Shown: positions 1-64,000 of the stretch, piece by piece | Layout: each line of letters starts with the position of its first letter | How positions within the stretch are numbered: the first letter of the stretch is position 1 | Source of the DNA: an uncultured Clostridia bacterium | GTDB lineage: Bacteria > Bacillota > Clostridia > Christensenellales > CAG-917 | NCBI GenBank assembly: GCA_944363035.1 | Contig: CALVTS010000003.1 | Span: forward strand, 62,001-126,000 | Length of the DNA: 64,000 nucleotides | Direction of reading: 5' to 3' | Program-made: the position numbers and the translations under genes | Notes under the pieces: model-generated | Told to the model about the DNA's origin: nothing | Database searches by the model: none | The model's input: the letters and a program-made list of their open reading frames with translations, nothing else

Positions 1-518
1 AGCCTGACCTCCACCCTCACGGGCGCGCCGAACCTGCCGCCGAGAGACTCCTCCGCCCTGCGGAATATCGTCGGGAGCTCCTCCCTCGCCGTCCTCACGA
101 GCAGACGGGACACCGCCCTGTCCGCCGCCTCTTTGTCGCAGTCGGGAGAGGTGACCGCTATCTTCCCCTCCGAAAACACGGCGCGGGCGACGGCGCCATC
201 CTTCACGACCACGGGCACCCTCTCGCCGAACAAGGGCGCATACCCCTCCTCCGAAAAGGACGGGGCAAGCCTTTTCAGAGCCTCATCGACGTGGCGGGAC
301 ACCCATCCCGCCCGACGGAGCAAAAAATCCTCTATCTCGCGGAAAGGCATACTCGCGGGCGCGTTCACCGCGACGCTCCCGTCCCGCCGCACCCGCAGGT
401 TGAGCCGCCGCACCCCTCCGCGCAGGAGGTCGAACTCTATCTCGCCGTAGCGCGTGCTTACCGACGCGCGCGTGACGGCGTTGCCCTTCTCCGTCTTTTC
501 CTTTCCCGCAAACTTCAT
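1..518 (-). CDS. YgjP-like (DUF45) metallopeptidase-family protein, 3' part cut by window edge
   Basis: The leftward frame opens at an ATG at 518 and stays open to the edge, giving about 172 N-terminal residues. The segment LRVRRDGSVAVNAPASM followed by FREIEDFLLRRAGWVSRH is the characteristic start of the YgjP/DUF45 family, small cytosolic proteins related to zinc metallopeptidases. The family's HExxH-type metal motif lies in the C-terminal half, so it would fall beyond the edge and cannot be checked here. An AAAGGA sequence sits upstream of the ATG, and a TTGAAT-17-TATAAT promoter lies 31-59 bases further up. The cellular role of the family is poorly defined. Confidence 0.75.
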   Translation of the reverse strand, partial: MKFAGKEKTEKGNAVTRASVSTRYGEIEFDLLRGGVRRLNLRVRRDGSVAVNAPASMPFREIEDFLLRRAGWVSRHVDEALKRLAPSFSEEGYAPLFGERVPVVVKDGAVARAVFSEGKIAVTSPDCDKEAADRAVSRLLVRTAREELPTIFRRAEESLGGRFGAPVRVEVR

Positions 519-548
519 CCCGGTCAAACCGTCCTTTCGTATATTACC

Positions 549-577
549 ATTATACCTCATTCTTTTTCCATATTCAA
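549..577 (-). promoter_or_regulatory. sigma-A promoter for the YgjP-like gene
   Basis: Reading leftward, TTGAAT (572-577) and TATAAT (549-554) are separated by 17 bases. It lies just upstream of the start at 518. Confidence 0.6.
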
Positions 578-764
578 TAACGGCGGTCCGATATCTCCGT
601 CCCCGTTCGGCATATCGGGACGTCGGCAGGTCTCTGCGTCCCGATCCCCGCCCGGAACAGACCCTCCTTTTGCGCTTTGCGTTGACCCTCAACGGCATAA
701 ATCCTCCTCGGACGGGACAAACTATCTTCGGGACTTTCCCGAATCCGAAAAAAAGGAGCACGAT

Positions 765-2015
765 ATGTCATTCGATCCATTCAAACAGAAAACAAAGCCC
801 GTATGCGACGCCTTCGAGTGCTGGAAAGAGCTTCTCGTCAAGCCCTATGACAAGCTCAAGACGGATCCTTACACAAAACTGCGCATCATCCTGATGAACG
901 GCACGGAATTTGAGGCGAACTGGTTTTCCCATCAGTTCTCCCGCCACTGCGGATGCAACGATCTGCGCCGCGAAATAGCCCTCCTGCGCAGGGTGGAACA
1001 GCAACAGCAAAAAAAGCTCAGCGCCCTCAAACCCGTGGACGAGACCGTGTTGGAGACCACGATAGGATATGAACAACTCGCCGTGGAACTCACCGCCAAC
1101 CTCGCCCGTCGCGAGAAGGATCCTTACGTCAAGATGACGCTGGACTTTGCCCTCCTTGAGGACTTCGACCATCTGTACCGCTTTTCCAATATGCTCATGC
1201 ACGACATGAACATAGACGCTACGGATCTCGTGGCGAAACGCACCGAGATAACCCCGGGACGTCCCACCATCGCGGAACACCGCTTCCCCGAAGACGACGT
1301 GCGCCGCGCCTGCGACTTCAAAAAGGCGGATCCCGTCACCCGTCTCAACACCGCGATAATCACCGCCGCGGAACAGCAGACCATGAACTTTTATATGAAC
1401 GTGGGCAACACCTATCCCACCGAAGAGGGCAAGAAGCTCTTCCTCGAGATCGCCATGATCGAGGAACAGCACGTCACGCAGTACGGGTGCCTGATGGACA
1501 CGGGGTGCACCTGGCTCACGGGACTTCTGGAACACGAATACACCGAGTGCTATCTCTATTACAGTTGCGCTCTGGACGAAAAGGACGCCCGCATCAAAAA
1601 GATATGGGAGGCGTTGCTGGAACAGGAGCTCTCCCACCTGCACAAGGCGGCGGAACTCCTCGAAAAATACGAGAAGAGGGACTACTCCTCCGTATTCCCC
1701 TCCCCCGCCTTCCCCGAGCCCCTCACCTTCGGGAAGGACAACATCCCGTATATCCGCAAAGTGCTCGCCGACACCGTGCGCATGACCTCCAAAAAGGAGG
1801 ATTATGTCAAGGTCGCCGACCTTAAGAAAGAGGACGTCTTTTTCGAGCACAACAAAAAGGTGAACGGGCGCGCGGGAGAAGTCCCCTCCCACAAGGTGAT
1901 AGAGTCCTATCTCTCCGCCCACGGCGAAGACCTCAGGTTCGAGACGGAGCCCAATCCCGTCCCCGAGCTTGCCTGCCGCACCCGAGACAACACCACGGTG
2001 GGCTTGGGCGGCTGA
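765..2015 (+). CDS. ferritin-like domain protein with three diiron-type half-sites
   Basis: This is a 416-residue soluble protein. The ATG at 765 follows AAAAGGAG at good spacing; the open frame extends further upstream without a comparable site. Helical segments carry paired metal-ligand patterns: E103 with DxxH at 133-136, E203 with ExxH at 233-236, and E256/E258 with ExxH at 288-291. E...ExxH is the rubrerythrin/ferritin diiron pattern, and families normally have two such halves, so a third pair is unusual. The N-terminus has a short cysteine group (C14, C19, C62, C64). There is no signal peptide. A role in iron or peroxide handling is an inference from fold alone. The gene is monocistronic, with a strong terminator behind it. 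Confidence 0.7.
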   Translation: MSFDPFKQKTKPVCDAFECWKELLVKPYDKLKTDPYTKLRIILMNGTEFEANWFSHQFSRHCGCNDLRREIALLRRVEQQQQKKLSALKPVDETVLETTIGYEQLAVELTANLARREKDPYVKMTLDFALLEDFDHLYRFSNMLMHDMNIDATDLVAKRTEITPGRPTIAEHRFPEDDVRRACDFKKADPVTRLNTAIITAAEQQTMNFYMNVGNTYPTEEGKKLFLEIAMIEEQHVTQYGCLMDTGCTWLTGLLEHEYTECYLYYSCALDEKDARIKKIWEALLEQELSHLHKAAELLEKYEKRDYSSVFPSPAFPEPLTFGKDNIPYIRKVLADTVRMTSKKEDYVKVADLKKEDVFFEHNKKVNGRAGEVPSHKVIESYLSAHGEDLRFETEPNPVPELACRTRDNTTVGLGG

Positions 2016-2039
2016 CCCCAGTCCTCCGCATACGTCCGA

Positions 2040-2073
2040 CATGATGAAAAGCAAAAAATAGCCCTTCATCATG
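2040..2073. repeat. inverted repeat downstream of the ferritin-like gene
   Basis: CATGATGAA (2040-2048) and its complement TTCATCATG (2065-2073) can form a 9-bp stem. It lies between the stop codon and the main terminator. It has no clean T-tract, so its function is unknown. Confidence 0.4.
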
Positions 2074-2108
2074 CAAAAAATAAGAAATAAACATCGCTTT
2101 GGGACAGA

Positions 2109-2147
2109 ACTCTCCTCGCCGCTCGGTCGGCGAGGAGAGTCCGCTTT
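2109..2147 (+). terminator. rho-independent terminator of the ferritin-like gene
   Basis: A perfect 13-bp stem (2109-2121 with 2128-2140) with a six-base loop is followed by a T-rich tail. Confidence 0.85.
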
Positions 2148-2270
2148 TTGTCTTTTCGCATTCTTCCGCACGTTGCAATAATGCCCCCGCCGCGAGGCAT
2201 AGTATTGGCATGGCGGAAATCGGCGGCGTCGGACCCGGTTAGTTTTAATTCGGTCCGGCATACTAAGGGT

Positions 2271-3197
2271 ATGAACAACGTCATGAAATTTTTCGTGTGC
2301 TTTTTGTGCGCGTGCGTGCTCATCGGCGGAGGGGCGGCGGTGTGCCTCCTCGGGAGGACGGCGGACACCCCTTACGCCGCGACGGAAAGCGTCGAGCACG
2401 AGCACGGAGCGCGCGTCCTGCCCCATGAGGAAAGAGAGCTCGCGGTGGTGATGTATCACAACATCCTGAAAAGCAGAAAGGGGACCTACATCGTGTCGCC
2501 CGCTCAGTTTGAGGCGGATCTCGCGGCTTTCACGGAGGCGGGATACGAAACGGTGTTCCCCTCCGACGTCGTTAATTTCGTATACGGCGACGGAGAACTC
2601 CCCGAAAGCCCCCTCCTCCTCACCTTTGACGACGGCAGATACAACAATATGTATTACGGTCTGCCCCTGCTCGAAAAATACGACGCGAAAGCGGCATTAT
2701 TCCCGGTCGGCGCGTTTTCGGAGTTCTCCGAAAGTTCGGGGGATCACTCGAACCCAAACTACTCCCACATCACCTGGACGCAGTTCGGAGAATTGAGCGG
2801 GAGCGGGCGGGTGGAGGCGGGAAGCCACTCTTACGATATGCACCGCTACTCTCCCCGCTTCGGGATAAAGCGTATGGCGGGAGAGAGCGACGCGGCGTAT
2901 CGCAGAGCGCTTTGCGAGGACGCGGGCAGGATGCAGGACAAACTGCTGGCGGCGACGGGGAAACTCCCCGTGGCGTATGCCTATCCCTTCGGGGAGTACT
3001 CCGACGAGGCCCTGACGGTGCTCCGCTCTTTCGGGCTGAAGATATTTTTCACCTGCAACGAGGGGGTGAGCAGTATAAGACGCGGCGCGCCCGAGACCCT
3101 CTTCGAGGTGAAACGGGTGAACCGCGCGGGAAACATGAGCACGGAGCAATTGCTCGGCGTTTTGCAACGCTCCGCGAGCCGAACCGCTCGGCAATGA
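2271..3197 (+). CDS. membrane-anchored polysaccharide deacetylase (CE4/NodB domain)
   Basis: This 308-residue protein has an N-terminal hydrophobic segment (about residues 6-28) that should act as signal anchor, placing the enzyme outside the membrane. The NodB-type domain shows the expected motifs: TFDDG at 118-122 (catalytic base and metal Asp), HSYDMH at 186-191 (metal His pair) and AYPFG further on. Such enzymes remove acetyl groups from cell-wall or exopolysaccharide N-acetyl sugars; the substrate here is not known. The chosen ATG follows AAGGG closely. The open frame extends 41 codons further upstream, but that part lacks a ribosome site. No neighbouring gene suggests a partner. Confidence 0.85.
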   Translation: MNNVMKFFVCFLCACVLIGGGAAVCLLGRTADTPYAATESVEHEHGARVLPHEERELAVVMYHNILKSRKGTYIVSPAQFEADLAAFTEAGYETVFPSDVVNFVYGDGELPESPLLLTFDDGRYNNMYYGLPLLEKYDAKAALFPVGAFSEFSESSGDHSNPNYSHITWTQFGELSGSGRVEAGSHSYDMHRYSPRFGIKRMAGESDAAYRRALCEDAGRMQDKLLAATGKLPVAYAYPFGEYSDEALTVLRSFGLKIFFTCNEGVSSIRRGAPETLFEVKRVNRAGNMSTEQLLGVLQRSASRTARQ

Positions 3198-3276
3198 CCG
3201 AAATCGGTGATGACCCCGCCCCTCCTTTCAAAGCCGACGAAGCTAATATGGGCGGCTCTCGCCCGAACGGACGCTT

Positions 3277-3573
3277 TCATCCGCAGACCGCGAGCCACAC
3301 GCCATACTCCGCCAAGGCGGCTACGGCGATGGAAAACACCGCGCCGAGAGGGAGAAGTATCCTGAACGACGCATGGGCGGTCTTATGCCTGAATGCGAAC
3401 ATCCCCAGAGTGCTCCCCACCCCTCCGAGCAAAAAGGACACCGCGAAAAGCACGCGCTCGGGGATGCGCCATTCCCCTCTTTGGGCGCGGAGCTTGTCCG
3501 CACGCATGAGCAAAAAGCCGATGAGGTTCATCAACAAAAACAATGCCGGCACCGCAAACAACCAACCTTTCAT
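3277..3573 (-). CDS. DUF1294 family small membrane protein
   Basis: This 98-residue protein has three hydrophobic segments. It contains NLIGFLLMRADK, WRIPERVL and GMFAFRHKTAHASF, the conserved pattern of DUF1294. The start was placed at 3573 because GGAGGAG stands just upstream; a longer open frame exists but has no such site. Function of the family is unknown. Its 3' end converges on the deacetylase gene with a gap of about 80 bases. Confidence 0.8.
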   Translation of the reverse strand: MKGWLFAVPALFLLMNLIGFLLMRADKLRAQRGEWRIPERVLFAVSFLLGGVGSTLGMFAFRHKTAHASFRILLPLGAVFSIAVAALAEYGVWLAVCG

Positions 3574-3940
3574 ATCTCCTCCGCGCACGAGGTCTCGTGC
3601 CGTCTCCGCAACGACACGGGATGCCCCGCAGTCGCAATGCACCCGAATCGAGACTTTCGCCTTAAACGCTCTCTTTAATGGGCTTCGCCGCCTACCTTGC
3701 CAGAAAATCGGTCTCCGACACGCCCACGCCTCACATCAAAAGAAACCCGAACGATCTTTGCGTGTGAAACGCGAACAACAACATCGACTCACCGCTCCCG
3801 CTAAAAAACACCGAAACGCTTTGCCCCGAAGTCGATCCGCGTTGTCCCGATCCGCGTTGTCCGGATCCTTCATAGGATACCACATCCCGACCGCCCGCAC
3901 AACCCGCCCCTCCGCACATCGACATCCCTCTTTCCGATTT

Positions 3941-4021
3941 GGACACTTGGGGACGTGGACACATGGGGACGTGTTTATTTTGTCCATTTTTTGGACATTT
4001 TAAACACGTCCCCAACTGTCC
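3941..4021. repeat. 65-nt hairpin element, copy 1, with duplicated left arm
   Basis: The core element is 3957-4021: GGACACATGGGGACGTG on the left and a CACGTCCCC-type right arm, with an inner TGTCCA/TGGACA stem. An extra 16-base copy of the left arm (GGACACTTGGGGACGT) precedes it at 3941. Three further copies lie at 4194, 41229 and 41466, all in the same orientation. Confidence 0.85.
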
Positions 4022-4193
4022 AAAATCACAAGATATATCGCTATTTTTCGACTCTACTCTTTTTCTTTCTCTTCTTTGTCATCGCGTTCGTTGCTTTCTT
4101 AAAAACCCTACTGTTTACTTATATTTTCTCCCTATTCCCTTCGCTAAAAGTTGCCTGATTTTCCCTCTGCATAGTTTTTTCTCTTTCCAATTT

Positions 4194-4258
4194 GGACACA
4201 TGGGGACGTGTTTATTTTGTCCATTTTTTGGACATTTTAAACACGTCCCCATGTGTCC
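4194..4258. repeat. 65-nt hairpin element, copy 2 (perfect 20-bp arms)
   Basis: The left arm at 4194 is the exact complement of the right arm ending at 4258 over 20 bases. It starts 237 bases after copy 1, the same interval as between copies 3 and 4. Confidence 0.9.
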
Positions 4259-4326
4259 AAAATTGCAATGTAAATTTGAATATATATTCGGTGTTGTGCC
4301 GTCATTATTGCCGATCCTAAAAATAA

Positions 4327-4355
4327 TTTACTTTTCCGTACGCGTGGCTTATAAT
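4327..4355 (+). promoter_or_regulatory. promoter of pyruvate kinase
   Basis: TTTACT (4327-4332) and TATAAT (4350-4355) are 17 bases apart. The pyk start codon follows 25 bases later, after AAAAAGGAG. Confidence 0.7.
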
Positions 4356-4379
4356 GTTTGCGTAAAAAGGAGTATTCTT

Positions 4380-5795
4380 ATGCCATATGTCAGAAAGACA
4401 AAGATAATTGCAACCATGGGTCCCGCCTGCGCGGACAAGCACCTCCTTCGCGAGATGGTGAACGCGGGCATGAACGTGGCGCGTTTCAACATGAGCCACT
4501 CCACCCACGACGAGCACCTGAAACGCATGAATCTGGTGAAAGAGGCGAGGCAGGAACTTGCCGTCCCCGTCGCGCTCATGCTGGACACCAGAGGTCCCGA
4601 GATACGTCTTGGCAAATTTGCGGGCGACAGCGTGGAAGTGAAAGCGGGCGGGACATTCCGCCTTGTGAACGAGCAGGTGGAGGGAGACGCCAAGCAAGCG
4701 TTTGTCACCTGCCCTGACTTCTACAAGATGGTGAGCCCCGGCAACATCCTGCTCATCAACGACGGGCTCATCAAGATGCAGGTCAAGAAGATAGAGGGCG
4801 AGACCGTGGTGCTGGACGTCCTCATCGGCGGCACTCTTTCCAACCACAAGAGCATCAATGTAGTGGGAGTGCACCTCGGGCTCCCCTATCTCAGCGAACA
4901 GGACAAGGCGGACATCCTCTTCGGCATAGCGCAGGGAGTGGACTACATCGCGGCGTCCTTCGTCTCCTGCGGGGAAGATATGCGCATCCTGAAAAATTTC
5001 CTTCTCCAAAACGGCGGCGAGAACATCGAGATAATCGCGAAGATAGAATCCCGCATGGGCATCGACAACATCGACGACATCCTCGCCCTCTCGGACGGCA
5101 TAATGATAGCGCGAGGGGACCTCGGCGTGGAAGTGCCTCTGGAAGCCCTGCCCTCCATACAAAAGAGCCTCATCAAAAAAGCGAGAGCGGCGGGCAAGCG
5201 CGTGATCACCGCCACCGAGATGCTGGAAAGCATGATATACAAACCCCGCCCCACGCGCGCGGAGACCTCGGACGTGGCGAATGCGGTCTACGACGGCACG
5301 GGCGCGGTGATGCTCTCGGGCGAGACCGCGGCGGGCACCTATCCCGTCCAGGCGGTGAAGGCGATGTCGGATATCGCCGCCTACACCGAGCAAGCCATCC
5401 ACTACCGCAAGCGCTTTGCCATCTCGGACTATGAGATGCACTCCGTCGCGGACGCGGTGTGCGCCTCTGCGGTGAAAGCCTCCTACGACCTTGACTGCGA
5501 CGCCATAGTCGTGGCGACCAGAAGCGGCAAGACGGCGAAGCTCATCAGCGGGTTCCGTCCCACCTGTCCCATCATCGCGGTCACCCGCTATCCCTCCACC
5601 TACCACAAGATGGCGCTCACCTGGGGGGTGCAACCCATACTTGCCGCAGACCAGCCCGAAGCCACTCACGCCGCCGCGACCCAGGCGACGAAGATAGCGA
5701 AATATTTCGACCTCGTGCACAAGGGCGATACCATAGTCGCAGTCGCCAGCACGGGCGTGGAAGAGGCGAACACCCTCACCATCGACAGAGTGTAA
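4380..5795 (+). CDS. pyk: pyruvate kinase
   Basis: This 471-residue enzyme converts phosphoenolpyruvate and ADP to pyruvate and ATP, the last step of glycolysis. The N-terminus (RKTKIIATMGPAC), the active-site stretch IEIIAKIESRMGI with its catalytic Lys, RGDLGVEVP and SGETAAGTYPVQAV are all typical. The C-terminal regulatory domain is present and the length is normal for the short form without the extra PEP-utiliser domain. The ATG at 4380 has AAGGAG eight bases upstream; the longer open frame runs through the hairpin repeats and is not coding. The gene stands alone, with its own promoter and terminator. Confidence 0.97.
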   Translation: MPYVRKTKIIATMGPACADKHLLREMVNAGMNVARFNMSHSTHDEHLKRMNLVKEARQELAVPVALMLDTRGPEIRLGKFAGDSVEVKAGGTFRLVNEQVEGDAKQAFVTCPDFYKMVSPGNILLINDGLIKMQVKKIEGETVVLDVLIGGTLSNHKSINVVGVHLGLPYLSEQDKADILFGIAQGVDYIAASFVSCGEDMRILKNFLLQNGGENIEIIAKIESRMGIDNIDDILALSDGIMIARGDLGVEVPLEALPSIQKSLIKKARAAGKRVITATEMLESMIYKPRPTRAETSDVANAVYDGTGAVMLSGETAAGTYPVQAVKAMSDIAAYTEQAIHYRKRFAISDYEMHSVADAVCASAVKASYDLDCDAIVVATRSGKTAKLISGFRPTCPIIAVTRYPSTYHKMALTWGVQPILAADQPEATHAAATQATKIAKYFDLVHKGDTIVAVASTGVEEANTLTIDRV

Positions 5796-5813
5796 GACCT
5801 CCTTCATATGACA

Positions 5814-5846
5814 AAAACGCGGCGTTTATCGCCGCGTTTTGTTTGT
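5814..5846. terminator. bidirectional terminator between pyk and clpB
   Basis: AAAACGCGGCG and its exact complement flank a five-base loop. T-rich tails exist on both strands, which fits the convergent genes. Confidence 0.85.
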
Positions 5847-5867
5847 TTATCACCGATTTTTTGCAAA

Positions 5868-8474
<2,607 letters not shown>

Positions 8475-8484
8475 ATTCCACCTC

Positions 8485-9141
8485 CTAAATGAGCCTCACG
8501 CCGCTGTTGAGATAGGCGAGATATCTGTCCTCCATCTCCTCCGAGGAGGAGAACTCCCCCGCGAGGTAGCCCTTCAACATCTCGTCGAAGTTGGCGACGA
8601 AACCGCCTATCGCGGCTCCTGTCTGATCGTCGTCGTAGACCTCCTCCCCCGGCAGAGCGAAGGTGCGGCGGAACCTGCCCTCCTCCATCGCGTAGCGCGG
8701 GGTGTTGTCACCGAAATACTGTTTGAGATATATGCTTTCCAGCCGCATCCATATCTTGAAAAACCGAGTCAGCCCCAGGAGCAGATCGGGCGACGTGGTG
8801 CGGAAGAGCACTTTGAGTTGCCCCACCGTGCGTTTCGGAGTGCGCTCCATCTCCACCTCATAGCGGATGGTGGGACGATAATGATACCTCAGCACGCTCT
8901 TGATGGACATGGTGAGATTGTTGGGCTCGGCATAGAGGCGATAGTCCCCCCTGCCGCCCATCAGCGCCTCGATGACGTCGAAGATGTGCCCCACGTGCTT
9001 CTCGGGCGTCACCAGCGAGACGTGCTCGGCGAGTATCTGATTGACCATGTTGGAACGGTTGGTCCCCTGCTCTTCCGCAAGCGCGTCCACCGCGCGGATG
9101 ACGTCCTCCGCAAGCATAAGGCTGTACATATTCTTTTTCAT
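8485..9141 (-). CDS. ribbon-helix-helix (CopG-like) N-terminal protein, upstream of clpB
   Basis: The protein has 218 residues. Residues about 5-40 ([20 protein letters not shown], then [10 protein letters not shown]) look like a CopG/Arc-type ribbon-helix-helix segment, a dimeric DNA-binding fold. The rest, about 175 residues, matches nothing I recognise. The start at 9141 follows GGAGG at nine bases; an open frame further upstream lacks a ribosome site. It is the first gene of an apparent two-gene unit with clpB, so it could be a regulator of that unit. That role is an inference from position; no operator is proven. Confidence 0.6.
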
Positions 9142-9171
9142 AGGCAAAGCCTCCGACACTTTCTGTTTGTC

Positions 9172-9200
9172 ATAGTATACCCCGCCGCGAATTTTGTCAA
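9172..9200 (-). promoter_or_regulatory. promoter of the RHH-clpB unit
   Basis: Leftward TTGACA (9195-9200) is followed after 17 bases by TACTAT (9172-9177); an overlapping TATACT lies at 15 bases. No heat-shock operator is visible around it. Confidence 0.6.
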
Positions 9201-9276
9201 CACTTTTATGTAAATTTCCCAACAAATTTTCTGCACGACGATAGCTTATTTATCCTCACGCATACTTCATACCCCC

Positions 9277-9316
9277 AAAAAAAACGGAAAGGCGGGGGCA
9301 ACTCCCTCGCCTTTCC
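9277..9316 (-). terminator. terminator of the small lipoprotein gene
   Basis: Leftward, GGAAAGGCG pairs with CGCCTTTCC and is followed by a run of eight T. Confidence 0.85.
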
Positions 9317-9353
9317 TCTGCTCGAATATGTGCGGAAAACCCGCCTTTTCACC

Positions 9354-9986
9354 TCAAACGCTCACCGTCCCGTTCGAACACACCACGTACCTGAGCGGGC
9401 TATTCCAGTACAACCCGTCTCCTTTCGTGATCGCATTCCACTCCGCCATTGTTCCCTCAAACGTGACGGAGGTCAAGCCCGTGCAACCCGAAAAGGCAGA
9501 AGAGCCTATGCTCGTCACGGGCAGATCGTTGTAGGTGCGGGGAATGACGAGATGGGCGTCCGTGCATTCCCCGATGCCTGACACAACGTAATACTCTTCG
9601 TCACCCATCAACGTATACTCCAAACCTTCGCTGTATACAGGCTCATCCGACCCGTCATCGGGGTCATCCACATCCCCGGGTTGGTCTCCGCCGCCCGGTT
9701 GGTCGGGGTCTTCGGGCTCATCGGGGTCTTCGACATCCCCCGGCTCATCGCCGCCGCCGGGTTCGTCCGTGCCGCCGGGTTCGTCCGTGCCGCCGGGCTC
9801 GTCCGTGCCGCCGGGTTCGTCCGTGCCGCCGGGTTCATCCACATCGCCCGGTTGATCGGATACGTCCCCGCCGGGGGTCTGTCCGCCCGGTTGGGTGCCT
9901 TCGTCGCCGTTGCACGCGGCAAGGATGCCGGCAACAAGCGCCAGACAACATACAAGTGCGATGAGAATGAAAAATCTTTTTCTCAC
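9354..9986 (-). CDS. lipoprotein with repeat linker and BspA-type leucine-rich repeat segment
   Basis: This 210-residue protein starts at GTG 9986, five bases after GGGAGG. A basic and hydrophobic leader ends in a lipobox LAAC (Cys25), so it should be lipid-anchored on the outer face of the membrane. Residues about 27-110 are a low-complexity Gly/Pro/Asp/Glu linker built on GGTDEP units. The C-terminal part (VIPRTYNDLPVTSIGSSAFSG, shortened) matches the LRR_5/BspA repeat type, usually a surface adhesion or binding fold, here in only one or two copies. A consensus promoter with two operator-like palindromes lies upstream and is shared with a divergent XRE regulator. Confidence 0.75.
   Translation of the reverse strand: MRKRFFILIALVCCLALVAGILAACNGDEGTQPGGQTPGGDVSDQPGDVDEPGGTDEPGGTDEPGGTDEPGGTDEPGGGDEPGDVEDPDEPEDPDQPGGGDQPGDVDDPDDGSDEPVYSEGLEYTLMGDEEYYVVSGIGECTDAHLVIPRTYNDLPVTSIGSSAFSGCTGLTSVTFEGTMAEWNAITKGDGLYWNSPLRYVVCSNGTVSV
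9753..9840. repeat. 18-bp coding tandem repeat
   Basis: Four full copies and one partial copy of GCCGCCGGGTTCGTCCGT lie head to tail, with only two single-base differences. They encode the GGTDEP linker and are likely length-variable by slippage. Confidence 0.9.
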
Positions 9987-10065
9987 AATGCCCTCCCGTC
10001 GGCGGGCGAAAAGGGTGAAATGTGCGATGTTTCCCCCAAGTCGTCTGCCCGCACATTTTAATCAA

Positions 10066-10110
10066 CTACCGAATTGGTAGTTTTTTACAAATTATACTAC
10101 CGACTTGGTA
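10066..10110. promoter_or_regulatory. paired operator-like palindromes between the lipoprotein and XRE genes
   Basis: CTACCGAATTGGTAG (10066-10080) and CTACCGACTTGGTA (10097-10110) are near-identical palindromes whose starts are 31 bases apart, about three helical turns. The second lies inside the spacer of the leftward promoter; the first lies just downstream of its start point. Both are immediately upstream of the XRE gene. Confidence 0.7.
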
Positions 10111-10119
10111 AGATGTCAA
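10091..10119 (-). promoter_or_regulatory. consensus promoter driving the small lipoprotein
   Basis: Leftward TTGACA (10114-10119), 17 bases, TATAAT (10091-10096): a perfect sigma-A consensus. On the opposite strand TATACT (10093-10098) could serve as -10 for the XRE gene, although no good -35 is visible for it. Confidence 0.8.
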
Positions 10120-10123
10120 CATT

Positions 10124-10351
10124 ATGAAAGGCTTCGGGGATAGGTTGCTGGAACTCCGTCGCGGCGCGGGACTCACCCAAAAGCAGGTGGCGGACGCCCT
10201 TGACATACACAGCGTGACTTATCTGCACTACGAAAAGGATCAAAGAGAGCCGCCCTTGGGGCTGGTGGTGCGGATGGCGGCGTTTTTCGACGTGACGACG
10301 GATCAGTTGCTCGGCGTGGACGCGACGTCAAAACATAACGAAGACAATTGA
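10124..10351 (+). CDS. small XRE-family (Cro/C1-type HTH) regulator
   Basis: This 75-residue protein is almost entirely one helix-turn-helix domain: FGDRLLELRRGAGLTQKQVA followed by a recognition helix around SVTYLHYEKDQREP and the family's usual tail FFDVTTDQLLGVD. It lacks any sensing or dimerisation extension. The ribosome site is weak and the leader should be very short. Two matching palindromes directly upstream suggest that it represses both itself and the divergent lipoprotein gene; that is inference from layout. Confidence 0.85.
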   Translation: MKGFGDRLLELRRGAGLTQKQVADALDIHSVTYLHYEKDQREPPLGLVVRMAAFFDVTTDQLLGVDATSKHNEDN

Positions 10352-10381
10352 AACGCGGACGAGTGTCCGCGTTTCTTTTTG
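10350..10381 (+). terminator. terminator of the XRE gene
   Basis: GAAACGCGGAC and its complement form an 11-bp stem with a GAGT loop and a T-tract. The stem overlaps the stop codon. Confidence 0.85.
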
Positions 10382-10402
10382 CTTTTGCGTGCGTTTGGGG
10401 CT

Positions 10403-11122
10403 CTATTGTCCGCCGCCGTTCCGCAGGTAGATGTGGCGCACGGTGAGGGGCGGGACGCGCAGAGCGAGCTTTTTGTCCAGAAATACGTAGAGCCTGCCGA
10501 GGGCGTAGAATGCCGCCGCCATCACGGGGACGACGAGGGCGACCCAGCCGCCTATCTGATCCACGTCGATGAAGGGATAGGGATAGCGCGTGGTGCCGTA
10601 AAAGGGCGCGCCCACTTCGGCGCGGATGAAGATGAACACCGCGTATGCGATGGGATAGATGAGCCAGAGCGCGGCGTCCTTTGCGCGCAGTCTGCCGTGG
10701 GGGAGGAAGAGGATCCAATCCGCGATGGCAAGTATGGGGACGACGCCGTGCACAACGTAGTTCGCGGCGCTGACGAGAGCGGCGCGGGAGGGGTCTCCTC
10801 CGCCCATGTCGAAGTTCTGCCACGAGAGCATCGCCCAATAGACCACAAAGGTGATGGTGATGAAAAACGTGAGCGCTAGCTGTAAGGATACGCCGAGGTG
10901 CGCGACCTCGCCGCGCGCTCCGCTCTTTCTCAGCTGTACCGCCGTCATCACGGTGAGGACGATGAACGCCGCGGTGGTGAAGATGTTGGTCTGCATGGTG
11001 AAATAGGAGAGCATGAGGCTCGCGTCCGTCATGGTGAGCATGACCGCGATGCCGAACGCCCCCAGCGCCGATCCCACCGCTCTCAGCACGAGCGCGGCTA
11101 TCCTGTTCGCGCACAAAGTCAT
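10403..11122 (-). CDS. Pr6Pr family integral membrane protein
   Basis: The 239-residue protein has about six hydrophobic segments. The features YFTMQTNIFT, HGVVPILAIADWIL, LIYPIAYAVFIFIR and the late YPYPFIDVDQIGG stretch match the Pr6Pr/FAR-17a-like membrane family, whose function in bacteria is unknown. The ATG at 11122 has GAGGTG seven bases upstream. It stands alone, converging on the XRE gene. Confidence 0.75.
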   Translation of the reverse strand: MTLCANRIAALVLRAVGSALGAFGIAVMLTMTDASLMLSYFTMQTNIFTTAAFIVLTVMTAVQLRKSGARGEVAHLGVSLQLALTFFITITFVVYWAMLSWQNFDMGGGDPSRAALVSAANYVVHGVVPILAIADWILFLPHGRLRAKDAALWLIYPIAYAVFIFIRAEVGAPFYGTTRYPYPFIDVDQIGGWVALVVPVMAAAFYALGRLYVFLDKKLALRVPPLTVRHIYLRNGGGQ

Positions 11123-11290
11123 CGTTTACACCTCGTTTTCGCGGCTTAAAACCCGCATTTGTGCCGATTCGCACGCGGAGACGCGCTTCCGACGCACGTC
11201 GTACGGCACTTTTATTATATCCGCGCGGGAGGAGTCGCGCAAGTGTATTTTGACGCGCATTGACAAGCCCGTCAGCCTATGCTAAACTGT

Positions 11291-11367
11291 GTGCGGTGAG
11301 GGAGTAGTCGGCGGCATCCCGTTATAAGTCAACATACTCGCCCCTCGGCGTGGCTTATATTAAACGG
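11291..11367 (+). ncRNA. yybP-ykoY (manganese) riboswitch upstream of mntP
   Basis: The leader contains the family's conserved blocks in order: GGGAGTAG, then GTCAACATACT, then CCCCTCGGCG and TGGCTTATA. These RNAs bind Mn2+ and commonly control manganese exporters. A terminator follows at once and mntP is the next gene, which fits an ON switch when Mn2+ is high. The 170 bases before it (11123-11290) show no gene. Confidence 0.85.
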
Positions 11368-11371
11368 CAAG

Positions 11372-11406
11372 ACTCACACATGGCTTCGTGTGTGAGTTTT
11401 TCTTTT
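11372..11406 (+). terminator. expression-platform terminator of the Mn riboswitch
   Basis: ACTCACACA pairs with TGTGTGAGT across an eight-base loop, followed by TTTTCTTTT. It sits between the aptamer and the mntP start. Confidence 0.85.
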
Positions 11407-11450
11407 GACCGCGCGCAAACTCTCCCACGACCGACAAAAAGGAGCGGACT

Positions 11451-12101
11451 ATGCAGATCTGGGAAATTTTTCTCACGGGACTCAGCCTCTCGGCGGACGC
11501 GTGCGCCGTCGCGATGTGCAAGGGCGTGGAAATGAAGCGCTTTGTGCTTCGCTATGCGTTGCTCATCGCGCTCTGCTTCGGGCTGTTCCAGGCATTGATG
11601 CCCCTCATCGGCTGGGCGGTGGCTTCCTCCTTTGCGGAATACATCACGGAGGCGGACCATTGGATAGCTTTCGTACTGCTCGGCTTCCTCGGCGTAAAGA
11701 TGCTCGCCGACGGCGTCGAGAGCGAAAAGGAACTCAGAGCGAGCAAACCGAAAAGGACGGAGCCCTCTCCCCTCCTCCTCGCGCACCCTCCCCGCGTCAC
11801 CCTCCCCCCCGCCCGCGCAGAAAAACTCGAACTCGGAGTGAAGACCCTCCTCGTGATGTCCGTAGCAACAAGCATAGACGCGCTCGCCGTCGGGGTGTCC
11901 TTCGCCTTCCTTGCGGTGGACATTTGGCTTGCCGTCGCGCTCATAGGAGCGACCACCTTCCTCATCTCGCTTGCGGGGGTGCTCGTAGGCACGAAAGCGG
12001 GAGGGAAATTCCGCGGCAAAGCGGAGCTTGCGGGCGGCGTCCTCCTCTTCCTCATCGGCTTGAAGATACTTCTGGAACATCTGGGAGTCATCTCCTTCTG
12101 A
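11451..12101 (+). CDS. mntP: manganese efflux pump MntP
   Basis: This 216-residue membrane protein has two homologous three-helix halves. Each half carries the family's Asp motif: SADACAVAMCKG near residue 15 and TSIDALAVGVSFAF in the second half. The loop between halves (about residues 90-120) is longer than usual and rich in Pro, Lys and Glu. It would export Mn2+ from the cytoplasm. AAAAAGGAG stands before the ATG. The manganese riboswitch directly upstream supports both identity and regulation. Confidence 0.93.
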   Translation: MQIWEIFLTGLSLSADACAVAMCKGVEMKRFVLRYALLIALCFGLFQALMPLIGWAVASSFAEYITEADHWIAFVLLGFLGVKMLADGVESEKELRASKPKRTEPSPLLLAHPPRVTLPPARAEKLELGVKTLLVMSVATSIDALAVGVSFAFLAVDIWLAVALIGATTFLISLAGVLVGTKAGGKFRGKAELAGGVLLFLIGLKILLEHLGVISF

Positions 12102-12367
12102 CCCCTCCCCCAAGATACTCGCCGCGTCATACCTCCCGCGCCCACTCGGAGGCTCGGGACAAAGCTCTTCTCGCGCGCTCCCGCTCCCTCTCTTTTCGCT
12201 CCGAGACCCCTGCCTTCATCCCTTTTCGTTCCGAGACCCCCCGATTTTCATCCCTTTTCGCCCTTCTCTGCCCGGAGATAAGCGGACAGCCTCCTCCCCT
12301 CTGTGCAAAATCCGACATTTCCGCGATTTAATCGGGAAATTTTTTCTTCATTTCTCCCTTCATTTGA
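12102..12367. other. intergenic, pyrimidine-rich, no gene seen
   Basis: Between mntP and the rex promoter the DNA is rich in C and T on the top strand and holds two short direct repeats of CCTTTTCGTTCCGAGACCCC type (near 12196 and 12220). The frames crossing it have no recognisable content. Confidence 0.5.
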
Positions 12368-12396
12368 TTGACATCCCGCGCCGCATTGCCTATAAT
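12368..12396 (+). promoter_or_regulatory. promoter of the rex-adhE-hyd unit
   Basis: TTGACA (12368-12373), 17 bases, TATAAT (12391-12396), a perfect consensus. The leader of about 65 bases contains a small GATACG/CGTATC stem. I could not find a clear Rex operator next to it. Confidence 0.85.
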
Positions 12397-12468
12397 GCAA
12401 ATCGACACTCGGAGTAACGATACGAGACGTATCTATTCGCTCCGCAAATGCAAAGGAACTAGGACCAT

Positions 12469-13125
12469 ATGGCAGACGGAGAAAAAGTTTTATCCTTGGC
12501 GACGCTGCAACGGATGCCCGGCTATCTCAGATATCTGAAAAAGAGGGAATCCGAGGGCGCCGAATACATTTCTTCCGTCGGGCTCGCGGAGGCTATGCAG
12601 GAGAATCCCGCCGTCGTCAAGAAGGATCTTTCCATGGCGGTGGTGAGCGAGGGCAAGCCCAAAGTGGGATATTACATCCCCGACCTGGTGCGCGACATCG
12701 AGAGCTTCATGGGCTACGACAACGAGAAGGACGCGGTGCTCGTGGGCGCGGGGAAGCTGGGACAGGCGCTCCTCGGATACGGCGGATTTGAAAAGTACGG
12801 GCTCAACATCCTTGCGGGTTTTGACACCGATCCCGCCCTTGTGGGCACCGAGGTGCACGGGAAGAAGATCCTCTCCTCCGAAAAGCTCGCCGAGACGGTG
12901 AAGAAGCTCAAAGTCAAGATGGCGGTGCTCACTCTGCCCGCGGCGGCGGCGCAGAAAGTGGCGAACACTCTGGTGGAAGCGGGAGTGCGGGCGATATGGA
13001 ACTTCTCCCCCGTCACCCTCAATCTGCCGGGCACGGTAGCGGTAAAAAACGAGAACATGGCGGCATCCCTCGCGGTGCTGTCGGCAAAGCTCAAAGAAAT
13101 ACTCAAAAAAGAAGAAAACAACTGA
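12469..13125 (+). CDS. rex: redox-sensing transcriptional repressor Rex
   Basis: The 218-residue protein has an N-terminal winged helix (LATLQRMPGYLRYLKK, residues about 9-24, with the DNA-contact helix around VVKKDLS) and a Rossmann domain with VLVGAGKLGQALLGY for NAD(H). Rex represses fermentation genes when NADH is low and releases DNA when NADH rises. The next gene, 13 bases downstream, is adhE, a classic Rex target. It is the first gene of the redox island. Confidence 0.95.
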   Translation: MADGEKVLSLATLQRMPGYLRYLKKRESEGAEYISSVGLAEAMQENPAVVKKDLSMAVVSEGKPKVGYYIPDLVRDIESFMGYDNEKDAVLVGAGKLGQALLGYGGFEKYGLNILAGFDTDPALVGTEVHGKKILSSEKLAETVKKLKVKMAVLTLPAAAAQKVANTLVEAGVRAIWNFSPVTLNLPGTVAVKNENMAASLAVLSAKLKEILKKEENN

Positions 13126-13138
13126 ACAGGAGACCGAT

Positions 13139-15748
13139 ATGGAAGAGACCAAACAGTATCAAGTCGTGGACAGCGTCGAAAAACTGGAAGAGGCCATAGC
13201 CCGCGTGCGCGAAGCTCAGAAGAAATTCGCCGAGTACACGCAGGAGCAGGTGGACGCGATCTTTTTCGCAGCCTCTATGGCGGCAAACCAACAGCGTATC
13301 CCGCTCGCCAAAATGGCTGTCGAGGAGACCGGCATGGGCGTCGTCGAGGACAAGGTGATCAAAAACCACTACGCCTCCGAGTATATCTACAACGCCTATC
13401 GTCACACCAAGACCTGCGGCGTCATCGAAGAGGACAAGTCCTACGGCATCAAGAAGATAGCCGAGCCCGTGGGCGTCATCGGCGCGGTCATCCCCACCAC
13501 CAACCCCACTTCCACCGCCATCTTCAAGACCCTCATCGCTTTGAAGACCCGCAACGGCATCATCATCAGCCCCCACCCCAGAGCCAAGAAGTGCACCATC
13601 GCCGCGGCGAAGGTCGTGCTCGAAGCCGCAGTCAAAGCGGGCGCTCCCGAGGGCATCATAAGCTGGATCGACATCCCCTCTCTCGAAATGACCAACCTGC
13701 TCATGAAAGAGGCGGACATCATCCTTGCGACGGGCGGTCCCGGCATGGTGAAGGCGGCGTACTCTTCCGGCAAACCCGCCGTCGGCGTTGGCGCGGGCAA
13801 CACTCCCGCCATCATCGACGACAGCGCGGACATCCTGCTCGCCGTCAACAGCATCATCCACTCCAAGACCTTTGACAACGGCATGATCTGCGCTTCGGAG
13901 CAATCCGTCATCGTGCTGGACAAGGTCTACAACAAAGTCAAAAAAGAGTTTCAGGCGCGCGGATGCTACTTCCTCGATCCCGAAGAGACCGAGAAAGTGC
14001 GCAAGACCATCATCATCAACGGCGCGCTGAACGCCAAGATAGTCGGACAAAAAGCCGCCAAGATCGCGGCGCTCGCGGGCGTGACCGTCCCCGAGGAGAC
14101 CAAGATAATCATCGGCGAAGTGACCAGCGTGGACATTTCGGAGGAATTCGCGCACGAAAAGCTCTCCCCCGTCCTCGCGATGTACAGAGCCAAGGACTTC
14201 GAGGACGCTCTCGACAAGGCGGAGCACCTCATCGCGGACGGCGGCTACGGCCACACCTCCTCCCTCTATATCGACGTCGTCAGGGAAAAAGCCAAGATCG
14301 ATGAGTACACCCATCGCATGAAGACCTGCCGCGTGCTTCTCAATTCCCCCTCTTCTCAGGGCGGCATCGGCGACCTTTACAACTTCAAGCTCACCCCCTC
14401 CCTCACCCTCGGGTGCGGCAGCTGGGGCGGCAACAGCGTCAGCGAAAACGTGGGCGTCAAACACCTCATCAACATCAAAACAGTGGCGGAAAGGAGAGAG
14501 AATATGCTGTGGTTCAGAGCACCCGAAAAGGTGTATATCAAGAAGGGCTGTCTGCCCGTCGCCCTTGACGAATTAAAAAATGTCATGGGAAAAAAGAAAG
14601 CTTTTATTGTCACGGACAGTTTTTTGTATCATAATGGATATACGAAGACCATCACCGACAAGCTGGACGAGATGGGCATAGCGCACACCACATTCTTCAA
14701 CGTCGCGCCCGATCCCACCCTCGCCTGCGCCAAAGAAGGCACCGCGGCGATGCGCGCCTTCGAGCCCGACTGCATCATCGCCGTCGGCGGCGGCTCCGCG
14801 ATGGACGCCGGCAAGATCATGTGGGTGCTCTACGAACATCCCGAAGTGGACTTCATGGATCTTGCCATGCGCTTCATGGACATCAGAAAGCGCGTCTACA
14901 CCTTCCCCAAGATGGGCGAAAAGGCGTACTTCATCGCAGTGCCCACCTCCGCCGGTACGGGCAGCGAGGTGACTCCCTTCGCGGTCATCACCGACGAGAG
15001 AACGGGAGTGAAATATCCCCTCGCGGACTATGAGCTCATGCCCAACATGGCGATCGTGGACGCGGACATGATGATGAACGCGCCCAAAGGACTGACCTCG
15101 GCAAGCGGCATCGACGCCGTCACCCACGACCTGGAAGCCTACGCCTCCATGATGGCGACGGACTACACCGACGGTCTCGCCCTGCGCAGTCTGCAAATGA
15201 TCTTCAAATATCTCCCCCGCGCCTACGACAACGGTGCCAATGACCCCGAAGCGCGCGAGAAGATGGCGAACGCCGCCACCATGGCGGGTATGGCGTTTGC
15301 GAACGCGTTCCTCGGCGTGTGCCACTCCATGGCGCACAAACTGGGAGCCTTCCATCATCTGCCTCACGGCGTGGCAAACGCGCTGATGATAGACGAAGTG
15401 ATCCGCTTCAACGCGGCGGAAGTGCCGACCAAGATGGGCACCTTCCCGCAGTACGACCATCCTCACACCCTCGCCCGCTATGCGGAAGTGGCGGACGCCC
15501 TCGGCATCAAGGGCAAGAACGACGAGGAGAAGCTGGAAAACTTCATCAAAGCCCTCGACGAGCTCAAAGCGAAGGTCGGCATCAAGAAGACCATCCGCGA
15601 TTACGGCATCGACGAGCAGGACTTCCTCGCAAGACTGGACGAGATGACGGAACAGGCGTTCGACGATCAGTGCACGGGTGCCAACCCCCGCTACCCGCTC
15701 ATGAGCGAGATCAAGCAAATGTATCTCAACGCCTACTACGGCAAATAA
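13139..15748 (+). CDS. adhE: bifunctional acetaldehyde-CoA/alcohol dehydrogenase AdhE
   Basis: This 869-residue fusion has an N-terminal CoA-acylating aldehyde dehydrogenase (about 1-440, catalytic Cys in NGMICASEQ) and a C-terminal iron-dependent alcohol dehydrogenase (about 460-869, with VPTSAGTGSEVTPFA and the metal-binding HSMAHKLGAFHHLPHG). It reduces acetyl-CoA to ethanol in two NADH-using steps and usually forms helical filaments called spirosomes. The ribosome site is GGAGACC. Placement behind rex indicates control by the NADH/NAD ratio. Confidence 0.97.
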   Translation: MEETKQYQVVDSVEKLEEAIARVREAQKKFAEYTQEQVDAIFFAASMAANQQRIPLAKMAVEETGMGVVEDKVIKNHYASEYIYNAYRHTKTCGVIEEDKSYGIKKIAEPVGVIGAVIPTTNPTSTAIFKTLIALKTRNGIIISPHPRAKKCTIAAAKVVLEAAVKAGAPEGIISWIDIPSLEMTNLLMKEADIILATGGPGMVKAAYSSGKPAVGVGAGNTPAIIDDSADILLAVNSIIHSKTFDNGMICASEQSVIVLDKVYNKVKKEFQARGCYFLDPEETEKVRKTIIINGALNAKIVGQKAAKIAALAGVTVPEETKIIIGEVTSVDISEEFAHEKLSPVLAMYRAKDFEDALDKAEHLIADGGYGHTSSLYIDVVREKAKIDEYTHRMKTCRVLLNSPSSQGGIGDLYNFKLTPSLTLGCGSWGGNSVSENVGVKHLINIKTVAERRENMLWFRAPEKVYIKKGCLPVALDELKNVMGKKKAFIVTDSFLYHNGYTKTITDKLDEMGIAHTTFFNVAPDPTLACAKEGTAAMRAFEPDCIIAVGGGSAMDAGKIMWVLYEHPEVDFMDLAMRFMDIRKRVYTFPKMGEKAYFIAVPTSAGTGSEVTPFAVITDERTGVKYPLADYELMPNMAIVDADMMMNAPKGLTSASGIDAVTHDLEAYASMMATDYTDGLALRSLQMIFKYLPRAYDNGANDPEAREKMANAATMAGMAFANAFLGVCHSMAHKLGAFHHLPHGVANALMIDEVIRFNAAEVPTKMGTFPQYDHPHTLARYAEVADALGIKGKNDEEKLENFIKALDELKAKVGIKKTIRDYGIDEQDFLARLDEMTEQAFDDQCTGANPRYPLMSEIKQMYLNAYYGK

Positions 15749-15757
15749 GGAGGGAAT

Positions 15758-16510
15758 ATGAACACCGACAAGGTCATAGCCGTTCGCACCACCAAGACCG
15801 TCTACCGCGACGGTGACAAGGTCATCAAGCTGTTTGACGAGCACTACTCCAAGGCGGACATCCTCAACGAAGCCCTCAATCAGGCGCGCGTGGAGGAGAC
15901 CGGGCTCGCCATACCCAAACTGCTCGAAGTCACCAAGGTGAACGGAAGATGGGCGATCGTCATGGACTACATCAAGGGCAAGACCCTCGCCGAGCTCATG
16001 GAAAAGAACCCCGACAAACTGGACGAATATCTCAACCTCTTTGTCGACCTGCAAATGGAGATACACTCCAAGCGCGCTCCCCTGCTCAACAAGCTCAAGG
16101 ACAAGATGAACCGCAAGATCTCCGAGGCGGACCTCAACGCGACCATCCGCTACGATCTGCACACCAGGCTGGAATCCATGCCCAAGCACAACAAAGTGTG
16201 CCACGGCGACTTCAACCCCAGCAACGTCATCATCTCCGACACCGACGGCAAAGCCTACGTCATCGACTGGTCTCATGCCACCCAGGGCAACGCCTCGGCG
16301 GACGTCGCGCGCACCTATCTCCTCTTCACGCTGTACGGCACCCCGGACATCGCCGAGAAATATCTCAACCTCTTCTGCGAGAAGAGCGACACCGCAAAAC
16401 AGTATGTCCAGAAATGGATCCCCATCGTAGCGGCGTCTCAGCTCGTAAAGGGCAAGCCCGAGGAGAGAGAGTTCCTCCTCCACTGGGTGGACGTGGTGGA
16501 CTATCAATAG
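15758..16510 (+). CDS. APH/choline-kinase-fold phosphotransferase, role unknown
   Basis: The 250-residue protein has the aminoglycoside-phosphotransferase kinase fold: a glycine-poor N-lobe, the catalytic CHGDFNPSNVII block (near residue 147) and the metal-binding VIDWSHATQGN. Members phosphorylate small molecules such as choline or antibiotics, and some act on proteins. It follows adhE by nine bases with AAGGAGGG before the ATG, so it is cotranscribed. Nothing in the window suggests an antibiotic target. Its place between adhE and a hydrogen-sensing cluster that also carries a phosphatase makes a regulatory or metabolic kinase plausible, but this is only inference. Confidence 0.75.
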   Translation: MNTDKVIAVRTTKTVYRDGDKVIKLFDEHYSKADILNEALNQARVEETGLAIPKLLEVTKVNGRWAIVMDYIKGKTLAELMEKNPDKLDEYLNLFVDLQMEIHSKRAPLLNKLKDKMNRKISEADLNATIRYDLHTRLESMPKHNKVCHGDFNPSNVIISDTDGKAYVIDWSHATQGNASADVARTYLLFTLYGTPDIAEKYLNLFCEKSDTAKQYVQKWIPIVAASQLVKGKPEEREFLLHWVDVVDYQ

Positions 16511-16528
16511 CCATAAGAGGACATCATC

Positions 16529-16777
16529 ATGGTCAAAGTCACGGTTTGCATTGGCAGTTCCTGCCACCTCAAAGGTTCCAGACAGGTGGTCGAGGAATTG
16601 CAGTATCTCATCAACAAGCACGACCTCGGCGACCGCGTCGAGCTCAGCGGGACATTCTGTATGGGCAGATGCGGCGAGGACGGCGTGAGCGTGACGGTGG
16701 ACGGCGATTACTACGCCGTCAAGCCCGAAAACGTCATCGACCTGTTCACGGACGTGATAATGAAAAAAGCGGAATGA
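16529..16777 (+). CDS. thioredoxin-like [2Fe-2S] ferredoxin
   Basis: This 82-residue protein has the TRX-like ferredoxin pattern with four cysteines: CIGSSC (C7, C12) and FCMGRC (C44, C48). It resembles the C-terminal part of NuoE/HndA-type subunits but stands alone. It would carry electrons to or from a partner, most simply the hydrogenase-like gene that follows. It sits 18 bases after the APH-fold gene with a GAGGA site. Confidence 0.85.
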   Translation: MVKVTVCIGSSCHLKGSRQVVEELQYLINKHDLGDRVELSGTFCMGRCGEDGVSVTVDGDYYAVKPENVIDLFTDVIMKKAE

Positions 16778-16782
16778 TGAAA

Positions 16783-16805
16783 AGCCGTCGCCAAGCGCGA
16801 CGGCT
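16783..16805 (+). other. intercistronic hairpin before hydS
   Basis: AGCCGTCGC and its complement form a 9-bp stem in the gap between the [2Fe-2S] gene and hydS. It lacks a direct T-tract, so it may be a processing, stabilising or weak attenuation site. Confidence 0.5.
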
Positions 16806-16836
16806 CACCCCGTTTTAAGGAGAGAAAGAGGGACCC

Positions 16837-18540
16837 ATGCCCGTAGCTTCACCCTATCTCGATTTCAAGAACGCAAAGTGCAAGGACTGTTTCAAGTGCT
16901 TGCGCGAATGCCCTGTAAAAGCCATCCGCTACGAGAACCATCAGGCGAAGATAATCGACTCCCGCTGTATCCTCTGCGGCAAGTGCACCCTCGTGTGCCC
17001 GCAGAACGCCAAGCAGGTGCACAGCGAGGCCGAGGACGTCCTCGCCCTGCTCGCGAGCGGCAAAAAGGTGGTGGCGAGCCTCGCTCCCTCCTTCGTCTCC
17101 TCCTTCGGCGTGCAGGACTTCGACGTGATGGCGGAAGCTCTTTCCGAACTCGGGTTCGCCGAGACGGAGGAGACCGCGATAGGCGCAAAAGCCGTCACGG
17201 AGGAATACTCCCGTCTGCTGAAAACGGGAGAGTTCAGGAACTTCATCTCCTCGGCGTGTCCCGCGGTCAACCGCATGATACAGCTCTACTATCCGAGCGC
17301 GCTGAAATATCTCGCGCCCGTCCCCTCCCCCATGGTAGCGCACGCCCGCATGATAAAGAAGCGCGACCCCGACGCGGCGATCGTGTTCATAGGTCCGTGC
17401 ATAGCCAAAAAGAGGGAGGCGGCAGAGAGCGGCATAATAGACGGTGTTCTCACATTCGAGGAGTTGAACGCTCTTTTTGAACGGAAAAACATCGACCTTG
17501 GCAAGATCGAGGCGAAAACGCAAAGTGAGAAACATTCCCTCAAAGCGCGCTACTACCCCATCCCGCGCGGTATCATCAAGAGCTTCGACGCCCTTCCCGA
17601 TGGCTACGAATACGTCGCCGTGGATGGGGTGAAACGTTGCGCCGAGGTGCTGGAAGAGGTGGATTCCCTCTCCGGGCTTTTCTTGGAGCTCAACTGTTGC
17701 GAGCACGCCTGCGTGGGAGGTCCCTGCCGTCCGGCGACGAGAAGCGGCGCGGTGAAGAGCAACGAGGATGTGCGCAGGTATGCCGCAAAGGACATCGCGG
17801 CGCCTGCGGCGAGCGTCCCCGAGACAGATCTCACCCAAAAACATCCCCGCATCATACTCGACGATTTCATCCCCTCCGAAAAGGACATCAGAGCGGTGCT
17901 CGCCAAGACGGGCAAAAATTCCCCCGAGGACGAGCTCAACTGCGGCGCGTGCGGCTACTCCACCTGCCGCGAAAAGGCAATCGCCGTCCTCAACGGCTAC
18001 GCCGACATCGAGATGTGTCTCCCCTATATGAGGAGCCGTGCGGAGTCCATGAGTTATGAGATAATCCAGAACACTCCCAACGGCATAGTTCTGATGTCGG
18101 ACGATTTCACCATCCTGGACATCAATTCCCGCGCGATGCGCCTGCTCGGGGTCACCGAACACGACGTACGCGGGATGCTCGCTTTCGACTGCTTTGACTG
18201 CGAGGAGTTCATCTCCGCCGTCACCAAGGGCAAGAACGTCAGCAAGAAGAGGGTGTTCGTCAACCGCACCAAGAAATACATCGAGCTGTCCATAGTCCTG
18301 TTGCAGGAGCACAAAGTGCTCTTCGGCGTGATGAAGGACATCACGGACAGCGTGGAATACGACGAAAAGCTCAACGCCGTCAAATTGGAGACTCTCGCCA
18401 CAACGGACGAGGTCATCAAAAAACAGATGCGCGTCGCTCAGGAGATAGCCTCCCTCCTCGGCGAGACCACCGCCGAGACCAAAGTCGCGCTCAACAAACT
18501 CAAACAGACGCTCGCCCCGCGCACGGAGGACGAGGAATAG
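16837..18540 (+). CDS. hydS: sensory [FeFe]-hydrogenase with PAS domain (HydS type)
   Basis: The domain order in 567 residues is: two [4Fe-4S] motifs (C15, C18, C21, C25 and C44, C47, C50, C54), an [FeFe]-hydrogenase H-cluster domain, a Fe-S domain (C369, C372, C377, C394) and a PAS domain (about 405-515) with a helical tail. The H-cluster loops read SSACP (C141), GPCIAKK (C188) and NCCEHACVGGPC. Ala140 replaces the usual proton-transfer cysteine and Gly186 replaces the usual methionine, as described for sensory group C enzymes. It should therefore bind H2 slowly and signal rather than evolve gas. A phosphatase gene begins one base after its stop. Confidence 0.88.
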   Translation: MPVASPYLDFKNAKCKDCFKCLRECPVKAIRYENHQAKIIDSRCILCGKCTLVCPQNAKQVHSEAEDVLALLASGKKVVASLAPSFVSSFGVQDFDVMAEALSELGFAETEETAIGAKAVTEEYSRLLKTGEFRNFISSACPAVNRMIQLYYPSALKYLAPVPSPMVAHARMIKKRDPDAAIVFIGPCIAKKREAAESGIIDGVLTFEELNALFERKNIDLGKIEAKTQSEKHSLKARYYPIPRGIIKSFDALPDGYEYVAVDGVKRCAEVLEEVDSLSGLFLELNCCEHACVGGPCRPATRSGAVKSNEDVRRYAAKDIAAPAASVPETDLTQKHPRIILDDFIPSEKDIRAVLAKTGKNSPEDELNCGACGYSTCREKAIAVLNGYADIEMCLPYMRSRAESMSYEIIQNTPNGIVLMSDDFTILDINSRAMRLLGVTEHDVRGMLAFDCFDCEEFISAVTKGKNVSKKRVFVNRTKKYIELSIVLLQEHKVLFGVMKDITDSVEYDEKLNAVKLETLATTDEVIKKQMRVAQEIASLLGETTAETKVALNKLKQTLAPRTEDEE

Positions 18541-18541
18541 C

Positions 18542-19705
18542 ATGGACAAACTATTTTTGGAAAACGGCTATACCTCCCTCAACAAAAAGGGCGAGGAGCT
18601 TTGCGGCGACAAGGTGGAGTGCATCTCGGACGGGGAGAACACCACCCTGGTGCTCGCCGACGGGCTGGGGAGCGGGGTGAAAGCCAACATCCTCGCCACC
18701 CTGACTTCCAAGATACTCTGCACCATGGTGTCCAACGAGATAAGCATAGACGAATGCGTGGAGACCATAGTCCAGACCCTGCCCGTATGCAAGGTGAGAC
18801 AGGTGGCGTACGCGACGTTTTCCGTCGTCCACCTCGGCGCGGACGGGAAGGGCTGGCTGTTTGAATTCGACAACCCGGAAGCCATCCTCATCCGCGACGG
18901 CAAATGTCTGGACTTCGCAAGGACGGAGAGGGACATCCTGGGCAAAAAGGTGTACGGCACGAGGCTGGAACTCAGACCCGACGACTACATAGTGCTGATG
19001 TCCGACGGAGTCATCCACGCGGGCATAGGTATGTTGCTCAACTTCGGTTGGCTGAGAAAGGACGTCAAGGAATATCTCGACAAAAACTTCAAAAGGGGGA
19101 TGTCCGCCCGCGGCGTGGCGTGCCTGCTCGCGGGCGCGTGCAACGACCTTTATATGGGCAAGCCCGGAGACGACACCACCGTGGCGGTGGTGAGAGCGAG
19201 GGAATATTGCCCCGTGCGCATCATGGTGGGTCCTCCCGTGGAGAGGGATCAGGACGACTTTTATATCTCCCGCTTCCTCGGCGGAGAGGGCAAAAAGGTG
19301 GTGTGCGGAGGCACGAGTTCGCAGATAGTGGCAAGATATCTCGGCGAAAAGGTGGCGGCGTCCTTCGACTTCCCCGACAAGGACGTGCCCCCCATAGGCT
19401 ACATCAGGGGCATAGACCTCACCACGGAGGGAGTGCTCACTCTGAGGAAACTGCTGGAACTCAGCGAGAGATATCTCTCCACCTCCGACCTCACTCCCAA
19501 ACGCTCCAACAAACAGGACGGCGCGTCCCTGCTTGCCAATATGCTCTTCGAGGACGCGACTCACGTCACCTTCTTCGTGGGACAGAGCATCAACGCGGCG
19601 CACCAGGGATTGCCCATCGACACCACCATGAAACTCAAACTCGTGGAGAGCATCGCCGCCAACCTGCAAAAGGCGGGCAAGGTGGTGGAACTCAACTACG
19701 ACTGA
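18542..19705 (+). CDS. SpoIIE-family serine/threonine protein phosphatase
   Basis: The 387-residue protein carries PPM/SpoIIE metal motifs: LADGLGSGVKAN near residue 40, LMSDGVIHAG near 155 and GKPGDDTTVAVV near 205. The last 170 residues (from about PVRIMVGPP) form an additional domain I do not recognise. It has no membrane segment, unlike SpoIIE itself. Its start follows the hydS stop by one base, so the two are translationally linked. The likely job is to turn the HydS signal into dephosphorylation of a protein; the target is not in view. Confidence 0.85.
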   Translation: MDKLFLENGYTSLNKKGEELCGDKVECISDGENTTLVLADGLGSGVKANILATLTSKILCTMVSNEISIDECVETIVQTLPVCKVRQVAYATFSVVHLGADGKGWLFEFDNPEAILIRDGKCLDFARTERDILGKKVYGTRLELRPDDYIVLMSDGVIHAGIGMLLNFGWLRKDVKEYLDKNFKRGMSARGVACLLAGACNDLYMGKPGDDTTVAVVRAREYCPVRIMVGPPVERDQDDFYISRFLGGEGKKVVCGGTSSQIVARYLGEKVAASFDFPDKDVPPIGYIRGIDLTTEGVLTLRKLLELSERYLSTSDLTPKRSNKQDGASLLANMLFEDATHVTFFVGQSINAAHQGLPIDTTMKLKLVESIAANLQKAGKVVELNYD

Positions 19706-19759
19706 CGCAAAACACGGTTTATCGCACAAAATAAGCGCGTAAAACCTCGGCATCATCCA

Positions 19760-19765
19760 TATAAT
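19760..19765 (+). promoter_or_regulatory. possible separate -10 element for hydA
   Basis: A TATAAT hexamer lies 24 bases before the hydA start in the 83-base gap after the phosphatase gene. No good -35 hexamer is visible, which would fit an activated promoter or chance. Confidence 0.3.
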
Positions 19766-19788
19766 CTAAAACGAGACACTATACTACC

Positions 19789-21273
19789 ATGGACGACATC
19801 AAGAAACGCAGAAAATTCGACACCAAAGTTCAGTACCTGCAATACAAAGCGTTGCGGGAGGTCGCGCGCGGCGCGTGGAACGGGGATCTCCTCGACAAAG
19901 TGCTGGACATCCCCAACGTCATCATCCCAGGCAACCTGCCCACCATGCGGTGCTGTGTGTATAAGGAACGCGCGATAATGGCGGAGCGCGTCAAGCTCGC
20001 CATGGGCGGGGACAGGACAAATCCCAACGTCATCGAAGTCATCGACATCGCGTGCGACGACTGCCCCACCGGCGGATACGAAGTGACCAACGCCTGCCGC
20101 GGATGCCTCGCGCACCGCTGTGAGGACGTGTGCCGCAAAAACGCCATCTCATTCGATCATCAGCAGAAAGCGCACATCGACAAGAACCTGTGCGTGGAGT
20201 GCGGACAATGCGCCAAAGTGTGCCCGTACAGCGCCATAGTCTCCCGCCGCCGTCCCTGCGAGAACTCCTGCAAGGTGAAAGCCATCTCCATGAACGAGAA
20301 CAAGGCGGCGAGCATCAACAACGACAAGTGCACCTCCTGCGGCGCGTGCGTTTATCAGTGCCCCTTCGGCGCCATAATCGACAAGTCCTTCATCCTGGAC
20401 GTCATCGACATGATCAAAAAGAGCGAGAACAACACCAAGTACAAGATGTACGCGGTGGTCGCTCCCTCCATCTCCAGCCAGTTCACCTACGCCAAACTCG
20501 GGCAGGTGGTGACAGGCATCCTGAAACTCGGCTTCTTCAACGTGGTGGAAGCCGCCCTCGGCGCGGATATGGTGGCGTATAAAGAGGCGGCGGAGCTCGC
20601 AGAAAAGGGATTTCTCACTTCTTCCTGTTGTCCCGCATTTGTCGATTACATCAGGAAGCAGTTCCCCGAGCTCGCCGAGCACATCTCCGCGAACCTCTCC
20701 CCCGCCGCGACCATCGCCAAGTATATCAAGGAGACCTCCTCCCCCTGCAAGGTGGTGTTCATAGGTCCCTGTACGGCGAAGAAGATGGAGTTCCAAAAAC
20801 CCGAGGTGCGTCCCTACATCGACTCCGTCATCACCTTCGAGGAATTGCAGGCGCTTTACGATTCCCGCGACATCGACATCGAGACCTTGGAGGAGAGCGC
20901 ACTCGACAACGCCTCCTACTTCGGCAGGATATTCGCAAGGAGCGGCGGCATCACGGACGCGGTGAGACAAGCTCTCAAAGAGCAGAACATCACGAACTTT
21001 GACTACAAACCCGTCACCTGCGACGGCATAGAGGCGTGCCGCACCGCACTCCTCAAAAAGTCCAAGGGAGTGCTGGACGCCAACTTCATCGAGGGCATGG
21101 CGTGCGTGGACGGGTGCATAGGCGGCGCGGGCTGTCTCACCCACGGCGAAAAGAACAAGCGCGAGGTGGACGCCTACGGCAGGCTCGCGATGGAAAAGAG
21201 CATTTCGGACGCCATAGGCATATACAACCTCGCCCGCGCCGAAGTCCCTGCCGCGAATGAGGAAGAAGACTGA
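19789..21273 (+). CDS. hydA: catalytic [FeFe]-hydrogenase, monomeric group-B-like
   Basis: This 494-residue enzyme has an N-terminal helical part, several [4Fe-4S] cysteine clusters (about C89-C161, then C181, C184, C187, C191) and the H-cluster domain. The loops read TSSCCPAF (C280, C281), IGPCTAKKMEF (C328) and GMACVDGCIGG (C439, C443). The proton-transfer cysteine C280 is present, unlike in the HydS protein upstream, so this one should be active in H2 evolution, probably from ferredoxin. The ribosome site is poor (no clear GGAGG). Maturation genes hydE, hydF and hydG are not in the window. Confidence 0.92.
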   Translation: MDDIKKRRKFDTKVQYLQYKALREVARGAWNGDLLDKVLDIPNVIIPGNLPTMRCCVYKERAIMAERVKLAMGGDRTNPNVIEVIDIACDDCPTGGYEVTNACRGCLAHRCEDVCRKNAISFDHQQKAHIDKNLCVECGQCAKVCPYSAIVSRRRPCENSCKVKAISMNENKAASINNDKCTSCGACVYQCPFGAIIDKSFILDVIDMIKKSENNTKYKMYAVVAPSISSQFTYAKLGQVVTGILKLGFFNVVEAALGADMVAYKEAAELAEKGFLTSSCCPAFVDYIRKQFPELAEHISANLSPAATIAKYIKETSSPCKVVFIGPCTAKKMEFQKPEVRPYIDSVITFEELQALYDSRDIDIETLEESALDNASYFGRIFARSGGITDAVRQALKEQNITNFDYKPVTCDGIEACRTALLKKSKGVLDANFIEGMACVDGCIGGAGCLTHGEKNKREVDAYGRLAMEKSISDAIGIYNLARAEVPAANEEED

Positions 21274-21293
21274 CGCAAACCCTCGAAAATTTG

Positions 21294-21322
21294 TTGACAA
21301 GGACAAAAATGAGTTTTATAGT
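21294..21322 (+). promoter_or_regulatory. promoter of the aromatic amino acid operon
   Basis: TTGACA (21294-21299), 17 bases, TATAGT (21317-21322). Transcription should begin near 21329, just before the leader peptide. Confidence 0.85.
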
Positions 21323-21336
21323 ATCGGTGAAGAACT

Positions 21337-21423
21337 ATGAAAAACATCCGCATCAACAGCTTCGCATACTTCTACTTTAAGGGCTTTTATTTCAAGAGCC
21401 CCGTTTTCGGTATGCGCGGATAA
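21337..21423 (+). CDS. Phe/Tyr-rich leader peptide of the aromatic operon
   Basis: A 28-codon ORF starts at ATG 21337 behind GGTGAAG and ends TAA 21421-21423. Six of its codons are Phe and three are Tyr, clustered as FAYFYFKGFYFK. This is the hallmark of a ribosome-mediated attenuation leader such as pheL. A strong terminator follows 22 bases after the stop, before the DAHP synthase gene. The family of short leaders is not conserved in sequence, so the call rests on composition and layout. Confidence 0.88.
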   Translation: MKNIRINSFAYFYFKGFYFKSPVFGMRG

Positions 21424-21475
21424 GGTTTTTCGGACTACGACAAGCAAGACCGCCATACCGGCGGTCTTTTTGTTT
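21408..21475 (+). promoter_or_regulatory. attenuator: antiterminator and terminator stems
   Basis: The terminator stem is AAGACCGCC (21446-21454) with GGCGGTCTT (21460-21468), then a T-tract. CGGTATGCGCGG (21408-21419, the end of the leader ORF) can instead pair with CCGCCATACCG (21450-21460) apart from one bulge, which would break the terminator. A ribosome that completes the leader covers the first arm and favours termination; one stalled on the upstream Phe/Tyr codons leaves it free. Confidence 0.8.
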
Positions 21476-21517
21476 GACCCGACCTCGGATGCGGATATGC
21501 CCGACAAGGAGTGACAC

Positions 21518-22534
21518 ATGATCATCGTCATCAAAAAAGATCCCGACAAAAAACAGATGGACAACCTCGTCAAGTGGATAAAAGGACTGGGGCTGGACAT
21601 CCACATGAGCAAGGGGGACAACACCACCGTCATGGGGCTCATCGGCGACACCTCCGTCGTGGACGAGGACCTCATCAGATCGCTGGACATTGTGGAGAGC
21701 GTGAAGCGCATCCAGGAGCCCTTCAAAAACGCCAACCGCAAGTTCCACCCCGAGGACACCGTTGTGGACGTGGGAGGGCATCTCTTCGGCGGAGGGCATT
21801 TCCAGCTCATCGCGGGGCCCTGCTCCGTCGAGAGCGAGGCGCAGATAGTCGCCGTCGCCAAAGCGGTGAAAGCGGCGGGAGCCACCGTGCTCCGCGGCGG
21901 CGCTTTCAAGCCGCGCACCTCCCCTTACGCATTCCAGGGTCTGCGCGCCGAGGGCATGAGACTGCTCTCCCTCGCCAAAAAGGAGACGGGGATGCCCGTC
22001 TGCACCGAGATACTTGACATCCGCCACCTCCCCCTCTTCGAGGACGTGGACCTCATCCAGGTCGGCGCGCGGAATATGCAGAATTTCGAGCTGCTGAAAG
22101 AGTTGGGCAAGACGAACAAGCCCATCCTCCTGAAACGCGGCATGGCGGCGACCATAGAGGAATGGCTGATGAGCGCGGAGTACATCATGTCCGAGGGCAA
22201 CATGAACATCATCCTCTGCGAACGAGGCATCCGCACCTTCGAGCCCTACACCCGCAACACCCTCGACCTCTCCGCCATCCCCGTCCTCCGCGAGCTCACC
22301 CACCTTCCCATCCTGGTGGATCCCAGCCACGCCTCGGGACGCGCCAAGCTGGTGCTCCCCCTCTCCCTCGCCTCAGTCGGCGCGGGCGCGGACGGATTGG
22401 AGATCGAGGTGCACAACGACCCCGTACACGCCCTCTCGGACGGCGCGCAATCCCTGCGTCCCGAGCAGTTCGACGACCTCGTGAAGCGCATCGACGTGCT
22501 TCTCACCGTGTGCGGCAAGGAGCGTGACAAATGA
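21518..22534 (+). CDS. aroF: 3-deoxy-7-phosphoheptulonate (DAHP) synthase
   Basis: The 338-residue enzyme joins phosphoenolpyruvate and erythrose 4-phosphate, the first step of the shikimate pathway. Residues 1-70 form a ferredoxin-like regulatory domain typical of the I-beta class; the barrel follows, with IAGPCSVES, RGGAFKPRTSPYAF and VDPSHASGR. The N-terminal domain suggests feedback control by an aromatic product, but the effector cannot be read from sequence. AAGGAG stands before the ATG. It is the first structural gene after the attenuator. Confidence 0.95.
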   Translation: MIIVIKKDPDKKQMDNLVKWIKGLGLDIHMSKGDNTTVMGLIGDTSVVDEDLIRSLDIVESVKRIQEPFKNANRKFHPEDTVVDVGGHLFGGGHFQLIAGPCSVESEAQIVAVAKAVKAAGATVLRGGAFKPRTSPYAFQGLRAEGMRLLSLAKKETGMPVCTEILDIRHLPLFEDVDLIQVGARNMQNFELLKELGKTNKPILLKRGMAATIEEWLMSAEYIMSEGNMNIILCERGIRTFEPYTRNTLDLSAIPVLRELTHLPILVDPSHASGRAKLVLPLSLASVGAGADGLEIEVHNDPVHALSDGAQSLRPEQFDDLVKRIDVLLTVCGKERDK

Positions 22535-23403
22535 AGATAGGCATTGTAGGTCTCGGGCTCATGGGCGGTTCTCTCGGGCGTGCGCTGGTCGCAAGGACCA
22601 CTCACACCGTCTACGCCTGCGACCGCGACCCCGAAGCCATGTTGAAGGGCGGGATGCTGAACGCCTACCACGAGGAGCTCACCCGCGAGAACGCGGGGGA
22701 ATTGGACATCTTCCTGATGGCGGTGGTGCCGTCCGCGATGCCCGACATCCTCAAAGAATATCTTCCCCTGCTGAAAAGCGGCGGGATAGTCAGCGACCTC
22801 GCGGGCGTGAAAAGACCCGTCGTCGCCATGATGAAAGAGAGCGCGGACCTGCGCCCCGACCTGGGATTCGTCGGCGGACACCCCATGGCGGGAAGGGAAT
22901 TCAGCGGCGTGGCGCACTCCACGGCGGGGCTGTACGACGGCGCGTCCGTCCTGCTCGTGCCCGTCTCCGCCTCCCTCGAAGCTCTCGCCGCCCTCAAACA
23001 GATGTACGTCTCCGTGGGCGCCGAAGGCGTGCTCATCACGGACGCGGACACCCACGACGAGATGATAGCCTACACCTCCCAGCTCGCGCACGTCATCTCC
23101 TCTGCTTATGTCAGGACTCCCTCTGCGGACAAGCACTACGGCTATTCGGCGGGTAGCTTCCGCGACATGACCAGAGTGGCGCGCATGAACGCCGCCATGT
23201 GGACGGAACTCATGACCGAGAACGCGGACGATCTCTCCCGCGAGATAAGGGGGATGACCGCGCGCATGAACGAATATGCCGACGCCATGGAAAGGGGGGA
23301 CAAAGCCGCTCTCTTCGAGTTGCTGGACGCGGGCAACCGCGCAAAACTTTCCGTGGAAAAGGACAGGAACAAAAAACTGCGTTCCGCGCTGGAAGGCGAT
23401 TGA
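22531..23403 (+). CDS. tyrA: prephenate dehydrogenase
   Basis: This 290-residue enzyme oxidatively decarboxylates prephenate to 4-hydroxyphenylpyruvate, the tyrosine branch. It begins with the NAD(P) site GIVGLGLMGGSLGRAL, then has SDLAGVK and FVGGHPMAGREFSG, characteristic of TyrA. No ACT domain and no chorismate mutase domain are fused. It overlaps aroF by four bases (ATGA), which points to coupled translation. Confidence 0.93.
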   Translation: MKIGIVGLGLMGGSLGRALVARTTHTVYACDRDPEAMLKGGMLNAYHEELTRENAGELDIFLMAVVPSAMPDILKEYLPLLKSGGIVSDLAGVKRPVVAMMKESADLRPDLGFVGGHPMAGREFSGVAHSTAGLYDGASVLLVPVSASLEALAALKQMYVSVGAEGVLITDADTHDEMIAYTSQLAHVISSAYVRTPSADKHYGYSAGSFRDMTRVARMNAAMWTELMTENADDLSREIRGMTARMNEYADAMERGDKAALFELLDAGNRAKLSVEKDRNKKLRSALEGD

Positions 23404-23461
23404 GTTTTCAAAACGATACGCTGAACCCCCGTTTTCGACAAAACGGGCAAAGGAGAAGAGC

Positions 23462-24493
23462 ATGAAGACCGTCATACGTACCTCCTCGGGAGAATACCCC
23501 GTCCTCACGGGACACGGCGTTTCCTGCCGCGTCTTAGAGCTTTCCGGCATCCTCCCGAACGTCACGAAAGCCGCCGTGGTCACGGATGACAACGTGGCTC
23601 CCCTGCACCTGCAAAAACTGCTTGACGTACTGCCAGAGGGCACTTTGAGATATGTCGTACCTCACGGCGAACAGAGCAAGAACTGGAAACTTTTGGGGGA
23701 GCTTCTGGAAGGCTTCGCGGCGGACGGACTGCGCCGCGACGACGTGTTGATCGCTCTCGGCGGCGGGGTCGTCGGAGACCTCGCGGGCTTTGCGGCGAGC
23801 GTATATATGCGGGGGATACCCTATGTCCAGGTGCCCACCACTCTGCTTGCCGCCATAGATTCCTCCGTGGGCGGCAAGACCGCCGTGGACCTCAAAGCCG
23901 GGAAAAACCTGGCGGGCAGGATATATCCTCCCCGCGCGGTGGTGTGCGACATCGACTTTCTTTCCACCCTCCCCAAGGCGGAATGGAAATGCGGTCTGGG
24001 CGAAGCCGTCAAATATGCCGTGCTCGCGGGCGGAGAGATGTTCGAACTCATGAAAAAGGGCTTGGACGAAAATTCCCTCGAACATTTCATCGACCTTGCG
24101 GTGGACTACAAGAGGCAAGTGGTGGAGGCGGACGAAAACGAGAGCGGCACCCGCCGCCTACTCAACCTCGGGCACACCGTGGGACACGCCGTGGAGACGG
24201 AGAGCGCGCTGGGATTCCCTCACGGGGTCTGCGTCGCTATGGGGATAAAGGCAGTCGCGCGCGCCTCTCTCAGCGCGGGGCTCCTCCCCAAAGAGGACTA
24301 TCTCGCCATCTCATCTCTCATTCAAAAGTACTCTTTCCCGGAGTGCCCCTATCCCATGCGTTCCGTCCTCGGACACGTCGCGCACGACAAAAAGATATCG
24401 GGAGGCAAACTCAACGTGGTCGTGATACGCGGCATAGGCAGATGCGAGATCCTCCCCATGACCCTGAAAGAATTTGAGGAGTTCGTGTCATGA
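23462..24493 (+). CDS. aroB: 3-dehydroquinate synthase
   Basis: The 343-residue enzyme makes 3-dehydroquinate from DAHP, second step of the pathway, using NAD and a divalent metal. Diagnostic stretches are HGEQSKNW, LIALGGGVVGDLAGF, the PTTLLAAIDSSVGGKT block and the metal ligands in NLGHTVGHAVE. The ATG at 23462 follows AAAGGAGAAGAG; the frame opens further upstream inside tyrA but without a ribosome site. The gap to tyrA is 58 bases with no visible terminator. Confidence 0.95.
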   Translation: MKTVIRTSSGEYPVLTGHGVSCRVLELSGILPNVTKAAVVTDDNVAPLHLQKLLDVLPEGTLRYVVPHGEQSKNWKLLGELLEGFAADGLRRDDVLIALGGGVVGDLAGFAASVYMRGIPYVQVPTTLLAAIDSSVGGKTAVDLKAGKNLAGRIYPPRAVVCDIDFLSTLPKAEWKCGLGEAVKYAVLAGGEMFELMKKGLDENSLEHFIDLAVDYKRQVVEADENESGTRRLLNLGHTVGHAVETESALGFPHGVCVAMGIKAVARASLSAGLLPKEDYLAISSLIQKYSFPECPYPMRSVLGHVAHDKKISGGKLNVVVIRGIGRCEILPMTLKEFEEFVS

Positions 24494-25737
24494 AAGCCGA
24501 GATAAGACCCTCATTCGTGCACGGTACGGTGGAAGCCGTGCCCTCCAAATCCCACGCGCACCGTCTGCTTATCGCGGCGGCACTCGCGGACGCTCCGTGC
24601 AAGGTGATATGCCCCGCCGTCTCGCGGGATATCGAAGCCACGGCGCAATGCCTTTCCGCGCTGGGAGCGGATGTGACGCGCACGGAATACGGCTTTGCGG
24701 TCTCCCCCGTGACGAATGCCGAAAGACACGCGGTGTTGGACTGCGGCGAAAGCGGTTCCACCCTCCGTTTCCTTCTGCCCGTGGCGTGCGCGCTGGGAGT
24801 CAACGCCACTTTCACGGGAAGAGGACGTCTGCCCTACCGCCCCGTCTCCGCGCTTGCGGACTGTCTGCGCAGAGGAGGCGCGGAGGTGGGCTCGGATTCC
24901 CTCCCCCTGCTCACGGGAGGGAGGCTCTCCGCCCGTGAATACACCGTTGACGCTACTGTGAGCTCGCAATACGTCAGCGGTATGCTCTTCGCGCTCGCCT
25001 CGACGGGAGAGGAAAAGATCCTACGCACCACGGGGACTCCCGTCTCGACGGGATACACGGACATGACCCTTGCCGTCCTCGCCCTCTTCGGCAAAAATGT
25101 GGAGCACGAAAACGGCGTGTACACCATCCCCGCAGGCAGACTGCGCTCCCCCGGGAGCGTGCGCGCCGAGGGAGACTGGTCCTCGGCGGCGTTCCTGCTC
25201 GCGGCGGGAGCCCTGAAAGGCGACGTGACCGTGACGGGACTGGACCCCGAGAGCGCGCAGGCGGACAAGCGTATGGCGGACATCCTCGCCGACATGGGTG
25301 CGCGTATAGAACTGACTCCCGTATCCTGCCGCGCGATACAGGGGGAACTCCATGGCATAGAATGGGATGTGGAGGACACCCCCGATCTTGCTCCCGTGCT
25401 CTCGGTGCTCATGGCGCAAGCCTCGGGCAAAAGCGTGATGACGGGAGTTTCCAGACTCAAAGACAAAGAGAGCGACCGCCTCGCGGCGATCGTAGATAAC
25501 CTCGCCGCCATGGGAGTGCGCACGCAAACGGACGGCAGCGTCCTCACCATATACGGCGGGGGGATAAAGACTTTCGGAGCGCACGGGTTCGGCGACCACC
25601 GCATGGTCATGTCCGCCGCCGTCGCGGGGCTTGTCTCGGGCGGAGAGGTGGACGACGCGGAAGCCGTGTCCAAATCCTATCCCGCATTCTTTGCGGATCT
25701 GAGATCGCTGGGAGGAAACTGCGATGAGACCCTTTGA
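24490..25737 (+). CDS. aroA: 5-enolpyruvylshikimate-3-phosphate synthase
   Basis: The 415-residue enzyme condenses shikimate 3-phosphate with phosphoenolpyruvate. It shows AVPSKSHAHRLLIAAAL at the N-terminus, DCGESGSTLRFLLPV in place of the classic GNAGTAMRPL, and SRLKDKESDRLAAI and GDHRMVMSAA near the end. The GESGSTLR form is the divergent clostridial-type active site rather than the E. coli type. It overlaps aroB by four bases. Confidence 0.94.
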   Translation: MKAEIRPSFVHGTVEAVPSKSHAHRLLIAAALADAPCKVICPAVSRDIEATAQCLSALGADVTRTEYGFAVSPVTNAERHAVLDCGESGSTLRFLLPVACALGVNATFTGRGRLPYRPVSALADCLRRGGAEVGSDSLPLLTGGRLSAREYTVDATVSSQYVSGMLFALASTGEEKILRTTGTPVSTGYTDMTLAVLALFGKNVEHENGVYTIPAGRLRSPGSVRAEGDWSSAAFLLAAGALKGDVTVTGLDPESAQADKRMADILADMGARIELTPVSCRAIQGELHGIEWDVEDTPDLAPVLSVLMAQASGKSVMTGVSRLKDKESDRLAAIVDNLAAMGVRTQTDGSVLTIYGGGIKTFGAHGFGDHRMVMSAAVAGLVSGGEVDDAEAVSKSYPAFFADLRSLGGNCDETL

Positions 25738-26818
25738 CGTCCTCGAACTCGAAATATTCGGTGAGTCCCACTCCCCCGAGATAGGAGCCCGACTCGCGGG
25801 ACTGCCCGCGGGTGAGAGCTTCGATCCCGAGGAGGTCGCGCGCTTTGCCGCGCGCAGGAAGAGCGGGAAGTATCTCTTCTCCACCCCGAGAAGGGAGGAG
25901 GACGAATGCGTGTTCGGAGGCTGTGCCGAAAATGCGGACGGCACCCTCTCGACGACGGACGCCCCCATCACCGCGCGCATACTCAACACCAACATCCGTC
26001 CCGCCGACTACGGCTATCTGCGCACCCCCCGTCCCTCTCACGCGGACTACTGCTCCTACGTCAAAGACGGCGAAAGAGCGGCGCGCTCGGGCGGCGGACG
26101 CTTTTCGGGCAGGATGACCGCGCCCCTCGTCGCGATGGGCGGAGTGGCGAAACAGTTGCTCGAAAAACGAGGGATACGCGTCGCGGCGTACATCGCCGAG
26201 CTCGCGGGCGTGAAAGGCAGGAGCTATCGCGATAAAGAGGTCTCCTTCGAGGAGGCGCAGGGATGTCTCTCCCTCTCCCTGCCCATGCTCTCGCGGTGGG
26301 AGGAAGCCGCTGAAAAGGCAAGGCTCGCCGCCGAAAAGGGAGACAGCGTGGGCGGCGTGACGGAATGTATAGCGTACGGACTTCCCGCAGGACTCGGCGA
26401 CGCCCTCTTCGGCGGGCTGGAAAGCAAACTTTCGGCGGTGATATACGCCATACCCGCCGTAAAGGGAGTGGAATTCGGCGCGGGATTCGCCATCGCCGCG
26501 ATGAGAGGGAGCGAAGCCAACGACCCATTCATCATCAGAGAGGGGAAGGTGCTCACCGCAAAGAACGACTCCGGCGGACTCAACGGGGGCATCACCAACG
26601 GGATGCCCGTCACCATGAGGGTCGCATTCCGTCCCACCCCGTCGATATCCCTCCCCCAGCGCACGGTGGACCTCGCCTTCATGACGGAGACGGAGATCGT
26701 CGTCAAGGGAAGACATGACGCGACCGTCGTCCCCCGCGCGGTCGCGGCTGTGGAAGCCGCAGTCGCCATCGCCCTCCTGGACGCGGTGCTTTACAGCGAA
26801 AGAGAACAAAGATCCTGA
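25724..26818 (+). CDS. aroC: chorismate synthase
   Basis: The 364-residue flavin-dependent enzyme produces chorismate. It has GESHSPEIGARLAGLPAG at the start, SGGGRFSGRMTAPLVAMG in the middle and NDSGGLNGGITNG late, all family signatures. It lacks some of the length of larger homologues but is complete. It overlaps aroA by 14 bases. Confidence 0.95.
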   Translation: MRPFDVLELEIFGESHSPEIGARLAGLPAGESFDPEEVARFAARRKSGKYLFSTPRREEDECVFGGCAENADGTLSTTDAPITARILNTNIRPADYGYLRTPRPSHADYCSYVKDGERAARSGGGRFSGRMTAPLVAMGGVAKQLLEKRGIRVAAYIAELAGVKGRSYRDKEVSFEEAQGCLSLSLPMLSRWEEAAEKARLAAEKGDSVGGVTECIAYGLPAGLGDALFGGLESKLSAVIYAIPAVKGVEFGAGFAIAAMRGSEANDPFIIREGKVLTAKNDSGGLNGGITNGMPVTMRVAFRPTPSISLPQRTVDLAFMTETEIVVKGRHDATVVPRAVAAVEAAVAIALLDAVLYSEREQRS

Positions 26819-26882
26819 CAAAATACGGCGAGCCCCGAGGCGGGCGCGCCATACCCACGAAAATCGAACGAGAGGTGCATAT

Positions 26883-28028
26883 ATGTTAGAAGAACTTCGC
26901 AAAAAGATAGACGACATCGACGACAAGATCGCGGCGCTCTATCTCGAAAGGCAGAACACGGTGCGTGAGATAGGCGAGGAAAAAGCGCGCACTCACACCG
27001 CCGTAGCCGACCCCGCGCGGGAAAAGAAGATCATCGCAAGAGTGACCAAAAACGCGGATGACGAGCAAAAAATATACCTTAAACGCGTGTTTGAGACAAT
27101 GATCGAGACTTCGCGCGCTTATCAGAGACGGCTGGTCGCGCCCGTCACTCCCCTTTCGGACGAGCTGAGACGGGTGCTGATGGAGGGCAAGAAATACTTC
27201 CCCGTGTCCAGCACCGTGGCGTGCCAGGGCGTGGAGGGGAGCTATTCCTCCATCGCCGCGGACAAGCTCTTCGAGATCGCCGACATCACCTTCTTCAAAA
27301 ACTTCGAGGGGGTGTTCCAGGCGGTGGAGAAGGGGCTGTGCGACTACGGCGTCCTGCCCATCGAAAACAGCGCGGTGGGGAGCGTCAACGCGGTGTACGA
27401 CCTGATGAAGAAGCACCGCTTCTACATCGTGAGGAGCATAAAGCTCAAAGTCAGTCATCACCTGCTCGCGAAAAAGGGAGTGGCGCTCTCGGAGATAAAG
27501 GAGATATTCTCCCACGAACAGGCGATAGGTCAATGCGCGGCTTATCTGCAAAAGCTCTCCCCCTCGGTCAAGGTGACGGCGTGCCCCAATACGGCGGTCG
27601 CCGCAGAGAGGGTGGCTTCCTCGGAGCGCAGGGATGTCGCGTGCATCTCCTCCCGCAACTGCGCGGAGCTTTACGACCTGGGCATACTGGATTCCAACAT
27701 CCAGGACAACGACTCCAACTACACCCGCTTCATCTGCATAAGCAAGACGCTGGAAGTGTTCGCGCCCGCAAACCGCATCAGCATCATGATGACCCTGCCT
27801 CATGAGGCGGGCTCCCTCAACAGGGTGCTCAACAAATTCTCCACCCTCGGGCTCAACCTCACCAAGCTGGAATCCCGTCCCCTGCACGGCACGGATTTCG
27901 AATTCATGTTCTATTTCGACTTCGAGGGACAGATCGAAAACTCCGACACCCTCTCCCTCATCGCCGAGCTGGATCAGGGCACGGAACAGTTCGTATTCCT
28001 CGGGAGCTATTACGAGGTCTCGCAATGA
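26883..28028 (+). CDS. pheA: bifunctional chorismate mutase/prephenate dehydratase with ACT domain
   Basis: The 381-residue P-protein has an AroQ-class chorismate mutase (about 1-85, LRKKIDDIDDKIAALYLERQ), a prephenate dehydratase domain (about 105-285, with GVEGSYSS and LPIENSAVGSV) and an ACT domain (about 298-375, containing the ESRP-type stretch LESRPLHG). It makes phenylpyruvate for phenylalanine and the ACT domain normally gives Phe feedback inhibition. The start at 26883 follows GAGAGGTG; a longer frame runs back into aroC. The 64-base gap to aroC holds no terminator. Confidence 0.95.
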   Translation: MLEELRKKIDDIDDKIAALYLERQNTVREIGEEKARTHTAVADPAREKKIIARVTKNADDEQKIYLKRVFETMIETSRAYQRRLVAPVTPLSDELRRVLMEGKKYFPVSSTVACQGVEGSYSSIAADKLFEIADITFFKNFEGVFQAVEKGLCDYGVLPIENSAVGSVNAVYDLMKKHRFYIVRSIKLKVSHHLLAKKGVALSEIKEIFSHEQAIGQCAAYLQKLSPSVKVTACPNTAVAAERVASSERRDVACISSRNCAELYDLGILDSNIQDNDSNYTRFICISKTLEVFAPANRISIMMTLPHEAGSLNRVLNKFSTLGLNLTKLESRPLHGTDFEFMFYFDFEGQIENSDTLSLIAELDQGTEQFVFLGSYYEVSQ

Positions 28029-29293
28029 GATACGGGCTTTTGGGGAACCCACTCGGGCACAGCTTCTCCCCCCGTCTGCACGCCGACTACGGCACGGAGG
28101 GATATGAGCTCTGCGTCCTCCCGCCCGACCGCCTCGCCGAGTTCTTCGAGAGGAGGGAGTTCGCGGGAGTGAACGTCACCATCCCCTACAAACGCGATGT
28201 GATGGCGCTGGTGGACGAACTCCATCCCTCTGCGACGGAATGCGGCGCGGTGAATACCGTCGTCAACAGAGGAGGCAGACTGCTGGGCTACAACACGGAC
28301 GCGTACGGTATGCGCTTCGCGCTGGAACACGCGGACATATCCCTCTGCGGCAAACACGTCCTCGTGCTCGGGAGCGGCGGCACTTCGCACACCGCCTGCG
28401 CCCTGGGAAAGAGGGAAAACGCCGCTTCCGTCACCGTGGTCTCCCGCTCGGGAGAGGTGGACTATTCCTCCGTGCTATCACGAAAGGAGGCGCAGATCGT
28501 CATCAACGCCACCCCCGTGGGGATGTACCCGAACGCGGAGGCTTCCCCCTTGGATCTTTCGGCGTTCCCCGCCCTCGAAGGAGTGTTCGACGCCGTCTAC
28601 AACCCCCTCCGCACCCGCTTGATATTGCAGGCGCGCGCGCTCGGGCTCAGGGTCGCGGACGGACTTCTCATGCTGGCGGCGCAGGCAAAGGCGTCCTCCC
28701 TCCTCTTTCACGGCGGAGAGTACTCCGAACCCCTGCCTTCCGAGGAGGCGGGCAGAGAGATATTGCGCGCCCGACTCGCGCTCGCGCGCGACCTCACGAA
28801 TATCGTGCTCGTAGGGATGCCCTCTGCGGGAAAGAGTTCCCTCGGCAGAAAACTTGCCGAAAAACTCGGGCGTCCCTTCCTGGACACCGACGACCTCGTC
28901 TCGGAACGCGCCGGAAAAAGCATCCCGTCCATATTCGCCTCCGAGGGCGAAGGAGGCTTCCGCGCCCGCGAGGCGGAAGTCGTCGCAGAATGCGCCGCGC
29001 GCTCCGGCGTCGTGATAGCGACGGGAGGGGGCGCTCCCCTTTCGGAGCGCAACAGCCTTAACCTCGCCTCCAACGGGTTCACGGTGCTGGTGCGCAGACC
29101 CCTGAAACTCTTGGAGACTGTGGGCAGACCCCTTTCCAAAGACCTCGCGACCCTTGCCGAGATGGAAAAGGCGCGGATGCCCGTATACACCGCGTTCTGC
29201 GACGCGGAAGTCCTCAACGACGGCGACCTCGACGAGTGCGCCCTGAACATAACGGAGAAGTTTTATGAAAATTTCTGTGATCAACGGTCCTAA
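28025..29293 (+). CDS. shikimate dehydrogenase-shikimate kinase fusion (AroE-AroK)
   Basis: This 422-residue protein joins two enzymes. Residues 1 to about 245 are shikimate dehydrogenase (NPLGHSFSPRLH, GVNVTIPYKRDVM, LVLGSGGTSHTA, INATPVGMYPN). From about residue 258 a shikimate kinase follows, with the P-loop GMPSAGKSSLG, LDTDDLV and a GGGAP loop. The two steps are not consecutive to a dehydratase but are consecutive to each other in the pathway, so fusion may pass shikimate directly. It overlaps pheA by four bases. Confidence 0.93.
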   Translation: MRYGLLGNPLGHSFSPRLHADYGTEGYELCVLPPDRLAEFFERREFAGVNVTIPYKRDVMALVDELHPSATECGAVNTVVNRGGRLLGYNTDAYGMRFALEHADISLCGKHVLVLGSGGTSHTACALGKRENAASVTVVSRSGEVDYSSVLSRKEAQIVINATPVGMYPNAEASPLDLSAFPALEGVFDAVYNPLRTRLILQARALGLRVADGLLMLAAQAKASSLLFHGGEYSEPLPSEEAGREILRARLALARDLTNIVLVGMPSAGKSSLGRKLAEKLGRPFLDTDDLVSERAGKSIPSIFASEGEGGFRAREAEVVAECAARSGVVIATGGGAPLSERNSLNLASNGFTVLVRRPLKLLETVGRPLSKDLATLAEMEKARMPVYTAFCDAEVLNDGDLDECALNITEKFYENFCDQRS

Positions 29294-29699
29294 CATAAAT
29301 ATGCTCGGGATACGCGAGCCCGACATCTACGGCAAGCGCGACTACGCCGCCCTCGTGGGCTACATCGAAAGAGCCGCCTCAGATCTCGGCGCGGAGGTGA
29401 CCTTCTTCCAGTCCAACAGCGAGGGGGACATCGTGACGGAGATACAGCGCGCCTACGGCAACTATGACGGCATCGTCATCAACGCCGCCGCCTACACCCA
29501 CACCTCCGTCGCCATCCTCGACGCGCTGAAAGCGGTGGGGCTCCCGACCGTGGAGGTGCACCTTTCGGACATAAACACCCGCGAGGATTTCCGCAAGATT
29601 AGCTATGTCTCTTTGTATGCCGAAAAAATGATATGCGGCAAAGGATTCGAGGGGTATGCCGAAGCCCTCGCCTATCTCGCCCGAAAATACGGCAAATGA
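29265..29699 (+). CDS. aroQ: type II 3-dehydroquinate dehydratase
   Basis: This 144-residue enzyme dehydrates 3-dehydroquinate to 3-dehydroshikimate. It has GPNINMLGIREPDIYG, FFQSNSEGDIV, INAAAYTHTSVAI and VEVHLSDINTRE, covering the catalytic Tyr, Asn, His and Glu positions of the family. It overlaps the AroE-AroK gene by 29 bases. With it, all seven shikimate steps are encoded in one operon. Confidence 0.95.
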   Translation: MKISVINGPNINMLGIREPDIYGKRDYAALVGYIERAASDLGAEVTFFQSNSEGDIVTEIQRAYGNYDGIVINAAAYTHTSVAILDALKAVGLPTVEVHLSDINTREDFRKISYVSLYAEKMICGKGFEGYAEALAYLARKYGK

Positions 29700-29721
29700 C
29701 CAAAATTCGTCTTTAATGCCG

Positions 29722-29756
29722 AAAACGCGGTGATAAACCGCGTTTTTCGCTTTTTT
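29722..29756 (+). terminator. terminator of the aromatic operon
   Basis: AAAACGCGGT and its complement form a 10-bp stem with a five-base loop, followed by T-rich sequence. Confidence 0.85.
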
Positions 29757-30147
29757 CTGTGGGTTTTCCCTGCATTTTTGTCGCGCCCGCGCACGACGCG
29801 TACGCCTCTCCCGCACCATGCCTGACCGAAATAATACGAACCGGCATAGGATCAGTTCTTTTCGTCGCTTTTGCACAGCCGAAACTTGCGGGTAAGTATA
29901 CTATTGCCCACGTTCCGCCCATACAACATCATCCGAAAATCCCTTGCTCTGAGGTGCGAGCGGTTCCGCGCCGCACTACTCGCTGTTTTTCATCACCACC
30001 CTCGGCGACGTTTCTCGCCCCCCTCGACCTCCTCCTCAAAACGCCGCATATGCCCTCGGTATCCCTCGGCGGGAATAACGACGGTGGCGCGGCGCAAACT
30101 AAGTGCGCGGACGCGGGATATCTCCTCGTCCGCAGGAGGAAGCAAAG
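29757..30147. other. intergenic region with a dispersed-repeat copy, no gene seen
   Basis: Frames here lack family features. Positions 29874-29950 share GTATACTATTGCC and, some 25 bases later, ATCATCCGAAAATCCCT with the repeat at 36544-36595. The end of the region supplies the ribosome site of the 42-codon ORF. Confidence 0.5.
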
Positions 30148-30276
30148 ATGAAAAAGAAGTCGAAAGATATCAAGACAAAATTGCCATTGCCCGCTTACGG
30201 CGGCGAGAGCCCGAAAGAGGTGAGGGAGGCGCTCAAAGACCCGAACGTCACCCTTCCCGGGCGGCAAAAAAACTGA
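30148..30276 (+). CDS. small basic protein, 42 residues, unknown
   Basis: An ATG at 30148 follows AGGAGG at ideal spacing, and the ORF ends at TGA 30274-30276. The product starts with a lysine-rich stretch (MKKKSKDIKTK) and continues PLPAYGGESPKEVREALKDP. It has no membrane segment and no cysteine. I do not recognise the family. The strong ribosome site and a terminator right behind the stop argue that it is real. Confidence 0.55.
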   Translation: MKKKSKDIKTKLPLPAYGGESPKEVREALKDPNVTLPGRQKN

Positions 30277-30317
30277 CCTCTCGCGAAACGGTCCGTTGAC
30301 GCGCAGGCGAGAGGTCT
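30264..30317. terminator. bidirectional terminator between the small ORF and tetR
   Basis: GACCTCTCGC (30275-30284) pairs with GCGAGAGGTC (30307-30316) across a 22-base loop. On the lower strand seven T follow, so it mainly serves the leftward tetR operon. Confidence 0.7.
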
Positions 30318-30349
30318 TGTTGCGTAATATCCTGCCGATCCGAGTTTCG

Positions 30350-30943
30350 TCAGGCGCAGTATTCGCAGAGGGTGGTCTCGGCGAGGATGCTGAGCTGTTG
30401 CTTGATGTCGTCCTGGGTGTAGTTGGGCTCTTCCAATATCCACCATTTGATGAGGGAGATTATCCCGCCCGCAAAGAACTCGGCAAGTATCTCGGCTGGG
30501 ATCTTTCCCGTGCCGACTTTGGGCTTCGCCTTGCTCAGTCTGCCCACGATGTTGTGGGTGAGGATCTCGTGCACCTTGTCAAACACGAGGGCGCTGTCCG
30601 CTTTGAGGATTATGGTGCGCAGACGCCTACGGTGCTGTGCGAGGTAATTGATGCCGAGGGACATGACCTCGTTGTAATAGGCGATGAGGTCGCTCTCGCC
30701 GTGCGCCTGTTTGACCTGCTCATGCAACCCGTACATCACGTCGCTGATGCACTTGTCGAGAAGCTGATATTTGTCCTCGAAATGGGTATAGAAAGTCCCC
30801 CTGTTGATGAGGGCGCGCTCGCAGATGTCGATGACCGTGATGGAGCCGAAGGACTTTTCGTCCAACAATTCGTAGAACGCGTCCACGATGGCTTTTTGGG
30901 TGCGCTGTATGCGCAGATCTGTCTTGTTTGCTGTCTTAGCCAT
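30350..30943 (-). CDS. TetR/AcrR family transcriptional regulator
   Basis: The 197-residue protein has the TetR helix-turn-helix at residues about 10-55 (TQKAIVDAFYELLDEKSF then NRGTFYTHFEDKYQLL). The C-terminal ligand domain ends with FFAGGIISLIKWWILEE, like DhaS-type TetR proteins. GGAGG precedes the start. It overlaps bioY by eight bases and is last in the aminotransferase-bioY-tetR operon, so it may regulate that operon; the ligand is unknown. Confidence 0.9.
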   Translation of the reverse strand: MAKTANKTDLRIQRTQKAIVDAFYELLDEKSFGSITVIDICERALINRGTFYTHFEDKYQLLDKCISDVMYGLHEQVKQAHGESDLIAYYNEVMSLGINYLAQHRRRLRTIILKADSALVFDKVHEILTHNIVGRLSKAKPKVGTGKIPAEILAEFFAGGIISLIKWWILEEPNYTQDDIKQQLSILAETTLCEYCA

Positions 30944-31538
30944 AAAGTCCTCCGTTTGCCGACTTTTTGAATTTCAATATATTTGCGCCCGCACGCGCGT
31001 ATTTGCGGGAACCGAGCCTGAGTGATATCGTCCTCGCCGCCTCCGCCGCCGCGACCACCGAGAACACGTCCTTGACGATGTACGGCACGCTCGCCGTGAG
31101 CGCCGCCGCTTTCAGACTCCCGCCCGTGACGAGAGCGAACTGCCCCACACCTATCATGTGACACGCAGCAAGCCCGCACATCGCGAGAAAGAGGGCGCCG
31201 AGTCTTCCGGACTCACCCGCTCCCGCGCCCGCAAGCGCGGCGAGAGGGATAAATCCCCAGATGAACCCGCCCGTCACCGTCACCAGCTTGTACGCGCCTC
31301 CCGTGAACGAAGCGAACACGGGCGCGCCCGCGGCGCCCAGCGTGATGTACGCCGCTATTGCGGCAAGCCCCTTCTTCCATCCCAGAAAGCACCCCGCGAA
31401 CGCCACCGCGAAAGTCTGCAACGTGACGGGTATGCCCGAGGGGAGTGGTATGCTTATTTGCGACAAAACGGCAGTTAACGCCGCAAAAAGCGCGATATGA
31501 ACAAGGTCTTTTGTCTTTTTCGTACTTTTGCGCATCAT
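30936..31538 (-). CDS. bioY: biotin transporter S-component BioY
   Basis: The 200-residue membrane protein has about six hydrophobic segments and the BioY features ISIPLPSGIPVTLQTFAVAF, GGAYKLVTVTGGFIWGF and CHMIGVGQFAL. It captures biotin as the substrate-binding part of an ECF transporter; the energising EcfA and EcfT parts are not in the window. The start at 31538 gives a four-base ATGA overlap with the upstream aminotransferase. A biotin source fits the biotin-dependent decarboxylase and BirA at 56-61 kb. Confidence 0.92.
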   Translation of the reverse strand: MMRKSTKKTKDLVHIALFAALTAVLSQISIPLPSGIPVTLQTFAVAFAGCFLGWKKGLAAIAAYITLGAAGAPVFASFTGGAYKLVTVTGGFIWGFIPLAALAGAGAGESGRLGALFLAMCGLAACHMIGVGQFALVTGGSLKAAALTASVPYIVKDVFSVVAAAEAARTISLRLGSRKYARAGANILKFKKSANGGLYG

Positions 31539-32797
31539 TCCGAAAGCGCGGCGGTCATGCGCTTTATCGCGTCGTCGAGTTCCTCCTCCGAGATGTTGAC
31601 GGGAGGGGCGAACCTTATCGTGTGTTCGTGCGTCTCTTTGGCAAGGACGCCGCAAGAGATGAGCTTTGCAACATAGGGCGCGGCGGACACGGAAAATTCC
31701 ACGCCGATGAGGAGACCTCTGCCCCTCACTTCGCGGATGTCCCCGTTCTTTATCCCTTTCAGAGCGGCGAGAAGCCTTTCTCCCTTTCTGCGCGCCATGG
31801 CGGGATAGTCATCCCGCACCGCTATCTCCATCGCTTTGAGCGCGACAGCGCAGGCGAGAGGATTCCCTCCGAAAGTGGAGCCGTGCGACCCCGGCTCATA
31901 CACCCCGAGGACATCTTTGTCGGCGCATACCGCGCTGACGGGCATGATCCCGCCGCCCAGCGCCTTCCCGAGCACATATATGTCGGGGCGCACTCCTTCG
32001 GCGTCGCAGGCGAACATATAGCCCGTCCTGGCGAACCCCGTCTGCACCTCGTCCGCGATCATGAGTATCCCCTTGCGGGAGCATATCTCCCGCACCGCTT
32101 TCAGGTAGCCGTCGGGAGGGATGATGATGCCCGCCTCCCCCTGTATGGGCTCGAAGAGGAACGCCGCAGTGTCCTCGCCTATCGCGTTTTCCAACGCCGA
32201 CGCGTCCCCGTAGGGGATGATGTCAAAGCCCTCGGTGAACGGCGAAAAACCCTTTCTCGCGGTCTCGTCCGTGCTCATGGAGACTATGGATATGGTCCTG
32301 CCGTGGAAGTTGTTTTCACAGCATATCACGCGCTGTCTGCCCTCGGGCACGCCTTTGACGAAAGCCCCCCAGCGGCGAGCGGTCTTCAATGCGGTCTCCA
32401 CCGCCTCGGCGCCCGTATTCATGGGGAGGACCATCTCCTTCCCCGTCAAGGCGCAGAGACTCTTGCAGAACTCCCCCAGCTTATCGTTGTAGAACGCGCG
32501 GGAGGTGAGGGTCACCCTGTCCAGTTGAGCCTTTGCTACGGCGACAATCTCGGGATGACGGTGCCCGAAATTGAGCGCGCTGTAAGCGGAGAGCATATCG
32601 TAATACTCTCTGCCATCGGCGTCTCTGACGCGCGCGCCCTCCCCCTCCGCCACGACGACGTGTTTGGGCGCGTAGTTGTGCGCGCAGAACTCTTCGGTCT
32701 CCGAGATCAACGTCTCGGACCTTGTGGGTGATGCAAAAGTATCCTTTTTCGTGATCTGTTCCCGCCCTTTGCGCCCGAAGGGGGCGCGGAATTGCAT
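31535..32797 (-). CDS. rocD: class III aminotransferase, ornithine aminotransferase-like
   Basis: The protein aligns by eye with ornithine-oxo-acid transaminases: CAHNYAPKHVVV, YDMLSAYSALNFGHRHP, PMNTGAEAVETALKTARRWG, DEVQTGFARTG and the PLP-lysine stretch VLGKALGGGIMPV. It would move the delta-amino group of ornithine to 2-oxoglutarate. The start is uncertain: ATG 32797 lacks a ribosome site and the first 20 codons contain a GC-rich hairpin, so a TTG or other start about 20-30 codons downstream may be used. Related DAPA-type substrates cannot be excluded, given bioY next door. Confidence 0.85.
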   Translation of the reverse strand: MQFRAPFGRKGREQITKKDTFASPTRSETLISETEEFCAHNYAPKHVVVAEGEGARVRDADGREYYDMLSAYSALNFGHRHPEIVAVAKAQLDRVTLTSRAFYNDKLGEFCKSLCALTGKEMVLPMNTGAEAVETALKTARRWGAFVKGVPEGRQRVICCENNFHGRTISIVSMSTDETARKGFSPFTEGFDIIPYGDASALENAIGEDTAAFLFEPIQGEAGIIIPPDGYLKAVREICSRKGILMIADEVQTGFARTGYMFACDAEGVRPDIYVLGKALGGGIMPVSAVCADKDVLGVYEPGSHGSTFGGNPLACAVALKAMEIAVRDDYPAMARRKGERLLAALKGIKNGDIREVRGRGLLIGVEFSVSAAPYVAKLISCGVLAKETHEHTIRFAPPVNISEEELDDAIKRMTAALSE

Positions 32798-32869
32798 ATG
32801 TCATCAATACTTGTGCATTGTCGCGGCATTCCGACCGCGGTGTTGCAAATTGATACATCTGTCGTAAAC

Positions 32870-32898
32870 ATCATATTTCATAATCGTACACACGTCAA
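32870..32898 (-). promoter_or_regulatory. promoter of the aminotransferase-bioY-tetR operon
   Basis: Leftward TTGACG (32893-32898), 17 bases, TATGAT (32870-32875). Confidence 0.65.
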
Positions 32899-32997
32899 TC
32901 AAGTGCAAGGCTTTTCATACGCATTTTAACAAAACTCCCCACCCGTCCGCCAAAACAAAGTTTTTCATACAACATTGCATTTACCCCCTCCGCCGTG

Positions 32998-33026
32998 TTG
33001 ATTCGTACAAAAAAAAGTTGTATAAT
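32998..33026 (+). promoter_or_regulatory. promoter of the short-chain dehydrogenase gene
   Basis: TTGATT (32998-33003), 17 bases, TATAAT (33021-33026), 30 bases before the start codon. Confidence 0.75.
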
Positions 33027-33056
33027 CCTTGAAGGATCCGAAAAGAGGATGAAGGT

Positions 33057-33854
33057 ATGTCCCGAGATGTGTCAGACAAGGTAGTCATAGTGACGGGCGC
33101 CACCGCGGGGATAGGCAAAGCCACGGCGGAGCTGTTCAAGAAAAAGGGAGCGAAAGTCGTCTGCCTCGCAAGAAGGCGGACGGAGGAATTCGACTGCATC
33201 CCCACCGATGTCACAAATAAAGAGGCGGTCCTCGCCGCCGTAGCCGCCGTAAAGGAAAAGTACGGCAGGATAGACATACTGGTGAACAACGCGGGCATGG
33301 GGATCTCCGGCGCGGCGGAAAGCACTTCGGAGGAAGCCGTGCGCAAGATCTTCGAGCTCAACTTTTTCGGGTCGCTCAACGTGACGAAGGCGGTGATCCC
33401 CGTCATGCGGGAACAGGGGGGCGGATGCATAGTCAACCTGAGTTCCGTCGCCGCCGAGCTCGCCATCCCCTTCCAATCATTCTACTCCGCTACAAAAGCG
33501 GCGGTATCCTCCCTGTCGGCGGCGCTCCGCAACGAACTGCGCCCCTTCGGGATAAGGGTGACCGCGGTGCTCCCCGGGGACGTAAAGACGGATTTCACCT
33601 CTTCGAGGGAGAAAAACGCGTCGGACGATCCCGCATACGGGGACAGAGTGGCGCGCTCCGTCGCGGTGATGGAACGCGACGAAAGGAACGGGATGTCCCC
33701 CGACGTCATCGCGAGGCTGGTGTTGCGCGTCGCCACGGCGAAGCATCCTCCCGTGAGCAGAGTGGGCGGCGGGAAATACGTGTTGCTCTGCGCGCTCGCA
33801 AAGGTGTTGCCCGAAAGGCTGGTGTCCTACATTCTCTACAAAATGTACGCCTAA
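33057..33854 (+). CDS. short-chain dehydrogenase/reductase (SDR)
   Basis: The 265-residue protein is a classical SDR: nucleotide loop TGATAGIG (13-20), NNAG (77-80) and the catalytic Ser130, Tyr143 and Lys147. Its C-terminal 60 residues are basic and hydrophobic, as in SDRs that work on lipids or at membranes, but the substrate is unknown. GAGGATGAAGG precedes the ATG. It is monocistronic and divergent from the aminotransferase operon. Confidence 0.9.
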   Translation: MSRDVSDKVVIVTGATAGIGKATAELFKKKGAKVVCLARRRTEEFDCIPTDVTNKEAVLAAVAAVKEKYGRIDILVNNAGMGISGAAESTSEEAVRKIFELNFFGSLNVTKAVIPVMREQGGGCIVNLSSVAAELAIPFQSFYSATKAAVSSLSAALRNELRPFGIRVTAVLPGDVKTDFTSSREKNASDDPAYGDRVARSVAVMERDERNGMSPDVIARLVLRVATAKHPPVSRVGGGKYVLLCALAKVLPERLVSYILYKMYA

Positions 33855-33929
33855 CCCGCATTCCGAGCCCTTATTCGGGAAAACCCGCATATCCTCTGCG
33901 GATGCCCGCTTAAACACATGACAAACGCC

Positions 33930-33947
33930 TTTAAGGCTTATTTAAGG
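33930..33947 (+). promoter_or_regulatory. direct repeat, candidate site of the OmpR-type response regulator
   Basis: TTTAAGG occurs twice with starts 11 bases apart (33930 and 33941), upstream of the response regulator. OmpR/PhoB-type regulators bind direct repeats with about one helical turn between them. Confidence 0.45.
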
Positions 33948-34005
33948 TAATAATAAAATAATCTTACAGCAAACTAATCATATTGCTGTTCGGAGAGATG
34001 ACTGT

Positions 34006-34689
34006 ATGAGAATTTTGCTTGTCGAGGACGAAAAAGATCTTTCCCGAGCGATCGCGAAAATGCTCACAAAAGACGGCTACGACGTGGATTGCGTATACGA
34101 CGGCGTGGACGGGCTGAGTTTCTCGCTGTCCGGGCTTTACGATCTCATCATGCTGGATGTCATAATGCCAAAGATGAACGGCTTCGAAGTGCTCTCTGAG
34201 CTCCGCCGCAAAAAGGTGGAGACCCCCATACTCATGCTCACCGCCCTCGGCGACGAGCAGGACAAAATAGCGGGATTGGACCGCGGGGCGGACGATTATG
34301 TGTCCAAACCCTTCTCTTTCGACGAGCTCGCGGCGCGCATCCGCGCCCTGCTCCGCAGAAGAGGCAAACTCGTGACGGACAACAAGCTGGAATATGCCGA
34401 AGCCACCCTTGACCTCACCACCTATACCCTCTCCACCCCCAAGGGAGAGATAGGGCTCACCGCCAAGGAATTCGAGCTGCTCCGCTATATGTTTGAATAT
34501 CCCAACTTCGTCGCGGGCAAGGAGGATCTCATCCTGAAAGCGTGGGGGCTGGACAGCGACTTTGAGTCCAACAACCTGGAAGTGTACATCTCCTTCATCC
34601 GCAAAAAGCTGAACCATCTGGACGCCTCCTTCACGATAGAAGCGGTGCGCGGAGTGGGATATCGCTTCGTCCCCCGTCGCAAGAACTGA
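34006..34689 (+). CDS. OmpR/PhoB-family response regulator
   Basis: The 227-residue protein has a receiver domain (acid pocket E7 D8, phospho-acceptor D51 in MLDVIMP, conserved Thr and Lys later in LTALGDEQD and YVSKPFSF) and a winged-helix output domain ending in RGVGYRFVPRR. The sensor kinase follows after a terminator. Signal and targets are unknown; a TTTAAGG direct repeat upstream suggests self-regulation. Confidence 0.95.
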   Translation: MRILLVEDEKDLSRAIAKMLTKDGYDVDCVYDGVDGLSFSLSGLYDLIMLDVIMPKMNGFEVLSELRRKKVETPILMLTALGDEQDKIAGLDRGADDYVSKPFSFDELAARIRALLRRRGKLVTDNKLEYAEATLDLTTYTLSTPKGEIGLTAKEFELLRYMFEYPNFVAGKEDLILKAWGLDSDFESNNLEVYISFIRKKLNHLDASFTIEAVRGVGYRFVPRRKN

Positions 34690-34696
34690 ACGCATA

Positions 34697-34722
34697 CCGC
34701 CGTGCTCGGCACGGCGTTTTTT
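34697..34722 (+). terminator. terminator between response regulator and kinase
   Basis: CGCCGTGC and GCACGGCG form an 8-bp stem with a TCG loop and six T. It probably lowers kinase expression relative to the regulator. Confidence 0.8.
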
Positions 34723-34810
34723 GTGCCTTCGAAAAGGAGCCCGAACTCCGCATGACGGCACAACGCGCACTTTACACCCTGAAAACGCGCGCATAAACCT
34801 ACGGTACGAT

Positions 34811-36157
34811 ATGGAAGCATCACTCAAAAATCTGCGCATGAGGTTCACAGCCTCCATGGGGCTCCTTTCGGGGGCGCTTTTGCTGGTGCTTTCGGTGATA
34901 CTCTGTCTTGCGGTGTACGTCTCATCCGAGATCACCGCCGCCGCCATTCTGGACGCCATGCTCGAAAACCCCGACAAAGAGGTGACCGACGACATGGGAC
35001 GCCCGTCTTTCGCTTTTTACTCCGACGGCATTTCCTACACCATCCTCCCCGCCTACGCCGACAGGCTGGCGGGCTACGGCGACGCCGAAGACGACATAGT
35101 CTCGGCGGCGGTCGCGGCAGACCACGGGAAATTCGACTTTGACGGGATGTACTTCCGCGTCTCCTCCTCCGCTCTCCCCGGCGGCTCGAAGGTCTACGCC
35201 GTCATCGACCGCACCTCGGACCACAACAACATCACCACCACAGTCTCGTTGGTGGTGCTCATCTACATCACTTCCCTTGTGGTGGCGGTGCTCTTTTTCT
35301 ATCTCTACTCCTCCTACGCTCTCGCGCCCGTCGCGGAGTCCATGCAAAAGCAACGCGACCTCATCGCCAACGCCTCCCACGAATTGAAGACTCCCCTCAC
35401 GGTCATCGCGACCAACCTCGCGGTGATGAAATCGGAGCCGCAGTCCACCATTGAGGAAAACGCCAAATGGATGGACGCCATAGAGGCGCAGATAAAGCGC
35501 ATGAACGGGCTCATCGTGAGTATGTTGCAACTTTCCAAGATCGAAAACGCGCCCCCTCCCTTCGCCGACGTGGACCTCAGCGAGATCACCGAAGGCGCGT
35601 GTCTGGGCTTTGACGCGCTGTGCTTTGAAAAGGGTCTGCGCCTGATGACCAAGATAGCCCCCGGCATAAGGGTGCTCGGGGACAGGGACGCGCTGGACAG
35701 ACTGGTGGCGAGCCTGCTCGACAACGCCACGAAGTACTGCGACGAAAAGGGAAAGATAGGGCTCACCCTCTCTGCCGACAACAGGCGCGCCCGCCTCTGC
35801 GTGCTCAACACGGGCGAAGCGGTGAGCGACGAGGACGCCAAGCACATCTTTGAGAGGTTCTATCGTTCGGACGGCGCGCGCCGCAATCCGGACGGCAACA
35901 GCTTCGGGCTGGGGCTCGCAATCGCCCGCGCCACGGTGCTTGCCCACGGCGGCAACATCGAATGCCACGGCATAGCGGGCAAAGGCACCGTATTCGAAGT
36001 CACCCTGCCCCTTTCCAAGACCTCGGCGCGCAGGACGCACAAGCGCAACAACTCGGCGGTTGCGGATTCCGCCCGCGACCTCCCCGGCGAATGCGACAGT
36101 TATGACGCCGAAAGCTCCCTCCCGCCCTCCTCCGAAGGGGACGGGGATGAGGTTTGA
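34811..36157 (+). CDS. membrane sensor histidine kinase
   Basis: The 448-residue kinase has two membrane segments (about 15-38 and 145-168) flanking an external sensing region of about 100 residues, then the phospho-acceptor His190 in ANASHELKTPLTV, the N box LLDNATKYC and the G box FGLGLAIARATVLAHGG. It lacks a clear HAMP domain. The last 45 residues are a hydrophilic tail rich in Ser, Asp and Glu. The ribosome site is weak. It pairs with the response regulator upstream. Confidence 0.93.
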   Translation: MEASLKNLRMRFTASMGLLSGALLLVLSVILCLAVYVSSEITAAAILDAMLENPDKEVTDDMGRPSFAFYSDGISYTILPAYADRLAGYGDAEDDIVSAAVAADHGKFDFDGMYFRVSSSALPGGSKVYAVIDRTSDHNNITTTVSLVVLIYITSLVVAVLFFYLYSSYALAPVAESMQKQRDLIANASHELKTPLTVIATNLAVMKSEPQSTIEENAKWMDAIEAQIKRMNGLIVSMLQLSKIENAPPPFADVDLSEITEGACLGFDALCFEKGLRLMTKIAPGIRVLGDRDALDRLVASLLDNATKYCDEKGKIGLTLSADNRRARLCVLNTGEAVSDEDAKHIFERFYRSDGARRNPDGNSFGLGLAIARATVLAHGGNIECHGIAGKGTVFEVTLPLSKTSARRTHKRNNSAVADSARDLPGECDSYDAESSLPPSSEGDGDEV

Positions 36158-36490
36158 TTTAATCTTCGTGTAATCGGTTTAATTTTAATGAAATAATAAA
36201 AACCTACTAAACACTAGGGTTTTCGCGACAAAATTACATTTTTATGAAATTTTTTGCGAGAAAAATTTTAATTTAATTTTTACGAAATGCCGCCCTTGTA
36301 CATTATAGACAAAGAGAGCGATCTCTTCCCCACATAAACTTGCACTTCCTCTGCTGCCCGTGCAAGCCCAAAAGCGAACTTCCCCATTCTATGCTGATTT
36401 CTTAAGCCCTTATAATACTCCGGCAGAGGACCAGAAACACTCGCGAAGGCGGGTGTTTTTGATTGCGCGAGGGAGAACGAAAGTTCGACC

Positions 36491-36600
36491 TCGCGCAACA
36501 ATGGTTCTTTTCGTCCCTCTCTCATCGCTCCGCCTTGCCAATATGTATACTATTGCCTGCGGCGGGGCAATGCGAGATCATCCGAAAATCCCTCATTCTT
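36491..36600. repeat. dispersed repeat, copy B
   Basis: Starts TCGCGCAACAATGGTTC and includes CGCCTTGCCAATATG plus GTATACTATTGCCTGCGG. The first 75 bases recur at 36752, and its later part (GTATACTATTGCC to ATCATCCGAAAATCCCT) matches 29896-29943. Confidence 0.75.
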
Positions 36601-36751
36601 GCATCGGTTCTCTCTTCCGTTCTCCCTCGCTTTCTGCGCGTTTCCCACTCCTTCTCCTGCGGAAATTTCCTTGTTCGGACGAATATCCGCACCCCTGAGG
36701 CACATCTCTCTCCTTTTCCCTCTTCACTCTGCGCGCACTTTTGTCCGTTGC

Positions 36752-36865
36752 TCGCGCAACAATGGTTCTTTTCGCCCCTCTCGCTTTGCTCCGCCTTGCC
36801 AATATGTATACTATTGCCTGCGGAAATTTTCTTGTGCGGACGAATATCCGCGCTTCTGAGGCTGA
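36752..36865. repeat. dispersed repeat, copy C
   Basis: Repeats the first 75 bases of copy B, then continues into CTGCGGAAATTTTCTTG and GGACGAATATCCGC, which also occur at 36657-36700. Copies B and C therefore differ by an internal deletion of about 100 bases. Confidence 0.75.
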
Positions 36866-36927
36866 TCCGTATTATTTCGGCCCGGCATAAAGAGCCGAAA
36901 AACTGTTTTTTTGCATATGCCATTTGT

Positions 36928-36957
36928 TTGACACGGGCGGGCGGATTGCGCTATCAT
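36928..36957 (+). promoter_or_regulatory. promoter of the cysteine-cluster protein gene
   Basis: TTGACA (36928-36933), 18 bases, TATCAT (36952-36957). Confidence 0.6.
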
Positions 36958-37014
36958 TTGTTAAATCCGCGCGGTCAGAATGCGGAAAACCTGATTTTTC
37001 GGAATGGTGAAGAT

Positions 37015-37650
37015 ATGAAGGAAGGAAATTACACCCACGAGTTGCAAGAAAAGTTCGACGTGGACAAGTGGCTGGAATCCGAGCGCGAACAACGCGATAT
37101 GTGCGGCAGTTACGCCTACTGCGCGTACTGCGACAAATCCGAGGACTACCCTTGCGCCAACGCCTACGTCCGCATGACGGAGCATGAGCGCGCCGCCGAG
37201 GAGCCCGTCACGGAGGAGACATCGGAAGTGACTGCATTGGGCAAGACGGTGGATATCGAAGACGTCATGCGCCGCAAAGCGGCGAGGAAGAGCCTGAGCT
37301 TTGCGGAAAAATACGCGCTGTCGGACGACATCGTGAAGGAGCGCTACGCCGCGCTCAAAGCCGCGCTCACCTCCACCCCCAAGGGCACCCCTAAGATAAA
37401 GAGCAGGATAAGCCGTCAATGCGACACCTATCGTCGCGGCGGGGACATCGTGGCAAAGGTGACCATCATCGGCGGCTCTTTGCGCATCAACCTCCCCCTC
37501 GACCCCGAAGCGCCCGAATTCAACGACGGCAAAACCCCGCACACCGCCACGGGGCACAAAAAGGTGTACGCCGAAGTGCCTTTCCAGTTCAAGGTCAACA
37601 GCAAACTTGCGCTGAAACGCGCGCTGAGGCTCATAGAACTCGTGAAATAG
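37015..37650 (+). CDS. uncharacterised protein with N-terminal Cys cluster and C-terminal conserved domain
   Basis: The 211-residue protein has four cysteines in 18 residues (C30, C36, C39, C47), a possible zinc or Fe-S site, then a charged linker. From about residue 95 there is a compact domain with LSFAEKYALSDDIVKERYAA, IKSRISRQCDTYRRGGDIVA and VYAEVPFQFKVNSKLALKRA. I associate similar domains with unnamed proteins of gut Clostridia, often in repeats, but know no function. GGTGAAG precedes the ATG; the frame upstream is not coding. It is monocistronic. Confidence 0.65.
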   Translation: MKEGNYTHELQEKFDVDKWLESEREQRDMCGSYAYCAYCDKSEDYPCANAYVRMTEHERAAEEPVTEETSEVTALGKTVDIEDVMRRKAARKSLSFAEKYALSDDIVKERYAALKAALTSTPKGTPKIKSRISRQCDTYRRGGDIVAKVTIIGGSLRINLPLDPEAPEFNDGKTPHTATGHKKVYAEVPFQFKVNSKLALKRALRLIELVK

Positions 37651-37693
37651 AGTTTTAGACGCTCCTCCCCCACGACGCATCCGCAAAAGGAAA

Positions 37694-37722
37694 CCCCCGC
37701 CTGACGGCGGGGGCGATTTTTT
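37694..37722 (+). terminator. terminator of the cysteine-cluster protein gene
   Basis: CCCCCGCC and GGCGGGGG with a TGAC loop, then T-rich sequence. Confidence 0.85.
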
Positions 37723-37737
37723 ATTGCGACAGACCTA

Positions 37738-40737
37738 TCACGCCTGAGGCGCGTAGGTGAGCACGCCGTAGAAGGGCCACTCGGCGGGAATGACGATGGC
37801 TGCCGCCGCATTCTCATCCACTTCCGCAACGATCTCTTTCAGCACTTCGAGGTTGGCGTAAAGGTCGGTGTGGATGCCCACATAGTACACGCCGTCGATG
37901 ACGCACATCACAACGCCCGTGGTCTCCACCGTCTCGCCGTCGAAGCCTTTGCCCGTCACGTTCACGATGTCGCCCGCCTCGACCTGAGAGCCGTCTGCGT
38001 TGGCGATACCCGTGATCTCGCTGACATATGCGTCGCCGTTCGTGAAGGTCTCATCCTCGCGCAGATTGTAAAGGAGGTCCTCATAGCCCACATAGTCCGC
38101 TTCCGTCACGGTGCCGTAGGATGCCGCAGACACCTTGAAGGTGAGGCTGTCGCTCGCGATGAGTTCCTCAACGGTGCCGCGCAGACTTCCGACAGTAACT
38201 GTGTCGAGGTCGGTGAGATCTGCAAGAAGGGTCTCGGTGTAATCGAGGATGGGCTCGAAGCCGATGACGATGCCGTTGGTACCGATGCTGTCAAAGTAGC
38301 CTTCGACGTCCGCCGTGTCGATGCCGAGAGACTCGGCAAGCACGCCCACTATCTTTCCGATGAGACCTTCGGTGTTGATGATCTCGCCGGTCTCGTCACA
38401 GACCATGTTGCCGTTTCTGTCGCACGCATAGTTGCCGTTGTGATCAGCTTCACCATGGTCGTGTACGGGCGGAGCCTCGGCGGCGCCTGCCGCCGCGTCC
38501 TTGATGAGCTTGTCCACGACCTTGGCAAGCGCCTGCACGTCGTAGACGCCGCCTGCCGCGAGCTGTTCGCCGCCCACTTCGTTGGTCGCCGCAGAGATTA
38601 CTGCCTTGCCCTCGGCAGAATCATAGTGCAGAGTGAACAGGTTCTTGACGGGGGTGGGATCGGAGACGCTCTTCACCTCGTCCACGGAGATGTGGATATA
38701 GCCGAGGTTTTCGAGCATGGCGATGATGTCGCCTATCTCGAAGTCCACGAATCCGAGCTTGAATCCTTCCGCGATCACCATACCATCGAGCATGGGCATA
38801 TTGCCCTTCACCAGGTCGAACATCGGCATGAGTGCAAAGGGATCGACGTCCAGCACGATGTCCGCGACGTACGCCGCATTGGAAGCGCTACCTTTCTTTC
38901 CTTCGATGTTGATCTTGCCCTCGAAGTTGAGGATGTTGACTCCCGGCTCGCCGGCTGCTTCGGCAAAGCCTTCCACCAGTCCGCCGAAGAGATCCGCTCC
39001 CTCCGCAGTCTCCGCCGCGTCGGCAAAGCCGAAATACGCCCTCGTGGTGTAGTTGTCGCCGACAACGCGGAATATCTCGCTGAACTCCATATCCGCGTTG
39101 ACTTCGGGGATGATGGACGCAAGGATGTTCTTGACGGTGGTGAGAGTCTCTTCGTCCGCCGCACCCGCAAGCACGACATCGATATCGACAAACCCGGGGT
39201 TTTCCTCGGTGCCGTCACCCACGATAAAGTTGATGATGGAGAGGAGATCGATCTCGAACATATACGCGTTGTCATTGCGCGCATAATCGGGGACGAAGCC
39301 CAACAGGATCCCGCCGACCATCTGATCGGATTTGAACCCGTCCGCAGTCACGGGCACAAGCCCCATTATGTTCGCGCCATAGAGACCGAGCCAATCGTCC
39401 AGGATGGTGATCGCCAAATGCCCGAGGTCGAAGCCGTTGAACTTGACATATTCGCCGCCCTTGCCCGCGTTGATGTAGAGATACTCGTTGACGGAGTCGA
39501 ACACGAGGCTGAATATTCTCTCGTCTGCGGCTTCGCCCTCGCCCTTTTCGGCGACCTCGAAACCGAATGCAAACTCTTTCACTTCGCTTTCGTCCGCACG
39601 TACCGCGTCCAGGTCGCTTATCATGGCATCCCACGCCGCCGCCCTTTTTACTTCTTCGTTTTCTCTCACCGGCAGAGTGTTGATGTAGCTTTCGGGCTCA
39701 ACACCGGTGTAGTTGTGACTCACATAATAGTACGTCCCGTCATCTGATTTCCGATAATCCACTCCGTTGTATGAAACGCTGTCAGACCACTCTGCTCCGT
39801 AAGCGAGCTCTCTCAGCTCATCGGGCACGATGACGCCCGTCGCGTTGACCTTGCTCCACACATACTCAATAATTGCCATTTCGTTATTGTATATTCTGGA
39901 GAATCCGATGACGAGCCTATCCCCTTCCAGGCGCAGATGCAAATCTGTGTAATATATCGCGACCTCGGGATCAATGACGATCTTCCCGTTTTCCTCCGTC
40001 AATAAATAGTATAACGGATCGATATGAGGCTCTGCAATAGCGAGAGGATCTATGTTGCTCAGGAGGTCCTTTTCTCTTTCATCCACCTCCGTCCCGCTGG
40101 TGCCGATACTGAAAGCCACGCCTCCTTCCGTGAATATAGCATAATCGTATCTGCCGATCGTGCCATCGGATTTTGTCTCGGTGACGCTGTACATTGCGTT
40201 TTCGCTCACCTGTACAATATTGTTTGTCTCGGAAACGATCGCACCGTCGGAAACCGTTGTGCATATCTCACTCATCTCACACGTGAAATTTTCCGCATTC
40301 TCGAGCGCGGCAATTATCTCCGCCAAGGACGCGTCCTCCGTGAATATGACGTCTCCGTCTCCGCCGGGGACGGGGATGACGGGTTCGTCATCGTCTCCGC
40401 CCGGGTTCCAAGGGAAGTTGCCGCCTTGGTCGTCATCATCGTCATCGTCACCCGATCCCCAAGGGAAATCATCCGGATCCCCACCGCCCGGGTTGCCGCC
40501 GGGGGTGTTCCCGCCTTGGTTTTCATCGCCGCCGCCGGGGGTGTTCCCGCCTTGGTTTTCATCGCCGCCGCCGGGAGTGTTCCCACCTTGTTCATCGTCG
40601 CCGCCCGGGGTGACGCCACCCTGCGTGTCGTCTCCGCCGGTGCCCGTCGTGCCGCCCTCGTTGCACGCGGCAAGCACCCCTACCATCAGCGCCATGCACA
40701 ATACGAGCGCCAGAATGATGAAAAGTTTGCGCTTCAT
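37738..40737 (-). CDS. large lipoprotein with Gly/Pro/Asn repeat linker, unknown function
   Basis: The 999-residue protein starts at ATG 40737 behind GGGAGGG. The leader ends in lipobox LAAC, so it is lipid-anchored outside the cell. A low-complexity linker (about residues 25-125) of GGNTPGGGDENQ and acidic units follows, then about 870 residues with no domain I recognise. The body is acidic, rich in Ala, Asp, Glu and Val, and poor in Cys. Its leader is nearly the same as that of the lipoprotein at 9.4-10.0 kb. A role in surface binding is only a guess. The gene is monocistronic. Confidence 0.75.
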   Translation of the reverse strand: MKRKLFIILALVLCMALMVGVLAACNEGGTTGTGGDDTQGGVTPGGDDEQGGNTPGGGDENQGGNTPGGGDENQGGNTPGGNPGGGDPDDFPWGSGDDDDDDDQGGNFPWNPGGDDDEPVIPVPGGDGDVIFTEDASLAEIIAALENAENFTCEMSEICTTVSDGAIVSETNNIVQVSENAMYSVTETKSDGTIGRYDYAIFTEGGVAFSIGTSGTEVDEREKDLLSNIDPLAIAEPHIDPLYYLLTEENGKIVIDPEVAIYYTDLHLRLEGDRLVIGFSRIYNNEMAIIEYVWSKVNATGVIVPDELRELAYGAEWSDSVSYNGVDYRKSDDGTYYYVSHNYTGVEPESYINTLPVRENEEVKRAAAWDAMISDLDAVRADESEVKEFAFGFEVAEKGEGEAADERIFSLVFDSVNEYLYINAGKGGEYVKFNGFDLGHLAITILDDWLGLYGANIMGLVPVTADGFKSDQMVGGILLGFVPDYARNDNAYMFEIDLLSIINFIVGDGTEENPGFVDIDVVLAGAADEETLTTVKNILASIIPEVNADMEFSEIFRVVGDNYTTRAYFGFADAAETAEGADLFGGLVEGFAEAAGEPGVNILNFEGKINIEGKKGSASNAAYVADIVLDVDPFALMPMFDLVKGNMPMLDGMVIAEGFKLGFVDFEIGDIIAMLENLGYIHISVDEVKSVSDPTPVKNLFTLHYDSAEGKAVISAATNEVGGEQLAAGGVYDVQALAKVVDKLIKDAAAGAAEAPPVHDHGEADHNGNYACDRNGNMVCDETGEIINTEGLIGKIVGVLAESLGIDTADVEGYFDSIGTNGIVIGFEPILDYTETLLADLTDLDTVTVGSLRGTVEELIASDSLTFKVSAASYGTVTEADYVGYEDLLYNLREDETFTNGDAYVSEITGIANADGSQVEAGDIVNVTGKGFDGETVETTGVVMCVIDGVYYVGIHTDLYANLEVLKEIVAEVDENAAAAIVIPAEWPFYGVLTYAPQA
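40501..40600. repeat. 36-bp coding tandem repeat in the lipoprotein linker
   Basis: Two identical 36-base units (40501-40536, 40537-40572) and a diverged third encode the GGNTPGGGDENQ linker. Confidence 0.9.
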
Positions 40738-40899
40738 TTTTCCCTCCCTTGCGCTTAAGCGCAATGTGCGCGCGACCCGCACGCGCCATTATATGCTTTA
40801 TATATAAATGTTAACAGACATTAATGAAAATAACAATAGCAATTTTGCTTTTTCTTAAACTTTCATTTTCCGCCTACCGTTCTCACTCCCTCCCTCATG
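40738..40899 (-). promoter_or_regulatory. upstream region of the large lipoprotein: palindrome and -10
   Basis: TTGCGCTTAAGCGCAA (40749-40764) is a perfect 16-base palindrome just before the ribosome site, a candidate operator or leader hairpin. Leftward TATAAT lies at 40788-40793; the -35 region (TGTTAA at 17 bases) is weak. The remaining AT-rich sequence shows no gene. Confidence 0.5.
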
Positions 40900-41205
40900 C
40901 CAAACCCCATACTCTCTTCCCCTCACCCAACACCAACTCGCCTCACCCCGCTCACACCCCGACACACCCGCCCGTCAAAACCGGCTCTCCCTCTCCTCAT
41001 TGCAAAAAAACATTCCCCCTTCCCCGCACCCAACACCCACTCGCTTCACCCCGCTCACACCCCGACGCACCGACCGCCAAAATCGGCTCTTCCTCTCCTC
41101 ATTACAAAAAAACATTCCCCCTTCCCCGCACCCAACACCCACTTGCCTCGCTCCGCTCACACCCCGACACACCCGCCCGTCAAAACCGGCGCTCATCCCC
41201 CTCAT
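40900..41205. repeat. non-coding tandem repeat, about 103-bp unit, near three copies
   Basis: ACCCAACACC recurs at 40925, 41028 and 41130, and the surrounding sequence repeats with it (CACCCCGCTCACACCCCGAC and AAAAAAACATTCCCCCTTCC blocks). Frames across it give proline-rich nonsense. It lies directly upstream of hairpin copies 3 and 4. Confidence 0.85.
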
Positions 41206-41228
41206 ATCGACGCCTCTCTTTCCAATTT

Positions 41229-41293
41229 GGACACTTGGGGACGTGTTTATTTTGTCCATTTTTTGGACATTTTAAACACGTCCCCATGTGTCC
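41229..41293. repeat. 65-nt hairpin element, copy 3
   Basis: Same length and orientation as copies 1 and 2, with one mismatch between arms. The next 30 bases (AAAATTGCAAGATATATCGC and on) closely match the bases after copy 1. Confidence 0.9.
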
Positions 41294-41465
41294 AAAATTG
41301 CAAGATATATCGCTATTTTTCGCTTCGTTTCTTTTTCTTTCTCAAATCTTCCCTCGCGCTTGCGATTTTCCCTAAAACTCTACTCTTTGCTTACATTTCC
41401 TACCCTATTTTTCTCCTTCAATCACCAAGGTCTCACCTGTTTATAGGCATTTCTCTTTCCGATTT

Positions 41466-41530
41466 GGACACTTGGGGACGTGTTTGTTTTGTCTATTTTT
41501 TGGACATTTTAAACACGTCCCCATGTGTCC
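41466..41530. repeat. 65-nt hairpin element, copy 4
   Basis: Starts 237 bases after copy 3, exactly the interval seen between copies 1 and 2. Two loop bases differ from the other copies. Confidence 0.9.
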
Positions 41531-41615
41531 AAATTAGAAATGTGGTTTTGAATGTTTTAGGGAAAAGAAAAGGCGGGGCGCAAAAGCCCCGCCCTGTCAT
41601 TTCAGGTCAAAAACC

Positions 41616-43430
41616 TCAGAACGCCACCACGCACGCCGACAGCGGCGGGATGACCAGTCTGCCCTCGTCAAGCGCCTCCCCCGTGAACGCGTCCCTTGCG
41701 TTCACCTCCCGCGCCTGCGTATGGAAACAGGGGTTATAATAGGTGCGCAGGATATCCTTGCCATCCTCGGAGACCCTCTCGAATACGGTGAGGTCGCTGT
41801 CCTCCAAAAAGCGTAATCTGCCCGCAAGCGCGTTCGCATTGCGGCGGCGCAGTTCCCCGAGGGCGCGATAGTGCCCGAGCAGATCGTCGTCCTCTCTGCC
41901 CCAGGGATAGGTCGCGCGGTTGAGAGGATCCTCGAATCCCTGCACTCCCGCCTCGTCGCCGTAGTATACGCAGGGGACTCCGGGCAGGGTGTACTGCAAG
42001 ATCGCCGCGGCTTTGAGCCTGAGCTTCGCAAAGGCGTAATACTCCTCCGACAGACGATATACCCTGCGTTCCGCCTTGGAATAGGGCGCCTCCACGCCCG
42101 ACAGCGCCGTAAGCGCGCGCACGGTATCGTGGGAACCCAAAAGGGTGAAACACACATCCATGCTCTGTTTGGGATAATGTTCGGCAATGAGGGTCACGGC
42201 GTCGCGAAATCCCTCGCGATCCCCCCGCATGATGAGGTCGAAGATGGCGCGGCGGAAGGGATAATTCATCACGCCGTCCAGCTCATCCCCCATGAAATAG
42301 GGGCGCCAGGTGCCGTAGCTCACCTTGTCCGACGCGTCCTCCCACACCTCGCCTATGATGAGTGCGTCCTTGTCGGCGCGGCGGATGCTCGCGCACAAAA
42401 GCTCGGTAAAATCCGTGGGAAGCTCGTCCACCACATCCAGCCTCCAGCCGTCCGCGCCCGCCTTTGTCCACTTGTCAATGACGCCGCCCTTGCCGCACAC
42501 CAATTTGCGGAAGCCCTCCGCATCCTTGTTGACGGTGGGCACCACCTTTGACCCCCACCAGCAATGGTAGTTGTCGGGATGCTCGTAAAACGTGTACCAG
42601 CCGTAGTACGGCGAGTCCGCCCCCTGATAGGCTCCTTTCCCCGGGAAGGATCCCTCCTTGTTGAAATAAACGCTGTCCGCCCCGGTGTGATTGAACACTC
42701 CGTCCAGCACGACCCTGATCCCCTGCGCTTTTGCGGCGGCGCAGAGCTTTTTCACGCCCTCCTCGCCGCCGAAGAGGTCGTCCGCTTTGAGGTAGTCCGC
42801 CGTGTCGTAACGGTGGTTGCTGGATGACAAAAACACGGGAGAAAGATATATCGCGGTGACCCCGAGTTCCTTCAATCTGCCGAGGGAAGCGACGATCCCC
42901 TCCGCATTGCCTCCGAAGAAATCGTCCGCGCGGTAATCCTCCCCCTCCTCGGCGATGTCCGGGAGCTCATACCAATCCCCGTGCAACCTGCCCTTCTTTT
43001 TCGCAGTCGGCTTGCCCGCCCTTGCGAAGCGGTCGGCGAATATCTGATATACGATGCCGTGTTTTGCCCAATCAGGGGTTTTATAGTCACGTTTCGTCAC
43101 GGTAAGTTGCCATTCGGGCAACCACTCCCCCGCGACCGCGTCTCCTCCGCGCCCTCTGCCGTAATAGGTGACGCGCCCCGAAGAGACGCTCTCAAAACGG
43201 TAGTACCAAAGCCCCGCGACGGGGAGGGCGAGCCCGCCCTCGTACACCGCGTCATCCCCCTCGAAGAGGGAAAACCCGAGCTCGGCGCGAAATTCTTCTG
43301 AGCCTCTGCGCAGTATGACGGTGACCTTGTCCGCGCTCTCTCCCGCGGGGAGCACGAAACGGAATGCCGTCCTTTCGCCCGCGACCGACGCGCCGTAAGG
43401 AGTCTTGTCTCTCAACGGATCGTAATACAT
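41616..43430 (-). CDS. GH13 alpha-glucan hydrolase (neopullulanase/cyclomaltodextrinase-like)
   Basis: The 604-residue enzyme has an N-terminal beta domain (about 1-120) like neopullulanases and a GH13 barrel with VVLDGVFNHTG, GWRLDVVDE (nucleophile Asp), IGEVWEDA (acid/base Glu) and LLGSHDTVR. There is no signal peptide, so it acts on glucans inside the cell, trimming glycogen or imported maltodextrins. ATG 43430 sits five bases after GAGG; a GTG two codons earlier is possible. It is the last gene of the glycogen operon. Confidence 0.9.
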   Translation of the reverse strand: MYYDPLRDKTPYGASVAGERTAFRFVLPAGESADKVTVILRRGSEEFRAELGFSLFEGDDAVYEGGLALPVAGLWYYRFESVSSGRVTYYGRGRGGDAVAGEWLPEWQLTVTKRDYKTPDWAKHGIVYQIFADRFARAGKPTAKKKGRLHGDWYELPDIAEEGEDYRADDFFGGNAEGIVASLGRLKELGVTAIYLSPVFLSSSNHRYDTADYLKADDLFGGEEGVKKLCAAAKAQGIRVVLDGVFNHTGADSVYFNKEGSFPGKGAYQGADSPYYGWYTFYEHPDNYHCWWGSKVVPTVNKDAEGFRKLVCGKGGVIDKWTKAGADGWRLDVVDELPTDFTELLCASIRRADKDALIIGEVWEDASDKVSYGTWRPYFMGDELDGVMNYPFRRAIFDLIMRGDREGFRDAVTLIAEHYPKQSMDVCFTLLGSHDTVRALTALSGVEAPYSKAERRVYRLSEEYYAFAKLRLKAAAILQYTLPGVPCVYYGDEAGVQGFEDPLNRATYPWGREDDDLLGHYRALGELRRRNANALAGRLRFLEDSDLTVFERVSEDGKDILRTYYNPCFHTQAREVNARDAFTGEALDEGRLVIPPLSACVVAF

Positions 43431-43461
43431 ATCCACCTCAAACGATCGAAAGCTAATGAAG

Positions 43462-43482
43462 CGCGCCGCATTTCGCGGCGCG
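43462..43482 (-). other. intercistronic hairpin between glgP and the GH13 gene
   Basis: CGCGCCGC and GCGGCGCG form an 8-bp stem with a five-base loop and no T-tract, so RNA stabilisation or partial attenuation is likelier than full termination. Confidence 0.5.
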
Positions 43483-43487
43483 TCCCG

Positions 43488-45923
43488 TCATATACCTTTC
43501 ACTCTTCTCACGCCCCATATCCTGTCGGCGTATTCCTTCACCGCTCTGTCCGCCGCGAAGAATCCCGCCTTCGCGATGTTGATGAGGGACATCCTGTTCC
43601 AGCGTTCCTCGTCGCGGTAGACCTCGTCCACCTTCTTTTGTATGTCGCAATAGGAGGAGAAATCCGCAAGCACCATATAGGGATCGGGCGTCCCGCCTCT
43701 GCCTATGGTGAGGCTGTCCGCTATCTCTGAGAAATTCACCCCGCCGATGCCGTGACGGAGGGCGTCGATGACCCTCTTTATGCGCGCGTCGGTCTGATAA
43801 TAGTGAGTGGGATTGTATCCCCTGCGCCACAGTTCCTGCACCTCGTTTGCGAGAAGCCCGAAGAGGAAGATGTTCTCGTCGCCGACCTCTTCGTGTATCT
43901 CCACATTGGCGCCGTCCATGGTGCCTACTGTGAGCGCGCCGTTTATCATGAACTTCATATTGCCCGTGCCGCTCGCCTCCTTGCCCGCGATGGAGATCTG
44001 TTCGCTGACCTCCGCCGCCGGCATGATGAGCTCCGCGAGCGTGACGCGGTAGTTTTCAAGGAACACGACCTTTATCTTGCCCTTGATGTCGGGATCATTG
44101 TTGATCACCCTGCCCAGAGTGCAGATGAGCCTGATGATCTGCTTCGCCATATAGTAAGCGGACGCCGCCTTCGCGCCGAACACGAAAGTGCGGGGCTTGA
44201 TGTCGAGGTCGGGGTTCTCTTTCAGGCGGAAATAGAGGTCGAGGATGTGAAGCGCGTTGAGGAGCTGACGCTTGTATTCGTGCAACCTCTTCACCTGCAC
44301 GTCGAATATCGAATCGGGATCCGCCTCCACGCCGTTCGCCTCCTTGACGTATGCGGCGAGGCGCACTTTGTTTTTCCTCTTTATCTCGGCGAGCTTTTTG
44401 AGCACGGAGAAGTCCCCCATATAGCGCATGAGATCCTGCAATCTGTCCGCGTCCGTCAACCACTTGTCCCCGATGAGCTCGGTGACGAGCGCGGCGAGCT
44501 CTGGGTTCGCCTCCGCGACCCAGCGGCGGTGAGTGATGCCGTTGGTGACGTTGGTGAACTTCTCGGGATGCATGGCGTAATAGTCGCGGAATACGTCGTG
44601 TTTCAGAATGTCGGAGTGCAACGCGCTGACGCCGTTTATCGTATGAGAGGTGACAAGGCAGAGATTCGCCATCTTGATCTGCCCGTCCGAGAGCACCGCA
44701 TTGCGGGTGACGGCGTCCCAGTTGGAGGGGAACACCTGCCAGAGCTCGCTCACGAAACGCTGGTTTATCTCATGCACGATCTGATATATGCGGGGGAGCA
44801 GGGTCTGGAAGAGGTCCTGAGGCCACTTTTCCAGCGCTTCCGCCATGACGGTGTGATTGGTGTAGGAGATGCACCCCGTGGTGATCTCCCACGCCTTTTC
44901 CCAGCTCATGCCGTATTCGTCGAGAAGTATGCGCATGAGTTCGGGGATACAGAGGGTGGGATGGGTGTCGTTGATGTGTATCGCCACGCAGTCCGCGAGG
45001 TTGTCAAGGGAGGGATTGACCTGCAAATGCCTCTTGATTATGCTCTGTATGGACGCCGAGACGAAGAAATACTGCTGTTTGAGCCTGAGAGATTTGCCCT
45101 CTATGTGGTCGTCGGCGGGATACAGCACCTTGGAGATGGATTCCGCCATAGCCTTGGCGGACATCGCCTTGACGTACTCTCCCCTCGAGAACATGGACAT
45201 ATCGAAGTCCACGGGCGCTTTGGAGGACCACAGCCTGATGCGGTTGACCGCAGAGGTGTGATAGCCCGAGATGTTCATGTCGTAAGGCACCGCGAGCACT
45301 GTGGTGTAATCGCGCTGACGCACGGTGAGTTTGCCGTTTTCCCAGCTCTCGTCCACCACTCCGCCGAACTTGACCTCATAGGTCTCCTCCGTGCGGGGAG
45401 CGAGCCATACGCTGCCCATTTTCAGCCACTCGTCGGGCTGTTCGAGCTGCCAGCCGTCCACGATGACCTGCTTGAAAATGCCGTAGTCGTACATTATGGA
45501 GAAGCCGCTTGCGGCATAGCCTTCGGAGGTGAGCGCGTCCATATACGCCGCCGCGAGCCTGCCGAGACCGCCGTTGCCGAGACCCGCGTCGGGCTCGAAG
45601 GAATACAGCTCCTCGAGGTCTGCGCCAAGTCCCTTCACGGCTTCCGCCACCTGTTCGGTGATGCCCATGTTGAACAGATGATTTTTGAGAGATCTGCCGA
45701 GGAGGAACTCCATGGACATATAGTAGACCTGTTTCGCATTCTGTTCGCGCACCTTCTTTTTGAAGTTGACGCGGGTCTGGGTGAGTATGTCCCTGACGCA
45801 GATGCAGGTCGCCTGATAGAGCTGAGTCTTGCTCGCTTCCTCGGGTTTCACCCCGAAATATCTCGCCAGCAGGGAAACGATCTGATTTCTGAATTCTTTT
45901 GCAGTCACGTTGTAAGATGCCAT
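43488..45923 (-). CDS. glgP: glycogen/alpha-glucan phosphorylase
   Basis: The 811-residue PLP enzyme releases glucose 1-phosphate from glycogen. Signatures include YYMSMEFLLGRSL, GLGNGGLGRLAAAYMDAL, INDTHPTLCIPELMRIL and the PLP-lysine block EASGTGNMKFMINGALTVGT. Length and order are those of a bacterial GlgP. It follows glgA by 116 bases, which include a GC-rich imperfect hairpin around 45993-46022. Confidence 0.97.
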   Translation of the reverse strand: MASYNVTAKEFRNQIVSLLARYFGVKPEEASKTQLYQATCICVRDILTQTRVNFKKKVREQNAKQVYYMSMEFLLGRSLKNHLFNMGITEQVAEAVKGLGADLEELYSFEPDAGLGNGGLGRLAAAYMDALTSEGYAASGFSIMYDYGIFKQVIVDGWQLEQPDEWLKMGSVWLAPRTEETYEVKFGGVVDESWENGKLTVRQRDYTTVLAVPYDMNISGYHTSAVNRIRLWSSKAPVDFDMSMFSRGEYVKAMSAKAMAESISKVLYPADDHIEGKSLRLKQQYFFVSASIQSIIKRHLQVNPSLDNLADCVAIHINDTHPTLCIPELMRILLDEYGMSWEKAWEITTGCISYTNHTVMAEALEKWPQDLFQTLLPRIYQIVHEINQRFVSELWQVFPSNWDAVTRNAVLSDGQIKMANLCLVTSHTINGVSALHSDILKHDVFRDYYAMHPEKFTNVTNGITHRRWVAEANPELAALVTELIGDKWLTDADRLQDLMRYMGDFSVLKKLAEIKRKNKVRLAAYVKEANGVEADPDSIFDVQVKRLHEYKRQLLNALHILDLYFRLKENPDLDIKPRTFVFGAKAASAYYMAKQIIRLICTLGRVINNDPDIKGKIKVVFLENYRVTLAELIMPAAEVSEQISIAGKEASGTGNMKFMINGALTVGTMDGANVEIHEEVGDENIFLFGLLANEVQELWRRGYNPTHYYQTDARIKRVIDALRHGIGGVNFSEIADSLTIGRGGTPDPYMVLADFSSYCDIQKKVDEVYRDEERWNRMSLINIAKAGFFAADRAVKEYADRIWGVRRVKGI

Positions 45924-46039
45924 TTATACCTTCTTTTCCCTCGTTTCCCCCGTCGAGAGATGATAATATTTTTGCGCCGAGGCGCAAGAGTCACCCGCCG
46001 CCGCCCCACCGGACGGCGGGAGGGAGTGTCGTAGTGTTT

Positions 46040-47461
46040 TCAGATGCTCTTGTAGATGTCGATGTACTTCTTCGCCGAGACGTCCCAGCCGAAGTCCTTC
46101 TTCATGCCGTTGGAGACCACCGCCTTCCAGTTGTCCTTGTCGAAGAAGGTGCCGTACGCCCTCCACACCGCGTCCAGCATATCATAGGCGTTGTAGGTCT
46201 TGAAGGTGAATCCCACGCCCGTCTTTTCAACGGGATTGTAGGGTTCCACGGTGTCTTTGAGCCCGCCCGTCTCACGCACCACGGGCACGGAACCGTAGCG
46301 CATGGCTATCATCTGACTGAGCCCGCAGGGCTCGAACTTGGAGGGCATCAGGAAGATGTCGCTCGCGGCGTAGAGCTTGCTCGCCAGATCGCTGGAAAAT
46401 TGCAGTATCGCGCGGAATTTGGTGGGATACTGCCCTTCCACGCGCTTTATCATGTTCTCATACTTCCAGTCGCCGGTGCCCAGCACCACCATCTGCACGT
46501 CCGCGCGCATTATCTCGTCCACGACCGCCGCCACGAGGTCCATGCCCTTCTGTTCGGTGAGCCTGGTGACCATCGCGATCATGGGACGGTTTTCGTCATA
46601 TCCGAGGTCTATCATCTCGCACAGCCCCTGCTTGTTCGCCTTCTTCTTCGCATAGGAGCGGAGGGTGAAGTTCTCAAACAGGGCGCCGTCCGTCTTGGGA
46701 TCGTAACGCACGGTGTCTATGCCGTTGACCACCCCGTGCAGTTTGTATCTGCGCTCGGAAAGTATTCCCTCCAAACCGTAGGAATAGAAGGGATCCATGA
46801 TTTCGGTGGCATAGGTCTCGCTCACGGTGGTCACCGCCGAGGACGCCTCTATGCCTCCCTTCATGTAGTTGACGCACCCGTCGTTCATGACGAGGGAATG
46901 CGCCCATTCGGGGAGCCCCATGACGTCGGAGAGCAATTCCGTGCCGTACTTGCCCTGGAACTCTATGTTGTGGATGGTGAACACCGTCTTTATGTTGCGG
47001 TACTCCTCCGAGAAGCGGTAGTACACGTCAAGATAGACGGGAGTCAGCGCGGTGTGCCAGTCGTTGCAGTGCAGGATGTCGGGGAAGAACCCGATGAGAG
47101 GCAACACCTCGGGCACCGCCTTGGAGAAGAACGCGAACCTCTCCCCGTCGTCGAAGTGCCCGTAAAGCCCCCTGCGCTTGAAATAGAACTCATTGTCCAC
47201 AAAGTAGTACGTCACGCCGTCGTAGACCGCCTCGTACACCCCCGCGTACTGTCTGCGCCAGCTGAGATCCACATAGGTGGAACCCAAAAAGCGCATACCG
47301 CTCTTGTAGGAGTCGGCGATCTCTTCCTTGTAATAGGGGATGATGACGCGCGCGTCGTGTCCCAGCTTGTTGAACGCCTTGGGCAGAGCGCCCGCCACGT
47401 CTCCGAGCCCTCCCGATCTCACAAAGGGACCCGCTTCGGACGCCACAAACAAAATTTTCAT
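46040..47461 (-). CDS. glgA: glycogen synthase (ADP-glucose, GT5)
   Basis: The 473-residue enzyme adds glucose from ADP-glucose to glycogen. It begins MKILFVASEAGPFVRSGGLGDV, with the KxGGL-type loop as RSGGL, and later has HCNDWHTAL, VTRLTEQKGMDLV and MPSKFEPCGLSQMIAMRYG. The ATG at 47461 follows AAGGAGG; the longer frame is not used. It lies 88 bases after glgD. Confidence 0.96.
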   Translation of the reverse strand: MKILFVASEAGPFVRSGGLGDVAGALPKAFNKLGHDARVIIPYYKEEIADSYKSGMRFLGSTYVDLSWRRQYAGVYEAVYDGVTYYFVDNEFYFKRRGLYGHFDDGERFAFFSKAVPEVLPLIGFFPDILHCNDWHTALTPVYLDVYYRFSEEYRNIKTVFTIHNIEFQGKYGTELLSDVMGLPEWAHSLVMNDGCVNYMKGGIEASSAVTTVSETYATEIMDPFYSYGLEGILSERRYKLHGVVNGIDTVRYDPKTDGALFENFTLRSYAKKKANKQGLCEMIDLGYDENRPMIAMVTRLTEQKGMDLVAAVVDEIMRADVQMVVLGTGDWKYENMIKRVEGQYPTKFRAILQFSSDLASKLYAASDIFLMPSKFEPCGLSQMIAMRYGSVPVVRETGGLKDTVEPYNPVEKTGVGFTFKTYNAYDMLDAVWRAYGTFFDKDNWKAVVSNGMKKDFGWDVSAKKYIDIYKSI

Positions 47462-47549
47462 GCGATATTCCTCCTTTTTTCCGAGGTCTCGGCGCCCCCG
47501 CAGAGGGAGCGACGTCATTTCGCGCAGGGGCGCGGCGCGCCCTCCGCGC

Positions 47550-48665
47550 TCATATTATCTTGTTTTTGACCACGACCATGGGATAGCTCTCGTAGCCCGC
47601 GAGCCTTCTCCCCGATTGTATGATGCAGGACTTGTCCGTGATGACGTAGTCCAATTGGGCGTTTTCCATGACGATGCCGTTCTCCATGACGATGGAGTTG
47701 CGTATCACCGCGCCTTTGCCCACTTTGACGCTACGGAAGAGGATGCTGTTTTCCACCGTGCCTCCCACTTCGCAACCGTCCGCGATGATGGAATTGTGCA
47801 CATTCGCGCCCTCTTTATACTTGGTGGGGACGCTGTCCTTGACCTTGGTGAATATGGTGGAGTGCCCGTAGAAAAGATCCTCCCTGACCGCAGGATCCAA
47901 AAGATCCATGCTCCGCTTGAAATAGGTGGGGATGCGGTCTATCACGGCGACGTAGTTGTCTATCTCATAGCTCATGACATAGAGGTCTTCCAGGCTTGCG
48001 CGCACGATATCCTTCTCGAAATCGTACGCGCCGTGCGCATACGCGTTGTCGATGAGGGAGATGAGCAGATCCTTCTTGACATAATAGATGTTGAGGTTGC
48101 ACAGCTGTTTGCCCGTATCCGTGGAGACGGGGAAGCGCAGGTCGGTGATCCTCTTGTTCTTGTCCGCGGTGACCACCAGCTTGCGGGGAGTGACGTCCTC
48201 GGTGGAATAGGTGAGCATGGTGATGTCCGCGCCGCGCTCCTGATGGAACTTCGCCACTTCGTCGAAATCGATGTTGAAGGCGATGTTCGTGTTGCTGATG
48301 ACCACATAATCCTCAGAGGATTTGAGCATGAAGCCGCGCAACATATAAAGCGCCTCTATCTTGCCCTTATATACCTCGTGCGCCGCGTTGAACACGAAGG
48401 GGGGATATACGGATATACCGCTGTTTTTGCGGTTGAGGTCCCAGTCGCGCCCCTGACGGATGTGGTCCATGAGGCTGTTGTAGTTGTTTCTGGTTATTAT
48501 GCCGATCTTGGTGATGTTGGCGTGCACGAGGTTGGAGAGCACGAAGTCGATGAGGCGGTACCTGCCCGCATACGGCAGACTTGCCGTGGTGCGGTGTATC
48601 GTCAGATCGTTGAGATGGCTGTCCTCGTCGGACGCGAACAATACGGCGAGTGCGTTGTTTTTCAT
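47550..48665 (-). CDS. glgD: glucose-1-phosphate adenylyltransferase subunit GlgD
   Basis: The 371-residue protein is a GlgC paralogue: nucleotidyltransferase N-domain and left-handed beta-helix C-domain (VHNSIIADGCEVGGTVENSI). The N-terminal glycine-rich loop is degenerate (VLFASDEDSHLNDLT), so catalysis is doubtful and it probably tunes the GlgC partner, as in other Bacillota. It lies 10 bases after glgC. Confidence 0.94.
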   Translation of the reverse strand: MKNNALAVLFASDEDSHLNDLTIHRTTASLPYAGRYRLIDFVLSNLVHANITKIGIITRNNYNSLMDHIRQGRDWDLNRKNSGISVYPPFVFNAAHEVYKGKIEALYMLRGFMLKSSEDYVVISNTNIAFNIDFDEVAKFHQERGADITMLTYSTEDVTPRKLVVTADKNKRITDLRFPVSTDTGKQLCNLNIYYVKKDLLISLIDNAYAHGAYDFEKDIVRASLEDLYVMSYEIDNYVAVIDRIPTYFKRSMDLLDPAVREDLFYGHSTIFTKVKDSVPTKYKEGANVHNSIIADGCEVGGTVENSILFRSVKVGKGAVIRNSIVMENGIVMENAQLDYVITDKSCIIQSGRRLAGYESYPMVVVKNKII

Positions 48666-48675
48666 GTTCCCCTCC

Positions 48676-49881
48676 TTATCCTATCATTTCGTCCGCTCCG
48701 ACGACGGTGCCGTCGGGCAGATCGTAGCCGGGCGCGATGACGCTTATCTTCCATTCGCCGGGCTTGCAATCCGAAAGAGTCTCTCCCACCATACATCCCT
48801 TTCCGACCGTGGCGTCCCATCCCACTATGGAATAGCGCACGTCCGCGTTTTCCTCCACCACGGCGCCGGGCATGATGATGGAGCCCTCGACATAGGCGTT
48901 CTTGCCTATCGTCGCGGAGTGAGACACTATGCTGTCCTTGACGGTGCCGTGCACCACGGTGCCCTCGGAGATGAGGCAGTTCTGCACCCTGCCCGTGGGA
49001 GATATGAACTGGGGAGGTTCGGCGATGTTTCTCGCATATATCTTCCAGCTCTCATCGTCGAGGTCGAGATCCTCTTCCGAGGAGCCGCCTTTCAGCACGT
49101 CCATATTCGCCTCCCACAGAGAGGAGATGGTGCCCACGTCCTTCCAGTAGCCGTTGAACTGATAGGCGAACATCCTCTGCCCGTCCGCGATCATCTTGGG
49201 GATGATGTTTTTGCCGAAGTCGTTCTCGGACGCCTTGTTCGCCTCGTCGTCAACGAGATAGCGGCGCAGGACGCTCCAAGTGAAGACGTATATCCCCATG
49301 GAAGCCTTGTTGCTCTTGGGCTGTTTGGGCTTTTCCTCGAACTCATATATCTCGCCGTTCTTTTTCAGGTTCATGATCCCGAAGCGGCTCGCCTCCTCGA
49401 TGGGGACGTCGCGCACGGCTATCGTGCAGTCTGCGCGGTTCTTTTTGTGAGCGGCGAGCATCTCGGCGTAATCCATCTTGTAGATGTGGTCTCCCGACAG
49501 AATGAGCACATAATCGGGGTTATAGTCGTCGATAAACTCTATGTTCTGATAAATGGCGTTCGCCGTGCCCTTGTACCATTCGCCGGATTTCGCGCGCATG
49601 AACGGGGGCAGTACGAAGATGCCGCCGGACAATCTGTCCAAGTCCCAGGGCTGTCCGTTGCCGATGTACTGGTTGAGCTCGAAGGGCTGATACTGCGTCA
49701 GTACCCCCACGGTGTCTATGCCGCTGTTGATGCAGTTGGAGAGGGGGAAGTCGATGATGCGGTACTTCGCCGCAAAGGGCACGGCGGGTTTCGCCACATC
49801 CTTTGTCAGCACGCCGAGCCTGGTCCCCTGTCCGCCCGCAAGCAGCATGGCGATACATTCCTTCTTGACGGATTTCTTCAT
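48676..49881 (-). CDS. glgC: glucose-1-phosphate adenylyltransferase
   Basis: The 401-residue enzyme makes ADP-glucose, the committed step of glycogen synthesis. It has an intact [16 protein letters not shown] loop, the [11 protein letters not shown] stretch, [11 protein letters not shown] and a beta-helix C-domain. It overlaps glgB by four bases and its AAGGAGG lies inside the glgB end. Confidence 0.97.
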
Positions 49882-51770
49882 TTCTTTTCCTCCTTATTTA
49901 CGGCTCTCAGGAACATGACCGAATTGGGCGGTATGTTCAGTTTGACGGAGCAGGGATAGCCGTGCGCGGGTTTGCCCACGGCGCGGAATGACGGACGCCT
50001 CTCCTCCTCTCCGCCGTATTTTTTCAAAGCGGACGTGAGCTCCGCCTTGTATATCTTGTTTTCGGGCACGCCCATGACGTACTTGCGCCTCTCCACGGGG
50101 GAGAAGTTGACCACGCATATCACATAGTCGCCGTCCGCGGCGCGGCGGATGAAGGAGACGATATTCTGCCTGTTGTCGTCCACCACTATCCACTTGAACC
50201 CGTCGAAACTGCAATCCAGTTGCCAGAGCGCCTTGTTTTCGAGATAGTACGCGTTGAGGTCCTGTATGAATTTGCGGAAGGTGCGGTGGCGGGGATAATC
50301 CAGCAGGAACCAATCCAGTTCATGGGCGAAGTTCCACTCTATGAACTGGGCGAACTCGTTGCCCATGAAGTTGAGTTTCTTGCCGGGGTGCCCCATCATG
50401 AAGCCGTAAAACGCTTTCAGTCCCTCGAACTTCTGATCGTAGTCGCCGGGGACTTTGTTTATCATGCTGGCTTTGCCGTGCACCACCTCGTCGTGGGAGA
50501 TGGGCAGGATATAGTTTTCGGAATACGCGTAAGTGATCGCGAAAGTGAGGTCGTTGTGGTTGTCCTTTCTGAAAAAAGGATCCAGCGCGAGATAGTGGAG
50601 GCAGTCGTTCATCCACCCCATGTTCCACTTGAAGTTGAACCCGAGCCCTCCCTGATATGCGGGCAGGGTGACCATCGGGAACGCCGTGGACTCCTCCGCG
50701 ATGGTGAGAGCGCCGTGATGTTTGGTGAGTATGGCGGTGTTCATCTTCTGCAAAAACTCTTTGGCTTCCAGATTATAGTTGCCGCCGTAGATGTTGGGGG
50801 TCCACTCCCCGTCCTTTCTGCCATAGTCGAGATAGAGCATACTCGCCACCGCGTCACAGCGGATGCCGTCGATGTGGTATTCGTCAAACCAGAACATCGC
50901 CGCCGAGATGAGGAAGCTCTTGACCTCGTTCTTGCCGAAGTCGTACACCTTGGTGCCCCACTCCTTGTGCTCCCCTTTTTTGGGGTCGGCGTACTCGTAG
51001 AGCGGGGTGCCGTCAAACATCGCCAGCCCGTGTTCGTCGCGGGGGAAGTGCGCGAGCACCCAGTCCAGGATGACGCCTATCCCCGAGCGGTGACAGCGAT
51101 CCACGAATTCCATGAAATCCTTGGGAGTGCCGTAGCGGGAGGTGGGGGCGAACATCCCCGTCACCTGATAGCCCCAGCTCCCGTCAAAGGGATATTCCGT
51201 GACGGGCATAAGTTCCACATGGGTGTAGCCCATCTTTTTGAGATAGGGGATGAGCTGGTCCGCAAGCGCGGTATAACTCAGGCAGTTCCCGTCCGGATAT
51301 CTGCGCCAGCTCCCCGCGTGTATCTCGTAGATGTTCATGGGAGAGCCGTAAGGATCGCGATCCTTGCGCTCCTTCATCCACTTGCGGTCCTTCCAATGAT
51401 AACCCGTGATGTCGTAGAGTTTGGAGGCGTTGGCGGGCGCGGTCTCGAAATGCAGACCGTATGGGTCGCATTTCAGCACCGTCTTGCCCTGCTTGTCCGT
51501 GACGGCATACTTGTAGGTGTCGTACTGTTTGAGCCCGGAGATGAAGAGGGACCATATCCCCTCGTTTTCCCGCATGGGGTTCGCTTTCACGTCCCAGGCA
51601 TTGAAATCCCCGACCACCGAGACGCTTTTCGCCGCGGGAGCCCAGACAGAAAAATTCCATCCCTGAACGCCGTTTTCTACGGCGGGGACGGGCGAAAACA
51701 TCTTGTGCGCCTGATAGTTGGTGCCTTCGTGGAAAAGATAAGTTGCGTAGCTGTCCGGTGCGGAGGACAT
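49878..51770 (-). CDS. glgB: 1,4-alpha-glucan branching enzyme
   Basis: The 630-residue GH13 enzyme creates alpha-1,6 branches. It has an N-terminal CBM48 domain ([21 protein letters not shown]) and the barrel motifs [23 protein letters not shown] (nucleophile Asp), [10 protein letters not shown] (acid/base Glu) and [12 protein letters not shown]. The ATG at 51770 follows GGGGAG. It is the first gene of the operon, right behind its promoter. Confidence 0.96.
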
Positions 51771-51809
51771 TTCACACTCCCCGAAAAGTATTTGCACTTC
51801 TGCCTTTAC

Positions 51810-51838
51810 ATTATATCAAAGTATGCGCGCGCATACAA
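51810..51838 (-). promoter_or_regulatory. promoter of the glycogen operon
   Basis: Leftward TTGTAT (51833-51838), 17 bases, TATAAT (51810-51815). The spacer contains an alternating CG run. Confidence 0.75.
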
Positions 51839-51988
51839 GAGGGAATTTGAAAAAACGTCAAAAGTGCGCGTCTTTTTGTTTTGGTTTTTCGCAAATTGTG
51901 GCTTTTTGCAAAGATTTCCCGCAAAATACGCGGACAGCGCGCAAAACCGAGGCGAGTATCGGGGATATCGGCATTTTCGGCGCGGGAT

Positions 51989-52786
51989 TCACTCCCCTCT
52001 CGCGGGCAGGGTGCGGAGGATGAGGCTGTCGAACTCCCCTCCCACGCGTTCCGCCACGCGGGCAAGCTCCTCTTTGTCTTCAAAAAACGCGCACACGGCG
52101 CTCCCGCTCCCCGTCATGACCGCGTTTTCGGCGCCGCTCTCTTCAAGCGCGCGCACGGCGCGTCCCACGTCGGGGCACAGCCTCGCCGCGGGTGCGTACA
52201 GATCGTTGAAGTACTCCCCCCTCCTCTCGGGGAGGCTCCCCTCCTCTTTCATCCGGTCGTAAAGAGCATATGCCTCTGCGGTGTCCACCCCGCCCTTCGG
52301 GAGCAGGACGAGCGCCTCTCTTGCCACATAGGGCAGATGAGTGACATCCTCTCCCCTCCCCGTCACGCGGGCTTCCCCGCCCGTCAGCATATACGGCACA
52401 TCGGAGCCGAGGGAGAGCGCGAGCTCGGCGTCCACACGTCCGCCGCTTTCCTCCGCCCACGCGAGCGCCATGCTCGCCGCCAGTGCGGAAGAACCGCCCA
52501 TCCCCTTGCCGGACGGGATGTGTTTTTCCAAAAGAAAACGGGGCTCCCCTCCGAAACGCGCCTGCAACTTCCGATATATCTCGTCAAGCAGAGGGAGGAA
52601 CTTCGCCCTCACAAAACCTTCGGGTTCGGCGAGAAAGACGAATCTCTCCCCCTCTCCGCGCACTATCTCGGCGGAATCGAAAAGGGAAAGCGTGCACACC
52701 CGCATATCCAGGGTGTGCAACCCTCCCCTTCTGCCCGTGACGGCGAGGGAGAGATTGACCTTTGCGCCCGTAGAAAACTTTTTCAC
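51989..52786 (-). CDS. ispE: 4-diphosphocytidyl-2-C-methyl-D-erythritol kinase
   Basis: The 265-residue GHMP kinase works in the MEP pathway to isoprenoid precursors. It has GAKVNLSLAVTGRR, the ATP loop IPSGKGMGGSSALAAS and the late MTGSGSAVCAFF. The reading frame begins at GTG 52786, with a poorly placed AGGGGAGGG some 18 bases upstream, so the start is uncertain. No other MEP gene is in the window. Confidence 0.9.
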   Translation of the reverse strand: MKKFSTGAKVNLSLAVTGRRGGLHTLDMRVCTLSLFDSAEIVRGEGERFVFLAEPEGFVRAKFLPLLDEIYRKLQARFGGEPRFLLEKHIPSGKGMGGSSALAASMALAWAEESGGRVDAELALSLGSDVPYMLTGGEARVTGRGEDVTHLPYVAREALVLLPKGGVDTAEAYALYDRMKEEGSLPERRGEYFNDLYAPAARLCPDVGRAVRALEESGAENAVMTGSGSAVCAFFEDKEELARVAERVGGEFDSLILRTLPARGE

Positions 52787-52867
52787 GCTCTCATATTAGC
52801 ATATCCCTCCCCTTCTTTCAAGCAAAGCGGAAAGCGGCCTCCCGCGAAAGCCAGAACAAATAATAAT

Positions 52868-52897
52868 AAAAATCCACCGGCTTGGCTGGTGGTTTTT
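52868..52897. terminator. bidirectional terminator-like hairpin
   Basis: AAAAATCCACC and GGTGGTTTTT flank an imperfect GCTTGGC loop region. A-tract and T-tract make it usable in both directions. A short AGGGC/GCCCT hairpin follows at 52904-52916. Confidence 0.6.
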
Positions 52898-53008
52898 AAT
52901 TTGAGGGCATAGCCCTTTGATGCTAGCACAGCGGAAAAACGAAGAGCGGGGCGAACTGCCGTATTTTTGCGACGCGGCGGCATGGTCAAGTCCGGGACAA
53001 AACGGGGT

Positions 53009-53034
53009 CCCCGCCGAAAGAATTTTCGGTGGGG
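53009..53034. repeat. CCCCGCCGAAAGAATTTTCGG-type hairpin, copy 1
   Basis: An imperfect hairpin, CCCC-CCGAAA with TTTCGG-GGGG; the same 21-base centre recurs at 53101. Confidence 0.7.
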
Positions 53035-53100
53035 TAAGCATCGGGGTCCCCCGCAAAGTACCGCAACGCAGTGAGGACACTTTGTGGGGTATTTTGGGGT

Positions 53101-53125
53101 CCCCGCGAAAGAATTTTCGGTGGGG
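53101..53125. repeat. same hairpin, copy 2
   Basis: CCCCGCGAAAGAATTTTCGG followed by TGGGG, one base shorter than copy 1. Both copies continue into GTAA. Confidence 0.7.
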
Positions 53126-53277
53126 TAAAATGCAAACACCTCGGATATCATCTTGATTTACATATGCTGTTGCAGGCAGGGTGTTTGAATATAGAGCATA
53201 TAAAGTCCGATGATATTGCCCAATCAACTCAAATTTACATCTATTAAATCGCTACTTAATTTGCTAAGGTACTATTC

Positions 53278-54327
53278 CTATCTTACTTTCCAGCTGCCGG
53301 TCTTATCCGAGCCGACACGTTCGATTTTGCCGATCGCTTTAAGTTTTTTGAGGTGACGGTTAATCGTCGGGACGCTGACGCCAATGGTTTGAGATAGCGT
53401 AACAGCGGTTCCTTTAGGATCCGTTAGCAAAGTATTTATTATGCGGGCATCTATGGTGTCCGCGCCGATTTTTACACTATCATTTACACTATCATTATTT
53501 GCATTTACACTATCATGCTTTGAGAGTACAAGCATATCGCGATTGCGCAGCACGTTGTCTTCACCGAGCAAAAGATTGCCGAAAAAGCGATCCAAATATT
53601 CTTGCGTGGAGAATATATTGCGGACGTAATCATTGTAGTTTGCACGCACCAGCGCATTCCTGAAATACCAAGCGTGTTCGGCAAACATATCGTTGGAAAC
53701 ATCAAAGCCAAGGGTGCGAAGATACTTTATTGCGAACACCGCAGTGGTTCTTGTGTTACCCTCGCCGAATGCGTGTATCTGCCAAATGCGTGAAACGAAG
53801 TCGGCAAAATGTTCTGCCATTTGGCGCTTTGTCAGCCCTTGATATTTGAACGCCTTTTCTTCGGCAAAATCATATTCGAGAGTTGCCATAATATTGCCGG
53901 CGCCGGCATACACGACGGTATCGCCGTTCAGCACCCATTCCGATTTCGAGATATTGTAATCGCGGATCCGGCCGGCAAATTTGTAAATGCTGTCGAACAG
54001 TCTTTTGTGAACGGAGATATATTCCACGGGACTGAATGTGAAAGTTTGTTCGGAAAGGATCTCCGTAATATGTGCGGACACCTTGTCCGCTTCCTCCGTC
54101 CTGTCGTTCGGATCGGTCAACGGCTTTGCCTCATAATAACTTTGAAGACGCTGTTTGACTTCTTCTATCGTTATATCACCGTCGATATGCTGACGGGCGT
54201 TTTCCACAAGATATTCGGACGGCGTCAATCCGTCTACTTTTTGCAGACCGATCGCCGTCTCCCATATTTCGCTTTTATACGCCTTGTCGGGCTCGCCAAT
54301 ACGCCTGTATTCTTCAAAATTATACAT
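53278..54327 (-). CDS. Fic-domain protein with antitoxin-like N-terminus and winged-helix tail
   Basis: In 349 residues the order is: an N-terminal helical segment (about 18-66, ETAIGLQKVDGLTPSEYLVE) resembling VbhA-type Fic antitoxins, a Fic core, and a C-terminal winged helix (about 300-345). The Fic motif reads HAFGEGNTRT (185-194): His, Glu, Gly, Asn and Arg193 are kept, but Gly becomes Thr192 and the final Arg of the usual motif is Ala196. Fic proteins transfer AMP or similar groups to target proteins; here the altered motif leaves the chemistry open. The gene is visibly more AT-rich than its neighbours, suggesting transfer. Confidence 0.88.
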   Translation of the reverse strand: MYNFEEYRRIGEPDKAYKSEIWETAIGLQKVDGLTPSEYLVENARQHIDGDITIEEVKQRLQSYYEAKPLTDPNDRTEEADKVSAHITEILSEQTFTFSPVEYISVHKRLFDSIYKFAGRIRDYNISKSEWVLNGDTVVYAGAGNIMATLEYDFAEEKAFKYQGLTKRQMAEHFADFVSRIWQIHAFGEGNTRTTAVFAIKYLRTLGFDVSNDMFAEHAWYFRNALVRANYNDYVRNIFSTQEYLDRFFGNLLLGEDNVLRNRDMLVLSKHDSVNANNDSVNDSVKIGADTIDARIINTLLTDPKGTAVTLSQTIGVSVPTINRHLKKLKAIGKIERVGSDKTGSWKVR

Positions 54328-54348
54328 GACTTATCCTCTGTCAATTTT

Positions 54349-54376
54349 ATTATACCATAACCCGCAGATAAAACAA
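54349..54376 (-). promoter_or_regulatory. promoter of the fic gene
   Basis: Leftward TTGTTT (54371-54376), 16 bases, TATAAT (54349-54354); AGAGGA precedes the start codon. Confidence 0.6.
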
Positions 54377-54548
54377 AACTCTTATTTCAAAGGAGCCGCA
54401 CCAATGCCGAATTATTCGATTGCGACAGTAGATTTGCGCCTGTCGTCAGTCCTACCCTCGGCGATCTCGGACACATTTTGCCGCCGCATACCCGACGCCC
54501 CGACTTGCCGACTCTCGCAACGCAACAAAACATAAACTTATCCTGGGA

Positions 54549-54579
54549 CAAAAAAACTCCGCTCCCGAAGGAGCGGAGC
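54549..54579 (-). terminator. terminator of the SGNH lipoprotein gene
   Basis: Leftward CTCCGCTCC, TTCG loop, GGAGCGGAG, then seven T. Confidence 0.9.
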
Positions 54580-54594
54580 CGTGTCGGGTCGCGC

Positions 54595-56421
54595 TCAGGC
54601 GCGTTGGGTCAACCACAGATCCAGTTTGAGGAAATCCACCTTGAGGTTGAGACGGGAACCCCCGTCCGTCCCCGAGTACTCTGAGAACACGAGGTAGGAT
54701 CGGGTGTCGGGATCGGAGGGGATGAGATACACGCCGGGATAATAGGTGCCGTCGGGATAAGTCACTCCGCCAAGGGTATAATCGCTCTCCACCACCAGCG
54801 CGAATCCGTCGGGGATGACTATGGGCGCGTCGACGTTCCCCTCGAAGAGCACGGAGGCGAGCGTCTTCAGGAACTCTTCCCTCTCTGCGGGATCGTCACA
54901 CACCACTTTGAGCCCGAGGGAGCTCTCGGCAAGCGCAAAAGCGTTGAGGATGTTGTCCGCTATGGATGTGCCGTCCTCGGGCACGAAGCCGGGCACAATG
55001 GGTTCGAGATATGTCTCGGCAAAGGAATCGATACCGCTCTCAAAGCTCTCGAGGTCGATCCCAAAGCCCTCCAACAAAGCTTCTATGCCGTTCTCCAATA
55101 TATCGTTGATCTGTGCGGGGTTTACCGCAAGTTTTATCTGCATCGTCCCGTCGTCGAACAGCGTCACCCCGGAGGCTTCGTTGTCGATAAATGTTTTTAT
55201 CGCGTTCATGAGAGTCTTCGCAATATTCATCAGCGAAGAACTGGTCCAATTTATTTCATAGGATATATCCTCCGAGACAGTCACGATATCGGTGCGTTCG
55301 GCGTAGGAATAGTCGATGTCGGTATAGTCCGCTTTCAGACCCTGCGTGGCGTCGAAGAATATCTCGGTGACCTCGGCGCAGGTCGCGGCGGCGTCTATCT
55401 CGGCGGAAACGGCGGCGACATCCGTCTGCTCCGCGAAATAGTCGGCGAGCACATTCTTGCGCATGACCTTATACCCCGCAAGCGCGGAGGAAGCCTTCGC
55501 GAGCCCCTTCTCCTCGAGTATGCCCTGGGTGAGGTCGGCAAGGACGGCGTGACCCTCGTTGGAGGGATGGATGCCGTCGGGATAAATGAGCCTTTCCGCA
55601 CGAGACCGATCGGCGTTGTAGACCTCATTGAACGCGGCGTGCCCGTCCGCGATGACGAAAGAATCCTCATAGCCCTCGGTCGCAAGCACCGTGGTGAGAG
55701 CTCTGTTCAATCTCTCGATGAGCAGATCGCCGAGATAATGCAAGCTGTCGAGAGTGATCTTGAACCCCTCTTCCGTAAGAGCGTCGCGCGTCTCCTGTTT
55801 GATGAGAGGGGTGTCAACGTCCATGATGGGGTTGTAGACGGACTGGAAGATTATGAGCGCATCCGGGTTGAGGCGTTTGAGCGCGTCCACTATGCCCTTG
55901 ATGTTTTCCACCGAGCCTACGGTCGTCACCTCACCTGCGGTGTACCCGTTCAGAACGCGATCGATGGAGGTGTATTCGCCCTTTGCCGCCTCCAAAATGA
56001 TGTTGTGCATGGTGACGGGATCCGACTCGAACGCGCCGTCCTTCCTATCCTGCAAGACGTCGTTGCCGAGGATGGAAATGTGGATGACGTCCGCCTCGGA
56101 AACGTGCAGGAGCAGAGCGCGGGCTCCGTCATAATCGAGTTCGTTTTGAAGGATAGCCAGCAGATCCTTGGTGAGATGTCCGGATACGGAATGGTTGTAA
56201 TAGACATAATCGTTGCGTCTTCCCAGCACGTTGGCGTAGGCGTATTCCTGCCTGAGCCCCAGAGGAGAGGCTCCGAGTATACCCTCCGCTATGGAGTCGC
56301 CGAGATAGACGATCTCCTTCTTGTCGGACGGAACGGGATCGTCGTTGCACGCGACGAGCGTAGCGACGCAACACGCCGTCATGACGAGCACGAGCAGCGT
56401 CAGCAAAACCTTTCTTTTCAT
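54595..56421 (-). CDS. SGNH/GDSL-hydrolase lipoprotein
   Basis: The 608-residue protein begins at ATG 56421 behind AAGGAGG. The leader ends at a lipobox-like LVAC. Residues about 35-290 are an SGNH hydrolase: block I YLGDSIAEG, block III LGNDVL and block V DGIHPSNEGH carry the Ser, Asn and Asp/His of the fold. The remaining 300 residues are unrecognised and acidic. It likely removes acyl or acetyl groups from a surface polymer or lipid. It has its own promoter and terminator. Confidence 0.85.
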   Translation of the reverse strand: MKRKVLLTLLVLVMTACCVATLVACNDDPVPSDKKEIVYLGDSIAEGILGASPLGLRQEYAYANVLGRRNDYVYYNHSVSGHLTKDLLAILQNELDYDGARALLLHVSEADVIHISILGNDVLQDRKDGAFESDPVTMHNIILEAAKGEYTSIDRVLNGYTAGEVTTVGSVENIKGIVDALKRLNPDALIIFQSVYNPIMDVDTPLIKQETRDALTEEGFKITLDSLHYLGDLLIERLNRALTTVLATEGYEDSFVIADGHAAFNEVYNADRSRAERLIYPDGIHPSNEGHAVLADLTQGILEEKGLAKASSALAGYKVMRKNVLADYFAEQTDVAAVSAEIDAAATCAEVTEIFFDATQGLKADYTDIDYSYAERTDIVTVSEDISYEINWTSSSLMNIAKTLMNAIKTFIDNEASGVTLFDDGTMQIKLAVNPAQINDILENGIEALLEGFGIDLESFESGIDSFAETYLEPIVPGFVPEDGTSIADNILNAFALAESSLGLKVVCDDPAEREEFLKTLASVLFEGNVDAPIVIPDGFALVVESDYTLGGVTYPDGTYYPGVYLIPSDPDTRSYLVFSEYSGTDGGSRLNLKVDFLKLDLWLTQRA

Positions 56422-56487
56422 AAATTCCTCCTTATGCGTGGCGGGAGACCCGTCCCTCCCGCGCCCCTTGCGCGAAAGTACGGATTT

Positions 56488-56516
56488 ATTATACAACATT
56501 GCGCCTAGTAGTACAA
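56488..56516 (-). promoter_or_regulatory. promoter of the SGNH lipoprotein gene
   Basis: Leftward TTGTAC (56511-56516), 17 bases, TATAAT (56488-56493). Confidence 0.75.
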
Positions 56517-56547
56517 TAGTTGAAAATCGCGGTTTTGAGTTTTAATT

Positions 56548-57339
56548 TCAGACGAGGTGGACGACCTCTCCCCAGCGCACCCTCTCTATGCCCCCCGCAG
56601 TCCTCACCACCAGCGCGAGGTCTCGGGTCACATCCTCGGCGACCCCCTCGCGAGGCTTTCCGTCCTCCCCCGAAAACCTGACCTTCCTGCCCAGCGTGAC
56701 AAGGCGGGAACGATATTCCTCCGAAAGGTCCTCTCCCCCTGCCGTAAGCTCCGCAAGACGGGCGAGAAGCTCGGTGAGCCTGACCCCCATATCCAGCAAT
56801 ATCCCGTGTTTATCCTGCGAAAACGCACAAATCAAATCGTTGTTGCGGCAACATTCTCTCGCGGAAGTCGCCGTGTCGCGCAGAGCGCCGAAGTCCGCCG
56901 CGCTCTCGAACACATTGAGCCCTACCCCCACCACGACATAGCGTTTGCCCTCTTCGGACACCACGCTTTCGGGGAGTATGCCGCAGAGTTTTTTGCCCTC
57001 CGAGACCACGTCGTTGGGCCATTTGAACCGCACGTCAAGTTTGAAATACTCCTCCGCCAACGCATGGACGGCGAGGGCGCTCAGCGCCCCGAAACGCAGG
57101 AAGTCGCCCTTGGCTTCCGTGCAGAAAGAGAGATACAATCCCTCGTCGCGGGGGGAAAAAAAGGAGCGGGACATCCGCCCTCTTCCCGAGGTCTGTTCCC
57201 GCGCGGTCACGGAAAAGCTCTCTCCCGCGCCCTCTTTCAACAGCTTTTTCGCCATATCGTTGGTGGAAGGCAGTCGGTCAAAGCAAAAGCAAGGCAGGAG
57301 TCTGCCTTGCTTTGTGTAAAGTGTGGTGAATTTTTCCAC
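56548..57339 (-). CDS. birA: biotin-protein ligase (monofunctional BirA)
   Basis: The 263-residue enzyme attaches biotin to carrier proteins. It has STNDMAKKLL, the biotinyl-AMP loop TSGRGRMSRSF (GRGRMS at 52-57) and FKWPNDVV, and a C-terminal SH3-like cap. There is no N-terminal DNA-binding domain, so it should not repress transcription. It lies three bases after the sodium-pump subunit gene, in the operon that contains its carrier substrate. Confidence 0.95.
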   Translation of the reverse strand: MEKFTTLYTKQGRLLPCFCFDRLPSTNDMAKKLLKEGAGESFSVTAREQTSGRGRMSRSFFSPRDEGLYLSFCTEAKGDFLRFGALSALAVHALAEEYFKLDVRFKWPNDVVSEGKKLCGILPESVVSEEGKRYVVVGVGLNVFESAADFGALRDTATSARECCRNNDLICAFSQDKHGILLDMGVRLTELLARLAELTAGGEDLSEEYRSRLVTLGRKVRFSGEDGKPREGVAEDVTRDLALVVRTAGGIERVRWGEVVHLV

Positions 57340-57342
57340 GGC

Positions 57343-58575
57343 TTATGCGCCTCCTCCGAACACCGCCATGAGGAAGCCTGCGGCGACGGCGGAGCCGATG
57401 ACTCCCGCGACGTTGGGTCCCATGGCGTGCATGAGCAGGTAATTCCCGGGCTTTGCCCTGAGCCCCTCCAGGTTGGAGACGCGCGCCGCCATAGGCACCG
57501 CAGACACGCCCGCCGATCCGATGAGCGGATTGATCTTGCCCTTGCTGAGCCAGCACAGTATCTTGCCGAAACCGAGACCTCCGACGGTCGCGAACGCGAA
57601 CGCCACAAGTCCGAGCACGATGATGAGCAGGGTCTTGGTGTTGAGGAAGGTGCTGAAATGCGCCGTTGCACCGACGGACACCGAAAGGCAGATGGTGACG
57701 ATGTTCATGAGCGCGTTCTGCGCCGTGTCGCTGAGGCGCGCGGTGACGCCGCATTCTCTCAGCAGGTTGCCCAGCATGAGGCACCCGAGCAGGGGCGCGA
57801 CGGAGGGAAGGAAGAGACAGGTCGCGATGATTATGATGATGGGGAAGAGTATCTTCTCCGCCTTGGTGACCTTGCGGGTGGGCTTCATGACGATGGCGCG
57901 CTCCTTCTTGGTGGTCATCAGTCTCATGAGAGGAGGCTGGATGACGGGGATGAGCGCCATATAGGAGTACGCCGCAATGGCTATCGCCGCGAGCATATGG
58001 GGGGCAAGCGCCTTCGCGAGCCAGATGGCGGTGGGACCGTCCGCGCCGCCCACTATGCCGATGGACGCCGCCTCGGGACCCGTGAATCCGAAGCATATCG
58101 CGAGGAAGAACGCGACGTAGATGCCCATCTGTGCCGCCGCGCCCAAAATGAGGGATTTGGGGTTGGAAAGCAGGGGCTCGAAGTCGGTCATCGCGCCCAC
58201 GCCGAGGAAGATGAGGCAGGGATAGACGCTGGTCTTGACGCCGATGTACAGGATGTCGATGAGTCCTCCGTGCTGCAATACGTTGATGTAATCCACATCC
58301 TGCACCGTCCACCATTCGGGGTGGAATATCCAGTCGCTCTCGGCGGCGGGCAGGTTGCTCAGAAGCATACCGAACGCGATGCCTACCAAAAGCAACGGCT
58401 CAAACTTGAACTTGATGGCGAGCAGGAGGAAGAAGCACGCGATGATGATCATCACCACATTGCCCCATTGCAGGTTGAAGAACCCCGTGGACTCCCAAAG
58501 GAAGGAGAAAGTTTCCCCGTAATCCACGTTGCTCCCCGCCGCGCCGATGAGCTGTGAAGTGAGAGAGAAATTCAT
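57343..58575 (-). CDS. oadB: sodium-translocating decarboxylase, beta subunit
   Basis: The 410-residue membrane protein is the pump of the OadB/GcdB/MmdB family: it decarboxylates carboxybiotin and moves Na+ outward. Many hydrophobic segments are present, with GGADGPTAIWLAKALAPH and the late SAGVSAVPMAARVSN as family features. GGAGG precedes the start. The neighbours supply the carrier, gamma and carboxyltransferase parts. Confidence 0.95.
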   Translation of the reverse strand: MNFSLTSQLIGAAGSNVDYGETFSFLWESTGFFNLQWGNVVMIIIACFFLLLAIKFKFEPLLLVGIAFGMLLSNLPAAESDWIFHPEWWTVQDVDYINVLQHGGLIDILYIGVKTSVYPCLIFLGVGAMTDFEPLLSNPKSLILGAAAQMGIYVAFFLAICFGFTGPEAASIGIVGGADGPTAIWLAKALAPHMLAAIAIAAYSYMALIPVIQPPLMRLMTTKKERAIVMKPTRKVTKAEKILFPIIIIIATCLFLPSVAPLLGCLMLGNLLRECGVTARLSDTAQNALMNIVTICLSVSVGATAHFSTFLNTKTLLIIVLGLVAFAFATVGGLGFGKILCWLSKGKINPLIGSAGVSAVPMAARVSNLEGLRAKPGNYLLMHAMGPNVAGVIGSAVAAGFLMAVFGGGA

Positions 58576-58585
58576 TGCCGCCTCC

Positions 58586-58987
58586 TTACTCTACGTCAAA
58601 GAGAGGATCGCCCGTATTGACGACTGCGCCCTTCTGGACGTGCAGTTTGGTGAGAGTGCCGGCTTTCGGCGCGACTATCTCGTTTTCCATCTTCATGGCT
58701 TCGAGGATGATGACCACGTCGCCCGCCTTGACAGCCTGACCCACCGAGAAGTTGACGGCGTTGATGTTGCCGGGCAGAGGGGATGGCACGGTGTTCGCGC
58801 CCGCCTGCGCCGCAGGTGCGGGAGCCGCAGGAGCCGCTGGAGCTGCGGGTACGGGAGCCGCAGGAGCTGCGGGAGCCGCTGGAGCCGCGGTGGGAAGAGC
58901 GGCTTCGTATTCCGCCTTGACCATGGCTTCGCCCTTTTCCACTTCCACTTCGTATATCTTTCCGTTCAATGTGACTTTGTATATCAT
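58586..58987 (-). CDS. biotin carboxyl carrier protein of the decarboxylase
   Basis: The 133-residue protein has a short N-terminal beta part, an Ala/Pro hinge (about 31-62) and a biotinyl domain with EAMKM, where Lys99 takes biotin. It shuttles CO2 between the carboxyltransferase and the membrane pump. It overlaps the gamma subunit gene by one base. Separate carriers like this occur in glutaconyl-CoA, methylmalonyl-CoA and oxaloacetate decarboxylases. Confidence 0.93.
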   Translation of the reverse strand: MIYKVTLNGKIYEVEVEKGEAMVKAEYEAALPTAAPAAPAAPAAPVPAAPAAPAAPAPAAQAGANTVPSPLPGNINAVNFSVGQAVKAGDVVIILEAMKMENEIVAPKAGTLTKLHVQKGAVVNTGDPLFDVE

Positions 58988-59361
58988 TATTTCACCTCCG
59001 CATCATCCACTCGCCTGATGCTGATAAATCTGAGTTGGTTGAGCGGAGTCCCGAGGGTGTCCGCCACGATCGCCATTATCATTGCCGCGTCACGATCCTC
59101 CGTCCTGACGAGAGTGAGTTCTCCGCAGGTACCGGGCGCGAGAGGCGCGGGCGCGCTCTCCTCCTCGTTGGCGGAGCCTTCCTCCTTCTTCTTTTTGAAG
59201 GGATTCCCGAACTTGGGCAGTTTGTCGGTGATGACGTGCCCCTTGTCCGCGGCGAGCCCCATGAGATAGATGACCCCCATGAGGATGATGAGCACCACGA
59301 ACACTATCGCGAAACCGATGATCGATATGATGAGCGCGTCGAGAATGGTTATGTCTCCCAT
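58987..59361 (-). CDS. decarboxylase gamma subunit (OadG family)
   Basis: The 124-residue protein has one N-terminal membrane helix (about 8-34), a charged linker and a C-terminal part rich in Arg and Ile. It fits the OadG/MmdD anchor that holds the complex on the membrane. GGAGGAG precedes the start. It lies nine bases after the carboxyltransferase gene. Confidence 0.85.
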   Translation of the reverse strand: MGDITILDALIISIIGFAIVFVVLIILMGVIYLMGLAADKGHVITDKLPKFGNPFKKKKEEGSANEEESAPAPLAPGTCGELTLVRTEDRDAAMIMAIVADTLGTPLNQLRFISIRRVDDAEVK

Positions 59362-59370
59362 ATCTCCTCC

Positions 59371-60750
59371 TTACTCCATGGGCGCGATGGTGTAGCGCAC
59401 CACTTTTTCCTCTTTCGCCTTGCGTGCGGCGAAGAATTTTTCCGTGACCTGGGGGAAGAGGACGTAATCCAGCACATCCTCGTCGTTTTTGGCGACGCCT
59501 TTGAGCTCCTGTTTGGTCTTTTCGAAGACGGGCTCGAGGGTGTCGGCGTATCTGCCCTTCACGGGCTGTTCGTCGCCGAGAGCCTTTTTCATGACTTCGG
59601 GGTCTATCTTGCCGGGCGCCTTGCCGTACTCTCCCCTGCAATACGCCTTGACCTCTTTGGAGATGTTCTTATAGCGTTCGCCGGCGAGCACGTTCGCGGT
59701 CGCCTGCACGCCCACCATCTGGCTCATGGGAGTGACCAGAGGAGGATATCCGAGGTCGGCGCGGACTTTCGGGGTCTCCACCAACACTTCTTCGAAGCGA
59801 TCCATCGCGTTCTGCGCTTTGAGTTGCGCGACGAGGTTGGAGAGCATCCCGCCCGGCACCTTGTAGTTGAGCGCGTCCGTATCCGTGGCGAGCATCTTGG
59901 GATCGAGTTTCCCCGAGCTCAAAAATTCGTCGCGGACGGGCTTGAAGAAGTCGTTCACCTTTTTGAGCACCGCCGCGTCCAGCCCCGTCTCGTATCCGAG
60001 CCCGGTGAGCGCGTAATGCAAAGTCTCCGTCGCGGGCTGGGAGCTGCCGCCGCTGAAACAGGAGGTCGCCGTGTCGATGACGTCCACCCCCGCTTCCGCC
60101 GCTTTGAGATAGGTCATGAACGCCATGCCCGTGGTGCAGTGGGTGTGCAGGACGACGGGGATCTTGACGCTCTGTTTGATCTCGCCGATGAGCTCATACG
60201 CTTCGGCGGGGCTCATGACGCCCGCCATGTCCTTGACGCAGATGGTGGTGACGCCCATGTTCTCCATCTGTTTGGCGAGCTTCGCGAACGCCTTGATGGT
60301 GTGCACGGGAGACTGGGTATAACTTATCGTGCCGGACACCTGCGCGCCGCGCTTCAACGCTTCGTCGGTCGCGACTTCGATGTTGGTGAGGTCGTTCAAC
60401 GCGTCGAATATGCGGATGATGTCGATGCCGTTTTCCACCGATTTCGCCACGAACATACGCACTATCTCGTCGGGATAATGCTTGTATCCGAGCAGGTTCT
60501 GACCGCGCAGGAGCATCTGGAGCTTGCTGTTGGGCATCGCCGCCCTTATCTTTCTCAGCCTCTCCCAGGGGTCCTCGTCCAGATAGCGCAGACAGCAATC
60601 GAAGACCGCGCCGCCCCAGCATTCCACGCTGTAATAGCCCGCTTTGTCCATCACGGACAGGATGTCCGCGAACTTCTCGTACGGCAGACGGGTCGCGATG
60701 AGCGACTGATTCGCGTCACGCAGTACAGTTTCGGTAAACCCAATTTTCAT
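59371..60750 (-). CDS. oadA: oxaloacetate decarboxylase alpha / pyruvate carboxylase subunit B type carboxyltransferase
   Basis: The 459-residue enzyme has the carboxyltransferase barrel: TETVLRDANQSLIATR (metal Asp), ECWGGAVFDCCLRYL, LLRGQNLLGYKHY, HTHCTTGMAFMTYLKA (metal His pair) and a KMLATDTD-type region. The biotin domain usually fused at the C-terminus is absent and is supplied by the separate carrier gene. It should take CO2 from oxaloacetate onto biotin, giving pyruvate, though the exact acid is not proven by sequence. GGAGGAA precedes the start. Confidence 0.92.
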   Translation of the reverse strand: MKIGFTETVLRDANQSLIATRLPYEKFADILSVMDKAGYYSVECWGGAVFDCCLRYLDEDPWERLRKIRAAMPNSKLQMLLRGQNLLGYKHYPDEIVRMFVAKSVENGIDIIRIFDALNDLTNIEVATDEALKRGAQVSGTISYTQSPVHTIKAFAKLAKQMENMGVTTICVKDMAGVMSPAEAYELIGEIKQSVKIPVVLHTHCTTGMAFMTYLKAAEAGVDVIDTATSCFSGGSSQPATETLHYALTGLGYETGLDAAVLKKVNDFFKPVRDEFLSSGKLDPKMLATDTDALNYKVPGGMLSNLVAQLKAQNAMDRFEEVLVETPKVRADLGYPPLVTPMSQMVGVQATANVLAGERYKNISKEVKAYCRGEYGKAPGKIDPEVMKKALGDEQPVKGRYADTLEPVFEKTKQELKGVAKNDEDVLDYVLFPQVTEKFFAARKAKEEKVVRYTIAPME

Positions 60751-60826
60751 GATTTCCTCCGTCAGGATATTTCCTGTATTGTCGGGATGAGCTCCCGAGG
60801 GGATGGGACGGACGTCCCTTCCCGTC

Positions 60827-61852
60827 TTATTTTATCTTGCCGCTCTCGATGTCCGTGAGCGGGAGCATACTTATCTCAAAACTGCCGTCTGCGGATATGT
60901 CCGCGACGGTGCCGCCGCGCTGAGCCTTGCATTTGGCTGTCGGGATCTGCCCCAAAGCCGCGACGTAGGCAAGATAGTCGATGCTCATGCCGTAGGTCAT
61001 CCTCATGCCCAGATACTCTATGGAGAGAGTGTTGAGATGGTCGTGCCCGACAAAGAAGCCTTTCAGGCTCCCGAGCTCGACCATCCTCTTTATGAAATTG
61101 CCCTCTTTCTGCTTTGGATAACCGAAGTACTGATCCTTTTCTCCCACGAAGCCGAGGCAGTATTTCGCGCCCTCCTCTCCGCGGTAGCACTTCTCCCAAC
61201 CCTCCTTGAACTCCTTGGGCGGGATGTGGAAAAAGGCGAGAGAGGGGATGACCTTCCCCTCCTCGGAATTTTGACGGATGACCCTTTCGTACCAGTCGAT
61301 CTGATCGTCGTGTATGGTGTCGAATCCGCTGAAAAAGGTGCCGCCCGTATACATATTGCTGTCTATCATCATCAGCATCATGACGGGCTTGCCGTCCGCG
61401 GTCTCGAGGCGCATGGCGTGATTGCCCACGCCCGTGAGAGAGGGATCCCCCTTTTCAAACAAACAGGACTTCAACGTCATATAATAGTCCGCTAAACGGT
61501 CCTTTTTGTAAAAAGCTATGCACTCCTCGTCGTGGTTGCCGAATGTGAAAGTCCATGGCACGCCCAGGCTGTCCATACATTCGCCGAACTTCTTGGAGGC
61601 TTTGAGGTTGTTGCTCGTCCCCGAGTACATGAACAGCGGATACACCATATCCCCCGTCACCACCACGAGGTCGGCGTGCGACGCGCGCACTATCTTCCGG
61701 ACCGCGTCGAGGGCGAGCCTGTCCTTCTTGCGGCTGAGGAGCCCTCCGCCGATGTGGATGTCCGTGAGTTGCAATATCCTGAACGGTCTGCCCTCGGGCA
61801 TCTTTATGACGGTCATACCGTCCTTCTTTTCAAAGACAGCCTTCGTCATCAC
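60827..61852 (-). CDS. calcineurin-like metallophosphoesterase
   Basis: The 341-residue protein has all metallophosphatase motifs: D31-x-H33 in LTDIHIG, GDM with D68, GNHDE at 105-109, a later His in AFFHIPP and GHDH. There is no signal peptide. Substrate unknown. Its start overlaps the stop of the transporter gene by four bases, so the two are coupled and may act on the same imported compound. Confidence 0.9.
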   Translation of the reverse strand: MMTKAVFEKKDGMTVIKMPEGRPFRILQLTDIHIGGGLLSRKKDRLALDAVRKIVRASHADLVVVTGDMVYPLFMYSGTSNNLKASKKFGECMDSLGVPWTFTFGNHDEECIAFYKKDRLADYYMTLKSCLFEKGDPSLTGVGNHAMRLETADGKPVMMLMMIDSNMYTGGTFFSGFDTIHDDQIDWYERVIRQNSEEGKVIPSLAFFHIPPKEFKEGWEKCYRGEEGAKYCLGFVGEKDQYFGYPKQKEGNFIKRMVELGSLKGFFVGHDHLNTLSIEYLGMRMTYGMSIDYLAYVAALGQIPTAKCKAQRGGTVADISADGSFEISMLPLTDIESGKIK

Positions 61853-63591
61853 TTCTCCTCGTCCTCGGCGCTCCCCTCTTCGGAAGCCGCGTCCTCTTCT
61901 CCCTTTTCGGAAGAGATCGCGCTCTCTTCGAACACTTCTCCCTCCGCTTCGCCGAAGCTCGCTTCGGGAGCCGCCGCATTCATCTCTGCGCCGTCCGCGC
62001 CCGCAAGCACGGAGACGTAGCCGCCGGGGTCCTGCTTGCCGTAGAGCTCGTGCACGAGAGCGGTGCGCTCCGCCTCCTCCTCTTCGGAGAGTTCGGTGCC
62101 CGCCTTGCGCGCTTCGATAAAGTAACGCACGCGCGTGAGTTTCTTGTTGTTTATCTTATACCTGAACGAGGCGTAGAAAGCTATCGCGATGAAGAATACC
62201 ACCGCAAGCCCCATGATGAGCCTGACGGCGAGAAGAACTTCGTCCGTTTGGTCGCCGGGAGCATTATTTTCATCATAGCCGACGCCAGCGAGTATCCAAC
62301 CCACGAGACCGACGCCCAGTGCGCCCGCGATCTTTCTCGCCAGCGTCATCATGCCGCTGTAAGTGCCGGTGGAACGCTCGCCCGTCGCCATCTGCCCCAC
62401 GTCCACGGTGTCCGGGAAGATGATCCAGGGCATCATCTGCGCGCCGCCGAAGCCGAAGCCCATGAGCAGGGAGACGATGGGGACGAGGATGGGATGTGCC
62501 CAGCTGGGATCCATGGCGCAGAGCATTATGCCCGCGATGATGTAGGCGGGAAGCCCCATGCGGAAGGCGAACTGCTTGCTCTTCTTGTCCATGACGTAAC
62601 GCGCGAGGGGGAACATGATGACAGCCGCCACCATGAGAGGCGCGATGATGAAGAGGGAGGACATATCCATGCCGAAGAGTTCCTTCCCCGCCCACACGTC
62701 CGTCGCGTAATACACCGCGAGGGCGGAGATCATGTCCAGGCAGGTGAACGCCGCAACGTACATGACGATGTGCCAGCGGTAGGAGCGGTTCTTATAAGGC
62801 TCGGCATAGTTCTTGACAAACTGCTTGAAATCGAATTTTTCTTTGGGCGTGGTCACCTTGATGCGCTCTTTGACAAAGAGGCCCGTGATGATGAGTCCGC
62901 CGCCGAAGAGCACGCCGAAGATGATGCATATGGCAAGCCAGAATTCCGTGGCGTTCATGCTCGGCATGAACAGATAGCCGTCGCCGCCCGTGTTGTGCGA
63001 AATGAGCGCCTCTATGAAGAGGAGGGGGAGCACATAGGCAAGTCCGCTCGCCGCCGCGTTGAACACCAATTTGACGGTGTTTGCGTTGTTGCGCTCCTTG
63101 AAAGAGGGGGAGATGTCGCTTGACATGGAACAGTACGGCACCATCGTGATGGTGGAGAAGGTGTTCCAAAGAAGATACATGACCACCATCCACGCAACGA
63201 GCCCCGCCTCGTTGTCGGCGGAGATGATGCCCCATTCTTCAACGGGCAGGAAGAGAAGGAATATGCCCAGGATGAGCAGGATGCCGCCGAAGAACATATA
63301 CGGCTTTCTCCTCCCCCATCTGCCGCGCGTATTGTCGGAAATGAAGCCCATTATAGGGTCGGTGACGGCGTCCCATATCTTGGAGACCATCATGATGGTG
63401 GAAGCTATGCCGATCTCTATGCCGAGCCCGCCTTGCATGTACTTCAACATGACGCAGGACATCAGCGCCACGCCGCCGCCGTCCATAAATGCGCCGCAAC
63501 CGTATGCCAGCTTTTCCTTGGTCGGCACGTAGTCGGGCGACTGTCGGTAAGACAGATCCTTCGCGGGTTTTTCTGCTTTTGCTTTTGCCAT
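61849..63591 (-). CDS. GPH-family (MFS) sugar:cation symporter
   Basis: The 580-residue membrane protein has about 12 hydrophobic segments and the glycoside-pentoside-hexuronide family features: KIWDAVTDPIMGFISDNT, GRWGRRKPYMFFGG, MVPYCSMSSDIS and the FPDTVDVGQMATGERSTGTY block. It likely imports a sugar or glycoside with Na+ or H+. The last 75 residues are a long acidic tail rich in Glu, Ala and Ser. ATG 63591 follows GGGAGAAAG; the longer frame is not used. Confidence 0.9.
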   Translation of the reverse strand: MAKAKAEKPAKDLSYRQSPDYVPTKEKLAYGCGAFMDGGGVALMSCVMLKYMQGGLGIEIGIASTIMMVSKIWDAVTDPIMGFISDNTRGRWGRRKPYMFFGGILLILGIFLLFLPVEEWGIISADNEAGLVAWMVVMYLLWNTFSTITMVPYCSMSSDISPSFKERNNANTVKLVFNAAASGLAYVLPLLFIEALISHNTGGDGYLFMPSMNATEFWLAICIIFGVLFGGGLIITGLFVKERIKVTTPKEKFDFKQFVKNYAEPYKNRSYRWHIVMYVAAFTCLDMISALAVYYATDVWAGKELFGMDMSSLFIIAPLMVAAVIMFPLARYVMDKKSKQFAFRMGLPAYIIAGIMLCAMDPSWAHPILVPIVSLLMGFGFGGAQMMPWIIFPDTVDVGQMATGERSTGTYSGMMTLARKIAGALGVGLVGWILAGVGYDENNAPGDQTDEVLLAVRLIMGLAVVFFIAIAFYASFRYKINNKKLTRVRYFIEARKAGTELSEEEEAERTALVHELYGKQDPGGYVSVLAGADGAEMNAAAPEASFGEAEGEVFEESAISSEKGEEDAASEEGSAEDEEK

Positions 63592-63752
63592 ATCTTTCTC
63601 CCGATAGGTAGTCGAAAGTATGATAACATACGCGCGCGCCTCCGCGCAATCCATAAAAGGTATTTGGTGCGCGATTTTTAACTTTCCTTTAATTTTTCCC
63701 GCCGAAAGGGCTCGGGCTCCCCCTCTCCCCTGCCCTCCTCGCGATAAGCATA

Positions 63753-63781
63753 TTGACAACTCCTCTCCCGTCGCATATAAT
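63753..63781 (+). promoter_or_regulatory. perfect consensus promoter at the right edge
   Basis: TTGACA (63753-63758), 17 bases, TATAAT (63776-63781). The start point should lie near 63788. Confidence 0.85.
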
Positions 63782-63803
63782 ATTCCCGTAAAAGGAGTTC
63801 ACT

Positions 63804-63974
63804 ATGACGACCGACGGCGATAGCGACGGTGACGGCGCCGAACCTCGATTGAGCAACAAGACCACATATGAGGACATGACCGTAGAGATACGGCCGTGTC
63901 CTTTTGCGTGTTCGGGGATACCTGAGAGCGCGGCGCCGAGGCGTCTCACCCCTCGGGGACTCCCCCGCGCATAA
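63804..63974 (+). CDS. small ORF or leader peptide, 56 residues, unknown
   Basis: An ATG at 63804 follows AAAAGGAG at good spacing directly behind the consensus promoter; the ORF ends at TAA 63972-63974. The start MTTDGDSDGDGAE is unusually rich in Asp and Gly; the rest is basic and Pro-rich and matches nothing I know. A terminator-like hairpin lies within it, so it may be a leader rather than a protein gene. Just before the edge GGAGGA (near 63995) suggests another gene beginning beyond 64000. Confidence 0.4.
   Translation: MTTDGDSDGDGAEPRLSNKTTYEDMTVEIRPCPFACSGIPESAAPRRLTPRGLPRA
63872..63905 (+). terminator. terminator-like hairpin inside the right-edge leader
   Basis: GGACATG pairs with CGTGTCC (one G-T pair), CCGT with ACGG inside, loop AGAGAT, then TTTT. 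The T-tract is short, so termination may be partial or regulated. Confidence 0.5.
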
Positions 63975-64000
63975 TGAGAAGATCAAACCTCACGGAGGAC

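Follow-up and report, generated by a model that had tools for sequence, protein, structure and literature searches.

A Phe- and Tyr-codon leader peptide as the probable attenuator of an eight-gene shikimate-to-Phe/Tyr operon in Clostridia

Among described systems, the leader studied here is most like E. coli pheL-pheA and the trp/his-type attenuators of Proteobacteria, in which likewise a short ORF with end-product codons, a 1:2/2:3/3:4 pairing layout and a terminator stand before the first gene. The pheL peptide is Phe-only and serves pheA, before which its ORF is seen to stand, whereas the present leader carries Phe and Tyr codons before an eight-gene clostridial pathway operon; no sequence relation between the two was found (no Rfam match). 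In Bacillota, leader-peptide attenuation was formerly thought absent (PMC2965389), and the published leader peptides of the phylum are for His (PMC2965389, PMC9413887) and, in S. aureus, Leu (PMC5794164); these are also amino-acid leader-peptide attenuators, but for different amino acids and genes. Naville and Gautheret have described switches between T-boxes and leader peptides at other genes (PMC2965389). The element uORFC-13-1 (PMC8632094) is similar in that a Phe-codon uORF stands directly before a terminator and aroF and was proposed as an attenuator; it is given for Acholeplasma and unassigned environmental sequences only (24 representatives, at least one Phe codon), and this description sets it apart from the present leader, with its F plus Y codons and clostridial relatives. 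Two uORF motif drawings from a five-genome survey (PMC6429828, Fig. 6b) also show F and Y near shikimate metabolism genes, for which the main text gives no organism, spread or mechanism. The first-pass annotation had regarded T-box or TRAP control as more usual for amino-acid operons of Bacillota; leader-peptide attenuation is indeed rarer than T-boxes in the literature, but the last two sources are precedents for it. The spread reported below was found in no paper (open-licence papers only, hence weak evidence of absence). The kind of system is known, and what is new is its wide and apparently undescribed range in Clostridia: the mechanism appears to be a classic one, found widely in a setting that had not been charted, and not a new kind of switch.

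The window, a stretch of 64,000 nucleotides from an uncultured Clostridia bacterium (Christensenellales; contig CALVTS010000003.1 of GCA_944363035.1), carries the leader region on its + strand before aroF. A sigma-A-type promoter (21294-21322; TTGACA, 17 nt, TATAGT) has 11 of 12 consensus matches, with 0.3 sites of this grade expected by chance in the scanned region, and the 14-nt gap from the end of the -10 box to the leader ATG leaves a short 5' end for the ribosome. The leader ORF (21337-21423; MKNIRINSFAYFYFKGFYFKSPVFGMRG followed by the stop codon) comprises 28 codons by ORF translation, six of them for Phe and three for Tyr. It is followed by an intrinsic terminator with U tract (21446-21475; a 9-bp stem at 21446-21468, then TTTTTGTTT) and by the aroF Shine-Dalgarno sequence AAGGAG (21506-21511), so that promoter, ORF and strong terminator all stand as the first-pass annotation had placed them.

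Folding of 21329-21480 gave -50.6 kcal/mol (z = -5.2; 0 of 200 shuffles equally stable). In the minimum free energy (MFE) structure of the full leader, the early ORF is paired with the ORF end (1:2) and the terminator (3:4) is standing. Region 1 (CGCAUAC, 21363-21369, within F/Y codons) pairs with GUAUGCG (21410-21416), and the pairing is extended by AUCCGC (21346-21351) with GCGGAU (21416-21421); this "protector" pairing of 21346-21351 and 21363-21369 with 21410-21421 thus lies partly inside F/Y codons. When the 5' part was made unavailable, the MFE structure became the alternative pairing that had been claimed from the sequence, between region 2 (CGGUAUGCGCGG, 21408-21419, the 5' strand of the antiterminator, overlapping the last leader codons) and region 3 (CCGCCAUACCG, 21450-21460, the 3' strand, overlapping the 5' arm of the terminator), and the terminator was lost. 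With the added 1:2 pairing, the classical 1:2/2:3/3:4 layout is complete. The region therefore has a short ORF, predicted to be translated, that is rich in codons for the end products of the operon, an intrinsic terminator between this ORF and the first gene, and an antiterminator and terminator that are mutually exclusive and, by computation, controlled by ribosome position.

From these features and the comparisons below, ribosome-mediated transcription attenuation by the F/Y leader is very probably the control of the operon. RNA polymerase would start just after 21322 and transcribe the leader of 28 codons. When Phe-tRNA and Tyr-tRNA are plentiful, the ribosome would reach the stop codon and cover region 2, the 3:4 terminator would form and the operon would be off. 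With either charged tRNA scarce, the ribosome would stall in the FAYFYFKGFYF stretch, so that region 2 could pair with region 3 while the 3' arm of the terminator is still to be made, giving readthrough into aroF; since the F codons alternate with Y codons, running short of either amino acid should suffice. A leader without translation would take up the 1:2 fold and terminate. The pairings and their mutual exclusion are features of the RNA as folded here; leader translation, ribosome stalling, coupling and the starvation response we infer from them.

To assess the switch, we modelled a ribosome whose footprint extends 13 nt downstream from the start of the A-site codon. The window's terminator formed with a probability of 0.97 when no ribosome was present or when one stood at the stop codon, of 0.01-0.16 with the A-site in codons 5-19 (Met = 0), and of 0.97 again from codon 20; all but one of the nine F/Y codons fall in codons 5-19. 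Over the set of 131 loci, the MFE of the antiterminator before synthesis of the 3' arm was -21.2 kcal/mol, as against -16.4 kcal/mol with shuffled spacers (mean z -1.58, s.e. 0.10; no locus exceeded +2). Within the genus the stems hardly vary, which made pair covariation uninformative, and a comparison of own with other partners was used instead of a family alignment, in which gaps were misplaced in the short helices. Each locus's own region 2 paired with its own terminator arm at -14.8 kcal/mol, compared with -10.3 kcal/mol for region 2 of other loci (mean z -1.55; 10 of 131 loci in the opposite direction), an advantage of the kind that compensatory change predicts. At full equilibrium the switch was clear in 34 of 131 loci; the median terminator probability at the best stall was 0.91, and the terminator beats the antiterminator in many relatives, where the switch would therefore have to be kinetic. 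Kinetic working is usual for attenuators.

The genes downstream, all on the + strand, begin with aroF (DAHP synthase; 21518-22534; NF006421 and TIGR01361 above cut-off), the first gene controlled. They continue with tyrA (prephenate dehydrogenase; 22531-23403; below curated cut-offs, with all top families in agreement), aroB (3-dehydroquinate synthase; 23462-24493; TIGR01357 above cut-off, start picked inside a longer ORF), aroA (EPSP synthase; 24490-25737; TIGR01356 above cut-off) and aroC (chorismate synthase; 25724-26818; TIGR00033 above cut-off). A fused chorismate mutase-prephenate dehydratase, pheA, follows at 26883-28028 (NF008865 at 218.5 of 219 bits, NF007910 full-length; start picked inside a longer ORF), then an aroE-aroK fusion of shikimate dehydrogenase and shikimate kinase (28025-29293; residues 3-235 AroE, 251-399 AroK) and aroQ (type II 3-dehydroquinase; 29265-29699; TIGR01088 above cut-off). 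The estimate of at least eight genes made at first reading is borne out by this list, which takes in the DAHP synthase step, the remaining shikimate steps and the first reactions of the branches to Phe and Tyr. Immediately before the leader lies a gene for a monomeric [FeFe] hydrogenase (group B; 19789-21273 of the window), which in the gene-order comparison of relatives stood before aroF in 10 loci only.

Promoter, leader and stems are kept at the equivalent place in 10 of 10 genomes of the genus. For a wider set, we collected 173 aroF upstream regions from order-level genomes and named GTDB representatives, and scored as an F/Y leader any short ORF that begins with ATG and has five or more F/Y within 8 codons. 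Such an ORF was present before aroF in 130 of 173 regions, whereas dinucleotide-shuffled sequence gave 2.0 and the reverse strand 2, and no ORF passed the threshold in the other 43 loci. F/Y ranked first of 190 amino-acid pairs (130 regions; next AY, 60). The first-pass annotation had staked its reading on relatives that keep aroF also keeping the F/Y ORF and stems, and this expectation survived the comparison. Mean leader content was 4.4 F and 4.0 Y, with at least two of each in 127 of 133 leaders and W making up 0.2% of residues; the leaders were picked by F/Y richness, so these composition figures are conditioned on it, and the unbiased tests are the shuffle, reverse-strand and 190-pair comparisons. 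A terminator stood before aroF in 132 of 133 leaders, a median of 34 nt after the leader stop, and a sigma-A-like promoter (a loose match, counted without shuffle control) at most 50 nt before the leader in 116 of 133. The leader-terminator arrangement is far beyond chance. In most leader-bearing loci the order aroF-tyrA-aroB-aroA follows downstream. Most relatives thus retain an F/Y ORF, nearly always accompanied by a terminator and an antiterminator partner, a pattern that favours the attenuation reading.

The same data bear on whether the ORF instead encodes a functional small hydrophobic peptide followed by an ordinary terminator, leaving aroF unregulated. The peptide is aromatic and hydrophobic, as that reading has it; we consider it very unlikely, since the ORF is placed before aroF in three-quarters of the loci and is rich in the very products of the pathway, its non-F/Y sequence is unconserved beyond the genus, and the retained antiterminator complementarity is unexpected for an unrelated small protein. 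Somewhat less improbable, though still unlikely, is a nascent arrest peptide that senses free Phe/Tyr or another ligand, not tRNA charging, with the same terminator/antiterminator output: a stalled ribosome with alternative stems would give similar anatomy. Arrest peptides require specific residues at fixed places, whereas between genera these leaders have only F/Y richness in common and its order and spacing vary freely. The leader C-terminus GMRG is conserved in the genus, but it is encoded by pairing region 2, which argues against reading it as an arrest motif.

Leaders were also carried by the named species Oscillibacter valericigenes (L050) and Angelakisella massiliensis (L062). Among more distant aroF genes of the phylum, 12 of 40 sampled passed a looser threshold, mostly those with closer AroF sequences, so the trait is limited in range. 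On an AroF tree, leader presence was weakly clustered (15 changes, compared with 18.7 in shuffles). Three loci with an F/Y leader and terminator before aroF (L071, L090, L094) come from bins labelled Lentisphaerae and Thermoguttaceae, which may reflect horizontal transfer or misbinning; many of the relatives are metagenome bins, and misbinning may account for the odd taxon labels in general (Treponema, Lentisphaerae, Thermoguttaceae). A scan of putative viral contigs found six IMG/VR contigs (L228-L233) that encode AroF-like DAHP synthases, all distant homologues.

Since T-boxes are common for amino-acid genes of Bacillota, the leader region might instead be a T-box or another ligand-binding riboswitch with an incidental ORF, a reading for which one could cite three more distant relatives whose aroF is preceded by a T-box with a Tyr (UAC) or Phe (UUC) specifier. 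Against it, neither the window nor eight leader-bearing loci gave a match at the gathering score of any Rfam family, and the one T-box candidate in the genome is at another locus, where it carries a Trp specifier and precedes a trpB-like gene. The leaders also stay rich in F/Y codons although their RNA sequence differs. We therefore regard this reading as extremely improbable, and leader-peptide attenuation is retained. Among specific candidates, the T-box model (RF00230) gave no match in the window, and none of the leader families of Rfam 15, proteobacterial amino-acid leaders included, scored above its gathering threshold. TRAP-type control, which needs about 11 (G/U)AG repeats, was rejected because 21329-21445 contains just one GAG and lacks UAG.

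An Rfam scan of the leader-less loci found T-boxes in 3 of 60, each directly upstream of aroF in a more distant genome; the specifiers were read as UAC (Tyr) in L214 and L215 and UUC (Phe) in L216. Control of aroF thus lies with a Tyr/Phe T-box in some Clostridia and with a Phe/Tyr leader in others. The two serve the same gene, respond to the same signals (charging of tRNA-Tyr or tRNA-Phe) and both use antitermination; they differ in that the T-box RNA binds tRNA directly, with no ribosome stalling. One gene would then be under two unrelated charging sensors in different lineages. The broader proposition is that F/Y leader attenuation is the main, long-standing control of aroF-tyrA-aroB-aroA across a large part of Clostridia (meaning the window's order together with relatives of the Oscillibacter/Angelakisella type), replacing the Tyr/Phe T-boxes of other Clostridia; the evidence leaves this evenly poised between true and false. 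For gut Clostridia, which are abundant and mostly uncultured, the analysis gives a probable mechanism by which aromatic amino-acid synthesis is controlled.

A 2026 study (PMC13323073) classed Bacillota as a whole as having runaway transcription, and uncoupling of transcription and translation of the B. subtilis type would weaken the attenuation mechanism. The attenuator needs a ribosome near the polymerase, so retention of the leader would mean either that these Clostridia are coupled or that pausing gives local coupling; for B. subtilis, pausing that depends on NusG, together with ribosome stalling, has been reported (PMC6851288). An 8-bp hairpin within the leader ORF (21381-21401; + strand), in which 100% of cells pair in the 10 genus sequences, is a candidate pause signal for RNA polymerase; in the other genera inspected by eye it was not seen as such. 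Were the leader the main control of aroF, transcription and translation would be effectively coupled at this locus in a "runaway" phylum (PMC13323073). Conservation of the leader in Bacillota therefore offers a natural test for the generality of runaway transcription, or for the way in which pausing brings back local coupling.

Elsewhere in the genome, the single T-box candidate (L031:1501-1742; G000:C10:44810-45051) scored 72 bits, below the curated 93. Read by eye, it has a UGG (Trp) specifier and precedes a TrpB-like gene from L031:2055 onwards, and the locus has the look of indole salvage controlled by a Trp T-box. In this genome (95% complete) the anthranilate synthase N-terminal family (trpE) had no match, compared with matches in 14 of 14 control genomes; Trp is therefore probably imported or derived from salvaged indole. 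Phe and Tyr would then be the amino-acid products of the pathway, which a leader of F and Y codons without W fits. At pheS (L186), no other leader peptide was convincing. In the his operon (L187, minus strand), the first ORF resembles by eye a TrpR/YerC-like (TrpR/HisR-type) gene; a HisR repressor has been described (PMC9413887), the start of the operon in this genome is alike, and the gene would add a third kind of amino-acid control to this genome.
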